Below, piece by piece: positions 1 to 64,000 of a stretch of 64,000 nt of DNA. The translations under genes and the position numbers were made by a program. Position 1 is the first letter of the stretch, and each line of letters opens with the position of its first letter. Source of the DNA: Persicimonas caeni (GTDB lineage Bacteria; Myxococcota_A; Bradymonadia; Bradymonadales; Bradymonadaceae); the NCBI RefSeq assembly GCF_006517175.1, contig NZ_CP041186.1, forward strand, positions 6,351,074 to 6,415,073. The letters are read 5' to 3'. The notes under the pieces are model-generated. The model was given only the letters and a program-made list of their open reading frames with translations, did not search any database and was not told the DNA's origin.

Positions 1-1
1 G

Positions 2-1030
2 GTCGACATCGACCTCCTGGAGAAGTTCTACGACGCCTTCTTGGAGTTCACGTCGCGCTCCGAGGACGACAAGCAGAAGATGTCGACGCCCGATATCTGG
101 TACCAGCGCGGTTGGACGCCTCCGAACACCGAGAAAGCGGTCGTCGCCGGTGGCCAGCCCGACTTCAAGGAGTGCTTCTTCATCACTCCGTACGAGCCGG
201 CCGACGAGCTGAAGCAGCAGTATCCCGAGATCTACGCCTCCAATATCTGGCCGGAGAACGCCGACGAGTTCGAGGGCAGCTACACCGAGCTGAGCCGCCA
301 ACTCCAACAGGTCGGCGTCAACCTGCTGCGCGGCTGCGCGCTGGCGCTCGGCCTGGCCCCGCAGCAATTCGAGGCCGCGGTCGACGGTGGCCCGCACGTC
401 ACCCGCGCGCTGCGCTATATCCCGCTCGACGACGAGCAGGTCGACACCGACATCCTGTGGGGCGAAGAGCACACCGACTTCAACTTCCTGACGATCCTCC
501 CGGGCGGACGCTTCCTCGACCCGAGCGGTGAGCGTTGCAGCAAGCCCGACCCCGACGCCGGGCTCTACCTGCGCACTCGCCCCAACGAGGAGCACCCCAA
601 CGGCAAGCTCGTCCAGGGCCAAACCCCCGAGGGCTGCATCGTCGCTCAGGTCGGCCAGCAGCTCGAGATCGTGACCGGCGGCGAGTTCATCGCCACGCCG
701 CACGTCATCGAGGCGCCCAAGCAGCCGGGCTATTCGCGCGTGGCCATGGCCCACTTCGTCCACCTGCACGCTCACGAGCAGCTCTTCCCCCTCGAGCCGT
801 TCCGCACCGACGAGAGCGTGCGCGCCTATGGTCCGCCCAAGATGGTCGGCACCTACAACCTCAAGACGCTCATCGACATCGGGTTGGCCCCCAAAGAGGC
901 GTTCGACCGCCTCGGCTACACCCAATACGAGCGCCTCGACAAGATCCGCCAAGAAGAAAAAGGCGGACAAGAAGAGATGGGCGGACAAGAAGAAAAAGGC
1001 GGACAAGAAGCCGGCGAACCGGCCGAATGA
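2..1030 (+). CDS. Isopenicillin-N-synthase-like 2OG-Fe(II) oxygenase (5' truncated by window edge)
   Basis: Non-haem iron, 2-oxoglutarate-dependent dioxygenase of the isopenicillin N synthase superfamily; the substrate cannot be read from the sequence. The frame is open back to base 2, so the N-terminus lies outside the window; 342 residues remain. The iron site is visible: HTD in EEHTDFNFLTILPGG gives the HxD pair, and TPHVIEAPK supplies the distal His, followed about nine residues later by R of SRVAMAH, the usual 2OG carboxylate-binding Arg. Plants and bacteria use this fold for secondary metabolism and hormone or amino-acid oxidation. The C-terminus ends in a low-complexity tail built from three copies of GGQEE-type hexapeptides (bases about 948-1014), probably a late expansion. 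Family call is secure; specific function unknown. Confidence 0.85.
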   Translation, partial: VDIDLLEKFYDAFLEFTSRSEDDKQKMSTPDIWYQRGWTPPNTEKAVVAGGQPDFKECFFITPYEPADELKQQYPEIYASNIWPENADEFEGSYTELSRQLQQVGVNLLRGCALALGLAPQQFEAAVDGGPHVTRALRYIPLDDEQVDTDILWGEEHTDFNFLTILPGGRFLDPSGERCSKPDPDAGLYLRTRPNEEHPNGKLVQGQTPEGCIVAQVGQQLEIVTGGEFIATPHVIEAPKQPGYSRVAMAHFVHLHAHEQLFPLEPFRTDESVRAYGPPKMVGTYNLKTLIDIGLAPKEAFDRLGYTQYERLDKIRQEEKGGQEEMGGQEEKGGQEAGEPAE

Positions 1031-1035
1031 CCGAG

Positions 1036-1085
1036 TCGGTGCGGGGGCATCTTGCCCTCGTCGCGCCCCACAGCCCTCGCACCGA
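1036..1085. repeat. Dispersed palindromic repeat, copy 1 (TCGGTGCG family)
   Basis: The element starts TCGGTGCG and ends CGCACCGA, and contains the small perfect hairpin GGGCA-TCT-TGCCC. The same core recurs at 6429-6484 and, inverted, at 14317-14372. It lies directly after the oxygenase stop codon and could fold in the transcript as a terminator-like or REP-like hairpin. No T-tract follows. Confidence 0.7.
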
Positions 1086-1160
1086 TTTCTTAGATCCTTT
1101 CCCGCGCGTCCTCGTTTGTACCGTCGAGTCCCCTGACCGCTTCGACCGACGAGGATATCG

Positions 1161-1967
1161 ATGTTCCATCCCCGACTCTTTTCGCTTCTGACGTTTCTGC
1201 TCGCGACTTCGCTCTCGGCGAGTTGCTCGACGCCCAAGCCGCGCAGCGAACCGGCCCCCAACCAACCCCACGTGCGGGTGATGAGCTACAACGTCAACTA
1301 CGGGCTGGCCGGCGATCCGGCAGCGATCGAGGCGATTCGGCGCGGCGGCACCGACGTGGTCTTTTTGCAGGAGACGACGCCCGCTTGGGAGACCAAGCTT
1401 CGCGAGGAGCTGGCTGCCGACTACCCCTACATGCATTTTCGGCATTGTTGCGGCGCGGGCGGTTTGGCCGTGCTGTCGAAGCATCCCCTTCGCCTCGCCG
1501 ACTACATGCAGGCGCCGCGGGGCGGCTGGTTTCCGGGGTGGCGTGTGGTCGTCGACTCGCCCATCGGCGAGTTGCAGGTGCTCAACGTGCACCTGCGCCC
1601 GCCGGTCAGCGACACCGGCAGCGTCGTGTCGGGCTACTTCTCGACGGGTGATATCCGCCGGCGCCAAATCGAGACCTTTTGGGAGAAGGTCGACCCCGAA
1701 ATGCCCACATTGGTCGTGGGTGACTTCAACGAAGACACCGATGGCGACGCCCTCGAATTCTTGGCCACTCGGGGGCTCGAGAGCGCGCTACCCGAGTTCG
1801 AGCCGTCGGCTCAGACCTGGCGTTGGCCCACGAGCGTCGGCCAGATCGACAGCAGGCTCGACCACGTCGTCTACGACGAGCGGCTGCGCCCGCTCGACGC
1901 GCGCGTGCTGCAGGCGGGGCGCTCCGACCACTTACCCGTGGTCGCGACGTTCGTGCTCGGCGATTGA
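1161..1967 (+). CDS. Endonuclease/exonuclease/phosphatase-family lipoprotein
   Basis: 268 residues. The first 26 residues form a lipoprotein signal peptide with lipobox LSASC, so the mature protein should be anchored in the envelope and face periplasm or exterior. The remainder carries the EEP-fold signature in order: MSYNVNYG (metal-site Asn), FLQET (metal-binding Glu), VGDFNED (catalytic Asp/Asn), LDHVVY and a terminal SDHLPV (catalytic Asp-His). Members cleave phosphodiester bonds in nucleic acids, inositol phosphates or sphingomyelin; the substrate here is unknown. A GAGG ribosome-binding site sits 6 bases before the ATG. An extracellular nuclease or phospholipase fits a predatory or scavenging lifestyle, but that is inference. 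Confidence 0.85.
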   Translation: MFHPRLFSLLTFLLATSLSASCSTPKPRSEPAPNQPHVRVMSYNVNYGLAGDPAAIEAIRRGGTDVVFLQETTPAWETKLREELAADYPYMHFRHCCGAGGLAVLSKHPLRLADYMQAPRGGWFPGWRVVVDSPIGELQVLNVHLRPPVSDTGSVVSGYFSTGDIRRRQIETFWEKVDPEMPTLVVGDFNEDTDGDALEFLATRGLESALPEFEPSAQTWRWPTSVGQIDSRLDHVVYDERLRPLDARVLQAGRSDHLPVVATFVLGD

Positions 1968-2219
1968 GCCGTATCGAGTTTCAATAACCCTCCCGAAGTA
2001 TCCATCTTCGGTGCTCGGCGGCAACGTGGCGCTGTTTCCATTCTTTGCACCACCTGCCAAACAACTTGAAACATCTGGAGGGGCGGCCGCCCAAAGCTGC
2101 TGCCCTAAAGCCCCAGACCCCCGGCACGGCACCTGCAATTGCAAGAACGTGACGCCGCACCTGTGGTTCGCCACGTGGCGGCGCCCTACGTTCCAATCCC
2201 TCAGTGCAGGACCATTGCC
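1968..2219. other. 252-bp intergenic spacer, probable promoter region
   Basis: Separates two plus-strand genes. It contains the short palindrome GGGCGGCCGCCC near 2082 and no convincing reading frame. I found no riboswitch that I could name. A promoter for the downstream barrel protein is the likeliest content. Confidence 0.4.
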
Positions 2220-3248
2220 ATGCAGTATTCAGCAAGCTATGTAGGCGCGGCGATGCTTACCGCGCTCGTACTCGGCGCCGGCCAGGCCAGCGCCGCCACA
2301 CTGGTCGAGAACGAAGAGCTCGAGCTCGATCTCATCGGCCTCGGGGAAGTCGGGCTCGTCCACCACGAGTCCCACGAGACGCATGCCTCGGCGAACGCCA
2401 ATCAGGTCAACGTCAACCTGGCCAGGCTCGCCGGAAAGGCGCGCTGGGTCGACCTGGGCGGGCTGATTGGCCAGGTCGAGGCGCGCTCGGGCGAGGCGCA
2501 GTTGCTCGACGCCGCGGTCTATCTGCAGCCGGTCGACGTGTTCCGTCTCAAGGCGGGTCGCTTCAAGGTGCCGGTGTCGGCCGAAGTGCTCGTGCCGGCT
2601 TCGGCGATGCTCTTCTCGAAGCGCGCCGCGCTCGTCGAGCTAGCGCCGGGTCGGCTCAACGGCGCCGAGGTCACGCTCAGTCCGCATCTGGGCGACACTG
2701 CAGTCGAACTGCGCACCGCGCTCTTCATCCCCGAGACGCCGGAAGGCGACGTCGCCCCGGGCGCGCTCGCCGTCGGCCGCCTCGCCGTCGAAGGGCCGGC
2801 GCATACCTGGCTGCACCTCGGGTTTGCCGAGCACGTCTTCGCCGCGAACGAAGCCAATCGCGAGCCCGGCGCCGAGACCCCGCGCCCCTTCGAGTACGAG
2901 CGTCAGCTCGACGCCGCGATAATGTTCCACACCGAGCCCTGGAAGCTCCACCTCGAGGGCTTGTACGTGTTCGACGGACCCGAAGAGACGAAGCCGTATG
3001 GCGCGGTCGCCAGCGCCGCGTACGACTTTCACGTGGGCGAGCGCATCTTGGAGCCGGCGGTCGCCTACGACTTCCTCGACCGGGGCGAAGAGGTGCTCCA
3101 CCGCGGCACCGCGGCGCTCAACACCTACTGGCACTCGACCGACCTGATGACGACGGTCGAGTACGAGTTCGAGACGGAGAGCGGCCACGGCGAGGAGACG
3201 GGGGGGCCGGAGCACACCTTTTCGGTGCTGCTGCAGGCGGGGTTTTAG
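2220..3248 (+). CDS. Putative outer-membrane beta-barrel (porin-like) protein
   Basis: 342 residues from the ATG at 2220, which directly precedes a classical signal peptide (MQYSASYVGAAMLTALVLGA, cleavage after GQASA). An in-frame upstream start at 2139 would add 27 non-signal residues and is disfavoured. The mature part has alternating hydrophobic/polar strands, aromatic girdle residues and a C-terminal Phe (VLLQAGF), the usual ending for BAM-dependent barrels. The pattern resembles phosphate-selective porin O/P-type proteins, with a motif VYLQPVDVFRLKAGRFKVP like the first barrel strands of that group. A His-rich stretch (HHESHETHASA) near residue 40 could bind metal. Transported solute unknown. 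The stop codon TAG forms the first bases of an inverted-repeat element. Confidence 0.7.
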   Translation: MQYSASYVGAAMLTALVLGAGQASAATLVENEELELDLIGLGEVGLVHHESHETHASANANQVNVNLARLAGKARWVDLGGLIGQVEARSGEAQLLDAAVYLQPVDVFRLKAGRFKVPVSAEVLVPASAMLFSKRAALVELAPGRLNGAEVTLSPHLGDTAVELRTALFIPETPEGDVAPGALAVGRLAVEGPAHTWLHLGFAEHVFAANEANREPGAETPRPFEYERQLDAAIMFHTEPWKLHLEGLYVFDGPEETKPYGAVASAAYDFHVGERILEPAVAYDFLDRGEEVLHRGTAALNTYWHSTDLMTTVEYEFETESGHGEETGGPEHTFSVLLQAGF

Positions 3249-3409
3249 TGGGGTGACACCGAAGTGAGATTCAACCTTTCGGCGAGGATAGCGCCGCCAG
3301 ATTCGGATGCGAACCCCGCAGGCGATGCAGCGCATCGTCGAGGAGTGAGCGCCGAAGCTGGTGGTGCTAGTTCGGCGAAGGTGAATCGAATCTCGGTGTC
3401 ACACCACTA
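3246..3409. repeat. 164-bp inverted-repeat element spanning stop codon to stop codon
   Basis: Both ends read TAGTGG-G/T-GTGACACCGA on their respective strands (16 of 17 bases identical), and similarity continues inward for roughly 45 bases with small gaps. The two TAG triplets at the tips are the stop codons of the convergent genes at 2220-3248 and 3407-6265. It could act as a bidirectional terminator or be a MITE-like insertion. No transposase is present. Confidence 0.75.
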
Positions 3410-6265
3410 GACGGACTTCGCCACGACGACCGGCATGCTGATGCTGTAGCCCACGCCGCGCTCGAGGTGGATGACCGACTTGCTCGCATCGTCGAGGTCG
3501 AGTTCTTGGCGTAGGTTGCCGATGGTGACGTAGACGTTGTTGTGGCTCGACTGCGGGTTGAAGGGGCGGTCCCAGACCGCCTCGAAGAGCTCGTCGACCG
3601 CCACTGGGGGAGCGTCTGGAGCGCGCTTGGCCAAGAAGGAGAGCGCCGAAAACGCGACCGTGTCGTTGCCGAGTTCGATGCGCCGGCCGTCGATGAAGAC
3701 CGCCCCGAGGGACTCGTCGACGAGCATCGCGCCCTCGACGCGCCACTTTTGGATGATGTCGAGCCAACTCTCGAGTGTCTCGGCCAACGCGGGAGCCATG
3801 TCGGTGCGGCGCCGGTCGAGCAGCTTCTCCCAGAAGCCGAGCTGCTGCAGGACGATCATCGGCGACAGCCTCCGCCAGAACTCGAGCATTTCGGCGTGCC
3901 AGCGCAGCATGTCGGCGCGCGGGTCTGCCCGGACGGCGTGGTGTAGAAGGCCGCGCAGAAAGCCGAACAGGCTGCCTTCGAGGTCGAGCTCCTCGCACAA
4001 GAGCAGTTCGCGCCGACTGCCCACCAGATCGCCGGCCCACAGCTTCTGCCATCCGCGGTAGAGCGGGGCGAGCTCGCTGCAGCCGACGATGCCCGAATTG
4101 TTCGAGATGGGACCTGCCTCGCCGGCCACCGTGTGCTCCCATCGCTCCATCCACGCCCCCATTGTCTCGGCGGCCGCGTGGCCCAGGCTGCGCGGGAAGA
4201 GCGTCGGGGGGCCGCCGACCTCGATGACGTCGTCGCACATATCCCACTCGCCGAAATCACCACTGAGCCACAAGGCGTCGATGATCAGCCCGGCGATGTC
4301 TCGCATGCGCTGCTCGGCCAGACGCGCGGCGTCGAGGGCGCTCAGAAGCTCGCGCGCCTTCGAGAACTCGCCGCTGTCGAGGAGCAGCGGCAGATAGTGG
4401 CGCAGCAGCCGGCGCAGCGCCTGCAGGTTGCCGCGCGACAGGTGCGCGTGCACCGACTTGTGAAGCCTATCGAGCGCTGCGGCCGCGTCGCCCTGATGGA
4501 TGGCGTGCAGTGCCTCGGCGAAGTTCAGTTCGGCGCCGAAATACGACCAATCGGAGGGCGCCGGCGTCATGGTCAGCTCGGCTCGGGGCGGCGGCTCGTC
4601 CTCGGCGAGCAACAGCGCGATGATATGCTCCTCGAGGTCGACCAACTGCAGGTTGCGGGTGTCGCGTAACCGCTCGTACTCGGGCCGCACGGTTTGCAGC
4701 TCGGCGCGTGCATTTTCGTACTCGCCCAGCTCCAAATAGAGCGTCGCCAAGATATGGCGTGCTTCTACATAGGCGAGCTCGAAGCCCAGGTCGCGCAGCG
4801 TGTCGCAGGCGTCGTTCACCAAGTCGATGCCCGCGTCGCGCTCGTCGGTCAGCGCCAGGCTCATGCCGCGCATCGTGCGCAGCATGTGCAGGTCGCGCAC
4901 AGCCTCGTTCGCGCGAGCTGCATGGATGCCGTCACCCGCCACATCGATCGCCCGGCGAAACATGCCGCGCGTGGTCAAAATCCTGGCGAGCACCAGCCGA
5001 GCGACCGCGTCGAGCGGCTCGCCGGGCTCGATACGCTCGTCGAGGAACGTCTCGAGCGCCTCGATGGCCGCGTCGGCGTCTCCCCCGAGGGCGGCGAACA
5101 TCTGCGTCCACAAAAAGGCGCGCTTGCCGGCGTCGGTGTGCTTCATGCGCACGAGCCCGTCCAACAAACGGTCGGCCTCGTCGCTACGCCCCGCCGCGGT
5201 CAGGCATTGGCCGAGCCGCAGGCGCGCAGCCGGCATGGCTTGCTGCAGCCGCGACGGAATCTGCTCGAGCGCTGCCAGCGCCGCGGGCAGGCGTGTCGGT
5301 GTGAGCAGCGTGCGAAAGTGCGCGTCCAAACTCGCCATTACCTCTTTGAGAAAGGTGCGCTCGGCTTCCGACGGATCTTCGAGCGCCCGGCTCGCCCGGG
5401 CGAATACGTCGAGCGTCGCCTGGAGCAGCGCCGGGTCGACCGTGCCGCAGTCTGTCTCGCGGTCGGCCGCGCAGAACACGTCCCAGATGCATTCCAGGAG
5501 TTCCATCCACTGCTCGCCGGTCGGCTCGAGCATGTCTGTGAGCGCAGCTTTCAGCGGCGGGGCGACAGTGACCGATCCGATATGCTCGTAGAGCAGTCCG
5601 ACCTCCAGCGCAGGGAGGAGCGCGTCGCGGTCGAAGTGCGACCAGACGACGGCGGAGTCGAGCGGGCAGGGCAGGTGGGCCAGCGGCGCGAGCGCGCGTT
5701 TGCTCTCGTCGGTCAGGCCTTCGAGCAGGTCACGGCAGAGGGCGGCGAGGACTGTTGATGAATCCTGTTGGGGGACAAAGGGCGGGCATTCGATGACGTC
5801 GAGGCGCAACACCTGGGCGGTGCGCAGATAGGTGCGGGGCGCGGCGCAGGCGACGAAGCCGCAGGAGAGTCCGTCCCGAAGCACGCGCTCGGCTCCTAGG
5901 CGGCGAAGCTCGGCGGGCATCCACTGCCAGCCGTCGATGACCACGAAGATGTCGTCTCGGTGCTCAGCGTAAATGTCGCACCAGCGCTGCCAAGTTGTCT
6001 CGAGGTCTGCTGCTTCGACGCCGAGGTTTGTAGCATCCGGCAAGGCCTCGAAGAGCTTCGTCGCCCACGCCTCGGTGGAGGTGTCGGGGTAGAGCGAGAC
6101 AATTTCGACGTTGTGCGCGGTGTCTAACCCGTCGGTAGCTCGTCGCAGATGAGCAGTTTTGCCGCAGCCCTCGAACCCGTATAGCCAGAACGCGCGCCGG
6201 TCTCGAAGGCATGCGCGCAGGTCGGTCTCCCCAGGCGAAAGCGGTGGCTCTAACGGTCGCTTCAT
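3407..6265 (-). CDS. Large ATPase transcriptional regulator with C-terminal OmpR-type winged helix
   Basis: 952 residues. Residues about 25-45 hold a P-loop (LYGFEGCGKTAHL) and DIFVVIDGWQW about 95 residues later is the Walker B, giving an AAA/STAND-type NTPase. The middle 500 residues are alpha-helical and Ala/Leu/Arg-rich with TPR-like spacing. The last 90 residues form a winged helix of the OmpR/PhoB Trans_reg_C type: an ELFEAVWDRPF recognition region, NNVYVTIGNLRQEL, and the closing GVGYSISM. The architecture resembles MalT/LuxR-large or SARP regulators, but the DNA-binding domain is OmpR-like and at the C-terminus. It probably senses a signal through the TPR region and binds DNA when ATP-loaded. 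Upstream AAGGTG precedes the ATG. Target genes unknown. Confidence 0.8.
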   Translation of the reverse strand: MKRPLEPPLSPGETDLRACLRDRRAFWLYGFEGCGKTAHLRRATDGLDTAHNVEIVSLYPDTSTEAWATKLFEALPDATNLGVEAADLETTWQRWCDIYAEHRDDIFVVIDGWQWMPAELRRLGAERVLRDGLSCGFVACAAPRTYLRTAQVLRLDVIECPPFVPQQDSSTVLAALCRDLLEGLTDESKRALAPLAHLPCPLDSAVVWSHFDRDALLPALEVGLLYEHIGSVTVAPPLKAALTDMLEPTGEQWMELLECIWDVFCAADRETDCGTVDPALLQATLDVFARASRALEDPSEAERTFLKEVMASLDAHFRTLLTPTRLPAALAALEQIPSRLQQAMPAARLRLGQCLTAAGRSDEADRLLDGLVRMKHTDAGKRAFLWTQMFAALGGDADAAIEALETFLDERIEPGEPLDAVARLVLARILTTRGMFRRAIDVAGDGIHAARANEAVRDLHMLRTMRGMSLALTDERDAGIDLVNDACDTLRDLGFELAYVEARHILATLYLELGEYENARAELQTVRPEYERLRDTRNLQLVDLEEHIIALLLAEDEPPPRAELTMTPAPSDWSYFGAELNFAEALHAIHQGDAAAALDRLHKSVHAHLSRGNLQALRRLLRHYLPLLLDSGEFSKARELLSALDAARLAEQRMRDIAGLIIDALWLSGDFGEWDMCDDVIEVGGPPTLFPRSLGHAAAETMGAWMERWEHTVAGEAGPISNNSGIVGCSELAPLYRGWQKLWAGDLVGSRRELLLCEELDLEGSLFGFLRGLLHHAVRADPRADMLRWHAEMLEFWRRLSPMIVLQQLGFWEKLLDRRRTDMAPALAETLESWLDIIQKWRVEGAMLVDESLGAVFIDGRRIELGNDTVAFSALSFLAKRAPDAPPVAVDELFEAVWDRPFNPQSSHNNVYVTIGNLRQELDLDDASKSVIHLERGVGYSISMPVVVAKSV

Positions 6266-6337
6266 AAGACGGTTTCACCTTAAAACAACGCAAAATCGTA
6301 TTGTTTACAGTTACCGTCATTGGCCAAGAACTGCAAA

Positions 6338-6363
6338 GCGCCCATCCCGGCTGGGATGGGCGC
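6338..6363. other. Perfect 11-bp hairpin upstream of the large regulator
   Basis: GCGCCCATCCC and GGGATGGGCGC flank a GGCT loop. The hairpin lies 72 bases upstream of the minus-strand regulator start, where it may fold in the 5' leader. No T-tract follows on either strand, so a classic terminator is unlikely. Confidence 0.55.
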
Positions 6364-6428
6364 CTCGGTCAAGTCGCTCGAATTTCTACAACTCTGAGTG
6401 AATCCACGGAAGACTTTCGCAATATTTG

Positions 6429-6484
6429 TTCGGTGCGGGGGCATCTTGCCCTCGTCTGCGAGAGCTGGAAGCACTCGCACCGAA
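6429..6484. repeat. Dispersed palindromic repeat, copy 2 (TCGGTGCG family)
   Basis: Begins TTCGGTGCG and ends CGCACCGAA with an internal GGGCA-TCT-TGCCC hairpin. About 57 bases match the reverse complement of 14317-14372 essentially base for base. It lies just downstream of the minus-strand lipoprotein start-stop region, 26 bases beyond the stop at 6510. Confidence 0.8.
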
Positions 6485-6509
6485 AGGCGAAAGAATCCCG
6501 TTGTTGCAC

Positions 6510-7937
6510 TTAGCGCTCCTCGCGCGTCACACTGGCCCGTGGGTACAGCCCCCACGAAATGACCGTGCTGCCAGCATTCTTGCAATCCTCCTCGAAATCC
6601 AAGACGTCTTGATGGGGGGCATCCGCCGAAATCCAATCCTGCCCCGGTTTACCAGGAAAACACACTAAGATCTCGTTTCCATCCGTGTCATTCGCGTTGA
6701 TAACCCTACCCTTCTCGGTATTGTCGGTATCTTCGCGTCCGTCACGACCGATCGGCTCGACCGGCTCGACGTCGGCATAGGCGTAGTCGACGTTGCTCAG
6801 CACAGTCCCGCCGCGCTGGAGGCAATCGAGCGCGAACGCTTCGAAGGCACCCTGTCCGTCGGAGTGTGGCAGCGTCTCGCCGGTCGACGAGCACAGGTAC
6901 TTGATGTAGTCGCCTACCTCCGGGTCGTCGAACGAGCGGTACAAGACGTTGCCGCCATTTTCGCGGCATTCGCCCGACAGGCTCTTCAGGGCCTGGTATC
7001 CATCTTTATGCTGCACGGTCCGGCCGGTGGTCGAGCAGATGTAAATCATGTCACGGTTGATGTCTTTACCTGGCGCGAACGGAAGCTCCCTGGGGAAACC
7101 ATTGCCGTTGTCCTTGCAGTCTTGAGCGAACATGCGGAACTCGTCGCGCGACATGCCTCCCTTGGAGACTCGTTTGGTAGACGAGCAGCCATAAACGAGC
7201 CCGGGGGTGTGCGTGTCGATGCGTTCACCCATCAATCCCTGGCAGATCGGGTTAGCGATGGACGAGCGGCGCGATGTGCCCCTCGAGCCCTCGGTGCGCG
7301 AACCCATGTCACGGTGAAGCCTCGGGTGGACGACGCCCACCCCGGGGCCGCCTGTGCCCCCGGAAGCGCCGGCGAGACACTTATCTCTCCATTCGTAGAA
7401 CTCCACCATGACGTGGTCGGTAACGTTAAAGTGGTCGATGTCCGCGCCGGTATTACACGTCACCCAGTAGTTGCTGTCGATCCACATTCCCGTATAGGGA
7501 TCCCCCTCTTTGAGAGGCGTGTCCTGCTGCCACTCAGGGTCCTGGTTCATGTGGAAGAAGTGGCGCATCACATCTCTGCGACATTCCGTGATTTCTTCGT
7601 CGGTTGCCCCGGGGCCGGATTGTCCGAGCACGCCGTCCATACAGGTGCGCATCCAACTAGCGAGATCGGCGCTCGGCGTGACTGAGATCGGGGGGATGTC
7701 GGCGCCGGTGTGACAGATGAGAAAGTAGTTGCCCGCCTCGTCGAGGTGGTCGGTCACGGGCGCGTCCGACAGGCTGTGGGTGGTGGTGACCGTAGTGGCC
7801 GGCGCGGCCGAGTCGATGTCTTGGGGGCCGACGTCGCCACAGGCGGCGCCGAGCACGCCTGCGGCCAACAGGCCGAGCGAGGCGAGGGTGCCTAGTGAGC
7901 GCTTCGTCTGCTTCGTATGTGTCATTCGCTTCAACAT
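6510..7937 (-). CDS. Lipoprotein with six Cys-pair repeats, family unknown
   Basis: 475 residues. The signal peptide ends in lipobox LGAAC (Cys33). The mature chain is built from six units, each with two cysteines 23-26 residues apart: C75/C99, C161/C187, C251/C274, C301/C324, C349/C372 and C426/C452. Units 1-2 share CxTGADI, and units 3-5 share CSSTxR/E followed by a helix ending DC or EC. Equal spacing suggests one intradomain disulfide per small repeated module. I do not recognise the fold. A strong AGGAG lies 6-7 bases before the ATG at 7937. It follows another repeat-built lipoprotein on the same strand, separated by a hairpin. Probably an exported adhesin-like or carbohydrate-contacting protein, but that is speculation. 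Confidence 0.75.
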   Translation of the reverse strand: MLKRMTHTKQTKRSLGTLASLGLLAAGVLGAACGDVGPQDIDSAAPATTVTTTHSLSDAPVTDHLDEAGNYFLICHTGADIPPISVTPSADLASWMRTCMDGVLGQSGPGATDEEITECRRDVMRHFFHMNQDPEWQQDTPLKEGDPYTGMWIDSNYWVTCNTGADIDHFNVTDHVMVEFYEWRDKCLAGASGGTGGPGVGVVHPRLHRDMGSRTEGSRGTSRRSSIANPICQGLMGERIDTHTPGLVYGCSSTKRVSKGGMSRDEFRMFAQDCKDNGNGFPRELPFAPGKDINRDMIYICSTTGRTVQHKDGYQALKSLSGECRENGGNVLYRSFDDPEVGDYIKYLCSSTGETLPHSDGQGAFEAFALDCLQRGGTVLSNVDYAYADVEPVEPIGRDGREDTDNTEKGRVINANDTDGNEILVCFPGKPGQDWISADAPHQDVLDFEEDCKNAGSTVISWGLYPRASVTREER

Positions 7938-7987
7938 TTTGTGCTCCTGATGCTCCGATGAGATTCGTCAGTCAGTTGCCGGGCCAG

Positions 7988-8029
7988 GGAGGCAGCGTGC
8001 TTGCTACCAGCGCAAGATGCGCTGCCTCC
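7988..8029 (-). terminator. GGAGGCAGCG hairpin between two lipoprotein genes
   Basis: GGAGGCAGCG pairs with CGCTGCCTCC, and an inner GCTTGC/GCAAGA helix extends it. It sits 10 bases past the stop of the upstream lipoprotein gene (8039-9187). There is no T-run, so rho-independent action is not certain. The outer arm resembles the hairpin at 10479-10548. Confidence 0.5.
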
Positions 8030-8038
8030 GAAGCCGGC

Positions 8039-9187
8039 TCAGGGCGCAGGGTCGCTGACCGGCAGGTCCCAGCTAAACGAGTCGATGCACCAGCTTTCGC
8101 CGCCGTCGACGAGCTCGGTGTCGTAGTTCGAGTCGATCTCGACCTCGACCAGCTTCGCGCCCGTCAGCGTGGCGGTGAATTGCTCGCCTGCGGTGAAGGC
8201 GTCGTCGGCCATGCCGGTGCTGCTGACTTCGAGGCTGCCCTCGCCGGCGATGAACGTCTTCTGGCAGGTGTCGCCGTCGCAGCCGGCATAGACCAGTAGG
8301 CAGTTGGCGCACGTGGCGTAGTTGAAGTCGTCGAGGTTGTAGGTGCCGGTGGCGACCGCCGCGCCGTCGTAGCTCGGGTAGATCTGCAGCGACATGGCAT
8401 CTCGCGGGGCGGCCTCGGCGTTGAGCGCCTCGACGATGAGCGGCCCGCTGCCGGTCGCTGTCGCCGTCACAGCGTCGGTCACCGCCGTAAAGCCGTTGTG
8501 GTCGCAGGTGACCTGGGTCGGGAAGGTGTCCATCGGGTCGGTCGACGCCGACAGAGCGAGGCTGTCGACGCACCAGGTCATTCCGTCAGTGACGCGAGTA
8601 AAGCCGGTGTCGGTCTCGGCAATCTCGACGAGTTCTATATCGAGAAGCTTCGCCTCGAAGCGACCATCTGGCTCCTGACTCCAGGTGCTGATCTCGAGGG
8701 TGCCCGAGGTCGCCAAGAAGAACGATTCGCAGCGCTCTGCACTGCAGCCATCGGCGAGCACCAGCGCGTTGGCTTGCTCGGCAAGCGGCTTGTCTTCGAA
8801 GGAGACGCTGCCAACATCGGTCAGTCCGCCGTCGTTGGCGATCGACAGCGACAGAAGCTGCGTGCCTGCGTTGGCGAATAGCGACCAGCCGGTGGCCGAC
8901 TCGTCGATGACGAGGTCGGCCGGTGCAGTAAATCCGCTCAGGTCGCAGGCGACCGCTTCGCCGGTGTCTTCCTCGGTGCCGGTGTCTTCTTCGGTGCCCG
9001 TGTCCTCGTCGCCGGCGTCTTCCTCACCGACGTCCTCCTCGCCGGTGTCGACGCCCACGTCGGCCTCGCTCAGGTTGTTGCCCCCGCCGGCCGGCGTGCC
9101 GTCGTCGCCGCACGCGGCAGTCAGCGTGAGTGCTGCGGCCAAGCAGGCCACCGTCATCCATCGGTTGTTCTTCCAAATCGTGTTCAT
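8039..9187 (-). CDS. Lipoprotein with Asp/Glu/Gly linker and duplicated Cys domain
   Basis: 382 residues. The ATG at 9187 follows GAAGGGA with 6-base spacing; the adjacent upstream TTG is less likely. Lipobox LTAAC is followed by about 50 residues rich in EDTGTEE-type repeats, a typical surface-tethering linker in this group. Two homologous domains follow: each opens with CD(L/H)xGFTA, has a central Cys-rich turn (CSAERCESFF in the first, CDGDTCQKTF in the second) and closes with W-C-(V/I)-D-S. The family is not recognised. The duplicated, disulfide-rich beta pattern suggests a surface-displayed binding protein. Co-directional with the next lipoprotein, with about 100 bp between them. Confidence 0.75.
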   Translation of the reverse strand: MNTIWKNNRWMTVACLAAALTLTAACGDDGTPAGGGNNLSEADVGVDTGEEDVGEEDAGDEDTGTEEDTGTEEDTGEAVACDLSGFTAPADLVIDESATGWSLFANAGTQLLSLSIANDGGLTDVGSVSFEDKPLAEQANALVLADGCSAERCESFFLATSGTLEISTWSQEPDGRFEAKLLDIELVEIAETDTGFTRVTDGMTWCVDSLALSASTDPMDTFPTQVTCDHNGFTAVTDAVTATATGSGPLIVEALNAEAAPRDAMSLQIYPSYDGAAVATGTYNLDDFNYATCANCLLVYAGCDGDTCQKTFIAGEGSLEVSSTGMADDAFTAGEQFTATLTGAKLVEVEIDSNYDTELVDGGESWCIDSFSWDLPVSDPAP

Positions 9188-9530
9188 CAAACTTCCCTTC
9201 AGTTTGGGTTACCAGTCGGCCATCAAATCGGGCCAAGCTTCCGCTGTGTCACTAACTCTATGGTTCGCTTTTCCACGGGTGTTCACAACTAAAGCCGGGT
9301 GAAGATCGAAAAGTGTCGCGATTGCAGGGGTTTGTTGGGTTCTGGGTGGGGTGGTGGGAAGGTGTTCGGTAGGTTTGCGCGCCGTTGCTCCAAACTTGCA
9401 CCGAATGGTAGCTGATGTTGCTACGGCGCATCCGTACAATGGGTGTCGTTGGTCGGCGCGGACGGGACACACAGGCCTTGCGAGGCGTCGCCGAACGTGT
9501 GAGGACTAACTCCACTCGAGGAGGTAGAGA
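9188..9530. other. 343-bp divergent promoter region with a G-quadruplex-like tract
   Basis: The spacer separates a minus-strand lipoprotein from a plus-strand surface protein, so it should hold two outward promoters. At 9327-9351 four G-runs of three or four are separated by 6, 4 and 1 bases, fitting the usual G-quadruplex pattern. The small reading frames here have no ribosome-binding site or recognisable composition, and I do not call a gene. Confidence 0.5.
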
Positions 9531-10475
9531 ATGGACGGGCGTTCCAAAATGATGGGCTGGTTGATTGTGTTGGTGATGTTGGCGCTTCCCGCGACTGCGT
9601 TCGCCACTCTGGATGCCCACGTCGACGACGTCGACGGCGACCGCATCTTCAACGACGGCGACCGCGACACCGACAACGACGGCATCCTCGACGTCGTCGA
9701 GTGTGGGAGCAGCACCAGTTGTCCCGACACCGACGGCGACGGCATCAAGAACAGCTTCGACCTCGACAGCGACGGCGACGGCATCACCGACGCCCACGAG
9801 GCCTTCGGCGACGACGCCGACGGCGACGGGCGCTACGACAGCTTCGTCGACCAGAACCAGGACGGCGCCGACGACGAGCTCGTCCGGCTGCGCACGCCGC
9901 CCATCGACACCGACGCCGACGGCGTGCCCGACTTCCTGCAGCTCGACAGCGACGGCGACGGTATCCCCGACGCCATTGAGGGCCACGACGCCGACGGCGA
10001 CGGCGAGGCCGACGTGCAGGCGATGGGCGTCGACAAAGACCAGGACGGCCTCGACGACGCCTTCGACGCCCACTGCATCCGCAAGGATATGTGCCGCGAC
10101 GACACGGTCTTTGGCGGCACCCCCGCTCCGACGCCCGACCACGACGGCGACGATATCGAGGACTTCCGCGACCCGGTCGACGACTCTCAGCCCGGCGAGG
10201 ATGTCGGCGTGGACGCGGGGTCGGATGCAGGCATGGACGCAGGTGCTGATGTGGGCGAGGACGTCGGCGCGGATGTCGGGACGGATGTGGGCGGCGACGT
10301 CGGCGAACTCGACGCGGGTCCACAAACCGACACGGGCGAGGACGCCGGCTCGCGCACGCTCCACAACGACATGTACGTGAGCGGAGGCGGCTGTAGCAGC
10401 GTGCCGGGGGCGCCGGCCGGGGCGTCGCTACTCTGGCTGGCTGGGCTCGTCGTTCTCATCCGACGGCGTCCGTAA
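9531..10475 (+). CDS. Thrombospondin-type-3 Ca-binding surface protein with MYXO-CTERM-like tail
   Basis: 314 residues. An AGGAGG lies 6 bases before the ATG and a signal peptide ends near AFATLDA. Residues 25-210 contain many DxDxDG calcium loops (DTDGDGIKN, DSDGDGITD, DADGDGRYD, DTDADGVPD, DSDGDGIPD, DADGDGEAD), the thrombospondin type 3 pattern, which should give a rigid, Ca-loaded rod. An Asp/Ala/Gly/Val-rich linker (DAGADVGEDVGADVG style) follows. The C-terminus has GGGC, a hydrophobic helix (LLWLAGLVVLI) and RRRP, the order expected for MYXO-CTERM-like sorting signals: Cys, membrane span, basic tail. The protein is therefore expected to be exported, processed at the tail and displayed on the surface. 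Confidence 0.8.
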   Translation: MDGRSKMMGWLIVLVMLALPATAFATLDAHVDDVDGDRIFNDGDRDTDNDGILDVVECGSSTSCPDTDGDGIKNSFDLDSDGDGITDAHEAFGDDADGDGRYDSFVDQNQDGADDELVRLRTPPIDTDADGVPDFLQLDSDGDGIPDAIEGHDADGDGEADVQAMGVDKDQDGLDDAFDAHCIRKDMCRDDTVFGGTPAPTPDHDGDDIEDFRDPVDDSQPGEDVGVDAGSDAGMDAGADVGEDVGADVGTDVGGDVGELDAGPQTDTGEDAGSRTLHNDMYVSGGGCSSVPGAPAGASLLWLAGLVVLIRRRP

Positions 10476-10478
10476 ACC

Positions 10479-10548
10479 GGAGGCAGTGCTTCCAGCTCTG
10501 GTAGCAGTCACGTACGCTCCTGTACCCAGGCATGGAAGGCCTGCCTCC
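10479..10548. terminator. Long hairpin between the surface protein and hybrid kinase
   Basis: GGAGGCAGTGCTTCCA pairs with TGGAAGGCCTGCCTCC across about 38 bases. It starts 4 bases after the upstream stop codon and ends about 11 bases before the kinase ribosome-binding site. It may terminate the upstream message or modulate kinase translation. The outer arm matches that of the 7988-8029 hairpin. Confidence 0.55.
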
Positions 10549-10570
10549 GACATCTTGCAGGAAGTTTTTC

Positions 10571-12568
10571 GTGTCATCTCCGATCGTTCTCATCCTGATA
10601 TCGGCTCTCGCAGGCGCGGCTCTCACGGCCGTGCTCATGCGCTACCTGCGCCGTCCATCCGACGAGCCCCCCGAAACGCAGCCGCCCAAAGAACCCGCCG
10701 CCGACTCCGAAGCGAAGCCCGCACCCGAGCCGGAACCCGACGCCTCCCGCACGAGCCTGCTGCTCGCCACGATGAGCCACGAAATCCGCACCCCGCTCAA
10801 CGGGGTGCTGGGCATGCTGCAACTGCTCGAGAACACCCGCCTCGACCGCGAGCAGCGCCGCATCGTGCAGATGATCGTCGACAGCGGTCAGGTGCTCTCG
10901 CAGGTCGTCGATGACTACCTGGCGTTCTACCGACTCGAGGCCGGTCAGAGCATCACCGCCTCGCCGGGGCCGTGCGAGCTCGAGGAGGTCGTGCTGCAGA
11001 CGATGATGCTCTACGGCAGCATGGCCCACGACAAGGGCCTGGAGTTCGTGCTCACCCGTGAGCCCGGCGTGCCCCACGTAGTCAAGACCGACGCGCTCAG
11101 GCTGCGCCAGATCTTGGCCAACCTCATCCTCAACGCCATCAAATACACCGAGCGCGGCGAGGTGTCGGTGTCGATCGAGCAGGGTGACCTGGATAATAGG
11201 GGAGATAAGCGCGTCGAGCTGGCCGTGTCGGACACCGGCCCGGGCATGAGCGACGAGGCGGTCGCCGCGCTCTTCGAGCCGTATTTTCGCGACGACACGA
11301 CCTCGCAGCGCGAAAAGGGCGCCGGCCTCGGCCTGACCATCGCCCGGCACCTGACCGAGGTGTTGGGCGGCGAGCTCGACGTGAGCTCCGAGGTGGGCGT
11401 GGGGACCACGTTCACGCTGCGCTTCGACTTCGAGGTGCTCGTCGACGACGCGCCCACGCCCGACCTGCCGTGGCAAAGGGCGCTGGTCGTGGGCGGAAGC
11501 CCCAGCGCGTCGATGGCGCTGGCCGACATCCTCGAGGAGTTCGGCCTCGAGGTGCGCCTGCTCGACGACGCCGCCGACTTTCGCGGCCCGCCGGCCGAGC
11601 TCGCGTTCGTCTTCGGCGGCGCGGCTCGCAAGAGCGTCGCTCGACTCGGCGCCGAATGCATCGACGTGGTCTCGCTGGCCGACCCCGCGGCGCACCGGCA
11701 GGACGTCGGCGCCCACGTGCTCATCAAGCCCTTCTCACGAGGCACCGTCCAACACACGCTGAGCGAGCTGGCCGCCGGGGCCACGCGCAGCTCGACGGTC
11801 GACCGCTGGCGAAACTCGATGGCCGAGACCTACCCCCTGTCGATCCTCGTCGCCGAGGACGACGTCGTCTCGGCCCAGGTCATCGAGGGCATGCTCGCCA
11901 GCTTGGGCTACGCGCCGACGGTCGTCGAGTCGGGGCCGGCGGCGGTCGACGCCCTCCGCGGGGGCGCCTTCGACGTGGTGATGCTCGACCTGAATATGCC
12001 CGGCTTCGGTGGCCTCGAGGTCATCGAGCGCGTGCGCGCCGACGCCGTCTGGTGGGTCGCCATGAGCGCCTCGGTCCAACCCGAGCTTCGCCGACGTTGC
12101 CGCGACGCGGGATTCCGCGACTTTCTGACCAAGCCGCTCACCGTCGGCACCCTGCAGAGCGCGCTCGTGCGCGCCGCCAAGCGCGACTCGGGCTACGTCG
12201 AAGCACGCGCGAGCTCGGGCGCGATGAAGCAGATGCGCGAGCTCTTCGCCCAATCCCCCGCCGCCTACGAAGACCTGCTGCGCTCCCACATCGCCCAGAC
12301 GGATCTGTTGTGCACCGACCTCGAAGCCGGCCTCGCCCCGGGCGGCGACCTCCAAACCGCCCGCCGCGCCGCCCACACCCTGCAGGCCGCGGCGTCGAGT
12401 TTCGGCTGCGAGAAGGTCGCGACTCACGCACGCACCCTCGATGCCGAATGGGACGCCCTGAACACCGACCGCCGCCGCGAACTCGCCCACAGACTGCTCG
12501 CCGCGTGGCGTGAGGACGAGAGGGCGAAGGTGGTCGCCGAACTCGACGGCGTGGCGGGCGGGGCGTGA
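10571..12568 (+). CDS. Hybrid sensor histidine kinase with pseudo-receiver, receiver and HPt domains
   Basis: 665 residues from a GTG at 10571, chosen because AGGAAG sits 6 bases upstream and the protein then opens with a membrane helix (SSPIVLILISALAGAALTAV). An upstream ATG at 10532 lies inside a hairpin. Domain order: one membrane segment; HisKA with SHEIRTPLNG (phospho-His70); HATPase with N box NLILNAIKY, G1 DTGPGMS and G2 GAGLGLTIA; a degenerate receiver without the acceptor Asp but retaining KPF; a true receiver with VVMLDLNMPG (Asp473) and TKP; and an HPt domain with AAHTLQAAASSFG (His602). This gives an internal His-Asp-His phosphorelay whose output must be a separate response regulator. 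No obvious periplasmic sensor is present, so the stimulus is probably cytoplasmic or membrane-derived. Confidence 0.92.
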   Translation: MSSPIVLILISALAGAALTAVLMRYLRRPSDEPPETQPPKEPAADSEAKPAPEPEPDASRTSLLLATMSHEIRTPLNGVLGMLQLLENTRLDREQRRIVQMIVDSGQVLSQVVDDYLAFYRLEAGQSITASPGPCELEEVVLQTMMLYGSMAHDKGLEFVLTREPGVPHVVKTDALRLRQILANLILNAIKYTERGEVSVSIEQGDLDNRGDKRVELAVSDTGPGMSDEAVAALFEPYFRDDTTSQREKGAGLGLTIARHLTEVLGGELDVSSEVGVGTTFTLRFDFEVLVDDAPTPDLPWQRALVVGGSPSASMALADILEEFGLEVRLLDDAADFRGPPAELAFVFGGAARKSVARLGAECIDVVSLADPAAHRQDVGAHVLIKPFSRGTVQHTLSELAAGATRSSTVDRWRNSMAETYPLSILVAEDDVVSAQVIEGMLASLGYAPTVVESGPAAVDALRGGAFDVVMLDLNMPGFGGLEVIERVRADAVWWVAMSASVQPELRRRCRDAGFRDFLTKPLTVGTLQSALVRAAKRDSGYVEARASSGAMKQMRELFAQSPAAYEDLLRSHIAQTDLLCTDLEAGLAPGGDLQTARRAAHTLQAAASSFGCEKVATHARTLDAEWDALNTDRRRELAHRLLAAWREDERAKVVAELDGVAGGA

Positions 12569-12667
12569 GTGTCGAGCGTGCGTTGGGCGAGACTTTTGTG
12601 TAGAGTGCGTCCGTTCTAGTTAAAAAATACTCTGCATGCAGCCTGTAATGGGCCAAGGGAGATAGCT

Positions 12668-13855
12668 ATGGGGGAGCGAGCACAGATTACCACTAGTGCT
12701 GTCGTGTTCATCATCTCGGTCGCCACTTTGGCGCTCATCGCGCCCGGTTGCTCTGAGAGCGGCGGTGGTTCCCACGATCCGATCGTGGTGAATACCGACG
12801 GCGGTCAGTCGACCTCGGACGTCAGCGGTGACGACGCCGATGCGGGGCGAGTTGGCCAAGATGCCGGTGACGCCGGCTTGAGTGATGACGCCGGATCGAG
12901 CGGTGACGTCGTCCAAAGTGACGACGATACCGGCGGTTCGGAGGAACCCATTGAAATCCCGTCGAGCATCACCAACGAAGAGGTGCACGGCGACGCCAAT
13001 ATTCCTGCCGGGCAGACGCGTTATATGTCAGGGGTCACGATCTTTGGTGACTTGCACGTCGAGTCCGGCGCCGAGGTCGAGTTGGAGGCTATCACCGGCA
13101 CTCCTGGCACGGGCTGGTACGGGGTGCGTGTCGAGGGAACCCTGACGATCGAGAGAGGCGCCAAACTGACCCAATTGGGGGGCACCAATGCCGTCGAGGC
13201 GTTTAAGCTCATCGCCCGCGGGGAGCCGTCCGACAGGGTCGTGTTGCGCGGCGAATACAAATTCGGTGACGTCGAGGCCGACTATGTCGAATTCAGCGGC
13301 CGAATTTTCGGGGTCAACGTACCCGGCAATAGGCAGTCCGCGCCACTGCACGGCACTGGCGCTGGGTGGGTAAAGGACTCCATTATTGGCGACGGCGAGA
13401 ACTCCATGTTGTTTTGGTGGCGGCCAGCCCAGGGAGTGACGGCGACTATCGAGCACAATGAGTTTCGAGAGCGAGCGCGCCTCGGCGTCGTTCGCGCTGA
13501 GGTCAGCAAGAACACCTTCCGACACTCCGGCAGCCGCAGTGGTGAAGTCGTCGAAATCTGCCAGGAATGCGTGACCAATCAGGCTTGTACCGGAGATCGC
13601 ACCGACGATCCGTTGCTCGAGTTTCGTGACAACGTAATTGACAATACTCAGGACCCGTCGGTGCCGGTTTACGACGTGTCTCGACGCTTCGGTCCTGTCG
13701 ACGTGAGCGGCAACTACTACTCGGCCCTGGTTCCGAGCAGTGACGGTTGGGATGGGAGCGAAGTCGGCTGCCCCGACGATCTCGGTACACAAGGCGGGCC
13801 GTTGACAGTCGAACCGGCGCTCGATGCTCCGCCGGCGGACGCGGGACCGCGTTGA
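12668..13855 (+). CDS. Lipoprotein with beta-helix-like repeats
   Basis: 395 residues. AGGGAG precedes the ATG by 6 bases. The signal peptide ends at lipobox IAPGC (about residue 28). A linker of about 60 residues rich in Asp/Gly/Ser/Ala follows. The rest has short beta-strand turns: INNG-like starts, GVTIFGDLHVESGAEVELEA, GVRVEGTLTIERGAKLTQL and VVLRGEYKFGDVEADYVEFSG, the pattern of right-handed parallel beta-helix proteins that often carry composition-biased surface ligands or polysaccharide-acting sites. Two Cys pairs near residues 298-305 (EICQECVTNQAC) could form disulfides. Catalytic residues cannot be assigned. The 3' end runs directly into the 41-bp repeat island. Confidence 0.7.
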   Translation: MGERAQITTSAVVFIISVATLALIAPGCSESGGGSHDPIVVNTDGGQSTSDVSGDDADAGRVGQDAGDAGLSDDAGSSGDVVQSDDDTGGSEEPIEIPSSITNEEVHGDANIPAGQTRYMSGVTIFGDLHVESGAEVELEAITGTPGTGWYGVRVEGTLTIERGAKLTQLGGTNAVEAFKLIARGEPSDRVVLRGEYKFGDVEADYVEFSGRIFGVNVPGNRQSAPLHGTGAGWVKDSIIGDGENSMLFWWRPAQGVTATIEHNEFRERARLGVVRAEVSKNTFRHSGSRSGEVVEICQECVTNQACTGDRTDDPLLEFRDNVIDNTQDPSVPVYDVSRRFGPVDVSGNYYSALVPSSDGWDGSEVGCPDDLGTQGGPLTVEPALDAPPADAGPR

Positions 13856-13906
13856 CGGTCTCAGTTGCGCCGATCGGGAACCAGGTTCCCTGACGAAGCC
13901 GGGCGA

Positions 13907-14152
13907 ACATAGGAGCCGTACGAATCTCCGAGGCATGTTCGGGGCGAACATGGGGCTCGTACGAATCTCCAAGGGCTGTGCGCGGCGGACATCGGGTCGC
14001 CGCGAATCTCCGACGCCTGTTCGCGGCAGACATTGGGGCGCCGCGAATCTCCGAGGCATGTTCGGGGCGGACATCGGGTCCGTACGAATCTCCAAGGCAT
14101 GTTCGGGGCGAACATGGGGCTCGTACGAATCTCCGAGGCATGTTCGGGGCGG
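13907..14152. repeat. Tandem array A: six 41-bp units
   Basis: Six consecutive units of exactly 41 bases start at 13907, 13948, 13989, 14030, 14071 and 14112. The core reads CGTACGAATCTCCGAGGCAT, and junctions form the dyad ATGTTCGGGGCGAACAT, perfect in the best copies. 41 bases is close to four helical turns, so the dyads face the same side of DNA. 41 is not a multiple of three, so it is not a coding repeat. Confidence 0.9.
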
Positions 14153-14316
14153 ACGGAGGAGTTTTCCACGCGAAAATGTGTGATGCGAGGCGGAAGGAGC
14201 ACTTTTCCGCGTCAAAATGTGTGATCCGGGACAGACAACGACGTGTGCGGCGCGAAAATATGTGCGCCGAGACGGACGGAGGAGTTTTCCGCGCGAAAGT
14301 GTGTGATACGGAGCCT
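14153..14316. repeat. Tandem array B: four more 41-bp units of a second subfamily
   Basis: Units at 14153, 14194, 14235 and 14276 keep the 41-base period of array A in register but carry a different core, with TTTTCCGCGCGAAAA, whose arms TTTTC and GAAAA are complementary, followed by TGTGTGAT. The first two bases and last three bases of each unit match array A. Confidence 0.85.
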
Positions 14317-14372
14317 TTCGGTGCGAGTGCTTCCAGCTCTCGCAGACGAGGGCAAGATGCCCCCGCACCGAA
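14317..14372. repeat. Dispersed palindromic repeat, copy 3 (inverted)
   Basis: Inverted copy of the element at 6429-6484, bounded by TTCGGTGCG and CGCACCGAA. Its right half is the first of three 30-base direct repeats. Confidence 0.8.
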
Positions 14373-14433
14373 TAGACGAGGGCAAGATACCCCCGCACCG
14401 AACAGACGAGGGCAAGATGCCCACGCACCGAAC
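14344..14433. repeat. Array C: three 30-bp direct repeats
   Basis: Units at 14344, 14374 and 14404 read AGACGAGGGCAAGATGCCC followed by C/A-CGCACCGAA and T or C. Each is one half of the TCGGTGCG palindrome and differs from the others by one or two bases, so the array looks like recent local duplication of half an element. Confidence 0.85.
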
Positions 14434-14452
14434 ACACGCCGCTGCGGGCGAG

Positions 14453-16465
14453 TCAAAACCGCAACGACACGCCCACCCGGGCCTCCGGCAAGAACCGCAA
14501 CGCCCCGTCGACCGGGGTCGCGTCGACGCCCACCTCTCCGCGCAGTCGCCACAGCTCGCCCATCGTGGGCATCACGCCCACGCTCGCCCTCGGCGAAAAC
14601 CGACTCTCCCCATCGATGATCCCTTGCCAGCTCACGCCGAGGCCGGCGTGCGGGGCAAGGGCGGTTTGGAACCAGCCGGCGAGTGCTTGGGCGCGGGCGG
14701 TGGCGACCGTGTTCAGCGCGTCGCCGGAGTGAAGGGCGAGCCCGAGGCGGGCTTCGGCGGCGAAGTGATGGGTGGGGGCGGTGCCCAGACCCAACTCGAG
14801 TGTTGCGCCCGTCGTGGGGAATGCCGCGGGCCAGTACGGGTCGGCGCCGACGGCGTCATAGCCGACCAGCGCGGTGAGGAGGTACTCCGCCTGGAGCTTT
14901 TCGGTGGGCTGCATGCTGACCGTGTCGGCCTGTTGTACCTCGACGTCGAAGCTGCCCAGCAGCACGTCGCGGTAGTAGAGGGCGACTTCGCGCGTGCCCA
15001 CCTGGGCGTCGTTGGCGGCGGTCAGGTTGACGCGCAACTGACCTGGACCGACCTGCAGCGGCTTGGCCTGCAGGCCTTCGCCGGAGACTTGGGCGGTCAC
15101 GCCCTCGGGCAGGGAGGGCTCGAAGGCGACTTCGACCGCGCCGAGTGCGCCCTGGCGCATCGTGAGGCCGTCGCGGGTGGTGATCGTGGGGCGCACGGCT
15201 TCGAGCTCGGTCCTCAGCTCGACGCCTTCGCCCGAGCAGGCGACTTCGTGCGTCCCTTCGGTCGTCAGCTCGAAGACCTCGGCGGGCTCGGCGCCCTTCG
15301 TGGCGCAGCGCAGCCCTTTGGGGGCGCGCAGCGTCGCGCCGAGCATGACCTGGCCGTCGTTGGCCTCCAGAATCTGGGTCGCCTCGGCGCCGAGTTCGTG
15401 GATGCGCAGGCGTCGAAGCTTCGAGGGGATGCTCTCGAACTCGTCGGCGTCGATGGCGACGATCGAGACGAAATACTCGCCGGGCGGGAGGCCGCGCATC
15501 TCGAGGTTGCGGATTTTGGCGGGGACGCGCTTCGAGAAGAGGACGTCGATCTGGCGGCGGCCGCGGGAGACCTCGACGTAGTAGGCCTTGGCTTTTTGGA
15601 CTGGGTTCCACTCGGCGCGCACCGTAGCGCTCGAGCCGGCGATGGCGAGGGCCTGGGGCTCGAAGTTCTTGGTCCAGGTGGGCGTCGCCGGCAGCGGGCG
15701 CGGCTTTTCGGGCGGCTTGCCGCGGCGAACGCGGGTGCCGTGGCCGGCGGTGACCGACACCTTGCCTTTGCCCTTGGCGGACGTGACCGTCACCGGCTTG
15801 CCGGTGTGGTTGGCGATGCGCGACTCGCCGTCGTCGACGGTGACCTGGGCGCGGCCGGCGTCGAAGGTCGCCTTGGCGTCGGGGGTGTCGACCTCGACGC
15901 GGCTCCCCGACAGGTCGGCCAGCCGCGTCTTGAGGCGGCCTTTTTCGACGGTGGCGCGCCGGGCGACCGTGCGCTTGGCGGTCGCTCGGCTGGGGCCGTA
16001 GATGACGACGAGGGTGTTCTCGGTCATCTGCAGTTGCGAGTTGTCGCGGAAGCCGAGCTCGGCGCGCGAGCGTTGCAGGGTGTTGACGCGCCAGGCTTTG
16101 AAGAACTCGGCGCCCACGTCGACCGGGTCCCACGCCGAGGTCGGCGGCTTGGCGCGCACGTTGCCGGCGCGGGCGGTCAGCTTGGCCTCGGCCTCGTCGG
16201 GCAGGATGGGGAGGCGGAGCTTTTGGCCCGGGCGGCACGCGTAGCCGTCCTCGCTCAGGTCGTTGTGCTGGTGGATGTGGTTGTAGGCGCGGGCGTCGCC
16301 GTAGAACTCGCGTGCGATCGAGGTGCACGTGTCGCCCTTTTTGACGGTGTACGTGCGGAACGATTCCTGTTTACGAGGGGACTGCTGGGCCGAGGCGAGG
16401 TTCGCCTGGGCCAAGAGCAGCGCCGAGAGCAGCGCCGAGAGCGCGATCAAACTCGAGTACTTCAT
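14453..16465 (-). CDS. LysM-FecR-Fn3-like envelope protein with C-terminal outer-membrane barrel
   Basis: 670 residues, last gene of a four-gene coupled operon (its ATG overlaps the kinase stop by ATGA). A signal peptide ends at ANLASA. Residues 38-85 are a LysM domain (TYTVKKGDTCTSIAREFYGD ... QKLRLP), which binds peptidoglycan. Residues about 100-250 resemble a FecR domain (RAELGFRDNSQLQMTENTLVVIYG). Fn3-like beta domains follow (AIAGSSATVRAEWNPVQKAKAYYVEVSR, then EYFVSIVAIDAD). The last 150 residues have alternating strands and end VGVSLRF, with a terminal aromatic residue typical of BAM substrates. The protein could bridge peptidoglycan and outer membrane. Grouping with a cyclase and a kinase suggests a sensing or scaffolding role. 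Confidence 0.75.
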   Translation of the reverse strand: MKYSSLIALSALLSALLLAQANLASAQQSPRKQESFRTYTVKKGDTCTSIAREFYGDARAYNHIHQHNDLSEDGYACRPGQKLRLPILPDEAEAKLTARAGNVRAKPPTSAWDPVDVGAEFFKAWRVNTLQRSRAELGFRDNSQLQMTENTLVVIYGPSRATAKRTVARRATVEKGRLKTRLADLSGSRVEVDTPDAKATFDAGRAQVTVDDGESRIANHTGKPVTVTSAKGKGKVSVTAGHGTRVRRGKPPEKPRPLPATPTWTKNFEPQALAIAGSSATVRAEWNPVQKAKAYYVEVSRGRRQIDVLFSKRVPAKIRNLEMRGLPPGEYFVSIVAIDADEFESIPSKLRRLRIHELGAEATQILEANDGQVMLGATLRAPKGLRCATKGAEPAEVFELTTEGTHEVACSGEGVELRTELEAVRPTITTRDGLTMRQGALGAVEVAFEPSLPEGVTAQVSGEGLQAKPLQVGPGQLRVNLTAANDAQVGTREVALYYRDVLLGSFDVEVQQADTVSMQPTEKLQAEYLLTALVGYDAVGADPYWPAAFPTTGATLELGLGTAPTHHFAAEARLGLALHSGDALNTVATARAQALAGWFQTALAPHAGLGVSWQGIIDGESRFSPRASVGVMPTMGELWRLRGEVGVDATPVDGALRFLPEARVGVSLRF

Positions 16466-17754
16466 GAGCGACCTCGTCGCTTTCGAGAGTCGTAGATCCG
16501 TTGGACCTTGCGCAGGATTTCGTCGGGGGCGGCGTCGACGGCGACGTCTTCGACGCCCATGGCGAGCAGGTCGACCGCGTGTCCGATGGACGGGGCGCCG
16601 ACGACGACCAGCGTGGGGTAGTCTTCGGGGAGGTCGCGGGTGACCACCTCCGGCGAGAGCGCGACGACGACGTCGAAGTCGCCGCCGGATTGCCAGTCGC
16701 GCACATACCAGCCGGCGGCCTGCGCGGCGACGGTCAGCTGAGTCGAGGCCTCGCCGATGAGGCCGAGCACGCCCGGGTTCTTCTCGTCGAAGCCGCTCGC
16801 GGGCTTCACCGACGCCTTGGCCGCGCCGGCGGTGGTCACCGCGCGGCGGTTTCTGGGCTGCAGCAGCCTCGCCGGCCGTCCCCGCCCGCGCATCTCCTCG
16901 CTGGCGAGGAGCTTTCGCAAAAACGTGCTCGCCTCGAAAGCGCTCGGGCGGCTCGCCGGCTCTTTGGCGAGCATCGACAGGACGAAGTTGTCGAGCGCGG
17001 CGGGGATATCGGCGTCGGGGGCCTTGATGCGCATGCTCGTCGCCGGGATGTAGACGTGGGCGTTGAGCATCTCGATGAGCTTGGCCGGCTCGACGACCGA
17101 TTCGCCGCAGAGCAATTCGTAGAGCACGCAGCCCATCGAGTAGATGTCGCTCTTGGGGCCGATGTCGGGCAGGCTTCGGGCCTGCTCGGGCGACAGAAAC
17201 TGCGGCGTGCCCGTCAGGCGGCCCTCCTGGGTCATCCGGCTCAGGTCCTCATCCTTGGCGATGAAGGCGAGCCCGAAGTCGACGAGCGTGGCGTGGGGGC
17301 CGGCGTCGGTCTCGGTGATGAAGATATTCTCGGGCTTGATGTCGCGGTGGACGAGCCCCATCTCGTGGGTGACGGTGAGCACGTCGCAGATCTGCAGGCC
17401 GATCTCGAGGGCGCGGCGCTTGTCGATGGGGCCGTCGCCGACCTCACTTTCGAGCGGGTGGCCGACCAGGTACTCCATGACGATGTAGAGCGCGCCGTCG
17501 TGCTCGCCGTAGTCGAAGACGGTGACCGCGTTGGGGTGGTCGAGGCGCGACATTACCTTGGCCTCGCGGTCGAAACGCGCGCGGAATTCGGCGTCGTCGG
17601 TCGAGTGGGCGTGCAGGAATTTGACGGCCACGCGCCGGTCGAGGTGGGTGTGGCGCGCCTCGACGACGACGCCCATGCCGCCGGCGCCGAGTTTGTCGAC
17701 GACCTCGTACTTGCCGCCGACGACGGTGCCCGGTCTGAGTGCGAGCTCGCTCAT
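16462..17754 (-). CDS. Ser/Thr protein kinase with C-terminal pseudo-receiver-like domain
   Basis: 430 residues, no transmembrane helix, so cytoplasmic. Kinase motifs in order: glycine loop LGAGGMGVV (residue 22 on), VAVKF Lys, HRDIKPENIF (about 133-142), DFGLAF (about 157) and TPQFLSPEQA. Residues about 310-425, after an Arg-rich linker, contain an alternating beta/alpha pattern of receiver type (DVVVALSPEVVT, TLVVVGAPS, GVEDVAVDAAPDEILRK) with neither the acceptor Asp nor the conserved Lys, hence likely a pseudo-receiver used for protein contact. ATGA overlaps link it to both neighbours (cyclase stop and LysM gene start), so all four proteins should be made in fixed ratio. Substrate unknown; the envelope proteins or cyclase are candidates by context. 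Confidence 0.9.
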   Translation of the reverse strand: MSELALRPGTVVGGKYEVVDKLGAGGMGVVVEARHTHLDRRVAVKFLHAHSTDDAEFRARFDREAKVMSRLDHPNAVTVFDYGEHDGALYIVMEYLVGHPLESEVGDGPIDKRRALEIGLQICDVLTVTHEMGLVHRDIKPENIFITETDAGPHATLVDFGLAFIAKDEDLSRMTQEGRLTGTPQFLSPEQARSLPDIGPKSDIYSMGCVLYELLCGESVVEPAKLIEMLNAHVYIPATSMRIKAPDADIPAALDNFVLSMLAKEPASRPSAFEASTFLRKLLASEEMRGRGRPARLLQPRNRRAVTTAGAAKASVKPASGFDEKNPGVLGLIGEASTQLTVAAQAAGWYVRDWQSGGDFDVVVALSPEVVTRDLPEDYPTLVVVGAPSIGHAVDLLAMGVEDVAVDAAPDEILRKVQRIYDSRKRRGRS

Positions 17755-19490
17755 AACAACACCTCGTAGACAGTGGCGTCCTCGCCGCCCACGGTGAGCA
17801 GCTCGGTGGAGGCGCGCCGGAAGACGAACTGGTCGGCGGCGGTCCGCTGGACGTCCTCGGTGACCAGCACCTGGTTGTCGTGGGCGAGCGCTTCGAGGCG
17901 CGCGGCGAGGTTCACGGCCTTGCCGATGGCGGTGTACTCCATGCGGGTCTCGGAGCCGACGTTGCCCACGACCGCCTCGCCCACGTGCACGCCCATGGCG
18001 AGCTTGACCTCGACGCCGAATTCGCGCGACCAGCGCCGGTTGGCGAACTCGAGGACGCGGTGGATCTTCTCGGCGGCCTCGAGGGCGTGGAGCACCTGCT
18101 CGGCGTCCTCGCGCGGAGCGCCCCAGAAGGCCATGACGCAGTCGCCGATAAACTTGTCGACGGTGCCGCCGGTCCGGAAGATGACCGTGGTCATCAGGGT
18201 GAAGAGTTCGTTGAGCACGGTGACGACGACCTCCGGCTCGTGGTGCTCACAGAGCGGCGTAAACCGGACGACGTCGGCGAAGAGCACGGTGATCTTGCGG
18301 CGCTCGCCGCCGAGCGCCATCGCCTGCTCGCGGCGCACGACGTTGTCGACGAGATCTTCGGGCAGGTAGCGGCCCAGGTCGGCGCGGATTTCGATCTCGC
18401 GGGCGATCTGCTCCTCGCTCGCCTTGAGGTCGGCGGCGGCGTCGTTGAGCGTGGCGGCGACGAGCGCGATCTCGTCGCGGGTGTCGACGTCGACGCGGGC
18501 GTCGAAGGCGCGCTCGCCCAGGCGCTTGGTGAAGGCGACCACCGCGTCGAGCGGGCGGGTGAGCCGGCCGGCGAAGACCAGCGCGAGGATAAAGGCGATG
18601 GCCGCGGCGCCGGTGGTGCCGAGCCCGACGATCCAGCGCATGCGGATGAGCGAGGCGTAGGCCTCGTCCATCGGGACTTCGACGCGGGTGACCCACGGCA
18701 CGGTCTGCAGCGGAAGGGCGGAGACGAGCACGGGGCGCTCGGGGTGGTCGCCGGAGTGGGCGACGCCCTGGGCGACGATGGTGTCGAGCGACTCCATGAG
18801 GCCGACGGCCGGGAGCGTCTGGCCGCGCAAGTCGGGCGCGGTCGACAGGATGACGCGGCGCTCGGAGTCGACGACGTCGATGCGCGAGCGGGCCGAGAGT
18901 TGGTGGGTGCCGACGCGCTCGGTGCGCTTCTGGGCGACGTCGAGCGGGACGACGGTGCGCAAGAAGCCTGTGATCTCGGAGGGCTTCGGCCGAATGGCGA
19001 TGACCATCTCGACGGTCGCCTCGCCGTCGTCGCCGACTTGCAGGTTGTCGACGAGCATCGGCTCGCTGCCGGCGCGCTGGGCGACCTGCTTTGCGAGCGG
19101 CTCGAGGGTGAAGCCGTCGCCGGTCTGGTCGATCTGGGCGATATAGTCGCCCTGTTGGTCGTAGATGGCGACCGTCTCGATGAGCGGGTCGGCTTCGACC
19201 AGCGCGGTGGCGACCTCGACGCGGTTGTCTTGCGGGATGGCCGGGTTGGTGAGCACCTGCTGGACACCGAGCAGGCTGTCGCGCGCGTCGGCGATGGCCG
19301 CCTCGATCGTCTCGGCGATGTCCTCGGCGACTGCCAGGCGCATCTCGCGGTTCTGCGTCTCGAGGGTGCTCGCGTTGACCTCCATGAGCCCCAGGCCGAC
19401 GGCGAGGGCGGGGAGCACGGCCAAGAGGCCGCCGAAGACGACGAGCTTGAGCTTGAGCGGAAAGCGAATGTCGGGGCGATCGGCGCTCAT
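17751..19490 (-). CDS. Membrane-bound class III adenylate cyclase with Cache-like sensor and HAMP
   Basis: 579 residues. An N-terminal helix (KLVVFGGLLAVLPALAVGLGL) and a second one near residue 285 (GAAAIAFILALVFAG) bracket a periplasmic, Cache-like sensor of about 240 residues. HAMP follows (RPLDAVVAFTKRLG ... DEIALVAATLN). The catalytic domain has metal-binding Asp residues in LFADVVRFTPL and FIGDCVMAFWG, the purine-selecting Lys of VDKFIG, a Thr seven residues before the transition-state Asn in YTAIGKAVNLAARLE, and the matching Arg. The Lys/Thr pair points to ATP, so cAMP is expected. The start overlaps the OmpA-like stop by ATGA. It probably converts an envelope stimulus into cAMP. Confidence 0.92.
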   Translation of the reverse strand: MSADRPDIRFPLKLKLVVFGGLLAVLPALAVGLGLMEVNASTLETQNREMRLAVAEDIAETIEAAIADARDSLLGVQQVLTNPAIPQDNRVEVATALVEADPLIETVAIYDQQGDYIAQIDQTGDGFTLEPLAKQVAQRAGSEPMLVDNLQVGDDGEATVEMVIAIRPKPSEITGFLRTVVPLDVAQKRTERVGTHQLSARSRIDVVDSERRVILSTAPDLRGQTLPAVGLMESLDTIVAQGVAHSGDHPERPVLVSALPLQTVPWVTRVEVPMDEAYASLIRMRWIVGLGTTGAAAIAFILALVFAGRLTRPLDAVVAFTKRLGERAFDARVDVDTRDEIALVAATLNDAAADLKASEEQIAREIEIRADLGRYLPEDLVDNVVRREQAMALGGERRKITVLFADVVRFTPLCEHHEPEVVVTVLNELFTLMTTVIFRTGGTVDKFIGDCVMAFWGAPREDAEQVLHALEAAEKIHRVLEFANRRWSREFGVEVKLAMGVHVGEAVVGNVGSETRMEYTAIGKAVNLAARLEALAHDNQVLVTEDVQRTAADQFVFRRASTELLTVGGEDATVYEVLL

Positions 19491-21286
19491 GGGTCACCCC
19501 GCTCGCCCTCGTCTGCACGGACGCGTTCGATGATATGGAACTCCACGCGCCGGTTGTCGGCGCGGCCGTCGGCGGTGTCGTTGTCGGCGATGGGGTGGCT
19601 CTCGCCGTAGCCACGCGCGGACAGACGCTCGGCGTCGACGCCTTGCTCGATGAGGAATTCTTTGACCGACACGGCGCGCTGCTGGGACAACTCGAGGTTG
19701 TCCTGCTCGTCGCCGCGCGAGTCGGTGTGGCCCTGCACGCGGAGCAGGCGGATGTCGGCGTTGGCCTTCATGACCGAGGCGACCTGCTCGAGCACCGAGT
19801 GGCTGCGACTTTTTATCGTGGCGCGGGCGGTGTCGAAGTGGACGCGCTCGAGGATTTCGATGCGGTCGCCGCTCAGGCGCACGGCGCTGTCGCCCTCGTC
19901 GGGGCAGCCGTCGGTGTCGTCGACGCCGTTGACCGACTCGGGCACGTCGGGGCAGGCGTCGTCGGCGTCGGCGATGCCGTCGCGGTCGTTGTCCGCGTCG
20001 GGGCAGCCGTCGTTGTCCTCGAAGCCGTCGGCGTCTTCGGCCTCGTTGGGGCAGCGGTCGACGGAGGCGTCGATGCCGTCACCGTCCTCGTCGACGAAGG
20101 GGCAGCCGGAGGTCTTTTCGGTGCCGGGCGTGTCGGGGCAGGCGTCGTTGAAGTCGGCGATGCCGTCGGCGTCGTTGTCCGAGTCGGGGCAGCCGTCGGC
20201 GTCTTCGAAGCCGTCGACGTCCTCGGGGACGTTGGGGCAGTTGTCTCGGGTGTCCGGGACGCCGTCGGCGTCGTTGTCGGGGTCGGCGCAGCCGTCGTCG
20301 TCTTGAAAGCCGTCGAAATCCTCGGGGAGGCCGGCGCAGCCGTCTGCGCTCGACGAGGCGCTCAGGCCCAGGCTGCCTCCGTTCGACGGTGCGTAGCCCA
20401 CCGAGGCGACCACGCGCACGTCGGGCGAGCCGTAGCCGCCCGACAGGGAGCCGCCGGCGCCGAAGGTGCTCGAAAGGCCGGTCGCGCCCCAACGAACGCG
20501 CGCACCGCCGAGGTAGCCGGCGCTGACCGAGCGGGTGGGGTCGGCGAGGGCTTCCCAACGGCCGAAGCCCGAGAGCAGCAGCGTGACGGTGTCGGGGACG
20601 ACGGTCGCCTCGGCGCCCAGGCGCACGTCGAGGCGGTCGTCGGTGGAGAGCAGGGCGTTACTCGTCTGCGATTGAAGCGCCCAGCCGACGTTCGCGGCCA
20701 CGCGCCAGGGATAGGCGCCGTCGCTTCGGTAGTCGGCGATGAGCGAGCCGAGCGCGCCGGCCGAGCCGTTCGATTGGTAGGGGGCGTCGTCGGAGGTGGG
20801 CAGGTAGCCTGTGAGCTGCGCGCCCAGGCCGAGCCCCTGTTCGTCGAGGAGGTGGAAGCGCACTTGCCCGCGCGCTTCGGCCAGGTCGATCGTGTTGGGG
20901 GCGGGCAGGCCCGCGGCCGCGTTGCCCGACTGGTAGAGCACGACGGGCAGGACGAGGCCGACTTCGACGCGGTCGAAGAAGCCCACGCCCAAGCCGACGT
21001 CGAGCTTGTATTGCTCGTCGACCAGTTGGGTAATCGGCGTCGAATCGGAGCGTCGCTGCAGCTCGATGGGGTCGTCGGCGTAGTGGGCGACGAGCTCGAC
21101 GCTCGGCAACAGGTGCGGGGCGACCCGGCTCGTGGCCACCGACCAGATCGACGTCGCGCCGACGGCCTGCGGCTCGAAGGTCTCCGAGGCGGGCGTCTGC
21201 GCGTTCGAGGTCATCGGCCACAGCAGCGCGACGAGCAGCGAGGCGAGCAGAGTCGTACGTCGTAAATGGTGGAGTGTTGTGTTCAT
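19487..21286 (-). CDS. OmpA-family barrel protein with thrombospondin-3 linker
   Basis: 599 residues from the ATG at 21286, which is preceded by GAGGTG and begins a signal peptide ending SNAQT; a further upstream start adds 12 non-signal residues. Residues about 30-290 look like a transmembrane barrel. Residues 300-470 contain repeated DxDxDGxxD(N) loops with CPNVPEDVDGFEDADGCPD-type pairs, a Ca-binding TSP3 rod with regular cysteines. The C-terminal 110 residues are an OmpA domain (VHFDTARATIKSRS ... VQGHTDSRGD ... LSARGYGESHPI ... NRRVEFHI) that holds peptidoglycan. First gene of the coupled operon; presumably the peptidoglycan/outer-membrane-contacting partner for the downstream cyclase, kinase and LysM protein. 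Confidence 0.9.
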   Translation of the reverse strand: MNTTLHHLRRTTLLASLLVALLWPMTSNAQTPASETFEPQAVGATSIWSVATSRVAPHLLPSVELVAHYADDPIELQRRSDSTPITQLVDEQYKLDVGLGVGFFDRVEVGLVLPVVLYQSGNAAAGLPAPNTIDLAEARGQVRFHLLDEQGLGLGAQLTGYLPTSDDAPYQSNGSAGALGSLIADYRSDGAYPWRVAANVGWALQSQTSNALLSTDDRLDVRLGAEATVVPDTVTLLLSGFGRWEALADPTRSVSAGYLGGARVRWGATGLSSTFGAGGSLSGGYGSPDVRVVASVGYAPSNGGSLGLSASSSADGCAGLPEDFDGFQDDDGCADPDNDADGVPDTRDNCPNVPEDVDGFEDADGCPDSDNDADGIADFNDACPDTPGTEKTSGCPFVDEDGDGIDASVDRCPNEAEDADGFEDNDGCPDADNDRDGIADADDACPDVPESVNGVDDTDGCPDEGDSAVRLSGDRIEILERVHFDTARATIKSRSHSVLEQVASVMKANADIRLLRVQGHTDSRGDEQDNLELSQQRAVSVKEFLIEQGVDAERLSARGYGESHPIADNDTADGRADNRRVEFHIIERVRADEGERGDP

Positions 21287-21512
21287 GATGCGTTTCACCT
21301 CGAATGCTCTGCGTGAGAGCAAGGTGATTACTCGCTCGCCCGTTCAACTTCAACTGCATCATACGCAAGGCGTGGAGCAAGTACTGCGCCGTTTGGATGC
21401 AATTTTGGATGAATTTGGGGTATGAAGTTGCTATCGGTCGATGAAAGACGTTCACTTAGCGGACAGCAAACAAGGCAGCTGACCGCTCGAGATTTCGCGC
21501 AGCAGGATAGTC
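21287..21512. promoter_or_regulatory. Divergent promoter region between the OmpA operon and a response regulator
   Basis: 226 bases with outward promoters needed in both directions. The centre (about 21400-21430, with CAATTTTGGATGAATTTGGG) is noticeably more A/T-rich than its surroundings. Co-location makes the response regulator a plausible local controller of the operon, but no binding site can be assigned. Confidence 0.45.
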
Positions 21513-22214
21513 ATGACGATTTGGGTCATTGATGACGACATCACGCTCAGGAAGATGGTGCGCCAGATCCTGACGCAGGAGGGATTCGAGGTTCGCGCCT
21601 ACGACGGGCCGGAAGGTGTCGTCGAGGCGTTGGGCGATGAGGAGCCGGAGCTGCTCTTGCTCGACGTGCGCATGCCGGGGAAGAAGGGCACCGACCTGTG
21701 TCGCGAGATTCGCGCGCAGTCGAAGGTGCCGATCATCTTCGTGTCATCGGCGGGCGATCCCATCGACCGGGTGGTGGGCTTGGAGCTGGGGGCGGACGAC
21801 TACATCACCAAGCCGTTCCATCCCAAAGAACTCGTCGCGCGCGTCAACGCCGTTTTGCGCCGGGCGGTGTTGGACGACGACGAGGGAGACGACGAACTCC
21901 TCGTCGTCGGAGACCTCTCGCTCGACCCCACCGCGATCAAGGTGAAGTACGCCGACAGCGAGTTGCCGCTGACGAAGACGGAGTTTCGCCTGCTGCAGAC
22001 GCTGATGGAGCAGCCCCAGAAGGTGTTTAGTAGAAAGGAGCTCATGGCGGGCGCCTACGAGGGCACCCGCGTGAGCAAAAAGACGATCGACAGCCATATT
22101 CGGCGGCTACGCACGAGCTTTGATGCCTGCAAAATCGACCCGATTCGCACCGTGCGCGGGGTGGGCTATGCGCTCGACTACGAGATGTTGACCGCGGAGA
22201 CCGAAAGCGTTTAG
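21513..22214 (+). CDS. OmpR/PhoB-family response regulator
   Basis: 233 residues. Receiver: acidic pair DDD near residue 7-9, phospho-acceptor Asp51 in LLLLDVRMPG, S/T in VSSAG, and Lys in YITKPFHP. A 15-residue acidic linker (DDDEGDDELL) leads to a winged helix (LTKTEFRLLQTLMEQPQKVFS ... TIDSHIRRLR ... GVGYAL). It should be a phosphorylation-controlled DNA-binding protein. AGGA precedes the ATG by 5-6 bases. No histidine kinase is adjacent, so its partner is unknown; the hybrid kinase with terminal HPt at 10571-12568 is one candidate in this window. Confidence 0.95.
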   Translation: MTIWVIDDDITLRKMVRQILTQEGFEVRAYDGPEGVVEALGDEEPELLLLDVRMPGKKGTDLCREIRAQSKVPIIFVSSAGDPIDRVVGLELGADDYITKPFHPKELVARVNAVLRRAVLDDDEGDDELLVVGDLSLDPTAIKVKYADSELPLTKTEFRLLQTLMEQPQKVFSRKELMAGAYEGTRVSKKTIDSHIRRLRTSFDACKIDPIRTVRGVGYALDYEMLTAETESV

Positions 22215-22306
22215 AGCGCGGGGATGGCCTTGCTGATGTCGGGGCGCCCGCTACATAGGCATATAAGGACATAGGGGCTGCGTAGCGCGACGCCCGGGGA
22301 GTTTGA

Positions 22307-22951
22307 TTATGCTTCGGTCGTGAGCCCGACCGGGCAGCTCACGCCGGTGCCGCCAATGCCGCAGTAGCCGCCGGGATTCTTGGCGAGGTACTGCTGGTGG
22401 TAGTCCTCGGCGTAGTAGAGCTCGGGGGCTTCTTTGATCTCGGTGGTGATTTCACCGTAGCCCGCGCTCGACAGTTCGTTCCCGTAGGCCTCGCGTGAGG
22501 CGAGCGCCGCTTCCTTTTGTTCCTCGTCAAACCAGTAGATCGTCGAGCGGTACTGGGTGCCGGTGTCGGCACCTTGGCGCATGCCCTGGGTGGGGTCGTG
22601 ATTCTCCCAGAAGATGCGAAGCAGCTCGTCGTAGCTCACCTGGTTGGGGTCGAAGACGACCAGGACGACCTCGGCGTGGCCGGTTCGTCCGGTGCACACC
22701 TCGCGGTAGGTCGGGTTGGGCGTGTAGCCACCGGCATAGCCGACGGCGGTGCTGTAGACGCCGTCGGTCTGCCAGAACTTGCGCTCGGCGCCCCAGAAGC
22801 AACCCATGCCGAACATCGCCATCTCGAGATGGTCGTCGAAGGGGCCTTTGATGGGCGTGCCGAGCACGGCGTGCTCGTTGGTGATGTCGATGGCGCGATC
22901 GCGGCCGGGCAGGGCCTCATCCGCGGTCGGCAGGGTGGTTTTGTGCTTCAT
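22307..22951 (-). CDS. msrA: Peptide methionine-S-sulfoxide reductase MsrA
   Basis: 214 residues, full length. Catalytic Cys51 is in [11 protein letters not shown], followed by the family markers [24 protein letters not shown] and the substrate-site residues [23 protein letters not shown]. The C-terminal [13 protein letters not shown] supplies resolving cysteines, so a thioredoxin-recycled enzyme. No signal peptide, hence cytoplasmic. It follows a thioredoxin-TPR gene by 9 bases on the same strand, and the pair is almost certainly an operon: the thioredoxin-like partner could supply reducing power or hold damaged proteins. Repairs oxidised Met. Confidence 0.95.
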
Positions 22952-22960
22952 GGGGTGTCC

Positions 22961-23809
22961 TCAGTACATGGCGCGGCCGAGTTTCTTTTGCCATTCGCGC
23001 ACTTCATCGGTGTTCGGGCCCATCACCTCGAAGATACGCACCATGGTTTCACGCCCGGCATCGTCGCGAAAGCCGCGATCTCGGATGACGATCTGTAGCA
23101 GGTGGTCGAGGGCTTCATCAAACCGGCGCTGCGAGGCGAGCTTGATGCCGAGTTGCCAGCGCGACTCGAGGTCGGCCGCATCTTCTTCGACCCGGGCCTG
23201 AAGCTCGTCGACCGGCGCGAATTGCGCCGCCTGCACGTCGAGCAGCACGCGCTCGTACTCGCCGTCTCGCTCGGCGATGGGCACCTGGTCGAGCAGTTCT
23301 TCGGCCCGTTCGTTCTCACCGCGCATCGCGCTCACCCGGGCCATGCCGAGCAGCGCGTCGATGTGGTCGGGGTCTTCGTCGAGCACCTGTTCGTAAATCG
23401 ACGCCGCCGCGTCGAGGTCGCCGCTCTCTTCGAGCGCTTCGGCCTCGTCGAGCTGGGCGTCGGGCTCCGAAGGTAAGATGCCGTCGAGCCACGCTTCGAT
23501 TCGACTTTGGGGCAGGGCGCCGGTGAACTCGTCGACCATGCGCCCGTCGACGAACGCTTTGACCGCCGGAATCCCGCGCACGCCGAAGCGCTGCGCGCTC
23601 TGCTGGTTGTTGTCGACGTTGACCTTGGCGAGGATCCACTCGCCGCCGGCCTTGGCGGCCATGCTCTCCAACGTCGGGCCCAACGCGCGGCACGGGCCGC
23701 ACCAGGGCGCCCAGAAGTCGACCACGACGGGCACGTCGTGCGAGCGGGCGATGACTTCTTGTTCGAAATTCTGATCGGTGACGTCGATGAGGTGTTGTGT
23801 CTCGGGCAT
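22961..23809 (-). CDS. Thioredoxin fused to TPR domain (CnoX/YbbN-like chaperedoxin)
   Basis: 282 residues: an N-terminal thioredoxin with WCGPC (Cys37, Cys40) and the conserved cis-Pro region [11 protein letters not shown], then TPR-type helices ([39 protein letters not shown] and a second set ending [26 protein letters not shown]). E. coli CnoX combines holdase and redox functions and protects chaperone clients; unlike E. coli CnoX, this protein keeps both cysteines and could be redox active. It is the first gene of an operon with msrA, which fits repair of oxidised proteins. No signal peptide, cytoplasmic. Confidence 0.9.
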
Positions 23810-24021
23810 CTCGAAACCTCGTACTGCAGGTAGTTAGAGACCGTTTTCTTCCCCCTGTGCCGGGAGCGCCGGACTAAGATAAACCGGGCGACCGAATTGT
23901 CCACCCCGTGTCTTCGGATGTCGTTGTCCGCTTCTTGTACATGGCTAGGTTGCTTCAATATGGGCTGTATTGCGGAGCGCTCACGCGCTCGAATGATTCT
24001 GACTTTTGTCAGGGGGGATTT

Positions 24022-25734
24022 ATGCGACGCCTTTGCCTTGTGGCATCACTGGCCTCGTTTGTCTGCGCGCTGGCCGCTTGTGGTGACGTCGAGACGGCCA
24101 ATCCTGCGCCATCAGCCGGAGCCAACCAGGCTCAAAACGGCACCTGTGTGACCATCGACCAAGACGTGCACATCGACTCGCCGGCCGACTTGACGCGATT
24201 CGCCCGGCTCGGATGCTTCGACATCAACGGTAGCTTGGCTGTACGGAGTCCGACTGTTCGGACGCTCGACGCTCTGTCGGGGCTACGCTCGGTCAGCTCG
24301 GCGGTGTCGATTTACGATAACCCGCGGCTGGAGTCGATCGACGGCCTGTCGTCGCTCGAGCAGGTGGGCCGCCACTTCGATATCGCCGGCAACCCGGCGC
24401 TGGAGGCCGTCAGGCTCGCGTCGTTGGAGAGTGTGGCTGGAAGCCTCAAGATCTACCGAAACGGCGGCGACTTCTCCTCCGAAGGGCCCGGGCTGCAGCT
24501 GATCGAGCTTTCGTCGTTGCGGAGCACCGGTGGGTTTCTCATCACCGGCAATCGGGGGCTGAGATCGATCCGTGTGCCGAACCTCGCCTCAGTGGACGGC
24601 TCCTTCAGGATCACGCGCCAAGAGGACATCACCCAGATCCGGTTGCCGAGCCTCGAGACCGTCGCAGCCCTATTCGAAATCTCCCACAGCTTCCGAGACC
24701 TGACGACGGTGGATGCGCCCGTGCTCCGTACAATTGGCGGCAGCCTGCTGGTCGAGCGCAACGCGGACCTGGAGAGGTTCAGCGCACCTGGGCTCGAATC
24801 GGTCGGCGGTGACTTCACCATCCAGTTCAACCGCAATCTCGCCGAGTGTGAGATGGAGGCTCTCGCAGCGAGCGTGGCTACGATCGGCGGCGAGGTCATC
24901 GTGTTGGAGAACGACTATTCGGCCGACTGCCCCGGCGACGGCTGTATCATCGACGGCGGCTTGGTCATCGATGATCGCCAAGATATTCAGGACTTCCAGG
25001 CGACCGGATGTACGACCATCGTCGGCGATGTCGTCGTGGAGGGCACCAGCCTGCAAGACTTCAGCGGCATGGAGAACTTGCGGGTCGTCGACGGAGAGTT
25101 CTTCATCCGGGAGAACAGGCGGCTGACGAGCCTTCGCGGCCTCCAGAATATGCGCATCGCCAAGCGGCTTTGGATCGAGGAAAATCCCAGGCTGGCCTCG
25201 CTCTCCGGCCTCGATTCCCTCGAGTTTACCCACTTTCTACAGATCCGGGACAACGCTTCGCTCGCCAGCCTCGCCGGGCTCGAGCTTCTCGAGAGTGCAG
25301 GGCGTCTGATCCTGGAGGGGAATCCGGCGCTGGTGAGCATCGAGGCGCTTTTGGAGTTGCGTGAGACTCATAAATTGGTCATCCGGGACAACCAGAGCCT
25401 GCCCGATGTCGATGGCCTCGATAATCTCAGGCAGGTGGTCGGCAACTTCGCCCTCGAGGAGGGTTTGTTGATCATCGAGAACAACCCCAACCTCATAAAT
25501 ATCGAGGGGTTCAACTCGCTGACAACTATCCGAGGCGGGATTCGGATCATCAACAACGACGCGCTCGAGCGGCTGACGGGGCTGTCGCCATTCAGAGGTT
25601 TGCTGTTCGAGTTGGTGATCGTCGACAACGACACCTTGCCCACCTGTGAGGCGTTGATACTCCAGAGTCTCATCGCCAGCGACTTCACCGACGTCGTCAT
25701 CTCCGGCAATGACGACACCGGTGTGTGCCTGTAG
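24022..25734 (+). CDS. Receptor-L-domain (LRR-like) lipoprotein
   Basis: 570 residues from the ATG at 24022, with AGGGGGGA 3-4 bases upstream; lipobox LAACG at about residue 20. The mature chain contains many copies of a 20-24-residue beta-strand/loop unit (LRSVSSAVSIYDNPRLESIDGL; LEQVGRHFDIAGNPALEAV; LTSLRGLQNMRIAKRLWIEENPRLASL), the receptor L-domain pattern also found in EGFR/insulin-receptor and bacterial ECM33/BspA-like proteins. Cysteines cap the domains (GCFDINGS; DGCIIDGG; GCTTIVGD). The protein is anchored and exposed, presumably for binding a partner on its concave sheet. No catalytic motif. Partner unknown. Confidence 0.8.
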   Translation: MRRLCLVASLASFVCALAACGDVETANPAPSAGANQAQNGTCVTIDQDVHIDSPADLTRFARLGCFDINGSLAVRSPTVRTLDALSGLRSVSSAVSIYDNPRLESIDGLSSLEQVGRHFDIAGNPALEAVRLASLESVAGSLKIYRNGGDFSSEGPGLQLIELSSLRSTGGFLITGNRGLRSIRVPNLASVDGSFRITRQEDITQIRLPSLETVAALFEISHSFRDLTTVDAPVLRTIGGSLLVERNADLERFSAPGLESVGGDFTIQFNRNLAECEMEALAASVATIGGEVIVLENDYSADCPGDGCIIDGGLVIDDRQDIQDFQATGCTTIVGDVVVEGTSLQDFSGMENLRVVDGEFFIRENRRLTSLRGLQNMRIAKRLWIEENPRLASLSGLDSLEFTHFLQIRDNASLASLAGLELLESAGRLILEGNPALVSIEALLELRETHKLVIRDNQSLPDVDGLDNLRQVVGNFALEEGLLIIENNPNLINIEGFNSLTTIRGGIRIINNDALERLTGLSPFRGLLFELVIVDNDTLPTCEALILQSLIASDFTDVVISGNDDTGVCL

Positions 25735-25761
25735 CTCTTGTTGTTGGCGCGGGGCGAGCGC

Positions 25762-26985
25762 TTATTTGGAGGCGGTCGCCTCGGCCTTCCACGAGTCCTG
25801 CTCGGCCAGCGCGCGGGCGACGTTGTGGAAGCGGAAGGTGACTTTGTGGTCGATGTGGTAGCCGGCGCCGTCGCTCTCACCGCTGATAGTGTGGCGCACG
25901 AGCACGTCGTTGCCCACGTCGTACCAGACCGACCAGAAGCCTTCCTGGCCCTGCACGAGGTTCTTGACCTTGAGCAGGTTGCGGCGGTTGTCGAGGTCTT
26001 TGACGTGCTTGGCGTCGCCGGGGCTGCCGAGGTAGCGCTGCATGCGTTTGTCGACGGTCATGAAGTGCTTGTAGAACGCCTTGCCCAGTTTGTCGTGGTG
26101 GGCGCGGCGGGGGAATTTACCGCTCTTGGAGAAGTCGATCTCGACCTCGTAGAGGTGGCCGCCGTAGTACTTGTAGGTGATCTCGCACTTTTCGCCGGAG
26201 ATGCGGCAATTCGACGTGCTCCACTGTGTGCGGCTGGCCGAGCGCGGCTTGGCCGACTTGGGCGGGTTGTACTTTTGGACCTTCAGGTTACCCGACGGCG
26301 TGAAGCTCGCCACGACCCACTTGTGGGTGCGCGACTTGAAGCGACGAATCAGCCGGATGCCGGCGTCGCGGAAGGCCTGGGCGGTCTGGAACTCGAAGTA
26401 GTGCGCCCAGTTGCCCGGGTTGACGTTGACCAGCCGATGCTCGGCGAGCCCGTCCATCGAGTACTGCACGGTGTAGCGGATGGTGCCGTTTTCGGGCTCC
26501 CAGCGAAAGCGCTCGCCCTGCAGGTCCCACTCGAGGGAGCGCTTGACGCGCAGCGCGTCGTCGCCCAACTCCTGCGAGTAGTCGGTGCGGGTGCGTCGGT
26601 CGACGAACGCGGGCTTACCGTGCTTTTTGTTGAGCGTGCGCACGATCCAATAGTTATTGTCGTACGAGACGACGTCGGAGATGGTGCCCACCCGCGGCTT
26701 GACGAGGTTCTCGGCGCGCTCGTAGCCCTGGGCGATGAGCTTGTCGTTGTGGAAGACGAAGAACTGGCGCCAACTCTCCGAGTGGAGGTTAACCTTGTGA
26801 GAATAGCGCTTGTACGAACCGAAGTGCTCGGTGTGAAGCGTGTCGAACTCGGCTTTGACGGTGGCGGGCTTGGCCGACCAGTCGAACTGCGAGGGGTCGA
26901 ACTCGTCGGACTCGCCGGCAAACGCCGTCGATGCACCGAAGAAGACGCAGCAAAAAGCAGCGAGCAACACTTGGGTCGAGGACAT
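25762..26985 (-). CDS. Secreted protein of unknown function
   Basis: 407 residues from the ATG at 26985, chosen because the signal peptide (MSSTQVLLAAFCCVFFGAST-AFA) starts there; in-frame starts exist at 27015 and further up. Mature sequence is hydrophilic with many basic and aromatic residues (KRYSHKVNLHSESWRQFFVFHND; YTVQYSMDG; HKWVVASFTPSGNL; CEITYKYYGGHLYEVEIDF), mostly beta by appearance. Two cysteines (RISGEKCEI and NCRISG) are close together and could form a disulfide. I recognise no family. Convergent with the receptor-L lipoprotein (27 bp apart) and divergent from a small thioredoxin gene whose ribosome-binding site overlaps its upstream region. Confidence 0.6.
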   Translation of the reverse strand: MSSTQVLLAAFCCVFFGASTAFAGESDEFDPSQFDWSAKPATVKAEFDTLHTEHFGSYKRYSHKVNLHSESWRQFFVFHNDKLIAQGYERAENLVKPRVGTISDVVSYDNNYWIVRTLNKKHGKPAFVDRRTRTDYSQELGDDALRVKRSLEWDLQGERFRWEPENGTIRYTVQYSMDGLAEHRLVNVNPGNWAHYFEFQTAQAFRDAGIRLIRRFKSRTHKWVVASFTPSGNLKVQKYNPPKSAKPRSASRTQWSTSNCRISGEKCEITYKYYGGHLYEVEIDFSKSGKFPRRAHHDKLGKAFYKHFMTVDKRMQRYLGSPGDAKHVKDLDNRRNLLKVKNLVQGQEGFWSVWYDVGNDVLVRHTISGESDGAGYHIDHKVTFRFHNVARALAEQDSWKAEATASK

Positions 26986-27136
26986 CTTCACAGGTCTATT
27001 CTCCAGTAGCGCCATGGTGGCAGCATCATTTACCAGTTCACTCGCGTCTGACGAGGCTGCGTGCATTTTATTCAAAGATTGGTCAGAAAGTGAACTGCGT
27101 TCGCGGAAGCGTGGAGGCACGGAACAAGGAGATGTG

Positions 27137-27448
27137 ATGGATTTTGATACGTTTCAGGAGTTGCGCGACGAGCACCGGCTGCTCGTTGTCTACGTCTCCG
27201 GGCCTTCGTGCTCGGTATGTGATGCGCTCGGGCCGAAGCTCGCTCAGGTGATGGACGAGCACGCGGCGTGGCGGTTCGTCAAGATCGACGCGGCCGAAGA
27301 TCGCGAGGTGGCTGGGCAGATGCTCGTTCTGACCGTGCCCACGCTCGTCTTCTTCGTCGACGGGCGCGAGGCGGCGCGGCTGACGCGCAGCTTCGGGATG
27401 CAGGAGGTGCGCGGGTACTTGGAACGCTACGAAGACGCCGCTGGCTAG
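27137..27448 (+). CDS. Small thioredoxin-family protein (CSVC)
   Basis: 103 residues from ATG 27137, six bases after AGGAG. A thioredoxin fold with active site SCSVC (Cys25, Cys28) and cis-Pro in LTVPTLVFFVDGREAARLTRSF. Length equals E. coli thioredoxin. The C-S-V-C dipeptide differs from the usual GP, which normally shifts redox potential. No signal peptide, cytoplasmic. A longer upstream open frame exists but crosses the divergent gene and lacks a ribosome-binding site. The final codons overlap the convergent LysR gene by four bases. Confidence 0.85.
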   Translation: MDFDTFQELRDEHRLLVVYVSGPSCSVCDALGPKLAQVMDEHAAWRFVKIDAAEDREVAGQMLVLTVPTLVFFVDGREAARLTRSFGMQEVRGYLERYEDAAG

Positions 27449-28350
27449 TTGCGCCATTCGCCGCTGGCGAATTCTTCGCGGACGCGCTCGGCGAAGAGTT
27501 TGCCGGCGCGCCCGAGCGGGCGGTCGGAGCGGTGCACGAGCATCGGGGTGAATTCGTAGCGCGAACCCGACACGTACGGCACCTCGACCAACGTTCCTGC
27601 GGCGAGTTCTTCGGCGCACATATACAACGGCAGCCAGCCGTAACCGAGCCCTCGCAAGAGGGCTTCTTTTTTGTTGTGGAACCCGCTCAGGTAGAAGGTG
27701 CGCGAGCCGCCGAACATATGTTCGTCTTGGCTGCCGCGGGCGCTCGAGTCTTGAATCGTGAGCTCGACGTGTTGTTGCAGCTCGGGGAGCTCGAGTTCCT
27801 CGCCCGCGGGAATCTGTCCCAGCGGGTGCTGGGCGCCGGCGACCAAGACGACGGTGACCTGGGCGAGCGGGTGGGCGGTGAGGTTTTCTTCGGGCTCGAA
27901 GTCCTTGACGACCATCATGTCGGCGCGGTCGCGCAAAAACCGGTATTGCACGCCACCCAGATACTCCATCTTGACCTGAATATGCGTGGGCACCTCCTCG
28001 TCGGCGAGCGTCTTGAGCACGCCCATGATGGGCGACATCGGCAAGATGCCGTCGATGATCACCTCGAGCCTGGCCTCCCAGCCGTGGGCGAGCTGCTGGG
28101 CGACGGTTTCCAGGCGGCGCGCCGAGGCGAGTAGGTGGCGGCCCTCCTCGAGCACGGTGCGGCCCGCCTCGGTGAGCTCGGCGCGGTGGCCCGAGCGATC
28201 GAACAGCTCGACGCCGAGGCGCTCTTCGAGTTTTCTGATGGCGTAGCTCACCGCCGACTGGGCCTTGTGCAGGCGCTCGGCGGCGGCGGCGAAGGAGCCT
28301 GCTTCAATAACGGCGTCGAGTGCTTCGAGGGCGTCGAGGTCGAGTTTCAT
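27445..28350 (-). CDS. LysR-family transcriptional regulator
   Basis: 301 residues from the ATG at 28350. Helix-turn-helix at residues 3-60 (LDLDALEALDAVIEAGSFAAAAERLHKAQSAVSYAIRKLEERLGVELFDR) and a type-2 periplasmic-binding-like effector domain after it. Divergent from hmgA with 156 bp between, the usual arrangement for a LysR activator of an adjacent catabolic operon, here probably responding to a tyrosine-pathway intermediate. An additional 20-residue N-terminal extension is possible from an upstream start but has no supporting site. Its stop overlaps the thioredoxin-like gene. Confidence 0.9.
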   Translation of the reverse strand: MKLDLDALEALDAVIEAGSFAAAAERLHKAQSAVSYAIRKLEERLGVELFDRSGHRAELTEAGRTVLEEGRHLLASARRLETVAQQLAHGWEARLEVIIDGILPMSPIMGVLKTLADEEVPTHIQVKMEYLGGVQYRFLRDRADMMVVKDFEPEENLTAHPLAQVTVVLVAGAQHPLGQIPAGEELELPELQQHVELTIQDSSARGSQDEHMFGGSRTFYLSGFHNKKEALLRGLGYGWLPLYMCAEELAAGTLVEVPYVSGSRYEFTPMLVHRSDRPLGRAGKLFAERVREEFASGEWRN

Positions 28351-28506
28351 AGAGGCACGGAGGTCACGGGGGGCATGGCGGCATGGAAACGCAGAGGCCA
28401 CGGTCTTCATCGGTAAATTGGATGAAGATGTACGATAATTTATAGTTTATTGCGATGGTATGCGTCCATACACTCCTTGTCACCAAACATGACTCAAGGA
28501 GGCAAC
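28351..28506. promoter_or_regulatory. LysR-hmgA divergent control region with A/T-rich dyad
   Basis: At 28435-28450 the sequence ATAATTTATAGTTTAT is an imperfect dyad in an otherwise G/C-rich region, about 57-72 bases before the hmgA start. It is a plausible LysR-type site or -10 promoter element. AAGGAGG lies 5-6 bases before the hmgA ATG at 28507. Confidence 0.5.
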
Positions 28507-29604
28507 ATGTACTTCAAGAAGGGACGCTTCAGCCGCCAAGCCCACGTGGATTTGCCCGAGGGTACCGTCGAAGAGGAGTATGCGCGCGAGGGATTCTTCG
28601 GGCGCACGAGTCACCTGTACCGCACCGAGGCACCGGTCGGTTGGGTCGACATCGAGGGTGATCTTCGCCCGCACGCGTTCGAGACGGAGCGGCTCCCCGG
28701 CCTCGGCGTCGCCGATTACGTCGAGGGGCGCGTTCCCTTTTTGCAAAACGCCGACTGCGAGTTGTCGATGGCTCATATCAGCGAGCCGATGGACTACGAC
28801 TTCCGCAACGCCGACGGCGACGAGACGCTCTTCGTGCACGTCGGCGAGGGCCGCATCGACACCGATTTTGGGCCGCTGGAGTACGAGGCGGGCGACTATC
28901 TGGTGATTCCGCGCGGGACGGCCTACCGGCTGATTCCGTCCGAAAAGACCGCGCTGTACGTCATCGAGACGACCGGCGCCATCGGCATCCCCGAGCGCGG
29001 CATTATCGGCAACCACGCGTTGTTCGATCCGGGCGTGATCAACGTGCCGGAGCCCGCGCCGCGAAACCTCGAGGGCGACCGCTTCCGGCTCAAGATCAAG
29101 CGCGGCGGCAAGATCACCACCGTGACCTACCCGCACGACCCGTTCAACGTGGTGGGCTGGAAGGGCGATCTGACCGTCTGGCAGCTCAATATTCGCGACA
29201 TCCGTCCGATTTTGAGCGAGAAGTACCACCTGCCACCCACCGCGCACGTGACGTTTACCGCGCCCAATGTTGTCATTTGCACCTTTTTGCCGCGTGGGCT
29301 AGAGACCGGAGACCCGGGTGCGTTGCGCGTGCCTTTTTACCACGCGAATATCGACTACGACGAAGTCCTCTTTTACCATGACGGCGACTTTTTCAGCCGC
29401 GAGGGCATCGACGCCGGCATGGTGACGTTCCACCCGCAGGGCTTGCCCCACGGGCCGCACCCGAAGGCCATCGAGGCCGCAAAGACCAAGGAGCGCACCG
29501 ACGAGGTTGCCGTCATGGTCGATACGCGCAACCCGCTCGAGATGACCGCCAAGGCCCTCGAGGTGGAGCGCAAGGACTACTGGAAGAGTTGGATGACCGA
29601 ATAA
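28507..29604 (+). CDS. hmgA: Homogentisate 1,2-dioxygenase
   Basis: 365 residues from ATG 28507. Converts homogentisate to 4-maleylacetoacetate with Fe(II) and O2, a cytosolic cupin-fold enzyme in tyrosine/phenylalanine breakdown. Sequence supports it: the start YFKKGRFSRQAHVDLPEGT, a cupin with DYLVIPRGTAYRL, and the C-terminal metal region YHANIDYDEVLFYHDGDF plus FHPQGLPHGPHP, where the two His and an Asp/Glu are expected to bind iron. It is 38 residues shorter than the roughly 445-residue animal enzyme, consistent with the short myxobacterial form. Followed 115 bp later by hppD on the same strand; the two consecutive steps are encoded together. Confidence 0.9.
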   Translation: MYFKKGRFSRQAHVDLPEGTVEEEYAREGFFGRTSHLYRTEAPVGWVDIEGDLRPHAFETERLPGLGVADYVEGRVPFLQNADCELSMAHISEPMDYDFRNADGDETLFVHVGEGRIDTDFGPLEYEAGDYLVIPRGTAYRLIPSEKTALYVIETTGAIGIPERGIIGNHALFDPGVINVPEPAPRNLEGDRFRLKIKRGGKITTVTYPHDPFNVVGWKGDLTVWQLNIRDIRPILSEKYHLPPTAHVTFTAPNVVICTFLPRGLETGDPGALRVPFYHANIDYDEVLFYHDGDFFSREGIDAGMVTFHPQGLPHGPHPKAIEAAKTKERTDEVAVMVDTRNPLEMTAKALEVERKDYWKSWMTE

Positions 29605-29719
29605 TTCGCGGAGCGGGGGCTTGCCCCCAGCGGCGCTCGCCCCATTGTCTGGGGCGCCCGCGCAGCCCCAAGGCTCGCCTTGGGGTCAACCGTTTCAATC
29701 AACCTTGAGGAGATCAGCA
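29605..29719 (+). other. Hairpin-rich intercistronic spacer between hmgA and hppD
   Basis: GGGGGC-TT-GCCCCC (29615-29628) and CCCCAAGGC-TC-GCCTTGGGG (29666-29685) are perfect inverted repeats, with CCCC/GGGG between them. No reading frame. They could act as transcript stabilisers, attenuators or a REP-like element, possibly allowing hppD to be expressed at a different level from hmgA. Confidence 0.55.
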
Positions 29720-30760
29720 ATGAGCAATAACCCGCTTGGACTTCGTGGCATCGAGTTTGTCGAGTACACCACGCCCGACCCGGAGGCGATGGGCGAGCTT
29801 TTCCGCGCCATCGGCTTCTCGCTCGAGAAGACCCACCGCGACCTGGATGTCGACTACTACCGTCAGAACGGCATCCACTTCATGATCAACAAGGAAGACG
29901 AGGGCTTCGCTGCGGATTTCCGTGAGGCCCACGGTCCGTCGATCTGCTCGATGGGCATGCGCGTCGACGACGCCGCCAAGGCCTTCGACGAGGCCGTCGA
30001 GCGCGGCGCCAAGCCCGCCGAGGGCGACGCCAACGCCGACTTCGACTTCCCGGCGATCTACGGCATCGGCGACAGCCTCGTCTACTTTATCGACAAGTGG
30101 GGCGAGGACGGCAACATCTTCGACGACCTGTTCGTCGAGCACCCGGAGCCGCAGACGGTCGAGTCGAAGGGCTTCTATCGCATCGACCACCTGACCAACA
30201 ACGTCTACAAGGGCAAGCGCGACGAGTGGGCGAGCTTCTACAAGGACATCTTCGGCTTCGAAGAGATCCGCTACTTCGACATCAAGGGCAAGAAGACCGG
30301 CCTGACCTCGTACGCGCTCAAGTCGCCGTGCGGAACCTTCTGCCTGCCCATCAACGAGGGCAACGAAGAGAAGTCGCAGATCGAAGAGTACCTGCGTGAG
30401 TACAACGGCGAGGGCATCCAGCACATCGCCCTGATGAGCGACGATCTGCTCGCCTCGCTCGACCAGATGGAGGGCGGCCCGGTCCAGACCCTCGACATCG
30501 CCGACGAGTACTACGAGACGGTCTACGACCGCGTGCCCAACGTCACCGAGGACCGCGATCGCATCAAGCACCACAACGTGCTGGTCGACGGCGACGAAGA
30601 GGGCTACCTGCTCCAGATCTTCACCAAGAACGTCATCGGCCCGATCTTCTTCGAGCTGATCCAGCGCAAGGAGCACGATTCCTTCGGTGAAGGCAACTTC
30701 CAGGCGCTGTTCGAGTCCATCGAGCGCGACCAAGAGCGCCGAGGCGTCTTCGACGACTAA
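29720..30760 (+). CDS. hppD: 4-Hydroxyphenylpyruvate dioxygenase
   Basis: 346 residues from ATG 29720 (GAGG about eight bases upstream). Makes homogentisate from 4-hydroxyphenylpyruvate, the step just before hmgA. VOC fold with the three Fe ligands in their normal context: His157 in RIDHLTNN, His235 in GIQHIALM, Glu312 in PIFFELIQR. The C-terminal signature KNVIGPIFFELIQRKEHDSFGEGNF is typical of bacterial HPPD. Cytosolic. Together with HmgA and the divergent LysR protein it covers two of the five tyrosine steps; the isomerase and fumarylacetoacetase are not nearby. Ends in a strong hairpin region. Confidence 0.95.
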   Translation: MSNNPLGLRGIEFVEYTTPDPEAMGELFRAIGFSLEKTHRDLDVDYYRQNGIHFMINKEDEGFAADFREAHGPSICSMGMRVDDAAKAFDEAVERGAKPAEGDANADFDFPAIYGIGDSLVYFIDKWGEDGNIFDDLFVEHPEPQTVESKGFYRIDHLTNNVYKGKRDEWASFYKDIFGFEEIRYFDIKGKKTGLTSYALKSPCGTFCLPINEGNEEKSQIEEYLREYNGEGIQHIALMSDDLLASLDQMEGGPVQTLDIADEYYETVYDRVPNVTEDRDRIKHHNVLVDGDEEGYLLQIFTKNVIGPIFFELIQRKEHDSFGEGNFQALFESIERDQERRGVFDD

Positions 30761-30764
30761 GGCA

Positions 30765-30900
30765 GCGAAAGAGTAAAAGAGTGAAGAAGTAAAAGAGTAA
30801 AAGAGTGAAGAAGTAAAAGAGCAACGGCCGGTGGTGCCGTTGCTCTTTTGCTTTCTTGCTCCTTCACTCTTTCGCTCTTTCGCTCCTTCGCACTTTCGCT
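30765..30900. repeat. Purine-rich long imperfect inverted repeat
   Basis: The left side has repeated AAAGAG/GTGAAGAAGT units (a 24-base motif twice), and the right side is the pyrimidine complement (TTGCTCCTTCACTCTTTCGC style), so the roughly 60-base arms are largely complementary. The centre holds a strong terminator hairpin. It separates the convergent hppD and LemA-fusion genes. Confidence 0.7.
30815..30849. terminator. Bidirectional rho-independent terminator
   Basis: AAAAGAGCAACGGC pairs perfectly for 14 bases with GCCGTTGCTCTTTT, loop CGGTGGT. A-rich on one side and T-rich on the other, so it can terminate both convergent transcripts. Confidence 0.85.
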
Positions 30901-33233
30901 CAGTTAGCCAGCTTGTTGGCCATCTGGGGCGCCTCGCGCTCCGTACCAAATGTGCGGAAGTGCGAGGCCCTCTTGAATCCGAACATCTTTGCTATCACAA
31001 CCTCGGGGAACTTCTGCTGGCGGGTGTTGAACCGCTCGACGGCATCGTTGTAGCCATCGCGCATCAGCGCGATTTCGTTCTCGACGTCGGTCAGCGAGGT
31101 CATAAGCCGGTCGACCATCTCTTGGCCTTTGAGCTCGGGATACGCTTCGATGGTGGCGAGGACCTGGCTGCGCACGTGCTGCTCGGCGGCGAGGGCGCCG
31201 TCGTCGGGGCTCGCCTCTTTGATCCCCTCGCGCGTGGCACGTGCCTGGGCGAGCGCCTCTTGGAGCTCGCTTTCGTGGGCGAGGTAGCCTTTGACGGTGT
31301 TGGTCAGCGCGGTGATCAGGTCGAAGCGTTTTTTGAGGGCGACGTCGATATTCGACCAGTTTCGGTGGACTCGCTCGCGCAAGAAAATCAGGTCGTTGTA
31401 GTACAAGAAGAAGAGCGTCACGAAGAGGTAGGCGCACGCAAAGCCGGCCGCGCTGGTGTAGAGCATCGGCCCGAACGAGCCGAGCGTGCCGGTCAGGCCC
31501 AGCGCCGCCAAGATGGTGGCGAGCAGGCCGACGTTGAGCAGGTAGAAGGCGCTTCTGGCCTCCTTATACATGACCGTCTTCTCGGGGTACGAGCTCACGA
31601 TAAAGGGCAGTTCGCCGTGGCCGTCGGCGATCTGGAGTCGGTCGTGGGTCTGCGGGTCGATCTCGGCCGAGCCGAGCACATAGAGATCTTCGCCCGGGCT
31701 AATGCGGTACTCGATATGCTTTCGGTTCCCCGAGCGGCTGGTGCGAACCTCCTCGGGGATGAATCGGGCGCCCACGCGGTCGACATACATGCGTCCCGTG
31801 GCGTCGCGGCAGAAGAACGAAACGCTTCGCTCTTCGTCTTTGACGGTGGTCCACCCGTCGTCGTCGGAGTCTTTGCGTTTGATGATATGCCGGTAGTAGA
31901 CGCACTCACGGTTCGAGATGGGCGCGCGAAGCGTGGGCTCGCCGTTCGCCAGTTCGGCGGTGCCTTTGATCTCGGCGAGTCCGTAGGCCACGCCTTCGAT
32001 GGGGGAGGTGGGCACGTTTTCGATGGTGCGCTTGGTGGAGACCTTTTTGATGCCTTGCCAGGTGGCGAATAGGGAGCCGAGCGCGCCGAGTGCCAAACCG
32101 ATCAACGCCGGAATGAGCCCCACGCGTGTCGGCTCGTGACCTTCCTCGAGGGCGGCGAGTTTCTGCTGGTCTCCCTCGGACAGTGGTAACGCCTCGAGGT
32201 GCGAGACACCCCAGAGCGGGCCGAGGAGAGACTCGGGAAAGCGGTCGAGGTTCTCGTTGGTACGCTCGACCGACTGGGCCAGGGCGAGGCGCACGCGCGC
32301 CAATCGCGCCCGCTCCTTGGGGCCGAGCGGGCGGTACTTGGCGTCGGCGAACGAGCCGAGGTCGGCCCATTTGCCGCTCCAGGCAATGTCGTTCTCGGCG
32401 AGGGTGCGTTCGATGACCCCTTTGCCTTCCTCCAGCAAGCGTTGCGCCCGGGTGTTGGCGTCCTCCACGTCGGCCTTCATCATCGACACGCCCTGAAATA
32501 GCAGCACGATCACCATGACCGAGGCGACGCTGAGCAGGTAGACCGCCGAGTGGTGGACGCGGAAGACTCCCAGCAGAAAGACCATCGCAAACGATAGCCC
32601 GGCGAGCCCGCCGAGTAGGCCGAGCGCGCTCCAGAGCGCCATCTCCTGGCGCTCTCCCTTCTCGGAGTTTTCCGAGACGATGGGCACGAAGCTTCCCTCG
32701 GCGTCGAAGCGAACCGAGTAGCCCGCCGCCTCGCGGGTGGCGTAGCCGAACACGAAGACCTTGGAACCCGGCTCGAGAAGGTACTCGGTGTAGCGCATGT
32801 CTCCCGCGACGCGCTGCGAGTCTTGGCGCACGTCCATCTCGACCGGGCCACCGGGCTGAATCAACACTTCGCCGGATTGGTCTTTGAGCAGAAAGTCGAC
32901 CGAGCGACTCACGTCTTTGACGGTCGCCCAGTACGAGTCGCCATCGGAGTCGGTGCGCTCCTCTTCGACGACGTAGCGGTAATAGACCGCGCGGGTGCGG
33001 GTGTCGGGCGACTCGAGCAATTCGCCGGCGGGACGCACTTGGCCCGACAGGTTGACCTCGCCGGAGATGACCGCCGAGACAGGGGTGGGCGGCACGCGCT
33101 CGAGTTGGCGCATGTGGTGGATCTTCGAGAAGCTCCAACTGCTCGCCCAGAGCCCCACGCCGGTCAGGACCAGCGCGATCACCAGAAAGAGGACCCGTTG
33201 GAGCCCGTCGCTCAATAAACTCTTGCCGTCCAT
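30900..33233 (-). CDS. GIDE-GIDE-LemA fusion membrane protein
   Basis: 777 residues. Near the N-terminus a membrane helix (LFLVIALVLTGVGLWASSW) precedes a GIDE-type region (VYYRYVVEEERTDSDGDSYWATVKDVSRSVDFLLKD). Two helices (near residues 215 and 237) and a coiled-coil-like segment follow. A second GIDE-like region (CVYYRHIIKRKDSDDDGWTTVKDEERSVSFFCRDATG) then ends in two further membrane helices. The last 170 residues are LemA (FLRERVHRNWSNIDVALKKRFDLITALTNTVKGYLAHE). No RING finger is visible. The upstream HtrA protease gene is 57 bp away on the same strand, so an envelope-stress role is likely. The triple arrangement is the most unusual feature; biochemical role unknown. Confidence 0.8.
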   Translation of the reverse strand: MDGKSLLSDGLQRVLFLVIALVLTGVGLWASSWSFSKIHHMRQLERVPPTPVSAVISGEVNLSGQVRPAGELLESPDTRTRAVYYRYVVEEERTDSDGDSYWATVKDVSRSVDFLLKDQSGEVLIQPGGPVEMDVRQDSQRVAGDMRYTEYLLEPGSKVFVFGYATREAAGYSVRFDAEGSFVPIVSENSEKGERQEMALWSALGLLGGLAGLSFAMVFLLGVFRVHHSAVYLLSVASVMVIVLLFQGVSMMKADVEDANTRAQRLLEEGKGVIERTLAENDIAWSGKWADLGSFADAKYRPLGPKERARLARVRLALAQSVERTNENLDRFPESLLGPLWGVSHLEALPLSEGDQQKLAALEEGHEPTRVGLIPALIGLALGALGSLFATWQGIKKVSTKRTIENVPTSPIEGVAYGLAEIKGTAELANGEPTLRAPISNRECVYYRHIIKRKDSDDDGWTTVKDEERSVSFFCRDATGRMYVDRVGARFIPEEVRTSRSGNRKHIEYRISPGEDLYVLGSAEIDPQTHDRLQIADGHGELPFIVSSYPEKTVMYKEARSAFYLLNVGLLATILAALGLTGTLGSFGPMLYTSAAGFACAYLFVTLFFLYYNDLIFLRERVHRNWSNIDVALKKRFDLITALTNTVKGYLAHESELQEALAQARATREGIKEASPDDGALAAEQHVRSQVLATIEAYPELKGQEMVDRLMTSLTDVENEIALMRDGYNDAVERFNTRQQKFPEVVIAKMFGFKRASHFRTFGTEREAPQMANKLAN

Positions 33234-33290
33234 AAATCCGTCCGTTGGCAGTTCAGGTGGGACGGATTGTAATGGGCGAAGACGACAGCC

Positions 33291-34784
33291 TCAACCGGGC
33301 TTGTCGGCGGCCAAAAAGAGGGTGCTTCCGTCGCGGTACACCAAGAACAAAACTCGTGCGTCGCTCTTGTCGTAGGCCTTGGAGAAGGCGTCGACCGAAT
33401 CGACACGTTCGCGATTGACCTCGAGGACGACGTCGCCGGGGCGAAGGCCCATCTGGGCGGCGGGACTGCCGGGCGTGAGATTGGTGACGATCACGCCGCG
33501 ATCGAGTCGTCCGGGGATATTGAATCGTTGGCGAAGCTCTGGGTTGATGGGAGCGAGTGACAGCCCGTCGAGTTGGCTTTGGGGTCCCAGCGAAGGCGGG
33601 CCGGCGGCCTCGGAGGGCAACTCACCCAGCTCGACCTCGATGGTCTGCTGGTCGCCATCTCGCAGCACACCCATCTCGACGGTGGTGCCAGGCGCGGTCA
33701 ACGCCACGCGATTGCGCAGGTTGCTCGCCGAATCGATCGACTTGCCATCCAGTGAGACGATGACGTCGCCGCGGCGCAGGCCAGCCTCGGCGGCGGGGCT
33801 GTTGGGCTCGACATCCGAGACGATCACCCCGTCGGTATTCTTTGGCAGGTCGAAGGCTCGGGCCAAGTCGTCGGTGACCGTTTGGATCATCACGCCCAAC
33901 CAGCCGCGGGTCACCTTACCGTGCTCGATCAGGCTCTCCATGACGGCGCGTGCCATACGCGACGGAATGGCAAAGCCGATGCCCTGGTAGCCACCGCTTC
34001 GCGACAAAATGGCGGTGTTGATGCCCACAATCTCGCCGGACATGTTGACGAGCGGCCCGCCGGAGTTGCCCGGGTTGATGGCCGCGTCCGTCTGGATGAA
34101 GTCCTCGTAATCAGTGATGCCGACGTTTTGGCGTCCCTTGGCAGAGACGATGCCCATGGTGACCGTGCTCGCCAAACCGAACGGGTTGCCAATGGCCACG
34201 ACCGGCTCGCCGAGGCGCACGCCCTCGGTGTCGGCGAAGGGGAGGGGGCGAAGGTCCTCGGGCGGATCTTGGAGTTGGAGCACTGCGAGGTCACTCTTGG
34301 GGTCGGTGCCCACAACTTCGGCAGTAAATTCGCCGCGCTCGTTGAGGCTGACCAAGATCTCGTCAGCCCCTTCGACCACGTGATAGTTGGTCAGAATATA
34401 GCCCTCGTTGGAGACGACCACACCCGAGCCCATGCCTTCTCGAATGCCGCGGTCAGGACCACCAGGGGCGCCCGGATCGAACGGAAACGGAAAGTCGTCG
34501 CCGAAGGGGCTGGCTCCTCGTCGAGTATCGACTTTCATCTTCGTCGAGATGCCGACCACGCTTGGCAGGGTCTGGTCGACCACATCGGGCAGATTGCGCA
34601 GGATCGCGACTTGGCTGTCGACGCGTGCAGCGTGCTCTGAGCTAGTTGCCTGGTCTGGCTTGTTGGCCGTCTGTGGCTTCTGGGCGTCTTCTCTCCCTTC
34701 GCAACCAGCCAAAAAGGAGAGAGCGGCCAAGACGATGAACAGCGTGGCGAGGTGACGTGGTCGTGCAACGGCGCGTGAAATCAT
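33291..34784 (-). CDS. HtrA/Do-family serine protease lipoprotein with two PDZ domains
   Basis: 497 residues. The N-terminus is a lipoprotein signal (lipobox LAGC, Cys28), unlike soluble DegP. The trypsin-fold catalytic triad is His135 (YILTNYHVV), Asp165 (SDLAVL) and Ser241 (NPGNSGGP). A LA-loop rich in Phe/Pro/Gly lies at about residue 92-115. Two PDZ domains follow (GVIVSDVEPNSPAAEAGLRRGDVIVSL and GVIVTNLTPGSPAAQMGLRPGDVVLEV). Family members degrade or chaperone misfolded envelope proteins. The neighbouring GIDE-LemA gene, 57 bp downstream, is probably co-transcribed. No RseA-like partner is visible. Confidence 0.95.
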   Translation of the reverse strand: MISRAVARPRHLATLFIVLAALSFLAGCEGREDAQKPQTANKPDQATSSEHAARVDSQVAILRNLPDVVDQTLPSVVGISTKMKVDTRRGASPFGDDFPFPFDPGAPGGPDRGIREGMGSGVVVSNEGYILTNYHVVEGADEILVSLNERGEFTAEVVGTDPKSDLAVLQLQDPPEDLRPLPFADTEGVRLGEPVVAIGNPFGLASTVTMGIVSAKGRQNVGITDYEDFIQTDAAINPGNSGGPLVNMSGEIVGINTAILSRSGGYQGIGFAIPSRMARAVMESLIEHGKVTRGWLGVMIQTVTDDLARAFDLPKNTDGVIVSDVEPNSPAAEAGLRRGDVIVSLDGKSIDSASNLRNRVALTAPGTTVEMGVLRDGDQQTIEVELGELPSEAAGPPSLGPQSQLDGLSLAPINPELRQRFNIPGRLDRGVIVTNLTPGSPAAQMGLRPGDVVLEVNRERVDSVDAFSKAYDKSDARVLFLVYRDGSTLFLAADKPG

Positions 34785-35043
34785 GTCGGCTCGTCGTGCA
34801 AAGAGGGGCTTGGTAGACCGCCGGTGCGCAAGTGGTTCTCCTCTCGGTTAACCGCTCCGGCGCCGAAATGTGGGCATCAAATGCGCATCGTCAAGGGCAA
34901 CTGTGGTGAGCACGGTGGTGCGCGCAATTTTTGCGCGGGGTGAGGCGCCTGCGAAAGAACTGCGGGGGGCAGGCTGTCGCTTTGTTGCGCCAAAGCGACT
35001 TCGTCTGATCGCGGGTGTGTGTATATTGTAGCTGCGAGTTCCA

Positions 35044-35472
35044 ATGAGCCGAAACCCAGGTTTGACCATGTTGACTTTCGACACACCAACCACGCTCTCC
35101 GAGATTCAGAAGGAGCGGTGGCAGCGCGGTGGACAGACCATTTCCAACCTCCTCGCCGGTGAGGTGCTCAACGAGGCGACCATGCACGCCTGTGACGAGC
35201 AGGACCAGTGGTGGGAGTTGGTCGTCAGCGGCGACAACGGCAGCGCGACCATCGGTGGGCCCCGCCAGGTGAGTTTCGACGAGCCCCCGGCCGATTGTTG
35301 GCGTTTGGAAGTGGTGTTGGAGGCTCCGGTCGATTTCGGCACCTTCGTCCAATTGGCCCTGCGCTTTCCCGACGCGACGATTTACCTTCCCGAGGTCGCT
35401 CTTCACAAAGGCGAATGCCGGTCGATTCAACAGCAGGCCGACCTCGATCTCGTGACCATCTTCGAGATCTAG
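35044..35472 (+). CDS. Small cytoplasmic protein of unknown function
   Basis: 142 residues from ATG 35044; the ATG at 35068 has a slightly better AGGT 6 bases upstream and would remove eight residues. The sequence alternates hydrophobic residues and short turns (WWELVVSGDNGSATIGG; WRLEVVLEAPVDFGTFVQLALRFPDATIYLPEVALHKGEC) and looks like an all-beta fold. There is no signal peptide, membrane segment or recognised motif. Lies between a divergent HtrA gene and an RpoH-like sigma gene on the same strand, 250 bp upstream of the latter. Real because of high coding-like third-position bias relative to the opposite frame; function unknown. Confidence 0.55.
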   Translation: MSRNPGLTMLTFDTPTTLSEIQKERWQRGGQTISNLLAGEVLNEATMHACDEQDQWWELVVSGDNGSATIGGPRQVSFDEPPADCWRLEVVLEAPVDFGTFVQLALRFPDATIYLPEVALHKGECRSIQQQADLDLVTIFEI

Positions 35473-35721
35473 ATCCCGCCTCGACGACCTGCCTCCAGCC
35501 AAGATTTGCCACCTTTGTGTTCCCTTGGCACAACAGTTGCTCCCTCTCCCACTGTAACCATTTGTGTAGGCGCTCGAAGTCTCCACTGAAATCGCCAGTT
35601 TTGTGGCTTGTGCGATTTCGTGTTTAGCTTGTTTGTAATCAGATTTATCGGCGTCAAGAAGAAGCATCGGGTCGGGGACTCCCGGTGCCTCACACGTTCA
35701 ACCAGGGTCAGGGGAACACCA

Positions 35722-36729
35722 ATGAACACGCAGCTGGCTAGTGGCAAAGTGTATCGTGACGACGTAAAGAAATCGGACAATTCCACCAAAAAACGCGCCA
35801 CCGACGATCTGGTCGAGCGCGGAGAATGGTCCTTTGCGATTCCGTCCGACGGCATCGAGTTGTCCAAGGACATGAGCGCGCTCGATAGCTACTTTGCGCG
35901 GCTCAATTATGTCGAGCCACTGCCTGCCGAGGAGCAGCAAGAGTTGGCCGAGCGCTATATCGAGGAAGACGACGTCGAGGCTGCCAAGCTGTTGGTGCTC
36001 ACCAACCTGCGCTTGGTGGTCAAGCTCGCCATGGAGTATCGCCGCCACGGCATGAACCTGCTCGAACTCATCCAGGAGGGCAATGTGGGGCTGGCCGAGG
36101 CGGTCAAGCGCTACGACCCGTACCGCGGCGTCAAGTTCATCAGCTACGCGCAGTATTGGATTCGCGCGATGATCTTCAACCACATGATGAACCACATCCA
36201 CCCGGTCAAGATTTGCGGGACGCGCGCGGGCCGAAAGCTGTTCTTCAACCTGAACAAGGCCAAGCGGGCCATCAAGGCCAAGGGCTTGGAGCCGACCAAT
36301 GAGCGTGTGGCCGAGTATCTGGACATCGACACACAAGACGTCGAGCTCATCGGGATGAATATGGAGAGCGCACCGGTGTCGCTCGACATGCCGCTGAGCG
36401 ACGGGAGCGCGACCACGGTCAGCGACATGATGGAGACCGAGGAGCCGAACCCGGAGGATTATACCGCTCAATACCAGTTCCGGGCGCGGCTGCGCGAGGC
36501 GATCGACAAATTCGGAGAGAGTCTGGACGACGACCGGCGCCGCTCCATCTGGTACGAGCGCACACTGAGCGACGACCCGAACTCGCTGCGCGAGCTCGGC
36601 GAAGTGTGGGACGTCTCCAAAGAGCGCATCCGCCAGATCGAGGTCGAGATGCGCGACGAGTTCAAACTCTTCTTCACCAAGTTCATGGGCGGCGAAGCCG
36701 AGGTCTTCTCGAACTACGCAATGGCCTGA
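35722..36729 (+). CDS. rpoH: RpoH-like heat-shock sigma factor
   Basis: 335 residues from ATG 35722 (AGGGGA 7 bases upstream). A sigma-70 family protein lacking region 1.1. Region 2: LVLTNLRLVVKLAMEY, YDPYRGVKFISYAQYWIRAMIF. The RpoH box appears as GRKLFFNLNKAKRAIKAKG, the diagnostic contact with core RNA polymerase in sigma-32. Region 4: SLRELGEVWDVSKERIRQIEVEMRDEF, helix-turn-helix for the -35 element. It should direct heat-shock and unfolded-protein genes; the linked HtrA protease and CnoX/Msr genes are natural targets but this is inference. The 250-bp leader could contain its own thermoregulated structure, which I cannot demonstrate. Confidence 0.9.
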   Translation: MNTQLASGKVYRDDVKKSDNSTKKRATDDLVERGEWSFAIPSDGIELSKDMSALDSYFARLNYVEPLPAEEQQELAERYIEEDDVEAAKLLVLTNLRLVVKLAMEYRRHGMNLLELIQEGNVGLAEAVKRYDPYRGVKFISYAQYWIRAMIFNHMMNHIHPVKICGTRAGRKLFFNLNKAKRAIKAKGLEPTNERVAEYLDIDTQDVELIGMNMESAPVSLDMPLSDGSATTVSDMMETEEPNPEDYTAQYQFRARLREAIDKFGESLDDDRRRSIWYERTLSDDPNSLRELGEVWDVSKERIRQIEVEMRDEFKLFFTKFMGGEAEVFSNYAMA

Positions 36730-36769
36730 GCCTCGCTCCCAGACCTAGCGGGCGGCTGTGGCCGCGTCG

Positions 36770-38284
36770 TCAAAACGCGCGAAGCGGCAGCGCTTCGGCC
36801 GACGGCGTGCGCCACAGCGGCTCGGCAACGCTGCGCTTGTCGAGTGGCTGCTCCATGCGATCGACAAAGCGCTCGGCCCACCAGTACACGTCCGTTTCTC
36901 GGACCACCTCGCGCAACATCGCCATACGCGACGCACGCTCGTCGGCGCCCATCTCGACCGCTCGGCGAATCGTCTCGGCGGTGGCTTCGGTGTCGTAGGG
37001 GTTGGTCAGAAGCGCGCCGTCGGCGAGTTGTCCCGCCGCGCCGGCAAACTCACTCAACACCAGCACGCCGTTCGCGTCGACCTGCGAAGCGACGTACTCC
37101 TTGGCGACCAGGTTCATGCCGTCGCGAAGAGGCGTGACCAGTGCGGCGCGCGCTTGGCGGTACATCGCGCCCAGCTCGACGCGGTCGACCCGGCCGTAGC
37201 GGTAGCGGATCGGCGACCACTTGCGCGTGCTGAACCGCCCGCAGATGCGTCCGACGGTGCGCTCGAGCTCGTCCTTGAGCGAGGCATACGCCCCCACCTT
37301 CTCACGGCTGGGGACCACCAGTTGATACAACACGACCCGCTCGCGCAGCGACGGGTAGCGTTCGAGCGCCACCTCCAGGGCCTCGAGCCGGTGGATGAGC
37401 CCCTTCGTGTAGTCGAGGCGATCCACGCCCAGCAGGATATCGTAGGGGCCGAGCTCGCGTTGCAGCGCCTCGGCTCGTGCGGCCACCTCGGGGCGGCTGG
37501 CTCGCTCGGAGAAGTCGTCGAAGTCGGTGCCGATGGGAAATGCCTCGGCCCGAAGCCGGCGGTGGCCCACGTCGAGGACCGCGCTGGTACGACCGCGTTC
37601 GATCTCGCAATGCGGCATACAATGAGCCACACAGCCCAAGAAGTTGTGCAGGTCTTGGGGCGTTTGGAAGCCCACGAGGTCGTAGGCCAAGAGCGCATCG
37701 ACGATCTGATGCATCCAGGGCATCCGGCGGCATAGATCGACGGCGGGAAACGGAATGTGCAGGAAGAAGCCGAGCCGCTCCAGGTCCATCTTGGCGGTGC
37801 GCAGCATCTTGCCCACGTGAATCAGGTGGTAGTCGTGGATCCACACGTGGGAGCCGACCTCTTTGGAGCGGGCCAGGCGAAGCGCGAACCTGCGGTTGAC
37901 GTCCAGGTAGCGCTTCCAGAACTCCGGGCGAAACTCGCACAGGCGGCTAAAACCGTGGAACAGCGGCCAGAGCACCGAGTTGGCGAAGCCGGCGTAGTAG
38001 GCGTCGATATCCGCTTGAGAGAGGTTCACCGGCTCGAGACTGTAGCCGCTTTGCTGAGCAAACGCCTCCAAGGGCGCGGTCCAGTCGTCTCCGTCGACCG
38101 AGCAGCCGGGCCAGCCGACCCAGGTGCCGCCGCGGTCACGCAGAATGGGGCTCATCGCGCCGACGAGGCCTCCGCTGGAGGGCCGCACCGCGAGGCCCTC
38201 GCGATTTCGGTGAAGTTCGACGGGAAGGCGATTCGATACGACGGTCAACGGCTGGGCGTCGACCGCATTGGAAGTGCACGGCAT
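36770..38284 (-). CDS. otsA: Trehalose-6-phosphate synthase (GT20)
   Basis: 504 residues from the ATG at 38284; AGGA is 5-6 bases upstream, while the GTG four codons earlier lacks one. GT20 motifs are present: [10 protein letters not shown] at the N-terminus, [18 protein letters not shown], a strongly conserved [27 protein letters not shown] and [16 protein letters not shown] ... [12 protein letters not shown]. Makes trehalose-6-phosphate from UDP-glucose and glucose-6-phosphate. There is no OtsB phosphatase fused or adjacent, so the second step must be encoded elsewhere. Cytosolic. A compatible-solute or stress role fits proximity to rpoH, from which it is convergent, with about 40 bp between stop codons. 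Confidence 0.92.
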
Positions 38285-38512
38285 CCGCGTCCTCACGTGA
38301 TTCTTCAGGTTCCGATGAACGGGCTCGATTGAACGATCCGTGCAGGGAGAGGAGGCTGCGGAGGGGCGTACAGCGTTTCAACGATGGACTATCGGTTGAC
38401 CGCCACTGGTGATGCGTTACCCCAATTCCGACTGCACAAAACTAGTCGCGGTCGAATCTAGGCAGGAAATGCACGGCGGCCAGAAAATAATGCCGGGCGA
38501 GACGGGGCGTAC

Positions 38513-38845
38513 TCAGTCGCGTTTCGACTCGGCGAAATCGAGCGCCACCTTGTGGAGCTCGCGAAAGCCTTCGTCGTAGGCGCCTGTGTCGAGACTCTCG
38601 AGCACCGCGACCGACTGGGGCGTGGCCTTGATGGCGAGCAGGACGAGGACCTTCTCGTGCTGGCCGGGCATCTCGGGGGCCGCGTCGAGCAGCTCTTCGA
38701 GCTGGGCGACTGTGTAGTGGTCGGCGACTTCCCACAGGCCTCGAGCCAGCCATTTGAAGCGCTCCCACTCGCGAATCGTCACGATGTCCTGCTCGAAGTG
38801 CAGGTCGGCGGTGTGTTCACTGAAACATTTGGGTGTAGCCGACAT
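38513..38845 (-). CDS. Small conserved-looking protein of unknown function
   Basis: 110 residues, ATG 38845 with AGGA 7 bases upstream. All-alpha by appearance: EWERFKWLARGLWEVADHYTVAQLEELLDAAPEMPGQHEKVLVLLAIKATPQSVAVLESLD. The Trp/Phe-rich first helix and regular leucines suggest a small bundle. No signal peptide, no catalytic motif. It is upstream of otsA on the same strand, with 228 bp between, so separate transcription is likely. I do not recognise the family. Confidence 0.65.
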   Translation of the reverse strand: MSATPKCFSEHTADLHFEQDIVTIREWERFKWLARGLWEVADHYTVAQLEELLDAAPEMPGQHEKVLVLLAIKATPQSVAVLESLDTGAYDEGFRELHKVALDFAESKRD

Positions 38846-39041
38846 CGTCTTTCCTTCGTCTCGTTATTCGTCCCGGTCGGTTGGCGGTTGTCGCTTCATA
38901 CACACTGCATAACCTGTGCCAGCTTCATTTCTATTTCCTACAAAATTTCGTTGGTGGTGCTGTTGAGCCTCGCCAACCGATGCTGCTATCGTGGGGCCAC
39001 TCACTGAGAATTTCGAAAATATGTGGCCAAGGACGTCTCCG

Positions 39042-41144
39042 ATGGAGCATCACGCGATTGGTTTGGTTCTAAGCGAGCGGCGCACGCGTCGCTGGATGGT
39101 AGCCCTTTTGGCCGCGCTCGTGCTCGCAGCGTCAGGTTGCGGGGACGACGGCGGCGGCCAAGACCGCGACACTGGTGTCACACCTTCGGAGGATGCAGGC
39201 TCCGATGTGGGAGCGGACGCAGGCGATACAAGCGACTCCGGCGACGATGCGGACGCAGGCACCGTGAGCTATCCGCTCAGCGAGTGTGACCCGCTCGTCG
39301 AGCAACAATGCGCGATGCCCTGGCCGTCGAACCTGTACATGGCTCCCGACGATACCCGTGCGACCGGCTACACGCTGACCTTCGGCGAGACCTCGCTGCC
39401 GGCCAACCGCAACGGCTCCCATATCGACCCCGAGCCCTACGCTCGCATGGACGGATATGGCCTGGGCGTGCCCATCATGGCCGTCTTCCCCGATGTCGAC
39501 GTCTCGGGCATGGCCGGGCGCTATTCGGTCGAGGAGTCGGTGGCGGCCGACGCGCCGGTCGTGCTTCTGCGGGTCTCCGAGGACGGCAACCACGAGCGCG
39601 TGCCGTACTGGGCCGAGCTCGACGTGCACGCCGAGTCGGCCGACGACCAGACGCTCTTCGTGCGCCCGGCCGTCATCCTCGAAGAGAACGCCCGTTACGT
39701 GGTCGCCTTTCGCGACCTGAAGACCACCGCCGGCGCCGATATCGCGCCGTCCGAGGCGTTCCAGAAGCTTCTCGACGGTGATACCGGCGATGACGCCGCG
39801 CTCGCCGCCCGCCAGGCGCGCTTCGACGAGGTGTTCACCATTCTGGAGGAGGCCGGTGTGCAGCGCGACTCGCTGACGCTCGCCTGGGATTTCCGCACGG
39901 CGAGCAGCGACGCCATGCACGGGCGCATGCTCCAGATGCGCGACGAGGCGCTCGCCGCGATGCCCGACGGGCCCGAGTTCACGATCAACGAGGTGCGCGA
40001 GTACGTCGCCCAGGACGACGGCAGCGGCAAGCCGGTCGACGACGAGATCTTTTTGGAGCTCGAGGGGACCATCGAGGTGCCCCACTACATGAGGAAACTC
40101 GGCAACGGCTACGTCTTCAACCTCGACGACGAGGGCAACCTCGTCCAAAACGGCACGCGCGACGCCGACGTGCTCATCCGCGTGCCGCACTCGGCCGTCG
40201 ACGAGCCCGCCGGCCTGCTCACCTACGGCCACGGCCTGTTGGGGAGCCGCGAGGAGATCTACGCCGGCCACCTGAGCCAGATCGCCAACGATTACAACTA
40301 TATTCTGGTGGCCGTCGACCTGGTGGGCATGTCGTATCGCGACCAGGAAGCCGCGCTCACCTCGGTGCTCGACCTGAGCAACTTCACCAAGCTCGCAGAC
40401 CGTCTGCACCAGGGCATGCTCGAGTATATCCTGGTTACGCGCGCCGCCGGGACGCGCCTGCCCGGGCTCGAGGAGATCACCTCGCGCAATATCCAGGTCT
40501 ACACCGACGAGCAGTACTATATGGGCGGCTCGCAGGGCGGCATTTTCGGCCAGACGTTCATGGCGCTCACGCCCGATATCGAGCGCGGCTACCTTGCGGT
40601 GCCCGGCAACAACTACTCGACGCTCTTGTACCGCTCGACGGGCTTCGACCCGTTCCACAGCAACATGAAGAACACGTACGGGAGCGCGCTCGACCGGGCG
40701 GTGGGCATCGCGTTGATGCAGCTTTTGTGGGCGGGGACGGAACCGGTGAGCTACGTGCGCCGCATCGAGGACGAGCCGTTCGACGGCACGCCCACGCACG
40801 TGTTGATGACGGTGGCCAAAGGGGACTACCAGGTCGCGGTCGTCACCAACGAGCATATCGCTCGCACCGATATCGGCATCCCGATCTTGGAGAATTACGA
40901 CGCCGACCGCACGCCCTGGAACCTCAACGAGGTCTCGTACCCGCACACCGGCTCGGGCATCATTCTGTACGACTTCGGCAACCCGTGGCCGGACGACGGC
41001 AACGCGATCTCGGACGATGGGGTGGGCGACCCGCACAGCAAGCTTTCGGGCGTGCCCGCGGCGGGCGAGCAGCTAAACCACTTCCTGCGCACCGGCGAGA
41101 TTATCGACGTGTGCGAAGGTGCACCGTGTCAATTCGACCCTTGA
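39042..41144 (+). CDS. Alpha/beta-hydrolase-like lipoprotein
   Basis: 700 residues from ATG 39042 (AGGA upstream). Signal peptide with lipobox AASGC at about residue 33, then a linker of DAGSDVGADAGD-type composition. The C-terminal half contains PHSAVDEPAGLLTYGHGLLGSREEIYAG and the nucleophile elbow GGSQGG (Ser in YMGGSQGGIFGQ), the alpha/beta-hydrolase signature, followed by a DPFHSN/PGN region and a late His (YPHTGSG). An acidic residue between them cannot be assigned securely. It is therefore a surface-displayed esterase or lipase-like enzyme. The N-terminal 350 residues look like extra domains not found in simple lipases. Substrate unknown. Confidence 0.75.
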   Translation: MEHHAIGLVLSERRTRRWMVALLAALVLAASGCGDDGGGQDRDTGVTPSEDAGSDVGADAGDTSDSGDDADAGTVSYPLSECDPLVEQQCAMPWPSNLYMAPDDTRATGYTLTFGETSLPANRNGSHIDPEPYARMDGYGLGVPIMAVFPDVDVSGMAGRYSVEESVAADAPVVLLRVSEDGNHERVPYWAELDVHAESADDQTLFVRPAVILEENARYVVAFRDLKTTAGADIAPSEAFQKLLDGDTGDDAALAARQARFDEVFTILEEAGVQRDSLTLAWDFRTASSDAMHGRMLQMRDEALAAMPDGPEFTINEVREYVAQDDGSGKPVDDEIFLELEGTIEVPHYMRKLGNGYVFNLDDEGNLVQNGTRDADVLIRVPHSAVDEPAGLLTYGHGLLGSREEIYAGHLSQIANDYNYILVAVDLVGMSYRDQEAALTSVLDLSNFTKLADRLHQGMLEYILVTRAAGTRLPGLEEITSRNIQVYTDEQYYMGGSQGGIFGQTFMALTPDIERGYLAVPGNNYSTLLYRSTGFDPFHSNMKNTYGSALDRAVGIALMQLLWAGTEPVSYVRRIEDEPFDGTPTHVLMTVAKGDYQVAVVTNEHIARTDIGIPILENYDADRTPWNLNEVSYPHTGSGIILYDFGNPWPDDGNAISDDGVGDPHSKLSGVPAAGEQLNHFLRTGEIIDVCEGAPCQFDP

Positions 41145-41290
41145 ACTTCAATTGGGCGAGGGCTTTTCAAAAGGGCATCGGAACTGGTGAGCGCTGCATC
41201 GGGGCCTCCCGAGGTGGACGTGGCTTGCGCGACTGCTGATATTTCAAACATAATCGCGAAGCGAAACCATTCCGATGCACCAGGTCAACA

Positions 41291-42013
41291 TTGAAGCAAC
41301 ATCTGTACGTCAAGCTGACGTTGATCACGGCCCTCGCCGCGGCCACCACCGCCTGCACGGCCACCAATCAGTCACTCCAAGAGGACACCGGACCGCCTCC
41401 GCGCAAAGAGACGATCACGGCCGTGCACAGCGACACGCGCCCCGAGCTTCGCGACTGCTTTGAAACCAGCGCAGCCGACGGCGTGACCGAGGTCGAGGTC
41501 GAGCTGCAACTTCCTCGCTCGGGCACCCCGGCGTCCATTCGCTTGCTCGACCCCGAAACGCTCTCGCCCGAGCTGCGCACCTGCCTCGAGACGGCGTTCG
41601 CCGACCTCGAGTACGGCGAAGGCCGCAGCGGCTCGACCTACTACCAGGTGCTCACCTGGGACAGCCAATCTCAAAAGATTCGCTTCGAGGATCCGGTCGA
41701 CGCCTACCACCGTTGGGGGCTGACGGGCGACGAGATCGAGTCGGTCTTCGAGGTCCACGAGACGCGCGTCGACCAATGCTACAAGGTCGCCGACAACGAC
41801 CCCGAAGGCCGCGTCGTGCTCACCGTGGCGATCGACAGCGACGGCAGGGTCTCACGCGCCGGCATCAAAAGCTCGACGCTCGGCGCACCGAGCGTCGAAG
41901 ATTGCCTAGTCGACTTTGCGCTCGAGTCGGAGTTTCCGCCGCCCAGAGGGGGCGGGGTGGTGGTCTTCGATCTGGCGTTTCGCTTTCGAGCGGGCGAGGG
42001 CTGGGTTCGCTAG
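41291..42013 (+). CDS. AgmX/PglI-type lipoprotein with two related domains
   Basis: 240 residues from a TTG at 41291 (weak AGGT upstream). Lipobox TTAC near residue 22. Two domains share a pattern of a Cys-flanked helix plus beta strands: first RPELRDCFETSAADGVTEVEVELQL ... LRTCLETAFADLEY, second RVDQCYKVADNDPEGRVVLTVAIDSDGRVSRAGI ... VEDCLVDFALESEFPPPRGGGVVVFDLAFRF. The second is a clear AgmX/PglI C-terminal domain, found mainly in Myxococcota-type gliding or secretion proteins. Function is unknown; anchoring in the outer or inner membrane is likely. Convergent with the giant A2M gene across a palindrome. Confidence 0.75.
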   Translation: MKQHLYVKLTLITALAAATTACTATNQSLQEDTGPPPRKETITAVHSDTRPELRDCFETSAADGVTEVEVELQLPRSGTPASIRLLDPETLSPELRTCLETAFADLEYGEGRSGSTYYQVLTWDSQSQKIRFEDPVDAYHRWGLTGDEIESVFEVHETRVDQCYKVADNDPEGRVVLTVAIDSDGRVSRAGIKSSTLGAPSVEDCLVDFALESEFPPPRGGGVVVFDLAFRFRAGEGWVR

Positions 42014-42040
42014 ACCTTCATTGCTCGAAAAGGCGGGGTT

Positions 42041-42124
42041 AACCGCAAAGGGCGCGAAGTACGCAAAGGACGGCAAGGAGGCTAAGCCTTGCTTCCTTCG
42101 GCGTCCTTCGCGCCCTTTGCGGTT
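42041..42124. repeat. 84-bp palindrome between convergent genes (AACCGCAAAGGGCGC type)
   Basis: AACCGCAAAGGGCGCGAAG (42041-42059) pairs perfectly with CTTCGCGCCCTTTGCGGTT (42106-42124) over 19 bases. An inner GCAAGG/CCTTGC pair extends the fold. This sequence style recurs, from memory, in many environmental bacterial genomes as intergenic palindromes. Likely a bidirectional terminator or REP-like element. Confidence 0.7.
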
Positions 42125-42141
42125 CCACTCCAACTCGATCG

Positions 42142-45100
42142 TTATTCGACGATCACCTTGTCCGTCCCCGTCCGTCCGAAGGTCTCGGGGTGGTACATCT
42201 CCTCGGCCTTGGTCGGCGGGACGACGTACTCGCCCGGAGTCGTCGCGCGGGCGACGTAGGTGTACTCGTGCACACCTGCCCAGACCAACGGGGAGAACGC
42301 CTCGGCGCGCTCGTCGCGCAGGTTCTGGTGGGAGTACCAGGGGCGGAACCACCACCAGTAGGCGCCACGCTGCTGCTGCGGCTCGTTTTGACGCTCGGGG
42401 ATCACCTCGGTGACCGCCAGGGCCGGGTTGAGCGGCTCGAGGCCCGCCGGCAGCGGGTCGACGAGCGCGACGTGGTAGCGGCGGGCGGGGGCGACCATCG
42501 ACAGGACGATGCGCACGCGGGCGCCGGGTTTGATGACCCAGGTGCCGTCCTCGCGTTGCTTGACGTCGTCGGGGTCGTCGACCGCTTCGTAGCGCCGCTC
42601 GACGGCGAAGCCGTAGTCGGCAGGCTCCAGGTCGAGCGACTTGGGCGCGTACTTCATGCCGATGCGGTAGTACATGCGGCCCTTGCCGTCCTTTTGCAGC
42701 GTCAGGTTCGCGGGCTCCTCGCCGGCGACGTCGACGACCGTTCCCATCGGGATGTCGACCTGCTTGTAGTCGGTCGTGCGGCCCTTGTAGGTGTGCTCGC
42801 CGGCGTAATTGTCACCCAGCCACATGCGCGCGACGAAGTTGGGCGTCTGCTTCTCGTAGGTCTGGAAGTAGCGGTCGAGCGCCAGCAGCACGAAGACGTT
42901 CTCCTGGGTGTTCAGCCAACGGCCCCGGGTGCGGTGGTCGAGCAGGCCGCGCACGAGCTTGGGGATGAGGTCGCTCTTGGGCTCGGTGGCCATCGTCGCG
43001 TCGAGCAAGATGGCGTCGGTGCGCCGGCTCGAGTGCATCAGCACGTGCTCCTGGCCGCCGTACGAGGTGGTGAACTGCGCGGTGGCCGCCGTCTCGCTGA
43101 CTCGGTTTTGCAGGAATCGCTCGAACTCGCCGATGCGCGACTGCGCCTTCGGCTCGTCGGCCAGGGTGGCCATCAGCCAGCCAATCGCCTCCATCGACAG
43201 TTGCTCCTCGGGGTCCTTCTTCGCCAGGGCGCGGGCTTGCTTGTGCGCCGACTCGCCCATCACGTCGAGCACGTAGTAGGCGTACGCTTTGACCGCGTTG
43301 CGCGTGATCTCCGAATAGGTCGGGGGGATATAGCGCTCGACGTTGTTCAGGAACTTATGCGCCTTGCCGAGCATCTCGTCCGACACCTCGAAGCCCTTCA
43401 TCTTGGCGCGTTGCAGGGCGTGGGCGACGTGGACTTCGGCAAACGGGAAGCGATAGTGGTCGCGCGTCGACCACAGGTAGAACCCGCCGTCGGAGCGCTG
43501 CAGTTGCCCCAGCTTGCGGATGTCGCGCTCGACGGCGGCGACCATCTCCTCTTTTTCGGGCAAGCCCTCGGCGTCGAACGCCTCGAGCACGTCTTTGAGG
43601 GCGGCGATGCCCATCACACGCGAGGCGAGCTGCTCGGAGCACTCGAAGGGGTACTCGAACAGGTAGAGGACCGCGTCGGTCAGCTCTTGGACGGCGGTCG
43701 ACGAGGTGGTCACCTCCAGTCCGCCGAAGAGCTCGATGGCGTCGGAAGGGGCGCGAACCGGCTGGGTCACAAAGCCCTCGTCGACCGTGCCGTAGGTGGC
43801 GAACGCCTCGGTGGTCGCAGGCGTCCACACCGGCAGCCTCTTCTGGGCGGCGTCCGCCCAGTTGCCGGTGCTCGCCGCGACCTGCACGATCGCCTCGCCG
43901 GCTTCTTCGGTGACCGCCGGGAAGCGCACCTCGACGCGGTCTTTGGCAGGAACCTCGAAGGTCTTGCCGGTGACCTCGCCGAAGCGCAGGTTGGCCGCGC
44001 GCACGGCCACGTTGACCTGCTTGGGCTCGTCGGTCTGGTTCTGGATGACCACCGGCATTTCGATGCGGTCGCCCCAGTTCAAGAAGCGCGGCGGCGAGGG
44101 GCGCACCATCAAGGGCAGGCGCGCGGTCAGGTTCGACTCGCCCTTGCCGAAGTGGTCGTCACCCTCGACGGCCACGGCCATGAGCCGGTAGCGCGTCAGG
44201 TTGTCGGGGAGTTTCAGGTCGACGGTGGCCTTGCCGTCGGCGCCGGTCTTCACCTCGGGGGCGAAGAGCGCCAGCGCGCGGAAGTCCTTGCGCAGCGCGA
44301 TGGGCTTGGGCTTGGCCGGTCCGGCCGAGCCGCCGACGCCGCGACCGAAGGCCGCCTTCTCCTCCATCGGCGCGGCCGCCGCCGGGGCGGCTTGCATGGC
44401 CATGCTTCGCGTCGCCCCGGCTTCTTCGGCCTCGGCCATCTCGTCCATCATCACACCATCATCGGCGCCCCCCGCGATCGCCTCCTGAATCGTGGCGAGC
44501 AGCAGGTAGCTTCGCATGTAGCGGTCCTGCACGCCGGCCGATTGCTGGCGGTAGAACGAGCTGATGGGATCGCTCAACTGGTAGCCGCTCAAGGCGAGGA
44601 TCGCCTCGTCGACGGCGATGAGCGCGACCTCGGCTCCCTTGGCGGGCTTGCCGTCCGCGTCGGTCACCGCCACCGAAATCTTGGTCTTGGTGCCCGGAGC
44701 GACCTCCTTTGCGGCGGGCGTCACGTCGACCGAGAGCACGCGCTTTTTGGGCGGGACCTTCAGGTCGAGGCTCCCGCTGGCAAACGCCGGCCGCTTGGGG
44801 GCGTCCTTTTGCGGCTCGCCCTGTTTGTTGCGCCGGTAGTCGGCTCCCACAAGGTCGACCTGCACGTGCACGTTCGGGTAGTCGGCCTCCGAGATCGAAA
44901 TCTCGACGGTGTGCGAGCGCCCGTCGATGTCGAAGCGCTCTTCGGTGACGATGCCGTTTTGGCGCACCGTCATCAGCGCCTCGGCGTCGGCGAAGGGCGC
45001 CTGGATCAGAAGCTTGGCGGTGTCGCCGGCCTCGTAGGTCTCCTTGTCGGGGATGAGCTCGACCTCTTGGAGTTCGGCGCGCCGGTTGGGCGGCGTCTCA

Positions 45101-48100
45101 CCGCCGGCGACCCACACGCGCATCTGGCTCATATTCGGGCGGCCCTTGGCGTCCTTGGTGATAGCGGTGATGCGCCAACTGCCGCCTTTTTCGGGCTCGA
45201 ACTTGCAGGTCTGCGGGTCATCCTTCGAGGAGATCTTGCAGGTCTTCTTGTCCTTCTCGACCTCGCTCCACTGGCCTCCTTTGTACTGCCAGTCGATGCG
45301 CGCGGCGCTGATCTCGACGGGGCGGTCGGCCAAGATCTTGCCGTCGATGTCGGTCACGATCGACTCGATCTCGATGGGGTCACCCTTGTCGACGAAGTTC
45401 TTCTCGCTTCGGATGCCGACATAGGCCTTGGACGGGTGGACGAGCAGGTCGGCGCTCGCGCTCCAGGTCTGGCGGTTGACGTCGGTGACCGCGGCGCTGG
45501 GCGCGACGACCGTCGGCAGCGGCGGGGTGGCCGCGTCGAAGCTGATCTCGAGGTGGTGTTCGCCCGAGGCGTCGGTGTGGCCCGAGAAGGTCTCGGCGCT
45601 CGACCCGCCGCCGAAGCCGTTCAGGCCGATCGAACCCATCCACCAGGGTGTCCACTTGCCGAAGACGTAGTCGTCGTGATTCGGCGGGGCGTAGTGGCCC
45701 TCGCGGGTCTGCACCGTCCACTTCACGGGGGCGCCGGAGAGTCCGCCGCCGGCGTAGTAGTCGGCGTCGACGGTGATCTGGGTCGACTGGCCGATGACGT
45801 GGGGTCCTGCAGGCGCCTCCACGCTGACCTCGAATTCGGGTCGGCGAAACTCCTGGATCTGGAAGCCGTGCGAGGTCGCGCCGCTCACGTCACCGCCCGT
45901 TGCTCGCAGTTGGATGCGCGCATAGCCCAGGTTGACGTCGTCGGGCAGGTCGACCTCGAAGTCGAAGCCGCCGGCGCTGTTCACGTCGGCTGTGCCCGTG
46001 GCGATCTTGTTGCCGCGCGGCCCGTAGGCCTCGTATTGCACCTGCTCGACCCCGGCCATCGCCAGGCGGTCTTTGCGGTTCTTCTGGGCCTTGCGAAGCC
46101 ACCCTTTGAGGTGGAGCGTCTCGCCGGGCTTATACATGCCGCGGTCGTCGAAGACGTGCCACAACATGTCGGGCGACTGCTTGTGCCGGCGCCAGTTGCT
46201 CTGGCCGCGGGCCCAGGGGGACATGTACTCGGGCAAGATGGCGACGTCGTCACCCTTCTTGGCCACGAGCACGTTGCCGCGCGCGAGCTTTTGGTCGCCC
46301 GACAGCTTCGTCAGGTCGATGTCGGCCAGGCCGTCTTTGTCGGTCTTGGTCGCGCCGCCGTTGAGCAGCGAGACCTCGACGCCTTCGAGGGGCTCGCCGT
46401 CGGCCAAGGCCGAGGTCCAGGTGAGCATCCGGTCGTTCGTGATGAACGCGTCGACCGCGATGTCGGTGTTTTGCACCCAGGTGATGACGTCGTTGTTGCG
46501 GTAGTGACGGTCGTTGAACGTGAAGAAGGGCTTGATGGGCTCGACGACGAGCACGAGCTGGCCCTTGCCGTCCTCCCCCCACGCCTCGTCGAGGTCGATG
46601 AGCGTCTGGGCGAACTCGTCTTCCTCGGCGTCGAGCTCGAACTTCTTGTCGAAGACCTTCTTGCCAGGCGCCGTCGCCTTGTCGGTGCGCCGGCGGTCGT
46701 TGACGAATTGCAGGTAGTCGGACCAATGCTCGGGCTCGACCTCGTAGGCCTGCACGTGGATACGCCCGAAGTTGACGCTGAAGATGGGGAACTTGCCCTT
46801 GGCCGCCGGGTCGAGCACGGTCAGCAGGCCCGCCGACGAGCCGAGCCGCGGCACGGCCGGTCCGACCTCCATTTCGATCGTGGTGTCCTTACCCAGCGTC
46901 TGGCCAAAGCGGTCTTTGAGGCTCGCGTCGAGGGTGACCTTGTAGGTCGTGCGCGGCTCGCTCTGGCCGTGGATATTGATCGACGAGTAGCTCGCCTTGA
47001 CGTCCATGTTGGGGAGCTCGGGCTCGACGGTGACCATGTCGGCCGAGAATGCCTCTTCGTCGAGCTGGTTGTTGAACGTGATCCACCAGCCCGACATCGG
47101 CGGGCATTTATGCCGGCCGGTGCAGCTCTGGCGGCGCACCTGCAGCGGCTCGTAGGTGTGGGAGCTCTCGAACTGGGCTTTCTTGGTGACTTTGGGGCCC
47201 TCGGCCGACGGCGCGCCCTTGGCGATGCCAATCTGGACGCTCGACGCCGCCGGGAGCAGCTCGCTGGCGTAAAACGCGATCCATTGATTGGGCCGCGCCC
47301 CTTCGACGAGGCGGCTGACGGCGTCGTCTTGTTTGATTTGCTCGTCGGTCGCCAGCTTTGGCGCGTAGGACGAGCCGCCGGCTTTGATGGTCACGTATTC
47401 GAGGAGTTCCTCGGGGTTCACTCGCTGGTTGAACTCCAAAAACATCAACGGATCGCGCACATGCGGCCCGTGGCTCGGGTAGACGCGCGTGATGTCGAGC
47501 GGTGGGGTCGAGAACGTAAAGGTCGTCGCCTCGCCGAGCTTGTCGCCGGTGGCCGACTCGAGCGATTTGGGCACGGTCACCGTGTAGTCGGTCGCCATCG
47601 GAAAGCGCTCGCCTTCGGGCTCGAACAGCGCGGTGCGCGTGCCGATCCAGCGCCACTTGCCCTCGACTGCCGGCTCAATGCTTGCCGGCACCGTCTCGGC
47701 GGCGTCCTCCTGGCCGCTGACGGCGACCATCGGCTTCGAGAAGGTCAGGCTGAGCTTGGGGGCGAGATCGACGTTGCCCTCGGGCGCGTAGCGAAGCACC
47801 TTCAGCGGCCCTTTTTGAGCCTCGGGGACTTCACCCCCTTCGACCTCGGGCGGAAACGCCGTCTTCACCGTCTCGCCGGTGCGGGGAGGCGGCTGAGAGC
47901 GCTTGCGGAAGGCGAACTCCTCCTGGGCGTCCTCTTCGGCCGGAAGCGCCGGCAGCCGGCCCAGCAACCGCTTGGTCTCCGCCTCGCCCAGCGGCGTCCC
48001 CTCGACGGTGCGCGGGCGCACGAGCTTGTCGGGCGTCTCTTTGGCCTCGCGCAGGGTAAACTGCAGGCCCTCTTTGTCCTCGGTCGTCACGGTATACTCC

Positions 48101-48240
48101 CCGTCAGTCTCGGTCGCAGCGTGGGTCTGGTCGTCGCGCTCGTTCTTCTTGTCACCGCAACCGCTGCAGGCGGTCAGCGCCAGGGTTGCCGACAGAAAGA
48201 CGACTCCGATACGTGCGTTCGTCATAGCGTACTTACTCAT
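42142..48240 (-). CDS. Bacterial alpha-2-macroglobulin lipoprotein
   Basis: 2032 residues; a signal peptide with lipobox LTACS (start at M1 or M6) puts it in the periplasm, anchored. Macroglobulin domains fill the first 1250 residues (WWITFNNQLDEEAFSADMVTVEPEL; GMYKPGETLHLKGWLRK). The bait region is the Glu/Ala/Met-rich segment DEMAEAEEAGATRSMAM near residue 1270. The thioester motif is FECSEQ near residue 1530, followed by an alpha-alpha toroid (TED), and the C-terminus resembles a receptor-binding domain. It traps proteases that attack the cell; usually paired with pbpC, which is absent here. About 20% longer than E. coli YfhM. A very long antisense frame is treated as a compositional shadow. 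Confidence 0.95.
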   Translation of the reverse strand: MSKYAMTNARIGVVFLSATLALTACSGCGDKKNERDDQTHAATETDGEYTVTTEDKEGLQFTLREAKETPDKLVRPRTVEGTPLGEAETKRLLGRLPALPAEEDAQEEFAFRKRSQPPPRTGETVKTAFPPEVEGGEVPEAQKGPLKVLRYAPEGNVDLAPKLSLTFSKPMVAVSGQEDAAETVPASIEPAVEGKWRWIGTRTALFEPEGERFPMATDYTVTVPKSLESATGDKLGEATTFTFSTPPLDITRVYPSHGPHVRDPLMFLEFNQRVNPEELLEYVTIKAGGSSYAPKLATDEQIKQDDAVSRLVEGARPNQWIAFYASELLPAASSVQIGIAKGAPSAEGPKVTKKAQFESSHTYEPLQVRRQSCTGRHKCPPMSGWWITFNNQLDEEAFSADMVTVEPELPNMDVKASYSSINIHGQSEPRTTYKVTLDASLKDRFGQTLGKDTTIEMEVGPAVPRLGSSAGLLTVLDPAAKGKFPIFSVNFGRIHVQAYEVEPEHWSDYLQFVNDRRRTDKATAPGKKVFDKKFELDAEEDEFAQTLIDLDEAWGEDGKGQLVLVVEPIKPFFTFNDRHYRNNDVITWVQNTDIAVDAFITNDRMLTWTSALADGEPLEGVEVSLLNGGATKTDKDGLADIDLTKLSGDQKLARGNVLVAKKGDDVAILPEYMSPWARGQSNWRRHKQSPDMLWHVFDDRGMYKPGETLHLKGWLRKAQKNRKDRLAMAGVEQVQYEAYGPRGNKIATGTADVNSAGGFDFEVDLPDDVNLGYARIQLRATGGDVSGATSHGFQIQEFRRPEFEVSVEAPAGPHVIGQSTQITVDADYYAGGGLSGAPVKWTVQTREGHYAPPNHDDYVFGKWTPWWMGSIGLNGFGGGSSAETFSGHTDASGEHHLEISFDAATPPLPTVVAPSAAVTDVNRQTWSASADLLVHPSKAYVGIRSEKNFVDKGDPIEIESIVTDIDGKILADRPVEISAARIDWQYKGGQWSEVEKDKKTCKISSKDDPQTCKFEPEKGGSWRITAITKDAKGRPNMSQMRVWVAGGETPPNRRAELQEVELIPDKETYEAGDTAKLLIQAPFADAEALMTVRQNGIVTEERFDIDGRSHTVEISISEADYPNVHVQVDLVGADYRRNKQGEPQKDAPKRPAFASGSLDLKVPPKKRVLSVDVTPAAKEVAPGTKTKISVAVTDADGKPAKGAEVALIAVDEAILALSGYQLSDPISSFYRQQSAGVQDRYMRSYLLLATIQEAIAGGADDGVMMDEMAEAEEAGATRSMAMQAAPAAAAPMEEKAAFGRGVGGSAGPAKPKPIALRKDFRALALFAPEVKTGADGKATVDLKLPDNLTRYRLMAVAVEGDDHFGKGESNLTARLPLMVRPSPPRFLNWGDRIEMPVVIQNQTDEPKQVNVAVRAANLRFGEVTGKTFEVPAKDRVEVRFPAVTEEAGEAIVQVAASTGNWADAAQKRLPVWTPATTEAFATYGTVDEGFVTQPVRAPSDAIELFGGLEVTTSSTAVQELTDAVLYLFEYPFECSEQLASRVMGIAALKDVLEAFDAEGLPEKEEMVAAVERDIRKLGQLQRSDGGFYLWSTRDHYRFPFAEVHVAHALQRAKMKGFEVSDEMLGKAHKFLNNVERYIPPTYSEITRNAVKAYAYYVLDVMGESAHKQARALAKKDPEEQLSMEAIGWLMATLADEPKAQSRIGEFERFLQNRVSETAATAQFTTSYGGQEHVLMHSSRRTDAILLDATMATEPKSDLIPKLVRGLLDHRTRGRWLNTQENVFVLLALDRYFQTYEKQTPNFVARMWLGDNYAGEHTYKGRTTDYKQVDIPMGTVVDVAGEEPANLTLQKDGKGRMYYRIGMKYAPKSLDLEPADYGFAVERRYEAVDDPDDVKQREDGTWVIKPGARVRIVLSMVAPARRYHVALVDPLPAGLEPLNPALAVTEVIPERQNEPQQQRGAYWWWFRPWYSHQNLRDERAEAFSPLVWAGVHEYTYVARATTPGEYVVPPTKAEEMYHPETFGRTGTDKVIVE

Positions 48241-48757
48241 GTTGGTTCATTCGATGCGGGGAGCATAACGCAGCGTGTGACAAATGCCCACGTGCGAGGT
48301 GTTGGACGCTCCTGAAAGTAGGACATTCAGCTTCCCGCCAAGTTCCTGGGGGTACAAACGTGGCGAGTGGGTTGGGGATCTAAATTGCTTTCGAACTCGA
48401 GGTTGTGCGTCCGCCTTCGAACACGCGGGGGCCTCTCCTTCGTCGACCGAACGGCGGCCATATGTGTCTCGAGAAACTTATTAGCGTCGATCGCGGTCTC
48501 CCGCGGAGAGGCCACCCGCGTGTTCTTCGGCTCGTGGGCCGTGGCAAATCAGTAGCGAAGACAACGGGGTCTTCTCTTCGGCTCGTAGGCCGTAGCGAAC
48601 CAGTAGCGAAGGCGACGGGGGGCTCTTCGAGGAAGAGTGCGATCGACGCTAGAGCTCCTCTGTTAGCGCAAACCTGCGTCGTTCACTCGCCCGAGAAGAG
48701 CCCCCCGAGCCTTCGCGAAACAACGCCTCAACACTCCAAACAAATCTTTCCAAGCAA
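48241..48757. other. 517-bp repeat-containing spacer
   Basis: Between the A2M start and the asparaginase stop. It contains an inverted repeat at 48419-48438 and 48505-48525 (20 of 21 bases), a second at 48606-48628 and 48695-48717, and two 51-base tandem units at 48524-48625 sharing TCTTCGGCTCGT-G/A-GGCC. Short open frames exist but lack ribosome-binding sites and repeat-independent composition, so no gene is called. Confidence 0.6.
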
Positions 48758-49738
48758 TCAACCGAGCTCCCCCGCCACATTACGCTGCAAATACGCCCGA
48801 CGCGCCTCCGCGTCGTCGTAGATCGCCAAGGCGTGCATGAGCTTCGGCACCGCCGCTTCGACGGTCATGCGGCCGCCCGACACCGCGCCGACCTCGGCGA
48901 GCTTGCGGCTATTTTGGTACAGGCTCAGGTCGACGAGTCCGTAGGCCTGGGTGATCACCAAGACCTCGATGCCCAGGCCCACCGCCTTTTCGACCGTGGG
49001 GGCGAGTGAGCGTTTGGCGGTGGGGACGGTGCCCGCGCCGAACGCGGCCAAGACGATGCCGTGCGGGTGGTCTTCCGCCTCGAGCATCAACTCGAAGAGG
49101 CGTGGGTTGAAGCCGGGGGTCATGTGCACGGCCAGCACGTGGTTGTCGAAGCGTGCGTCGGGGGCGAACGGCTCGTTGCGGTGCAGGACGTGGTCGGCCA
49201 CGTCGATGTCGACGCCCAGGCGGGCCAAGGGCGAGATGCCCGGGCTGTCGAAGGCGCGGTAGTCGCGGGCGTTGCTCTTGGTGCTGCAGCAGCCGCGCAG
49301 CAACAAGCCGTCGAAGCAGATGCCCACCTCGGGGATATCGCAGGTGGCGAGTTCGACGGCGTCGGCGAGGTTGCGTCGGGCGTCGGTGCGCAGCGCGGCC
49401 AGGGGGCGTTGGGCGCCGGTGAGCACCACCGGTTTGTCGAGGCCGGCGAGGCTGTAGGCCAGGGCGCTGGCCGAGTAGGCCATCGTGTCGGTGCCGTGGA
49501 CGATGACGAAGCCGTCGTAGTCGTCGTAGTGCTCGGCGATCTTGTCGGTGAGCGTGGTCCAGTGCTCCGGGCCGATATCGCTCGAGTCGAGGTTGAAGAC
49601 GATCTCGGTGTCGATCTCGGCCAGCTCGTTGAGCTCGGGCACCGCGTCGGTCAGCGCCTGCGAGTAGGCGTTGGGTTCGAGGGGCTCGCCGGTCATGCCG
49701 AGGGTGCCGCCGGTGTGCAGCAGGAGGACGCGCTTCAT
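48758..49738 (-). CDS. ansA: Type I (cytoplasmic) L-asparaginase
   Basis: 326 residues from ATG 49738, where GGAG is 5-6 bases upstream. A longer upstream frame is repeat-derived. Catalytic Thr residues are Thr12 (LLHTGGTLGM) and Thr83 (VHGTDTMAY), with support from TGAQRPLAALRTDARRN. Hydrolyses Asn to Asp and ammonia. No signal peptide, so cytoplasmic type I. The family fold ends TQAYGLVDLSLYQNSRKLAEVGAVSGGRMTVEAAVPKLMHAL. Functionally this is housekeeping or nitrogen scavenging; it stands alone with repeat-rich spacers on both sides. Confidence 0.92.
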   Translation of the reverse strand: MKRVLLLHTGGTLGMTGEPLEPNAYSQALTDAVPELNELAEIDTEIVFNLDSSDIGPEHWTTLTDKIAEHYDDYDGFVIVHGTDTMAYSASALAYSLAGLDKPVVLTGAQRPLAALRTDARRNLADAVELATCDIPEVGICFDGLLLRGCCSTKSNARDYRAFDSPGISPLARLGVDIDVADHVLHRNEPFAPDARFDNHVLAVHMTPGFNPRLFELMLEAEDHPHGIVLAAFGAGTVPTAKRSLAPTVEKAVGLGIEVLVITQAYGLVDLSLYQNSRKLAEVGAVSGGRMTVEAAVPKLMHALAIYDDAEARRAYLQRNVAGELG

Positions 49739-50180
49739 GGGAACTCCGAGGGGTTGGGTGCAGTCTCGGCGACCATTGCCCAAATTGTGGCGTTTTGGCA
49801 AGCGAGGGATGCCGGCCTGGTCAGAATGGCTTCTGAGGGTTGTGGGTTGGGGTCGGGCGCGGCTCGGGTCGTTTTTGGAAGGTTCGTCGTTGGGGGGGAT
49901 GTCGAGGTGGAGTCGCGTTGGAGGGGTTCGTCGTAGGGGGGGATGTCGAGGTGGAGCTGCGTTGGAGGGGTTCGGAGATAGGGGGGATGTCGAGGTGGAT
50001 GGCGAAGTTGAGGGGGCTTCCGAGGGTGCGCTCATCGGTGGACCTGCGGGTCCACCGATTGCGCTTACCCCCGGTGACGAGGTCGTGTGGCGGGGGGTGG
50101 GAGGTCGGAACCCGCTGGGTGTGACGTGAGTCGCGCCGGAGCCCCGGGTCGAACCCTCTGGGTGTGACGTGAGTCGCGCC
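49739..50180. other. 442-bp repeat-rich spacer
   Basis: Contains a 44-base tandem array at 49881-50012 (three units, each with GGGGGATGTCGAGGTGG), a palindromic element at 50018-50074, and a 43-base duplication at 50106-50180 carrying GGGTGTGACGTGAGTCGCGCC that ends directly at the HD-GYP stop. The open frames here are repeat artefacts and no gene is called. Confidence 0.7.
50018..50074. repeat. Dispersed palindrome family B, copy 1
   Basis: TTCCGAGGGTGCGCTCATCG is matched across a variable tip by CGATTGCGCTTACCCCCGG. The tip is GTGGACC-TGCG-GGTCCAC. A second copy (51866-51938) keeps the frame but has a different, still self-complementary tip. Confidence 0.75.
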
Positions 50181-51797
50181 CTAAGAGTCCTCGCTAAAGT
50201 CGACGTCGCGTTGCTCTTCGAGCAGCTCCTCGTCGGCGTAGGCGTCGAAGACACCGCTGTGCATCCCGAAGGCGACGATGTCGGGGTCGAGCTCGTTGTC
50301 CTCGACCATGCTGTGCAGGATGCGACGGACTACGCTCGCAGGAAGCGCGTCTTTGTAGGGGCGGTCGGCGGCGGTGAGCGCCTCGAAGATGTCGGCCACG
50401 GCTAAGATGCGCGCCGGCAGCGACAGCGCCTCGGCGCCCAGCCCGCGCGGATACCCCGAGCCGTCGAGCTTTTCGTGATGGCTCGCCGCGATCTCGGGGA
50501 CGCTCTCGAGCTCGGGGGTGAACGGCAACTCCGAGAGCATCTCGAGGCTGACGCGGGCGTGATTGCGGATGATCTGGATCTCGTCCTTGGTCAGCGTCCC
50601 CTTGCGAATGCACAGGTTCTCGACCTCGTCGTCGGTGAGCAGCGGGCGCGCGTGGCCGCCCGTCGTCCAGGTGCGCTGGGCGATGGCCTCGACGCGCTCG
50701 ACGGCCTCGTCGGCCATGAACTCGCCGCCCTTGTTGCACGTCTCGAGGAATTCGCGCTCGGCGCGAAGCTCGGCGACCGTGTCGGAGAAGCGCGCCTCGA
50801 TGTCGGAGACGTCGGCGTCGGGGCCCTGGGCGCGCACGCGGTCGAGCTTGGCCTGCAGCGCCTCGATGCACGCGTCGCGCTCGAGCACCTCGTAGCGGGT
50901 CTGTATCTCGGCGATGCGGTCGTGGATGGTCTCGAGCTTGGTCGCCTTGTCGACGACCCACTCGGGGGTGGTCACTTTGCCGACGTCGTGCATCCAGCCG
51001 GCCACCCGCAGCGCCTTGCGCGCGCTGGCGTCGAAGTGCACGTCGGCAAAGGGGCCCTCGTCGGCGGCGTCGATGGCGTCGGCCAGCCTGAGCGTGATGT
51101 CGACCACGCGGCGCACGTGCCCGGCGGTGTAGGGCGACTTGGCGTCGATGGCCGTGGCGATGGTGCGGATAAACGCCTCGAATTGCTCCTCGAGGATGGT
51201 GAAGAGCTGGGCGTTTCGCACCGCCACGGCCGCCTGCGAGGCGAGCGAGGCGGTCAGCTCCTCAAGGCGCTCGCCGAACGCGACGACCTCGCCGGTCTCC
51301 TCGCGCGCGTTGATGAGCTGCAACACGCCGATGACCCCGCTCGAGTGGTGGCGAAGAGGGACGACGAGCATCGACTTCGACCGGTAGCCCGTCTCCCGGT
51401 CGAATTTGAGCGGCCCGGTAAAATCCCACTCGTCCTGCTCGCAGTAGACGTCGGCGATATTGGCCGTCTCGCCGGTATTGGCCGCCCAGGTCGACACGTT
51501 CGACAGCCGCGGCCGGCCATCCTTGCGCAGCGGAATCGGCCGAAAGATCGCCTCGTCGAGCTCCTCCTCGGAGGTCCCGCCGATGCGAATGCCCATCGTC
51601 TCGTTCTGCACGATCTTCCAGTCGAGGCAGCCGCGCTCCTCGTCGACCAAGAAGAGCGTGCCGCCGTCGGCGCGGGTAAACCGACGCGTCTCGTCGACGA
51701 CCATTTCGAGCAAGACGTCGAGGTTGCGCTCGGTCGACAGGGCGGTGCCGATCTGGATGAGGTGGTCGACGAGTTGGAGGAGGTCTTGTTGCTGCAT
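50181..51797 (-). CDS. GAF-HD-GYP cyclic-di-GMP phosphodiesterase-like protein
   Basis: 538 residues from ATG 51797, where the conserved GAF begins (DLLQLVDHLIQIGTALSTERNLDVLLEMVVDETRRFTRADGGTLFLVDEERGCLDWKIV). A further start at 51890 adds a Pro-rich leader encoded by a palindromic repeat and is doubtful. HD-GYP domain: GHVRRVVDITLRLADAI, the metal-site MHDVGKV, then a roughly 100-residue insert before HHEKLDGSGYPRGLG and ADIFEALTAADRPYK. All residues expected for a c-di-GMP (or cGAMP) hydrolase are present. A GAF sensor usually binds a cyclic nucleotide or haem. No signal peptide, cytoplasmic. Ribosome-binding site weak for either start. Confidence 0.88.
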   Translation of the reverse strand: MQQQDLLQLVDHLIQIGTALSTERNLDVLLEMVVDETRRFTRADGGTLFLVDEERGCLDWKIVQNETMGIRIGGTSEEELDEAIFRPIPLRKDGRPRLSNVSTWAANTGETANIADVYCEQDEWDFTGPLKFDRETGYRSKSMLVVPLRHHSSGVIGVLQLINAREETGEVVAFGERLEELTASLASQAAVAVRNAQLFTILEEQFEAFIRTIATAIDAKSPYTAGHVRRVVDITLRLADAIDAADEGPFADVHFDASARKALRVAGWMHDVGKVTTPEWVVDKATKLETIHDRIAEIQTRYEVLERDACIEALQAKLDRVRAQGPDADVSDIEARFSDTVAELRAEREFLETCNKGGEFMADEAVERVEAIAQRTWTTGGHARPLLTDDEVENLCIRKGTLTKDEIQIIRNHARVSLEMLSELPFTPELESVPEIAASHHEKLDGSGYPRGLGAEALSLPARILAVADIFEALTAADRPYKDALPASVVRRILHSMVEDNELDPDIVAFGMHSGVFDAYADEELLEEQRDVDFSEDS

Positions 51798-51865
51798 GGC
51801 GGTCTTGGGTGGAGTTGGCGGTGGTGGGGGGATGGTATTTGCGGGGCGCGGACTTGTCGAGGTGC

Positions 51866-51938
51866 GAGGCGTTTCCGGGGGTGCGCTCATCGAGTGCGCC
51901 GAGGGCGCGCTCGATTACGCTTACCCCCGGGAAGCCTC
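51866..51938. repeat. Dispersed palindrome family B, copy 2
   Basis: Left arm GAGGCGTTTCCGGGGGTGCG pairs with CGCTTACCCCCGGGAAGCCTC on the right, with CATCG/CGAT inside. The apical stem here is AGTGCGCC/GGCGCGCT, with bases unlike copy 1 but still complementary. It lies in the HD-GYP upstream region and contains the doubtful ATG at 51890. Confidence 0.75.
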
Positions 51939-52001
51939 AACCCTCGACAAACGTTGCACCATGATACTAACCTCCGCCCGCCTTCATAACTTGGAGTACT
52001 G

Positions 52002-54245
52002 ATGACCACTGCAGCAATGACCAACGCCCACGCCCCCCTCGCCGACAGCCTCCAAGAGGGCCTGAAGACCCTCTTTGGCTTCGACGAATTCCGCAAAGGG
52101 CAGCGCGAGGCGATGGAGACGATCATGGCCGGCGACGACGCGCTCGTCGTCATGCCGACCGGGTCGGGTAAGAGCCTTTGCTATCAGCTCACCGCGTGCG
52201 TCAAAGAAGGCGTGACGCTGGTCATCTCGCCGCTGATCGCTCTGATGAAGGACCAGGTCGACAGCCTGCAGAAGCTCGGCCTGCCGGCCACCGAGATCAA
52301 CTCGTCGATGAGCTGGGACGAGCAGCAGCGGCGTATCGAGGGGCTCAGGCTCGGCGAGTACAAGCTGGTGTACGTGGCGCCCGAGCGTTTTCGCAGCGGG
52401 TCGTTTCGCCGGGCGCTCGCCCAGGTCGACGTGTCGATGCTGGCGGTCGACGAGGCGCACTGCGTGAGCCAGTGGGGCCACGATTTCCGGCCCGACTACC
52501 TTCGTATCTCCGACATTCGCCGCGAGTTGGGCAACCCGCAGACCGTGGCGCTGACGGCGACGGCCACCAAATTCGTCCAAAAAGATATCGTCGAGCAGCT
52601 CGACATGCCCGACGCGCATATTCTGGTGTCGGGTTTCGAGCGTCCCAACCTCTTCTTCGAGGTGTTCCACGCCCGGCGCGACAGCGACAAGCTCAAGCGG
52701 CTCGTCGCGCTCATCGAGTACTACGACGGCGAGTCCATCGTCGTGTATTGCGCCACGCGCAAGCAGGTGCGCCAGGTCCAAAAGAAGCTCGCCCGCGAGG
52801 GGATCAGCTCGAGCACCTACCACGGCGGCATGGGCGACGTGGATCGCGCGCAGACGCAGAACGCCTGGATGGACGGCGAGGTGCCCGTGCTCGTGGCCAC
52901 CAACGCGTTCGGCATGGGCGTCGACAAGCCCGACGTGCGCGCGGTGGCCCACTACAACGTGCCCGGCAGCGTCGAGGCGTATTACCAGGAGGCCGGCCGC
53001 GCGGGGCGTGACGGCGATCCCGCCCATTGTCTGCTGCTGTTCAACTACGGCGACAAGGGCATCCACGACTTCTTTACCGAGAACTCGTACCCGCTGCGCA
53101 CCGAGGTGATGCTCGTGTGGCAGTACCTGAGCGGGCTCGGGACCGGCACGCACGCGGTCGACGCCGACCGTATCTCCGACGAGTTGGCGCGTCAGGGCGG
53201 CAAGATTCACTCGTTCGGGGTCGACTCCATCCTTCGCCTGCTGCAGAGCGGCGGGCATATCGAGGTGTTGCCGGCCGGGCAGGGCGTCACGGTGCTCGAC
53301 GAGACGCCGGTGGGCGAGGTGAACGTCGACTTCGAGGCGGTCGCGCACCGGCGCGAGGTGGCCAACGAGCAGCTGGGAAATATGCTGCAGTACGCCTCGA
53401 GCCAGAGCTGCCATCAGGCCGAGCTGCTGCACTACTTTAACAGCGAGCCGAGCTTCGGAGAGCGCTGCGAGAATTGCTCGTCGTGCTCGGGCATGCCCGA
53501 GTATGTCGAGGAGAACGCCGAGGCGCTCCAGAAGTCGATCGCCACGGCCGAAGCGCCCGACGTGCTCATCAAGAAGCTCTTGGCGGGTGTGGCCCGCGGT
53601 CGCGGAAAGCGCGGGGCGCACGCAGTCGCGGCGATGCTGCGCGGCTCGATGGCCAAGTCGGTCACCGAGGCGGGCTTCGACAAGTTGAGCACCCACGGGA
53701 TCTTGAGCGCGATGGTCCAGGACGACCTCGTGCATCTGCTCGACATGCTCACCGCCAGCAAGCTGGTGGAGCGAAACGAGTACGGCTGCGTGTCGATTAC
53801 GTCGCTCGGGGCGGACGTCATGCGCGACGACGCGCCGATGCCCGAGTCGCTCGAGCGTCAACTCGACATCACGCTGGTCGAGCCGTCGCGGCGCCAGAAG
53901 CGCAAGCAGACGCGTCGCTCCGATGCGGCCGCGGCCACCGGGAGCACTTATGACCGCACGCTCGAGCTCGTCCAACAGGGGCTCACCCCCGACGAGATCG
54001 CCGAGGAGCGCGGCCTGAAGACGCGCACCATCACCAACCATCTCATTACGCTCGCCGCGCGCGGGGACACCTTCGACCTCGAGCCGTATCTCGACGGCGA
54101 TATCCTGGCGCGCATGCGCACCCTGGCGGCCGACTGGCAGGACGGCGACGCGCTCCGCCCGCTCAAGGACGAGCTGCCCGAGAGCTGCTCGTACCCCAAG
54201 CTCAAGATTCATCTCGCTCAGGTGTTGATGGAGCGCGAAGGGTGA
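52002..54245 (+). CDS. recQ: ATP-dependent DNA helicase RecQ
   Basis: 747 residues, GGAG 7 bases before ATG 52002. Helicase motifs: Walker A MPTGSGKSLCYQL, DEAH (Asp150, LAVDEAHCVSQWGHDFRPDY), VALTATATKFV, QEAGRAGRDG with the arginine finger and YCATRKQVRQVQ. The RecQ zinc site is Cys470, Cys489, Cys492, Cys495 in CHQAELL...CENCSSC. RQC winged helix and a C-terminal helix-turn-helix (TPDEIAEERGLKTRTITNHLITLAARGD) follow; an HRDC domain is not evident. A 3'-5' helicase in repair and recombination. The next gene is 103 bp away, so transcription may be shared, but function suggests independence. Confidence 0.95.
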   Translation: MTTAAMTNAHAPLADSLQEGLKTLFGFDEFRKGQREAMETIMAGDDALVVMPTGSGKSLCYQLTACVKEGVTLVISPLIALMKDQVDSLQKLGLPATEINSSMSWDEQQRRIEGLRLGEYKLVYVAPERFRSGSFRRALAQVDVSMLAVDEAHCVSQWGHDFRPDYLRISDIRRELGNPQTVALTATATKFVQKDIVEQLDMPDAHILVSGFERPNLFFEVFHARRDSDKLKRLVALIEYYDGESIVVYCATRKQVRQVQKKLAREGISSSTYHGGMGDVDRAQTQNAWMDGEVPVLVATNAFGMGVDKPDVRAVAHYNVPGSVEAYYQEAGRAGRDGDPAHCLLLFNYGDKGIHDFFTENSYPLRTEVMLVWQYLSGLGTGTHAVDADRISDELARQGGKIHSFGVDSILRLLQSGGHIEVLPAGQGVTVLDETPVGEVNVDFEAVAHRREVANEQLGNMLQYASSQSCHQAELLHYFNSEPSFGERCENCSSCSGMPEYVEENAEALQKSIATAEAPDVLIKKLLAGVARGRGKRGAHAVAAMLRGSMAKSVTEAGFDKLSTHGILSAMVQDDLVHLLDMLTASKLVERNEYGCVSITSLGADVMRDDAPMPESLERQLDITLVEPSRRQKRKQTRRSDAAAATGSTYDRTLELVQQGLTPDEIAEERGLKTRTITNHLITLAARGDTFDLEPYLDGDILARMRTLAADWQDGDALRPLKDELPESCSYPKLKIHLAQVLMEREG

Positions 54246-54348
54246 AGTGAACTGTCCTTGCCAAACGCCACGCGTCCGCTATGGTGGCCCCATAGGATGT
54301 GCGTAGGTGTAGTCAAACTTGATACCCATCACAGGTGTCAGCGTTGCG

Positions 54349-55812
54349 ATGAATGGTACTGGACGGCTTCAAATTGCCGGTTGGGTGGCCGTAGTCTGTT
54401 TGCTCGTTGGGACCGCGGCGACGGCCCAGGTCCAGACGAAGCCGACCGAGCGAGCAAACCCCGACACGCCTGCCTCCACCGCCATCACCTACCAGTTCAA
54501 CGACCCCAACCCGCGGGTCAAGAACTCGGTCTACTCGGTCTACCAGGCCGACGGCGTGACCATGATGGTGCGTCATCCGCGCCAGGAAGCCCCTCAATTC
54601 GACAAGCCGACATGGTACGCCAACGCGGCGACCGACGGTCGTCTGGTGCGCGTGCTCCAGGCGCATCGCCCGGTGCTCGTCAAGCCCGGCTCGGGCGGCT
54701 ACAAGCCCGGCACGCGTGAGCGTCGCCGGCGTCGAGACGACGTGTCCTACGTCGCCTACGACAACCTCGAGACGAAGCTCGTGCGCGGCGAAAAGGACCG
54801 AAAGATCGCCGGTCAGAAGACCCACCACTACATCTTGCACCTCGGCTTCGAGGGGACCCGCTTCGATGACACCGGCGAGAAGGTCGAGCAAAAGAAGCTC
54901 GCCTACGAGCACCACCTCTGGATCGCCGAGGACCTGCCGTACTCGCCGGCCTTCGCGCAGCCGTTTCGCATCATCGGCCGCCTCTTCGTGGGCGACGACG
55001 GCACCAAGCTGGGCGAGTATATCTACGACCAGGTGCGCCCCGAGCTGGAGGCGAAGGGCCTTGTATTGGGCATGGAGTTTCGCCAGAAGGGCGAGAAGGC
55101 CGCAAAATACAGGCTCGAGGCCGAGCGCTTCGGCAAAGCCAAGGCGCGAAAGGCCACGCTGCCCGAGTACCCGATCATCGACCAGAAGACCTTCGCCAAG
55201 ATCACGCCGTTGAGCTTCGTCAGCCGCATGGTCGCGCCCTCCGACGAGGAGGCCGCCGGCAAGTCGAGCTTCGAGCTGTCCTACAAGGGCGACGCGAAGG
55301 GGGACATCGAGGGGACCGCAGTGTGGGGAACGAACACCCACGGCGACTTCGCGCTGTTGCTCAGCCTGCCGTCGAAGTTCGGTTCCGAACAGGGCGCGGC
55401 CGCCGAGGGCGCGTCCTCCAAAGAGATCTTTTTGCTGCTCATGCGGCCCATGCACGGCCGCCCCGAGGAGGGAGAGTACGAGGTGGCCAACGTGGTCGAC
55501 GACATCGAGTCGCTGTCGAAAGAGGAGCTCGAGGCGTTGTCCCAGAAGTTTACGGTCATGGCCGTCATCCGCGAGCGCAAAAAGGACGCCGAGCACCCCG
55601 ATATCTACGCGCTGACCGAGGCGGCCGAGGGCAAGGTCACCGTCTCGAAGGGCGAAGAGGGCCTGCAGGGGACGATCGAGCTCGAGCTGAACGGAATCGC
55701 CCTGTCGACCGACGCCTCGAAGGCCTCCATCGAGGTAAAGGCGAGCTTTTCGGCGCGCAAGGCGCTTGATAATGTCGGATCGAGCACCATTACTCAGGTG
55801 CTCACTCGCTAG
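54349..55812 (+). CDS. Secreted protein of unknown function
   Basis: 487 residues from ATG 54349, chosen for the signal peptide (GRLQIAGWVAVVCLLVGTAATAQ); an in-frame ATG at 54319 adds ten residues. Contains a basic block RERRRRRDD near residue 120, and beta-like strands with YHHYILHLGFEG and TAVWGTNTHGDFALLLSLPSKF. No recognised domain or catalytic triad. Seventeen bases separate it from the kinase-ATPase-TPR gene, so the two are almost certainly co-transcribed. A periplasmic accessory protein for that signalling enzyme is possible but unproven. Confidence 0.6.
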   Translation: MNGTGRLQIAGWVAVVCLLVGTAATAQVQTKPTERANPDTPASTAITYQFNDPNPRVKNSVYSVYQADGVTMMVRHPRQEAPQFDKPTWYANAATDGRLVRVLQAHRPVLVKPGSGGYKPGTRERRRRRDDVSYVAYDNLETKLVRGEKDRKIAGQKTHHYILHLGFEGTRFDDTGEKVEQKKLAYEHHLWIAEDLPYSPAFAQPFRIIGRLFVGDDGTKLGEYIYDQVRPELEAKGLVLGMEFRQKGEKAAKYRLEAERFGKAKARKATLPEYPIIDQKTFAKITPLSFVSRMVAPSDEEAAGKSSFELSYKGDAKGDIEGTAVWGTNTHGDFALLLSLPSKFGSEQGAAAEGASSKEIFLLLMRPMHGRPEEGEYEVANVVDDIESLSKEELEALSQKFTVMAVIRERKKDAEHPDIYALTEAAEGKVTVSKGEEGLQGTIELELNGIALSTDASKASIEVKASFSARKALDNVGSSTITQVLTR

Positions 55813-55829
55813 CGTCGAGTCTGGACCTC

Positions 55830-58800
55830 ATGGCAAATTCTTTGGGCGGAGCGCCCATTCCATGTCACGCCTTTGATCTCTTGGAGCCGCTGGGCAGCGG
55901 AGGGATGGCCGAGGTGTGGCGGGCGGAGCATCGCGCACAGAAGACGCCGGTGGCCATCAAGGTGATCACGGCCCGGCAGGCCCGACAGAGCGCCTACGTG
56001 GACCGGTTTCGTCGCGAGGTTCAGGCGGTGGCCGGCTTGAATCACCCAGGCATCGTCGGGGTCTTCGATTACGGCCAGATTCCCGACGAGGCCGCCAGCC
56101 GACACCCCCGTCTGGTCGCCGGAAGTCCGTTCCTCGCCATGGAACTGATGAGCGGCGGAAGCCTCGCCTCCTTACCCACGTCGAGCAGCTGGGCCGACCT
56201 TCGGGCCCTGTTGGCGAGCATGCTCGATGCGCTGGCTCACGCCCATGCTCGCGGCGTGATTCATCGCGACCTCAAGCCCGCCAACGTCCTGTTCGACCGC
56301 CGCACTGACGGCCGCCTGACCATCAAATTGGCCGATTTCGGCATCGCCCACGCCCTGCGTCGCCGCTGCGAGATGCCTGTGACGAACTCGCCGTCGAGTT
56401 CGGTGGGCACTCCCCTTTATATGCCGCCCGAGCAATTCGAGGGTCGTTGGCGCGACTTCGGCCCGTGGACCGACCTGTACGCTCTGGGGGCCATGGCCTA
56501 CGAGATGGCGAGCGGGCACCCGCCCTTTGTCGCCGAGAATCCGGTCAAGCTGGCGATCATGCATATGAGCAAGGCGCCGCCGCGGATGCACCCGCGCTTC
56601 GACGTCCCCGCCGGGTTCGAGGAGTGGGTCCAGCGCTTGCTCATCAAGGAGCCGCACGCGCGCTTCGAACGGGCGGCTGACGCTGCCCGGGCGCTCGCGG
56701 CGCTACCCGACTGTGCACCTGCGCTCAGGCAGACGTCTCCGGGGCTGCCCGCCGAGGCACCACTGCCGCGCGACCCGTCCCATGAGGATCTCGCGGATAC
56801 GCTCTTCGAGGTGGTCGGCGAGACGCTCGCGATGCCCGGCGTCGAAGCCTTGGCGACACAGGCTTCCGAACACGCGGCGACCGAGCACTTGCCGCGCGAA
56901 GCCTTCTCGGGCCTGGAGACGCAGAGTCACGAATCAACCGAGACGCCCGCGCCCGAGACTCCCTCGCCGTTGCAGGTGCCGCCGACCTGGCGCATTGCCG
57001 GACGCCAAGGTTCCTCGGTGCAACTCAGCGGGGCCGGGCTGGGCTTGTTCGGACTGCGCGAGATCCCGATGGTCGACCGCGACGACGAACGCGATCTGAT
57101 CTGGGAGGCGCTTCGCCGGGCCGTCGACGAGGGGCGGCCGCGGGCCGTGCTCCTGACCGGAGCCTCGGGCACGGGCAAGAGCCGGCTGACCGACTGGATG
57201 TGCACTCGCGCCGACGAACTCGGCGTCGCCACGGTGCTGCGCGCCTCGCACAGTCACACCGCGGCGGTCAACGAGGGTGTGGCGGGCATGCTGGAGGACT
57301 ACTTTGCCTGTTGGGGGGCGACTCGCGAGGAGACCCGCGAGCGGGTACGTGCCGGTCTCGAGCGCGTCGGCGGCGTGGCGGAGCAGGACCCGACGCACGA
57401 CACGAGCGACGACGTGAGCGCATTGGTCGAGCTGATCCGCCCGGTGGGAGAGACGGCCACCGCAGAGGAGCGCTACCGGTTTTCCTCGCCCCGCGAGCGC
57501 CATGCGGTGGTGGCTCGTTTGGTGCGCCGGCTCGCGGGGCGTCGCGCGGTCATCATCTGGCTCGACGAGGTTCAGTGGAGCTCCGAGTCGATCGCGTTGG
57601 TCGAGCACGTGCTTCGGAGCGACCGCGAGATGCCCGTGCTCTTCGTGCTCACGGCGCGCTCCGAGGCGCTCGGCGACGATGAGCACGTCGCCGCAAAGCT
57701 CGATGCGCTGGCGGAACTACCCGGGTGCGTGCACCGAGATGTGGGCAACCTGCCGTCACACTATCAACTCGAGCTCGTCCACGAGATGCTCACGCTCGAG
57801 CCCGAGTTGGCCGAGCAGGTCGTCGCTCACACCGGCGGCAACCCGCTCTTCGCCGTGCAGCTTGTGGGGGACTGGGTCGAGCGCGGCGCGTTGAGCTCGT
57901 CGCACCGGGGCTATCAGCTCAACGAGGATCTCGGTGACGCCGTGCCGGCGACAATTCGCGAGCTCGTCGAAGCGCGGCTGGCGCGGTTGATCGCGGGCGG
58001 TCCGGCGGAAGAAGGTGCGCAGGATGACGAGGCACTGGAGCTGGCCGCGGCGCTGGGCATGCGTGTGGACGCAGACGATTGGGACGCAGCGTGTCGGCAC
58101 GCCGGGTTGGAGGTCGAGCTCGGTCGGCTGACCGAGGCGTTGGTCGACAGCGGTCTGGCCGAGCGCCTGCACCGTGGCTGGAGCTTCGCGCACGGCGTGG
58201 TGCGCCAATGTCTCGAAGCCCGAGCGCGCCGTGAAGGCCGGTGGCAAACCCATCACGCAGCCTGTGCGAAGATGCTCGAGGACCGAGGCGGCAACGACAC
58301 GCCCTCGGCCGCGGTTCGCCTGGCCGAGCACTGGTTGGAGGCCGGACAGCCGGAGTGTGCGATCGGTCCGCTACTCTTTGCGGCAACCGAACTCGTCGAA
58401 CGGGGAGAACACACTCGGGCGCAGGATCTACTCGACAGGCGCGAGGAGGCTCTGGCGCATATGGAGATTGGAACCGACGAGCGTGCTTGGTCCCAGGGCT
58501 GGGTAGTCCGTGCGCGCAGCCTGATGGCGCACGGGCCGAATCCGGAGAGCCTCGAATACTTTGATCGCGTCGAGCACTGCGCCCGCGAATCTGGCTGCCG
58601 CGACCTCCTCGCGGCGGCCGGCCACCTGCGCGGCATCGACGCGAGCCGCCGCGGCGACTCCGATGCAGGCCTCGCCTATTTCGAACAGAGCCGACGCGAC
58701 GCGACGGCCGTCGGCGACCAGAGCTTGGTGGCCCATAACACCCGCTGGATCGGCACCTTGCGCCAAGCTCGCGCCGAGTTCGAGCTCGCCCAGGAGTCTT

Positions 58801-59486
58801 TCGAGCAGGCGATGCGAGACTTCGAGCGTCTCGCCGACGACCAGTATCACGGCGAGGCGCATAACGAGTTGGCCTATCTGTGTTTGCAGCGTGGCGACCT
58901 CGACGGGGCCGAGGCGCTCTTGGAGCAGGCTCTCGCGTTTTGGGAGAATTCGCCCACACGCAATCCGCTGGGGTTGGCGAATACCTACAATATCCTAGGC
59001 GAAGTCTATCGCCAGCGCGCCCGTCCGGCCGAGGCGTTGGCGCACTACCGGCGCGCGCTGCGTATCTACGAGCGCACCGAGCTCGACAACTTCGCCCACG
59101 TCACCCGGCTCAATATCGGCCTGGCGCTCGTCCTCGACGAGCAGTTTGCCCAGGCGCGCGAGGTCCTCGAGGATGTCGAGCACTCGTTGCACGCGCCGAC
59201 TCGGGCGATGTGCAGGCTGGCGTTGCTCTCGTGTGCCGCCGACGAAGAGACTTGGGATGATTGGGACCGGTGGGCCGACGAGGCAATCGCGTGGTTCGAG
59301 GAGCACGAGTTTTTCGAGCAGGCCAACGCCTGGGCGGCCGAGGTCGCCGGCGAGCGTGCCGCCTCCCGCGGCCGGCTCGAGCGTGCACGACGGGTGTGGG
59401 AGCTCTCCGAGCGCCAGTGGCGGGCCATCGGCGACACCCAATCAGCCGCGCGGGTGGCCGATCGCATCGCCGCGCTGGCGAAATAG
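55830..59486 (+). CDS. Ser/Thr kinase fused to ATPase and TPR domains
   Basis: 1218 residues. Kinase at about residues 14-280: PLGSGGMAEVWRAE, VAIKVI, HRDLKPANVLF (near 145), LADFGIAHAL (near 168), TPLYMPPEQF. A low-complexity region of about 120 residues follows. The ATPase at about 400-700 has LLTGASGTGKSRLTDWM (Walker A near 443) and AVIIWLDEVQWSSE (Walker B), STAND/AAA style. The last 350 residues are TPR-like helices (YHGEAHNELAYLCLQRGDLDGAEALLEQALAF; NTYNILGEVYRQRARPAEALAHYRRALRIYERTE). Cytosolic multidomain signalling protein, family known from Myxococcota-type bacteria; its stimulus and phosphorylation target are unknown. Preceded closely by a secreted gene. Confidence 0.9.
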   Translation: MANSLGGAPIPCHAFDLLEPLGSGGMAEVWRAEHRAQKTPVAIKVITARQARQSAYVDRFRREVQAVAGLNHPGIVGVFDYGQIPDEAASRHPRLVAGSPFLAMELMSGGSLASLPTSSSWADLRALLASMLDALAHAHARGVIHRDLKPANVLFDRRTDGRLTIKLADFGIAHALRRRCEMPVTNSPSSSVGTPLYMPPEQFEGRWRDFGPWTDLYALGAMAYEMASGHPPFVAENPVKLAIMHMSKAPPRMHPRFDVPAGFEEWVQRLLIKEPHARFERAADAARALAALPDCAPALRQTSPGLPAEAPLPRDPSHEDLADTLFEVVGETLAMPGVEALATQASEHAATEHLPREAFSGLETQSHESTETPAPETPSPLQVPPTWRIAGRQGSSVQLSGAGLGLFGLREIPMVDRDDERDLIWEALRRAVDEGRPRAVLLTGASGTGKSRLTDWMCTRADELGVATVLRASHSHTAAVNEGVAGMLEDYFACWGATREETRERVRAGLERVGGVAEQDPTHDTSDDVSALVELIRPVGETATAEERYRFSSPRERHAVVARLVRRLAGRRAVIIWLDEVQWSSESIALVEHVLRSDREMPVLFVLTARSEALGDDEHVAAKLDALAELPGCVHRDVGNLPSHYQLELVHEMLTLEPELAEQVVAHTGGNPLFAVQLVGDWVERGALSSSHRGYQLNEDLGDAVPATIRELVEARLARLIAGGPAEEGAQDDEALELAAALGMRVDADDWDAACRHAGLEVELGRLTEALVDSGLAERLHRGWSFAHGVVRQCLEARARREGRWQTHHAACAKMLEDRGGNDTPSAAVRLAEHWLEAGQPECAIGPLLFAATELVERGEHTRAQDLLDRREEALAHMEIGTDERAWSQGWVVRARSLMAHGPNPESLEYFDRVEHCARESGCRDLLAAAGHLRGIDASRRGDSDAGLAYFEQSRRDATAVGDQSLVAHNTRWIGTLRQARAEFELAQESFEQAMRDFERLADDQYHGEAHNELAYLCLQRGDLDGAEALLEQALAFWENSPTRNPLGLANTYNILGEVYRQRARPAEALAHYRRALRIYERTELDNFAHVTRLNIGLALVLDEQFAQAREVLEDVEHSLHAPTRAMCRLALLSCAADEETWDDWDRWADEAIAWFEEHEFFEQANAWAAEVAGERAASRGRLERARRVWELSERQWRAIGDTQSAARVADRIAALAK

Positions 59487-59609
59487 GTGAGCCTTCGAGA
59501 TGTTTTTATGAATCGAATCGACGCTCAAAGGGGTCCAACTGTTGAGGTCACTAGACTTCGAGCGACCTGTCGGCGATCGTTGTGCAGACTGAAGACCGAG
59601 GACCGAATC

Positions 59610-60257
59610 ATGAAGCGTAGCGTCCACATTATCATCGCCTGTGCCACCCTCGTCGCGTTCACCTGGGGGTGCGACGGCAGCACACTCGGCTCGAGCAAGA
59701 GCGCCACCGAAACCCGCGGCGCAGCCCTCCAGCAGACGACTGCCGACGAGAAGACCGAGGCCGAAGCGCACAACCACGACTTCGAGCATATCGACTACTC
59801 GGAGGTGCCCGACAAGAAGGCCGACCCCGACCTGAAGCTGACCGAAGAGCAGTGGAAGGAGCGCCTGTCGGACGAGGAGTACGAGATCCTGCGCGAGAGC
59901 GGCACCGAGCCGGCGTTTACCGGCGAGTTGCTCAAAATCAAGAAGCAGGGCGTGTACGTGTGCGGTGGCTGCGGCGAGCCGTTGTTCTCGTCCGAGACCA
60001 AGTTCAAGTCAGGCACGGGCTGGCCGAGCTTCTACGACGCCGTCGAAGACGGCACGGTGGGGTTGGCCAAGGACAACAAGTACGGCATGCAGCGCGTCGA
60101 GGTCTACTGCACCAACTGCGGTGGCCACCTCGGCCACGTCTTCAACGACGGCCCGGCGCCGACCGGCCTTCGCTACTGCATCAACTCGGCCGCGCTCGAG
60201 TTCGTGGAGGGTGATGTCGAGGAAGGTCAGTCCGGCGAAGCCGCCACCGACGAATAA
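59610..60257 (+). CDS. msrB: Lipoprotein methionine-R-sulfoxide reductase MsrB
   Basis: 215 residues from ATG 59610 (GAGG upstream). Lipobox TWGC (Cys21) followed by a linker of about 55 residues, so an envelope-anchored enzyme, in contrast to usual cytosolic MsrB. Zinc cysteines Cys118/Cys121 ([10 protein letters not shown]) and Cys167/Cys170 ([16 protein letters not shown]), substrate site [12 protein letters not shown], and catalytic Cys190 in [10 protein letters not shown]. Complements MsrA (22307-22951), giving both stereochemical repairs, in cytoplasm and envelope respectively. It needs a periplasmic electron donor, which is not apparent nearby. Confidence 0.92.
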
Positions 60258-60288
60258 GAGCGCGACGAGTAAGATCGCCGAGCAGGAT

Positions 60289-60531
60289 TCAGACGGCGCG
60301 CCGCTTCCAACCGCAGTCCTTGCAGCGGTGCTTGGGGACCATCAAAAAGACGCCCCACAGCGCCAAGATCCCGCTCACTCCCAGAGTGGGAATCGCGCCG
60401 ACAAACCCCACCATCACCAGCGCCCAACCAAAGATCACCCCGAAGACCGAGCGGCGGCGCACTACGCGCTCGCTGCTGCATTCGGGGCACTCTGCGTATT
60501 CTTTTCGATGAGCTGCGATGGGGGACCTCAC
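60289..60531 (-). CDS. Small zinc-ribbon membrane protein
   Basis: 80 residues from a GTG at 60531. CPEC at the N-terminal side and CKDC at the C-terminal side form a plausible Cys4 zinc ribbon around two membrane helices (VFGVIFGWALVMVGFVGAI and GVSGILALWGVFLMV). The paired arrangement of zinc ribbon and two helices matches small DUF-type membrane proteins. No ribosome-binding site stands out, so confidence in the start is low. Function unknown. Confidence 0.5.
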   Translation of the reverse strand: MRSPIAAHRKEYAECPECSSERVVRRRSVFGVIFGWALVMVGFVGAIPTLGVSGILALWGVFLMVPKHRCKDCGWKRRAV

Positions 60532-60604
60532 GGGGCATCGGACTTCTAGGTCGCTTCGTACAACATGCGCCGGTTCGGCGCAATTTCGGGTTCGTGATGT
60601 AAGG

Positions 60605-60624
60605 TAGTCAGTTTTGCTTGACTA
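60605..60624 (+). promoter_or_regulatory. MarR operator 1 with overlapping -35 element
   Basis: TAGTCAGTTTTGCTTGACTA is an inverted repeat with arms TAGTCA/TGACTA. TTGACT at 60619-60624 is a good -35, with a weaker -10 TACTGT at 60641. The same dyad recurs 50 bases downstream, so both are probably bound by the adjacent MarR protein. Confidence 0.7.
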
Positions 60625-60654
60625 AATTGGGGGCGGCGCTACTGTTTGGTGTTG

Positions 60655-60674
60655 TAGTCAAGTCTGGTTGACTA
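60655..60674 (+). promoter_or_regulatory. MarR operator 2
   Basis: TAGTCAAGTCTGGTTGACTA, a more complete dyad (TAGTCAA/TTGACTA). It falls at the expected transcription start, exactly 50 bases from operator 1, about five helical turns apart, favouring cooperative repression of the downstream operon. Confidence 0.7.
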
Positions 60675-60705
60675 AATGCGCCCGAGGCGCTCGATACGGA
60701 GAAGG

Positions 60706-61431
60706 ATGATGCTAGAGCCGATTAGCCCCACCATCTGGGGTGCAGAGCACGATGTGAAGGCGCCGGGAGGCATCATTTTCCGCTCGCGCATGAGCGTGGT
60801 CGACCTGGGCGACGGCGAGTTGTTGCTGCACTCGCCGGTGCCCATCGACGACGCTCTGGCCGCCGAGATCGATGCGTTGGGTACGGTGCGCTGGATTGTG
60901 GCGCCCAACGATCAACACCATCTGTACGCCGGGGAGGCCTCGGCTCGGTACCCGGGCGCGACGCTCTTGGGTACGCAGGGGGCGCGGGACAACGAGCCCG
61001 ACGTCGAGTTCGACGCTGCACTCGAAGACGGCGCGCCCCCCGAGTGGGCGGGGCGCCTCGAGATGGTCGGCATCGAGGGGACTCGGTATTGGAACGAGTT
61101 TGTGTTCTACGAGCCCAAGTCGCGCACCCTGATCTGCTCGGACCTGGTCTTCAATATCCACGAGATCCCCAATTTCGCGACCAACCTGATGCTCACGCTC
61201 GTCGGGGGCAAGGGCGGGGTGGTGCAGACGCGGTCGGAGCGCTGGTTTCTGGTGAAAGACCGCCCGAGCTATGCCGAGAGCATCGCGAAGGTGCTCGCGT
61301 GGGACTTCGACCGGCTCGTGATGGGTCACGGGCGTGTGGTCGAGACCGGCGGATATGAAGAGTTGGCCAGGGCGGTTCGGTGGGCGCTTCCGTCGTCGCA
61401 TCGGGAGAAAACGGAGCAAGGGACGCCATGA
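60706..61431 (+). CDS. DUF4336-type metallo-beta-lactamase-like protein
   Basis: 241 residues; GGAG lies 4 bases before ATG 60706 and 7 before the adjacent ATG at 60709, either possible. DUF4336 family: GGIIFRSRMSVVDLGDGELLLHSPVP, WIVAPNDQHHLYAGEASARYPGATLLGT and GHGRVVETGGYEELARAV, a degenerate metallo-beta-lactamase fold that keeps only part of the HxHxDH metal motif (NDQHH, GHG). Cytosolic, substrate unknown. The final codon and the MarR start overlap as ATGA, so the two are one operon controlled by the twin operators upstream. Genomes often link such proteins with detoxification regulators. Confidence 0.8.
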   Translation: MMLEPISPTIWGAEHDVKAPGGIIFRSRMSVVDLGDGELLLHSPVPIDDALAAEIDALGTVRWIVAPNDQHHLYAGEASARYPGATLLGTQGARDNEPDVEFDAALEDGAPPEWAGRLEMVGIEGTRYWNEFVFYEPKSRTLICSDLVFNIHEIPNFATNLMLTLVGGKGGVVQTRSERWFLVKDRPSYAESIAKVLAWDFDRLVMGHGRVVETGGYEELARAVRWALPSSHREKTEQGTP

Positions 61432-61901
61432 GTGAGCAGCCTAGAGATTCCGATAAGGCTTTCGAGGAACGAAAGCGCCGAAGCTTCTTCCAGGTCCTGT
61501 TCAAGGCGGCGCGCCTGATCAACGAGATGGCGCTCGAGCGAGTGCGCGAGGCGACCGGTGACGAACGCATTCGTCCGGCGCACACTTCGCTTTTTCCGCA
61601 TATCGACGCGGAGGGAAAACGTCTGACTCAATTGGCGGACAAGCTTGGTGTGACCAAGCAAGCCGTGCAGCAGTTGGTCGACGATCTCGAGCAGATGGGG
61701 TTCGTCGAGCGGGTGCCCGACCCGAGCGACGGGCGAGCGAAGCTGATTCGCTGGTCGTCCTCGGGACGCGCTGGACTCGACGCCGGTCTCGGTCTGTTGA
61801 TGGAGTTCGAAAGGGAACTCGCCGAGGAGATCGGCGAAGGAGAGTTGCGTACGGCGCACGAGGTCTTGTTGCGGGTGGTGGATTGGGTTGAAGGAGAGTA
61901 G
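61428..61901 (+). CDS. MarR-family regulator
   Basis: 157 residues, start overlapping the previous stop (ATGA). Winged helix: KRLTQLADKLGVTKQAVQQLVDDLEQMGFVERVPDPSDGRAKLIRWSSSGR, with flanking dimer helices (FQVLFKAARLINEMALERVREA, LLMEFERELAEEIGEGELRTAHEVLLRVV). The upstream dyads TAGTCA-N8-TGACTA are likely its operators, so it autoregulates the DUF4336-marR operon. Ligand, probably a small aromatic or xenobiotic, is unknown. A convergent palindrome ends the transcript. Confidence 0.9.
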   Translation: MSEQPRDSDKAFEERKRRSFFQVLFKAARLINEMALERVREATGDERIRPAHTSLFPHIDAEGKRLTQLADKLGVTKQAVQQLVDDLEQMGFVERVPDPSDGRAKLIRWSSSGRAGLDAGLGLLMEFERELAEEIGEGELRTAHEVLLRVVDWVEGE

Positions 61902-61947
61902 GCCTTGCAGGTGCGCGGCGGCTGCTATTGAGGTGGAATGAGTATTA

Positions 61948-62058
61948 AAGGGCGGACGATTCGTCGCGTTTGAGCGAAGAGGATGTCGTGGCTGATAAGA
62001 CACGTGGCTTGTCAGCAATGCGTGCTCTTCGCTCGAATGTTGCGAGTCGTCCGCCCTT
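61948..62058. terminator. 34-bp-arm inverted repeat between marR and trpB2
   Basis: Arms at 61948-61981 and 62025-62058 share AAGGGCGGACGA at the outer ends and GAGCGAAGAG at the inner ends, with about 28 of 34 bases complementary. The inner loop contains GCTGATAAG...CTTGTCAGC. A further perfect hairpin, GCGAGGGC-GCTGTCGA-GCCCTCGC, is at 62071-62094. Convergent genes flank it, so it may be a bidirectional terminator. Confidence 0.65.
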
Positions 62059-62130
62059 CAATTGTCTTTCGCGAGGGCGCTGTCGAGCCCTCGCCTCAAA
62101 TAGCTGGCCTTCAAGAATCGAGGCGCTGCA

Positions 62131-63492
62131 TCACACCTCCGGAAGCTCGGCCAACGCCGCGTCGAGCTTTTCGGCGTCGTAGTCGCGGTCTTCCAGGTTA
62201 CCTGCGAAGTACTCGTCGTAGGCGGCCATGTCGAAGTTGCCGTGGCCCGACAGGTTGAACAGGATCGTCTTCTCTTCGCCGCGCTCCTTGCAGGCCAGCG
62301 CCTCGTCGATGGCGCCTTTGACGGCGTGGTTGCTCTCGGGGGCGGGGATGATGCCCTCGGCGCGCGAGAAGAGCACGCCGGCCTCGAAGCAGCCCGTCTG
62401 GTGGAAGGCGCGCGCTTCGATGATGCCGAGCTCCTTGAGGTGGCTCACCAGCGGCGACATGCCGTGGTAGCGCAGCCCGCCGGCGTGGAAGCCGGGCGGG
62501 ATGAAGTTCGAGCCGAGGGTGTGCATCTTCATCAACGGCGTCAGGTGGCCGGTATCGCCGAAGTCGTAGGCGTATTTGCCGCGGCTGAGCGTGGGGCAGG
62601 CGGTCGGCTCGCAGGCGACGATCTCGACGTCCTGGCCGCCGCGAAGCTTCTGGCCGATAAACGGGAAGGTCAGCCCGGCGAAGTTGCTGCCGCCGCCGGC
62701 CGCTCCGAAAATGACGTCGGGGTAGGCGTCGGCCATCTCCATCTGCTTGATCGCCTCGAGCCCGATGACGCTCTGGTGGGTCATCACGTGGTTGAGCACG
62801 CTGCCGAGCGAGTATTTGGTGTCGTCGTTCTTGGCGGCCAACTCGACCGCCTCGCTGATGGCGATGCCCAGGCTGCCGGTGGTGTTGGGGTCTTTGGCCA
62901 GAATTTTTCGGCCCGACTCGGTCTCCTCGCTCGGGCTCGGCACGCACTCGGCGCCGTAGGCCTGCATCATCGCCTTGCGATACGGCTTCTGCTCGTAGCT
63001 CACCCGCACCATGAAGACTTTGATGTCGATGCCGAAGATCGCGCCGGCAAAGGCCAGCGACGAGCCCCACTGGCCGGCGCCGGTTTCGGTGGTGATGCGC
63101 GTGATGCCCGCCTCTTTGTTGTAGAAGGCCTGCGCGACCGAGGTGTTCGGCTTGTGGCTGCCGGTGGGGCTTGTGCCCTCGTATTTGTAGAAAATCTTGG
63201 CCGGGGTATCGAGCACGCGCTCGAGGTTTCGCGCCCGGTACAGCGGGGTGGGCCGCCACATGCGCAGCACGTCGATGATCGGGTTGGGGATCTCGATTTC
63301 GCGCTCGGTCGAGACCTCCTGCTCGATCAGTGCCATCGGAAAGAGCGGGGCGAGGTCGTCGGGGCCAATGCCTTCGCCGGTGGCCGGGTGCAAGACCGCC
63401 GGGGGCGGCTCGGGCAGGTCGGCGGCAATGTTGTACCAAGATTTGGGGATGTCCTGCTCGTCGAGCAGATATTTGAGGCGATCATCGGACAT
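62131..63492 (-). CDS. trpB2: TrpB2-type tryptophan synthase beta-like enzyme
   Basis: 453 residues. Fold-type II PLP enzyme: Lys114 in GSHKPNTSV is the PLP Schiff-base residue, [13 protein letters not shown] is the phosphate-binding loop, [13 protein letters not shown] the indole-site segment and [18 protein letters not shown] the later substrate loop. The N-terminal extension and insertion around residue 300 mark TrpB2, as opposed to standalone TrpB1. No trpA or other trp genes are nearby, so it may act as a stand-alone indole-scavenging or serine-deaminating enzyme. Cytosolic. Confidence 0.92.
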
Positions 63493-63783
63493 GGGTGCTC
63501 CGGTATCGAGTAGACTGCTGGTTGGCGTGTGCGAAGCATCGTAGCGGGTGAGGCCCGGCGGGAAAAGGGAAGCGCAGATGGACGTCGATTATTTCACACG
63601 GGCGGGAGCAGGTTTGGCGCATTTTTTGCGACAGTTTGGCTCCCGTGCAGAATTTTCGCGGCCCTCGGCCTTCGAACCCTCCTCGCACGCCATTTTATCT
63701 GCTGGCAACCCACTTGGTCCGTGTTTTGCTTTCAAGGGAGGTAAGTGCAGTAAAACTTAGCCCACGTCTGGAGAGCAGCGGAT
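63493..63783. other. 291-bp divergent spacer between trpB2 and an acyl-CoA-synthetase gene
   Basis: Should hold both outward promoters. An open frame at 63548-63760 has no ribosome-binding site and atypical composition. The segment 63730-63780 carries GGGAGG and an AGAGCAG region before the downstream ATG. I see no recognised regulatory sequence. Confidence 0.4.
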
Positions 63784-64000
63784 ATGGACCCTTCGATCAT
63801 TCGAAAGGGCGCGGCAATACGCGGCGTCGAACCGAATCTTCGCGACTACGAAAGCGCGCGTACGTCGTTTCGCTGGGAGGATGCCCGCGCGCGGCTCAGC
63901 GGGTTGCCCGACGAGCGAGGGCTCAATATTGCCTACGAGGCGGTCGACCGCCACGCCGAGGGAGAGCTGGCCGACAAGGTCGCCATTCGGTGGCTGTCGG
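63784..64000 (+). CDS. Acetyl/acyl-CoA synthetase-like enzyme (3' truncated by window edge)
   Basis: The first 72 residues are present; the frame is open to the last base. The start MDPSIIRKGAAIRGVEPNLRD, then SFRWEDARARLSGLPDERGLNIAYEAVDRHAEGELADKVAIRW, matches the N-terminal region of acetyl-CoA synthetase and related AMP-forming enzymes (the FSWE-xx-LNIAYEAVDRHA signature). Catalytic and nucleotide-binding motifs lie beyond the window, so the substrate (acetate or another acid) cannot be assigned. Confidence 0.75.
   Translation, partial: MDPSIIRKGAAIRGVEPNLRDYESARTSFRWEDARARLSGLPDERGLNIAYEAVDRHAEGELADKVAIRWLS

Follow-up and report, generated by a model that had tools for sequence, protein, structure and literature searches.

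In Persicimonas caeni, two palindromes with the same arms and different tips lie 1.85 kb apart on either side of a GAF/HD-GYP gene, which raises the question of what these elements are and how a hairpin can stay paired through changes of its sequence. Both are located in the window, i.e. the whole stretch of 64,000 nucleotides analysed here (NZ_CP041186.1, positions 6,351,074 to 6,415,073), and all positions below refer to this window unless stated otherwise. They read best on the minus strand and share one orientation, being two singles rather than an inverted pair (Table 1).

Table 1. Positions of the two palindromes and the neighbouring genes in the window
Feature	Positions	Strand	Evidence
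Copy 1, whole model match (tag, hairpin and tail)	49993-50080	-	Covariance model R1, 70.1 bits, E 4e-18; copy 1 is part of the model's own training set
Copy 1 hairpin (lower stem, AA bulge and apical stem)	50020-50074	-	DNA fold -25.2 kcal/mol, z -8.0
Copy 1 apical stem ATCGGTGGACC/GGTCCACCGAT, variable part	50034-50059	-	Fold and sequence
Copy 1 unpaired 5' tag CGTCA, immediately ahead of the stem	50075-50079	-	GTCA in 15/18 aligned copies
Copy 2, whole model match; tag degenerate (CTTC)	51847-51936	-	R1, 70.9 bits
Copy 2, opposite-strand match	51869-51957	+	R1, 46.1 bits
Copy 2 hairpin	51875-51930	-	DNA fold -24.5 kcal/mol, z -6.2
Copy 2 apical stem, variable part	51889-51915	-	Fold
GAF + HD (HD-GYP type) gene, between copies 1 and 2	50181-51797	-	Pfam HD_5 3e-35, GAF 2e-12
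Asparaginase-family gene, tail side of copy 1	48758-49738	-	Pfam PF00710 4e-57
RecQ-type helicase gene, head side of copy 2, divergent from the HD-GYP gene	52002-54245	+	Pfam DEAD, Helicase_C, RQC, RecQ_Zn_bind

Folded as single-stranded DNA, both palindromes are far more stable than their dinucleotide shuffles, which have means of -9.9 (copy 1) and -11.7 kcal/mol (copy 2), and none of the 200 shuffles of either copy folds as well. A search of the chromosome (8,047,206 bases) for the shared arms around a free tip gave exactly three matches, compared to none for the reversed control pattern. The two palindromes with common arms reported in the initial annotation are thus confirmed. Their tips had been described as different yet self-complementary, which holds overall and for GTGGACC/GGTCCAC in particular. 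However, the complementarity of the copy 2 tip, AGTGCGCC/GGCGCGCT, is not perfect, with one T.G position on the plus strand (A.C on the minus strand) that is drawn as a 1x1 mismatch in the fold. In the best DNA fold of both copies, the AA forms a bulge next to GCGC pairs and not an AA/GC loop. Copy 2 is bordered by tail-like sequence on both its sides, as reflected in its match on the other strand.

Several tandem repeats are present in the window. A 44-bp tandem array (49881-49999) lies on the tail side of copy 1 and a duplication spaced 43 bp (50108-50180) on its head side, and an array of approximately ten 41-bp units is found at 13901-14311. Slippage at the hairpin was considered as an origin for the two repeats next to copy 1 and those at loci L022 and L033, and was dropped, as 83 tandem repeats were counted in 201 kb of control sequence.

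Based on loose pattern searches and the covariance model, the palindromes belong to a family with 20 copies, which are spread over 12 intergenic loci of the 8.05-Mb chromosome. The model was built on 18 copies, and the scores of these trained-on copies are not independent, while the pattern searches are. In the genome-wide model search, the best 150 of 12637 first-look candidates were scored, so the family comprises at least 20 copies. Whole-genome pattern searches, one of them with loci fetched for 30 of its 61 matches, yielded no additional recognisable copy. The counts, alignment, covariation and fold classes reported for 18 copies leave out the two most diverged ones (L013- and L032-), while the ATG, attC-box and CTCG-motif counts cover all 20. 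No relatives were detected in 56 other genomes of the class or in 281 other genomes of a phylum sample, using strict filters with the best 78 or 15 candidates scored per genome, by which weak relatives may escape. Viral contigs gave no match to a family pattern with 20 specified bases, and a plasmid search with 49900-52000 gave a match confined to the HD-GYP coding part (query positions 451-1112). A literature search covering Bradymonad palindromes, CGTC-tagged REPs with transposases and RAYT/REPIN systems found no description of the family. It therefore appears to be new to the literature, small and found in one bacterium.

On the window's minus strand, the elements are composed of (C)GTCA as an unpaired tag, a lower stem of 8 bp that is conserved, an unpaired AA, an apical stem that varies in sequence and length and stays paired, and a 3' tail of approximately 25 nt. 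The consensus (IUPAC) is TCGTCA-CCGGGGGT-AA-GC-NNA-RTCGA-variable tip-TCGAY-GA(A)-GC-GC-ACCCTCGG-AAGGGTCGCAGCTCGWCAA. Conservation is focused on the tag (GTCA in 15/18 copies), the lower stem, the AA (17/18) and the GC opposite to it (18/18), with the core TAAG/CGCA being complete in 14 of the 18 copies. An E. coli REP sequence has this same core and matches 5375 of 5426 E. coli genomes. The best DNA fold contains a 2x2 AA/GC internal loop in 11 copies and an AA bulge in six, including both window copies, while one copy forms a perfect stem. CTCGTCA precedes the hairpin in 10/20 copies and CTCG(T/A)CA is found in the tail of 10/20 (0.011 expected per tail), with four copies carrying the motif at both ends. 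As the motif recurs ahead of the tag as well as in the tail, a putative CT cut site may lie on both sides of the element.

Inverted pairs are present at eight of the 12 loci, with the tags pointing inward in all eight and spacers of 19 to 182 bp. Five of these spacers have related blocks of 22-67 bp in common. The neighbouring genes are codirectional at six loci, divergent at five and convergent at one, with open reading frames at ten loci being chosen by GC3 and not by annotation. At locus L028, the upstream frame stops within the hairpin head. Ten of the 12 loci lie within a stretch of 1.95 Mb (1.70-3.65 Mb), which is 24% of the chromosome.

One function proposed at the outset was that the palindrome supplies a start codon, reading MSAP, to the HD-GYP gene and perhaps to other genes. 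Indeed, the ATG of copy 2 leads into the HD-GYP gene in frame, as does that of copy 1 into the asparaginase gene, with no stop in between, and a long frame also opens at the ATG of copy L022-. However, the in-frame ATGs of the window copies are weak evidence, because stop codons are rare in GC-rich DNA. Only 7/20 family copies contain an ATG, and three of the seven resulting frames end in less than 50 codons. Moreover, the start of two orthologues lies downstream of the extension. In genome G008, which has the best relative of the HD-GYP protein (57% identity), the alignment sets in at residue 31 of the long frame, and stops lie just ahead of the relative's own ATG, while the match in G010 (59% identity) from residue 17 contains an in-frame TGA. 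A search of named genomes with the HD-GYP protein returned distant relatives only. The proposed supply of a start codon is not borne out by these data and is considered very unlikely. Judging from the aligned sequences, translation likely starts at 51797 (a methionine, residue 32 of the long frame) and not at the palindrome ATG at 51890.

The central claim of the initial annotation, that pairing is conserved while the sequence is not, was examined by stem covariation across the genome copies and is upheld on 18 of the 20. A lack of covariation in further copies, which would have refuted it, is thus not observed. In the alignment, 97.8% of the cells contain standard pairs compared to 93.1% in shuffles, and 16 cells are changed on both sides compared to 4.4. 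The covariation score of 0.216 was reached by none of 500 shuffles and by no slid control, bearing in mind that kinship among copies inflates such statistics. One measure is contrary, with eight further pair types observed against 9.1 in shuffles, because shuffling creates many one-sided types. All 18 tips differ from one another. Nevertheless, tip halves pair better with their own partner (mean -8.65 kcal/mol) than when swapped (-6.67 kcal/mol), and none of 5000 permutations matched the observed sum. In the inner helix, the changes that preserve pairing are all two-sided (7+4+0+1+3 = 15 cells); no cell changed to a one-sided standard pair, and no G-U intermediates were seen among the 18 copies. 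In copy L029-, the left arm has been rewritten as the reverse complement of the right arm, giving a perfect stem of 25 bp (-37.5 kcal/mol) in which the AA is lost. The reading of this pattern as the signature of a selected RNA or cruciform structure is therefore retained only for the conserved pairing; selection is unproven, given the lack of G-U intermediates and the arm copying in L029-, both of which template switching would produce.

We consider it rather probable that these palindromes are lineage-specific REP-like (BIME/REPIN-like) hairpins, non-autonomous, for which we infer a spread between genes as single-stranded DNA hairpins through a trans-acting HUH tyrosine nuclease of the Y1/RAYT type. 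Recognition by the candidate nuclease would involve the unpaired tag together with the lower stem and the AA irregularity, while the apical stem would need pairing alone, so that its sequence could drift and its pairing stay. The low copy number, the clustering of ten of the 12 loci, the tag GTCA and the AA bulge of the window copies count against this, as do the finding that no Y1 gene is flanked by the family and the fact that neither an empty site nor an excision product was seen in this one genome. A different origin of the conserved pairing would be mutation itself: template switching during replication copies one arm onto the other, and the family would be old repeat debris with self-renewing pairing. 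This is possible, though somewhat doubtful. The 15 two-sided cells of the inner helix, the copied arm of L029- and the tail-like sequence on both sides of window copy 2 all agree with it. In addition, the mechanism is documented for RNA genes, where according to the available text of PMC8794818 it yields compensatory changes without selection. Running freely, however, it would wipe out irregularities, yet the AA is kept against the GC in nearly every copy, so something protects this asymmetry. It also leaves the dispersal to 12 loci and the inverted pairs without explanation. The two processes may act together, with template switching as the source of the changes, of which those would survive that leave the irregular lower half recognisable. 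The family thus offers a compact natural data set in which a DNA hairpin keeps its pairing through sequence change, and as a case of arm copying is visible in it, selection and template switching can be distinguished. Combining both in more specific terms, the family could be a REP system with a changed guide, in which one of the genome's Y1 enzymes, acting in trans, would cut GTCA-tagged, bulge-type hairpins at CT^CG on either side, with the tips renewed by template switching and the asymmetry read by the enzyme protected. This model is unlikely as it stands; if true, it would provide a mechanism for orphan CGTC-tagged repeats.

Elements acting at the RNA level, i.e. hairpins at transcript ends that would confer mRNA stability, terminate transcription or serve as protein-binding sites, would also be intergenic and covarying, and the copies form strong hairpins under RNA folding as well. 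However, five of the 12 loci lie between divergent genes, where there is no transcript end, and just one between convergent genes; the elements occur in both orientations at eight loci, and the inner helix is devoid of G-U intermediates. No intrinsic terminator (GC hairpin with T run) was called at the window copies within 49700-52100, which together with the mostly codirectional or divergent context argues against a transcription terminator. No Rfam family matched, the lone microRNA match (E 0.07) being far under its gathering score. An RNA element is thus quite unlikely, and the data fit a single-stranded DNA hairpin no less well than RNA. Integron attC sites or other recombination sites of tyrosine integrases are likewise imperfect hairpins that have variable tips and unpaired bases. 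The R' box of integron attC sites reads GTTRRRY. This box is present in none of the 20 copies (100 nt from the tag), and the family forms inverted pairs between ordinary genes and no cassette arrays, so that this possibility can practically be dismissed.

Returning to the mobile REP-like hairpins, the genome is rich in potential enzymes, with 28 Y1-type ORFs (26 identified by PF01797 and two more by NF047646). A scan of nine Y1 proteins gave IS200-family matches for six, four of them over the cut-off, and matches to the REP-associated family for three, all under its cut-off; the cut-off of NF047646 was reached by none of 22 Y1 ORFs. No Y1 gene is flanked by the family among the 28, for which all flanks were inspected (R1 was run on 26 and a motif scan on the other two). 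R1 also gave two weak matches in the vicinity of L050, a Y1 gene (E 0.04 and 0.14), which were rejected, as the motif was absent on reading. Other Y1 genes do have adjoining short hairpin repeats of their own. L071 is flanked on both sides by the hairpin repeat GGTGCGGGGGCATCTTGCCCTCG (L071 1872-1961 and 2925), and this single gene with its repeat may be like a classical RAYT with its own REPs. L244 (2923-3607) sits amid arrays of the GCAGCGCTTCGAGCGCT repeat. This genome thus does contain REP-like repeats beside Y1 genes, compared to which the family described here is an orphan; it adds to the orphan REPs, with 28 candidate enzymes in the genome.

Some further features of these genes and repeats were observed. 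The GGTGCGGGGGCATCTTGCCCTCG repeat occurs five times in the window (1038, 6432 and 14369-14429), and long head-to-tail arrays of a short palindrome (GGAGGCAGCGCTTCGAGCGCTGGTGGTTTT) are found both up- and downstream of the Y1 gene in L244. A leader resembling GCCGAAAACCGTAnTGAGG is present shortly upstream of the start of Y1 genes L046, L050, L051, L071, L244, L052-L067 and L070, IS200-like and RAYT-like alike. A RAYT-like Y1 gene of approximately 320 aa occurs as about 17 similar copies (L052-L067 and L070), many of them near-identical, with conserved flanks that include GGTGTCAGACACC hairpins. As REP-associated transposases are single-copy as a rule according to the available part of PMC8266576, this gene seems to spread as an insertion sequence would.

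The pattern of constraint in the family, with a tag, unpaired bases in the middle of the stem and an apical stem conserved in structure only, is that of the substrates of E. coli TnpA_REP, a resemblance that was noted after the fact. According to the text available from PMC8266576, the mismatches A12A13-G26C27, the preceding T, which the enzyme contacts, and the tag all matter for TnpA_REP, the upper stem must be present but may be replaced by its complement, and no change of the GTAG is tolerated. Like group 2 REPs/BIMEs of E. coli, the family has an unpaired tetranucleotide just 5' of the stem, a conserved lower stem ending T-A, the bases AA opposite GC followed by G-C (folding as the 2x2 loop in 11/18 copies), a variable apical stem, inverted pairs and an extragenic location. 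Unlike these, its tag is GTCA and not GTAG, the three copies lacking GTCA having no GTAG either. It also has a second internal loop, a conserved tail of approximately 25 nt and about 20 copies compared to hundreds, while the AA bulge is preferred in 6/18 copies and none of the 28 Y1 ORFs inspected is a REP-flanked tnpA.

Similarities to the CGTC-REPs, as far as described in the available text of Di Nocera et al. (2013; PMC3733652), are the CGTC at the tagged end (15/18 copies), the presence of Y1 genes in the genome with none associated, and the frequent pairs. However, CGTC-REPs have a stem of 8-9 bp with A-T at the first two positions and a 3-nt tail, in contrast to the long interrupted stem, the lower stem of 8 bp starting with C-G and the tail of approximately 25 nt found here, and their tags point predominantly outward, inward pairs being rare, as opposed to inward in 8/8 pairs. 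With the REPINs, going by the available text of Bertels and Rainey (2011; PMC3116915), the family shares inverted doublets with a spacer, an extragenic location and RAYT-like genes in the genome; it differs in having few copies, no adjoining RAYT and a mobility that is putative. Since defining features of both named REP groups fail when tested, the family is assigned to neither E. coli group 2 nor the CGTC-REPs. It is nonetheless REP-like in build, and as a repeated extragenic imperfect palindrome, often in inverted pairs (20 copies, 12 loci, eight pairs), it shows the feature common to REPs, BIMEs and REPINs in the broad sense.
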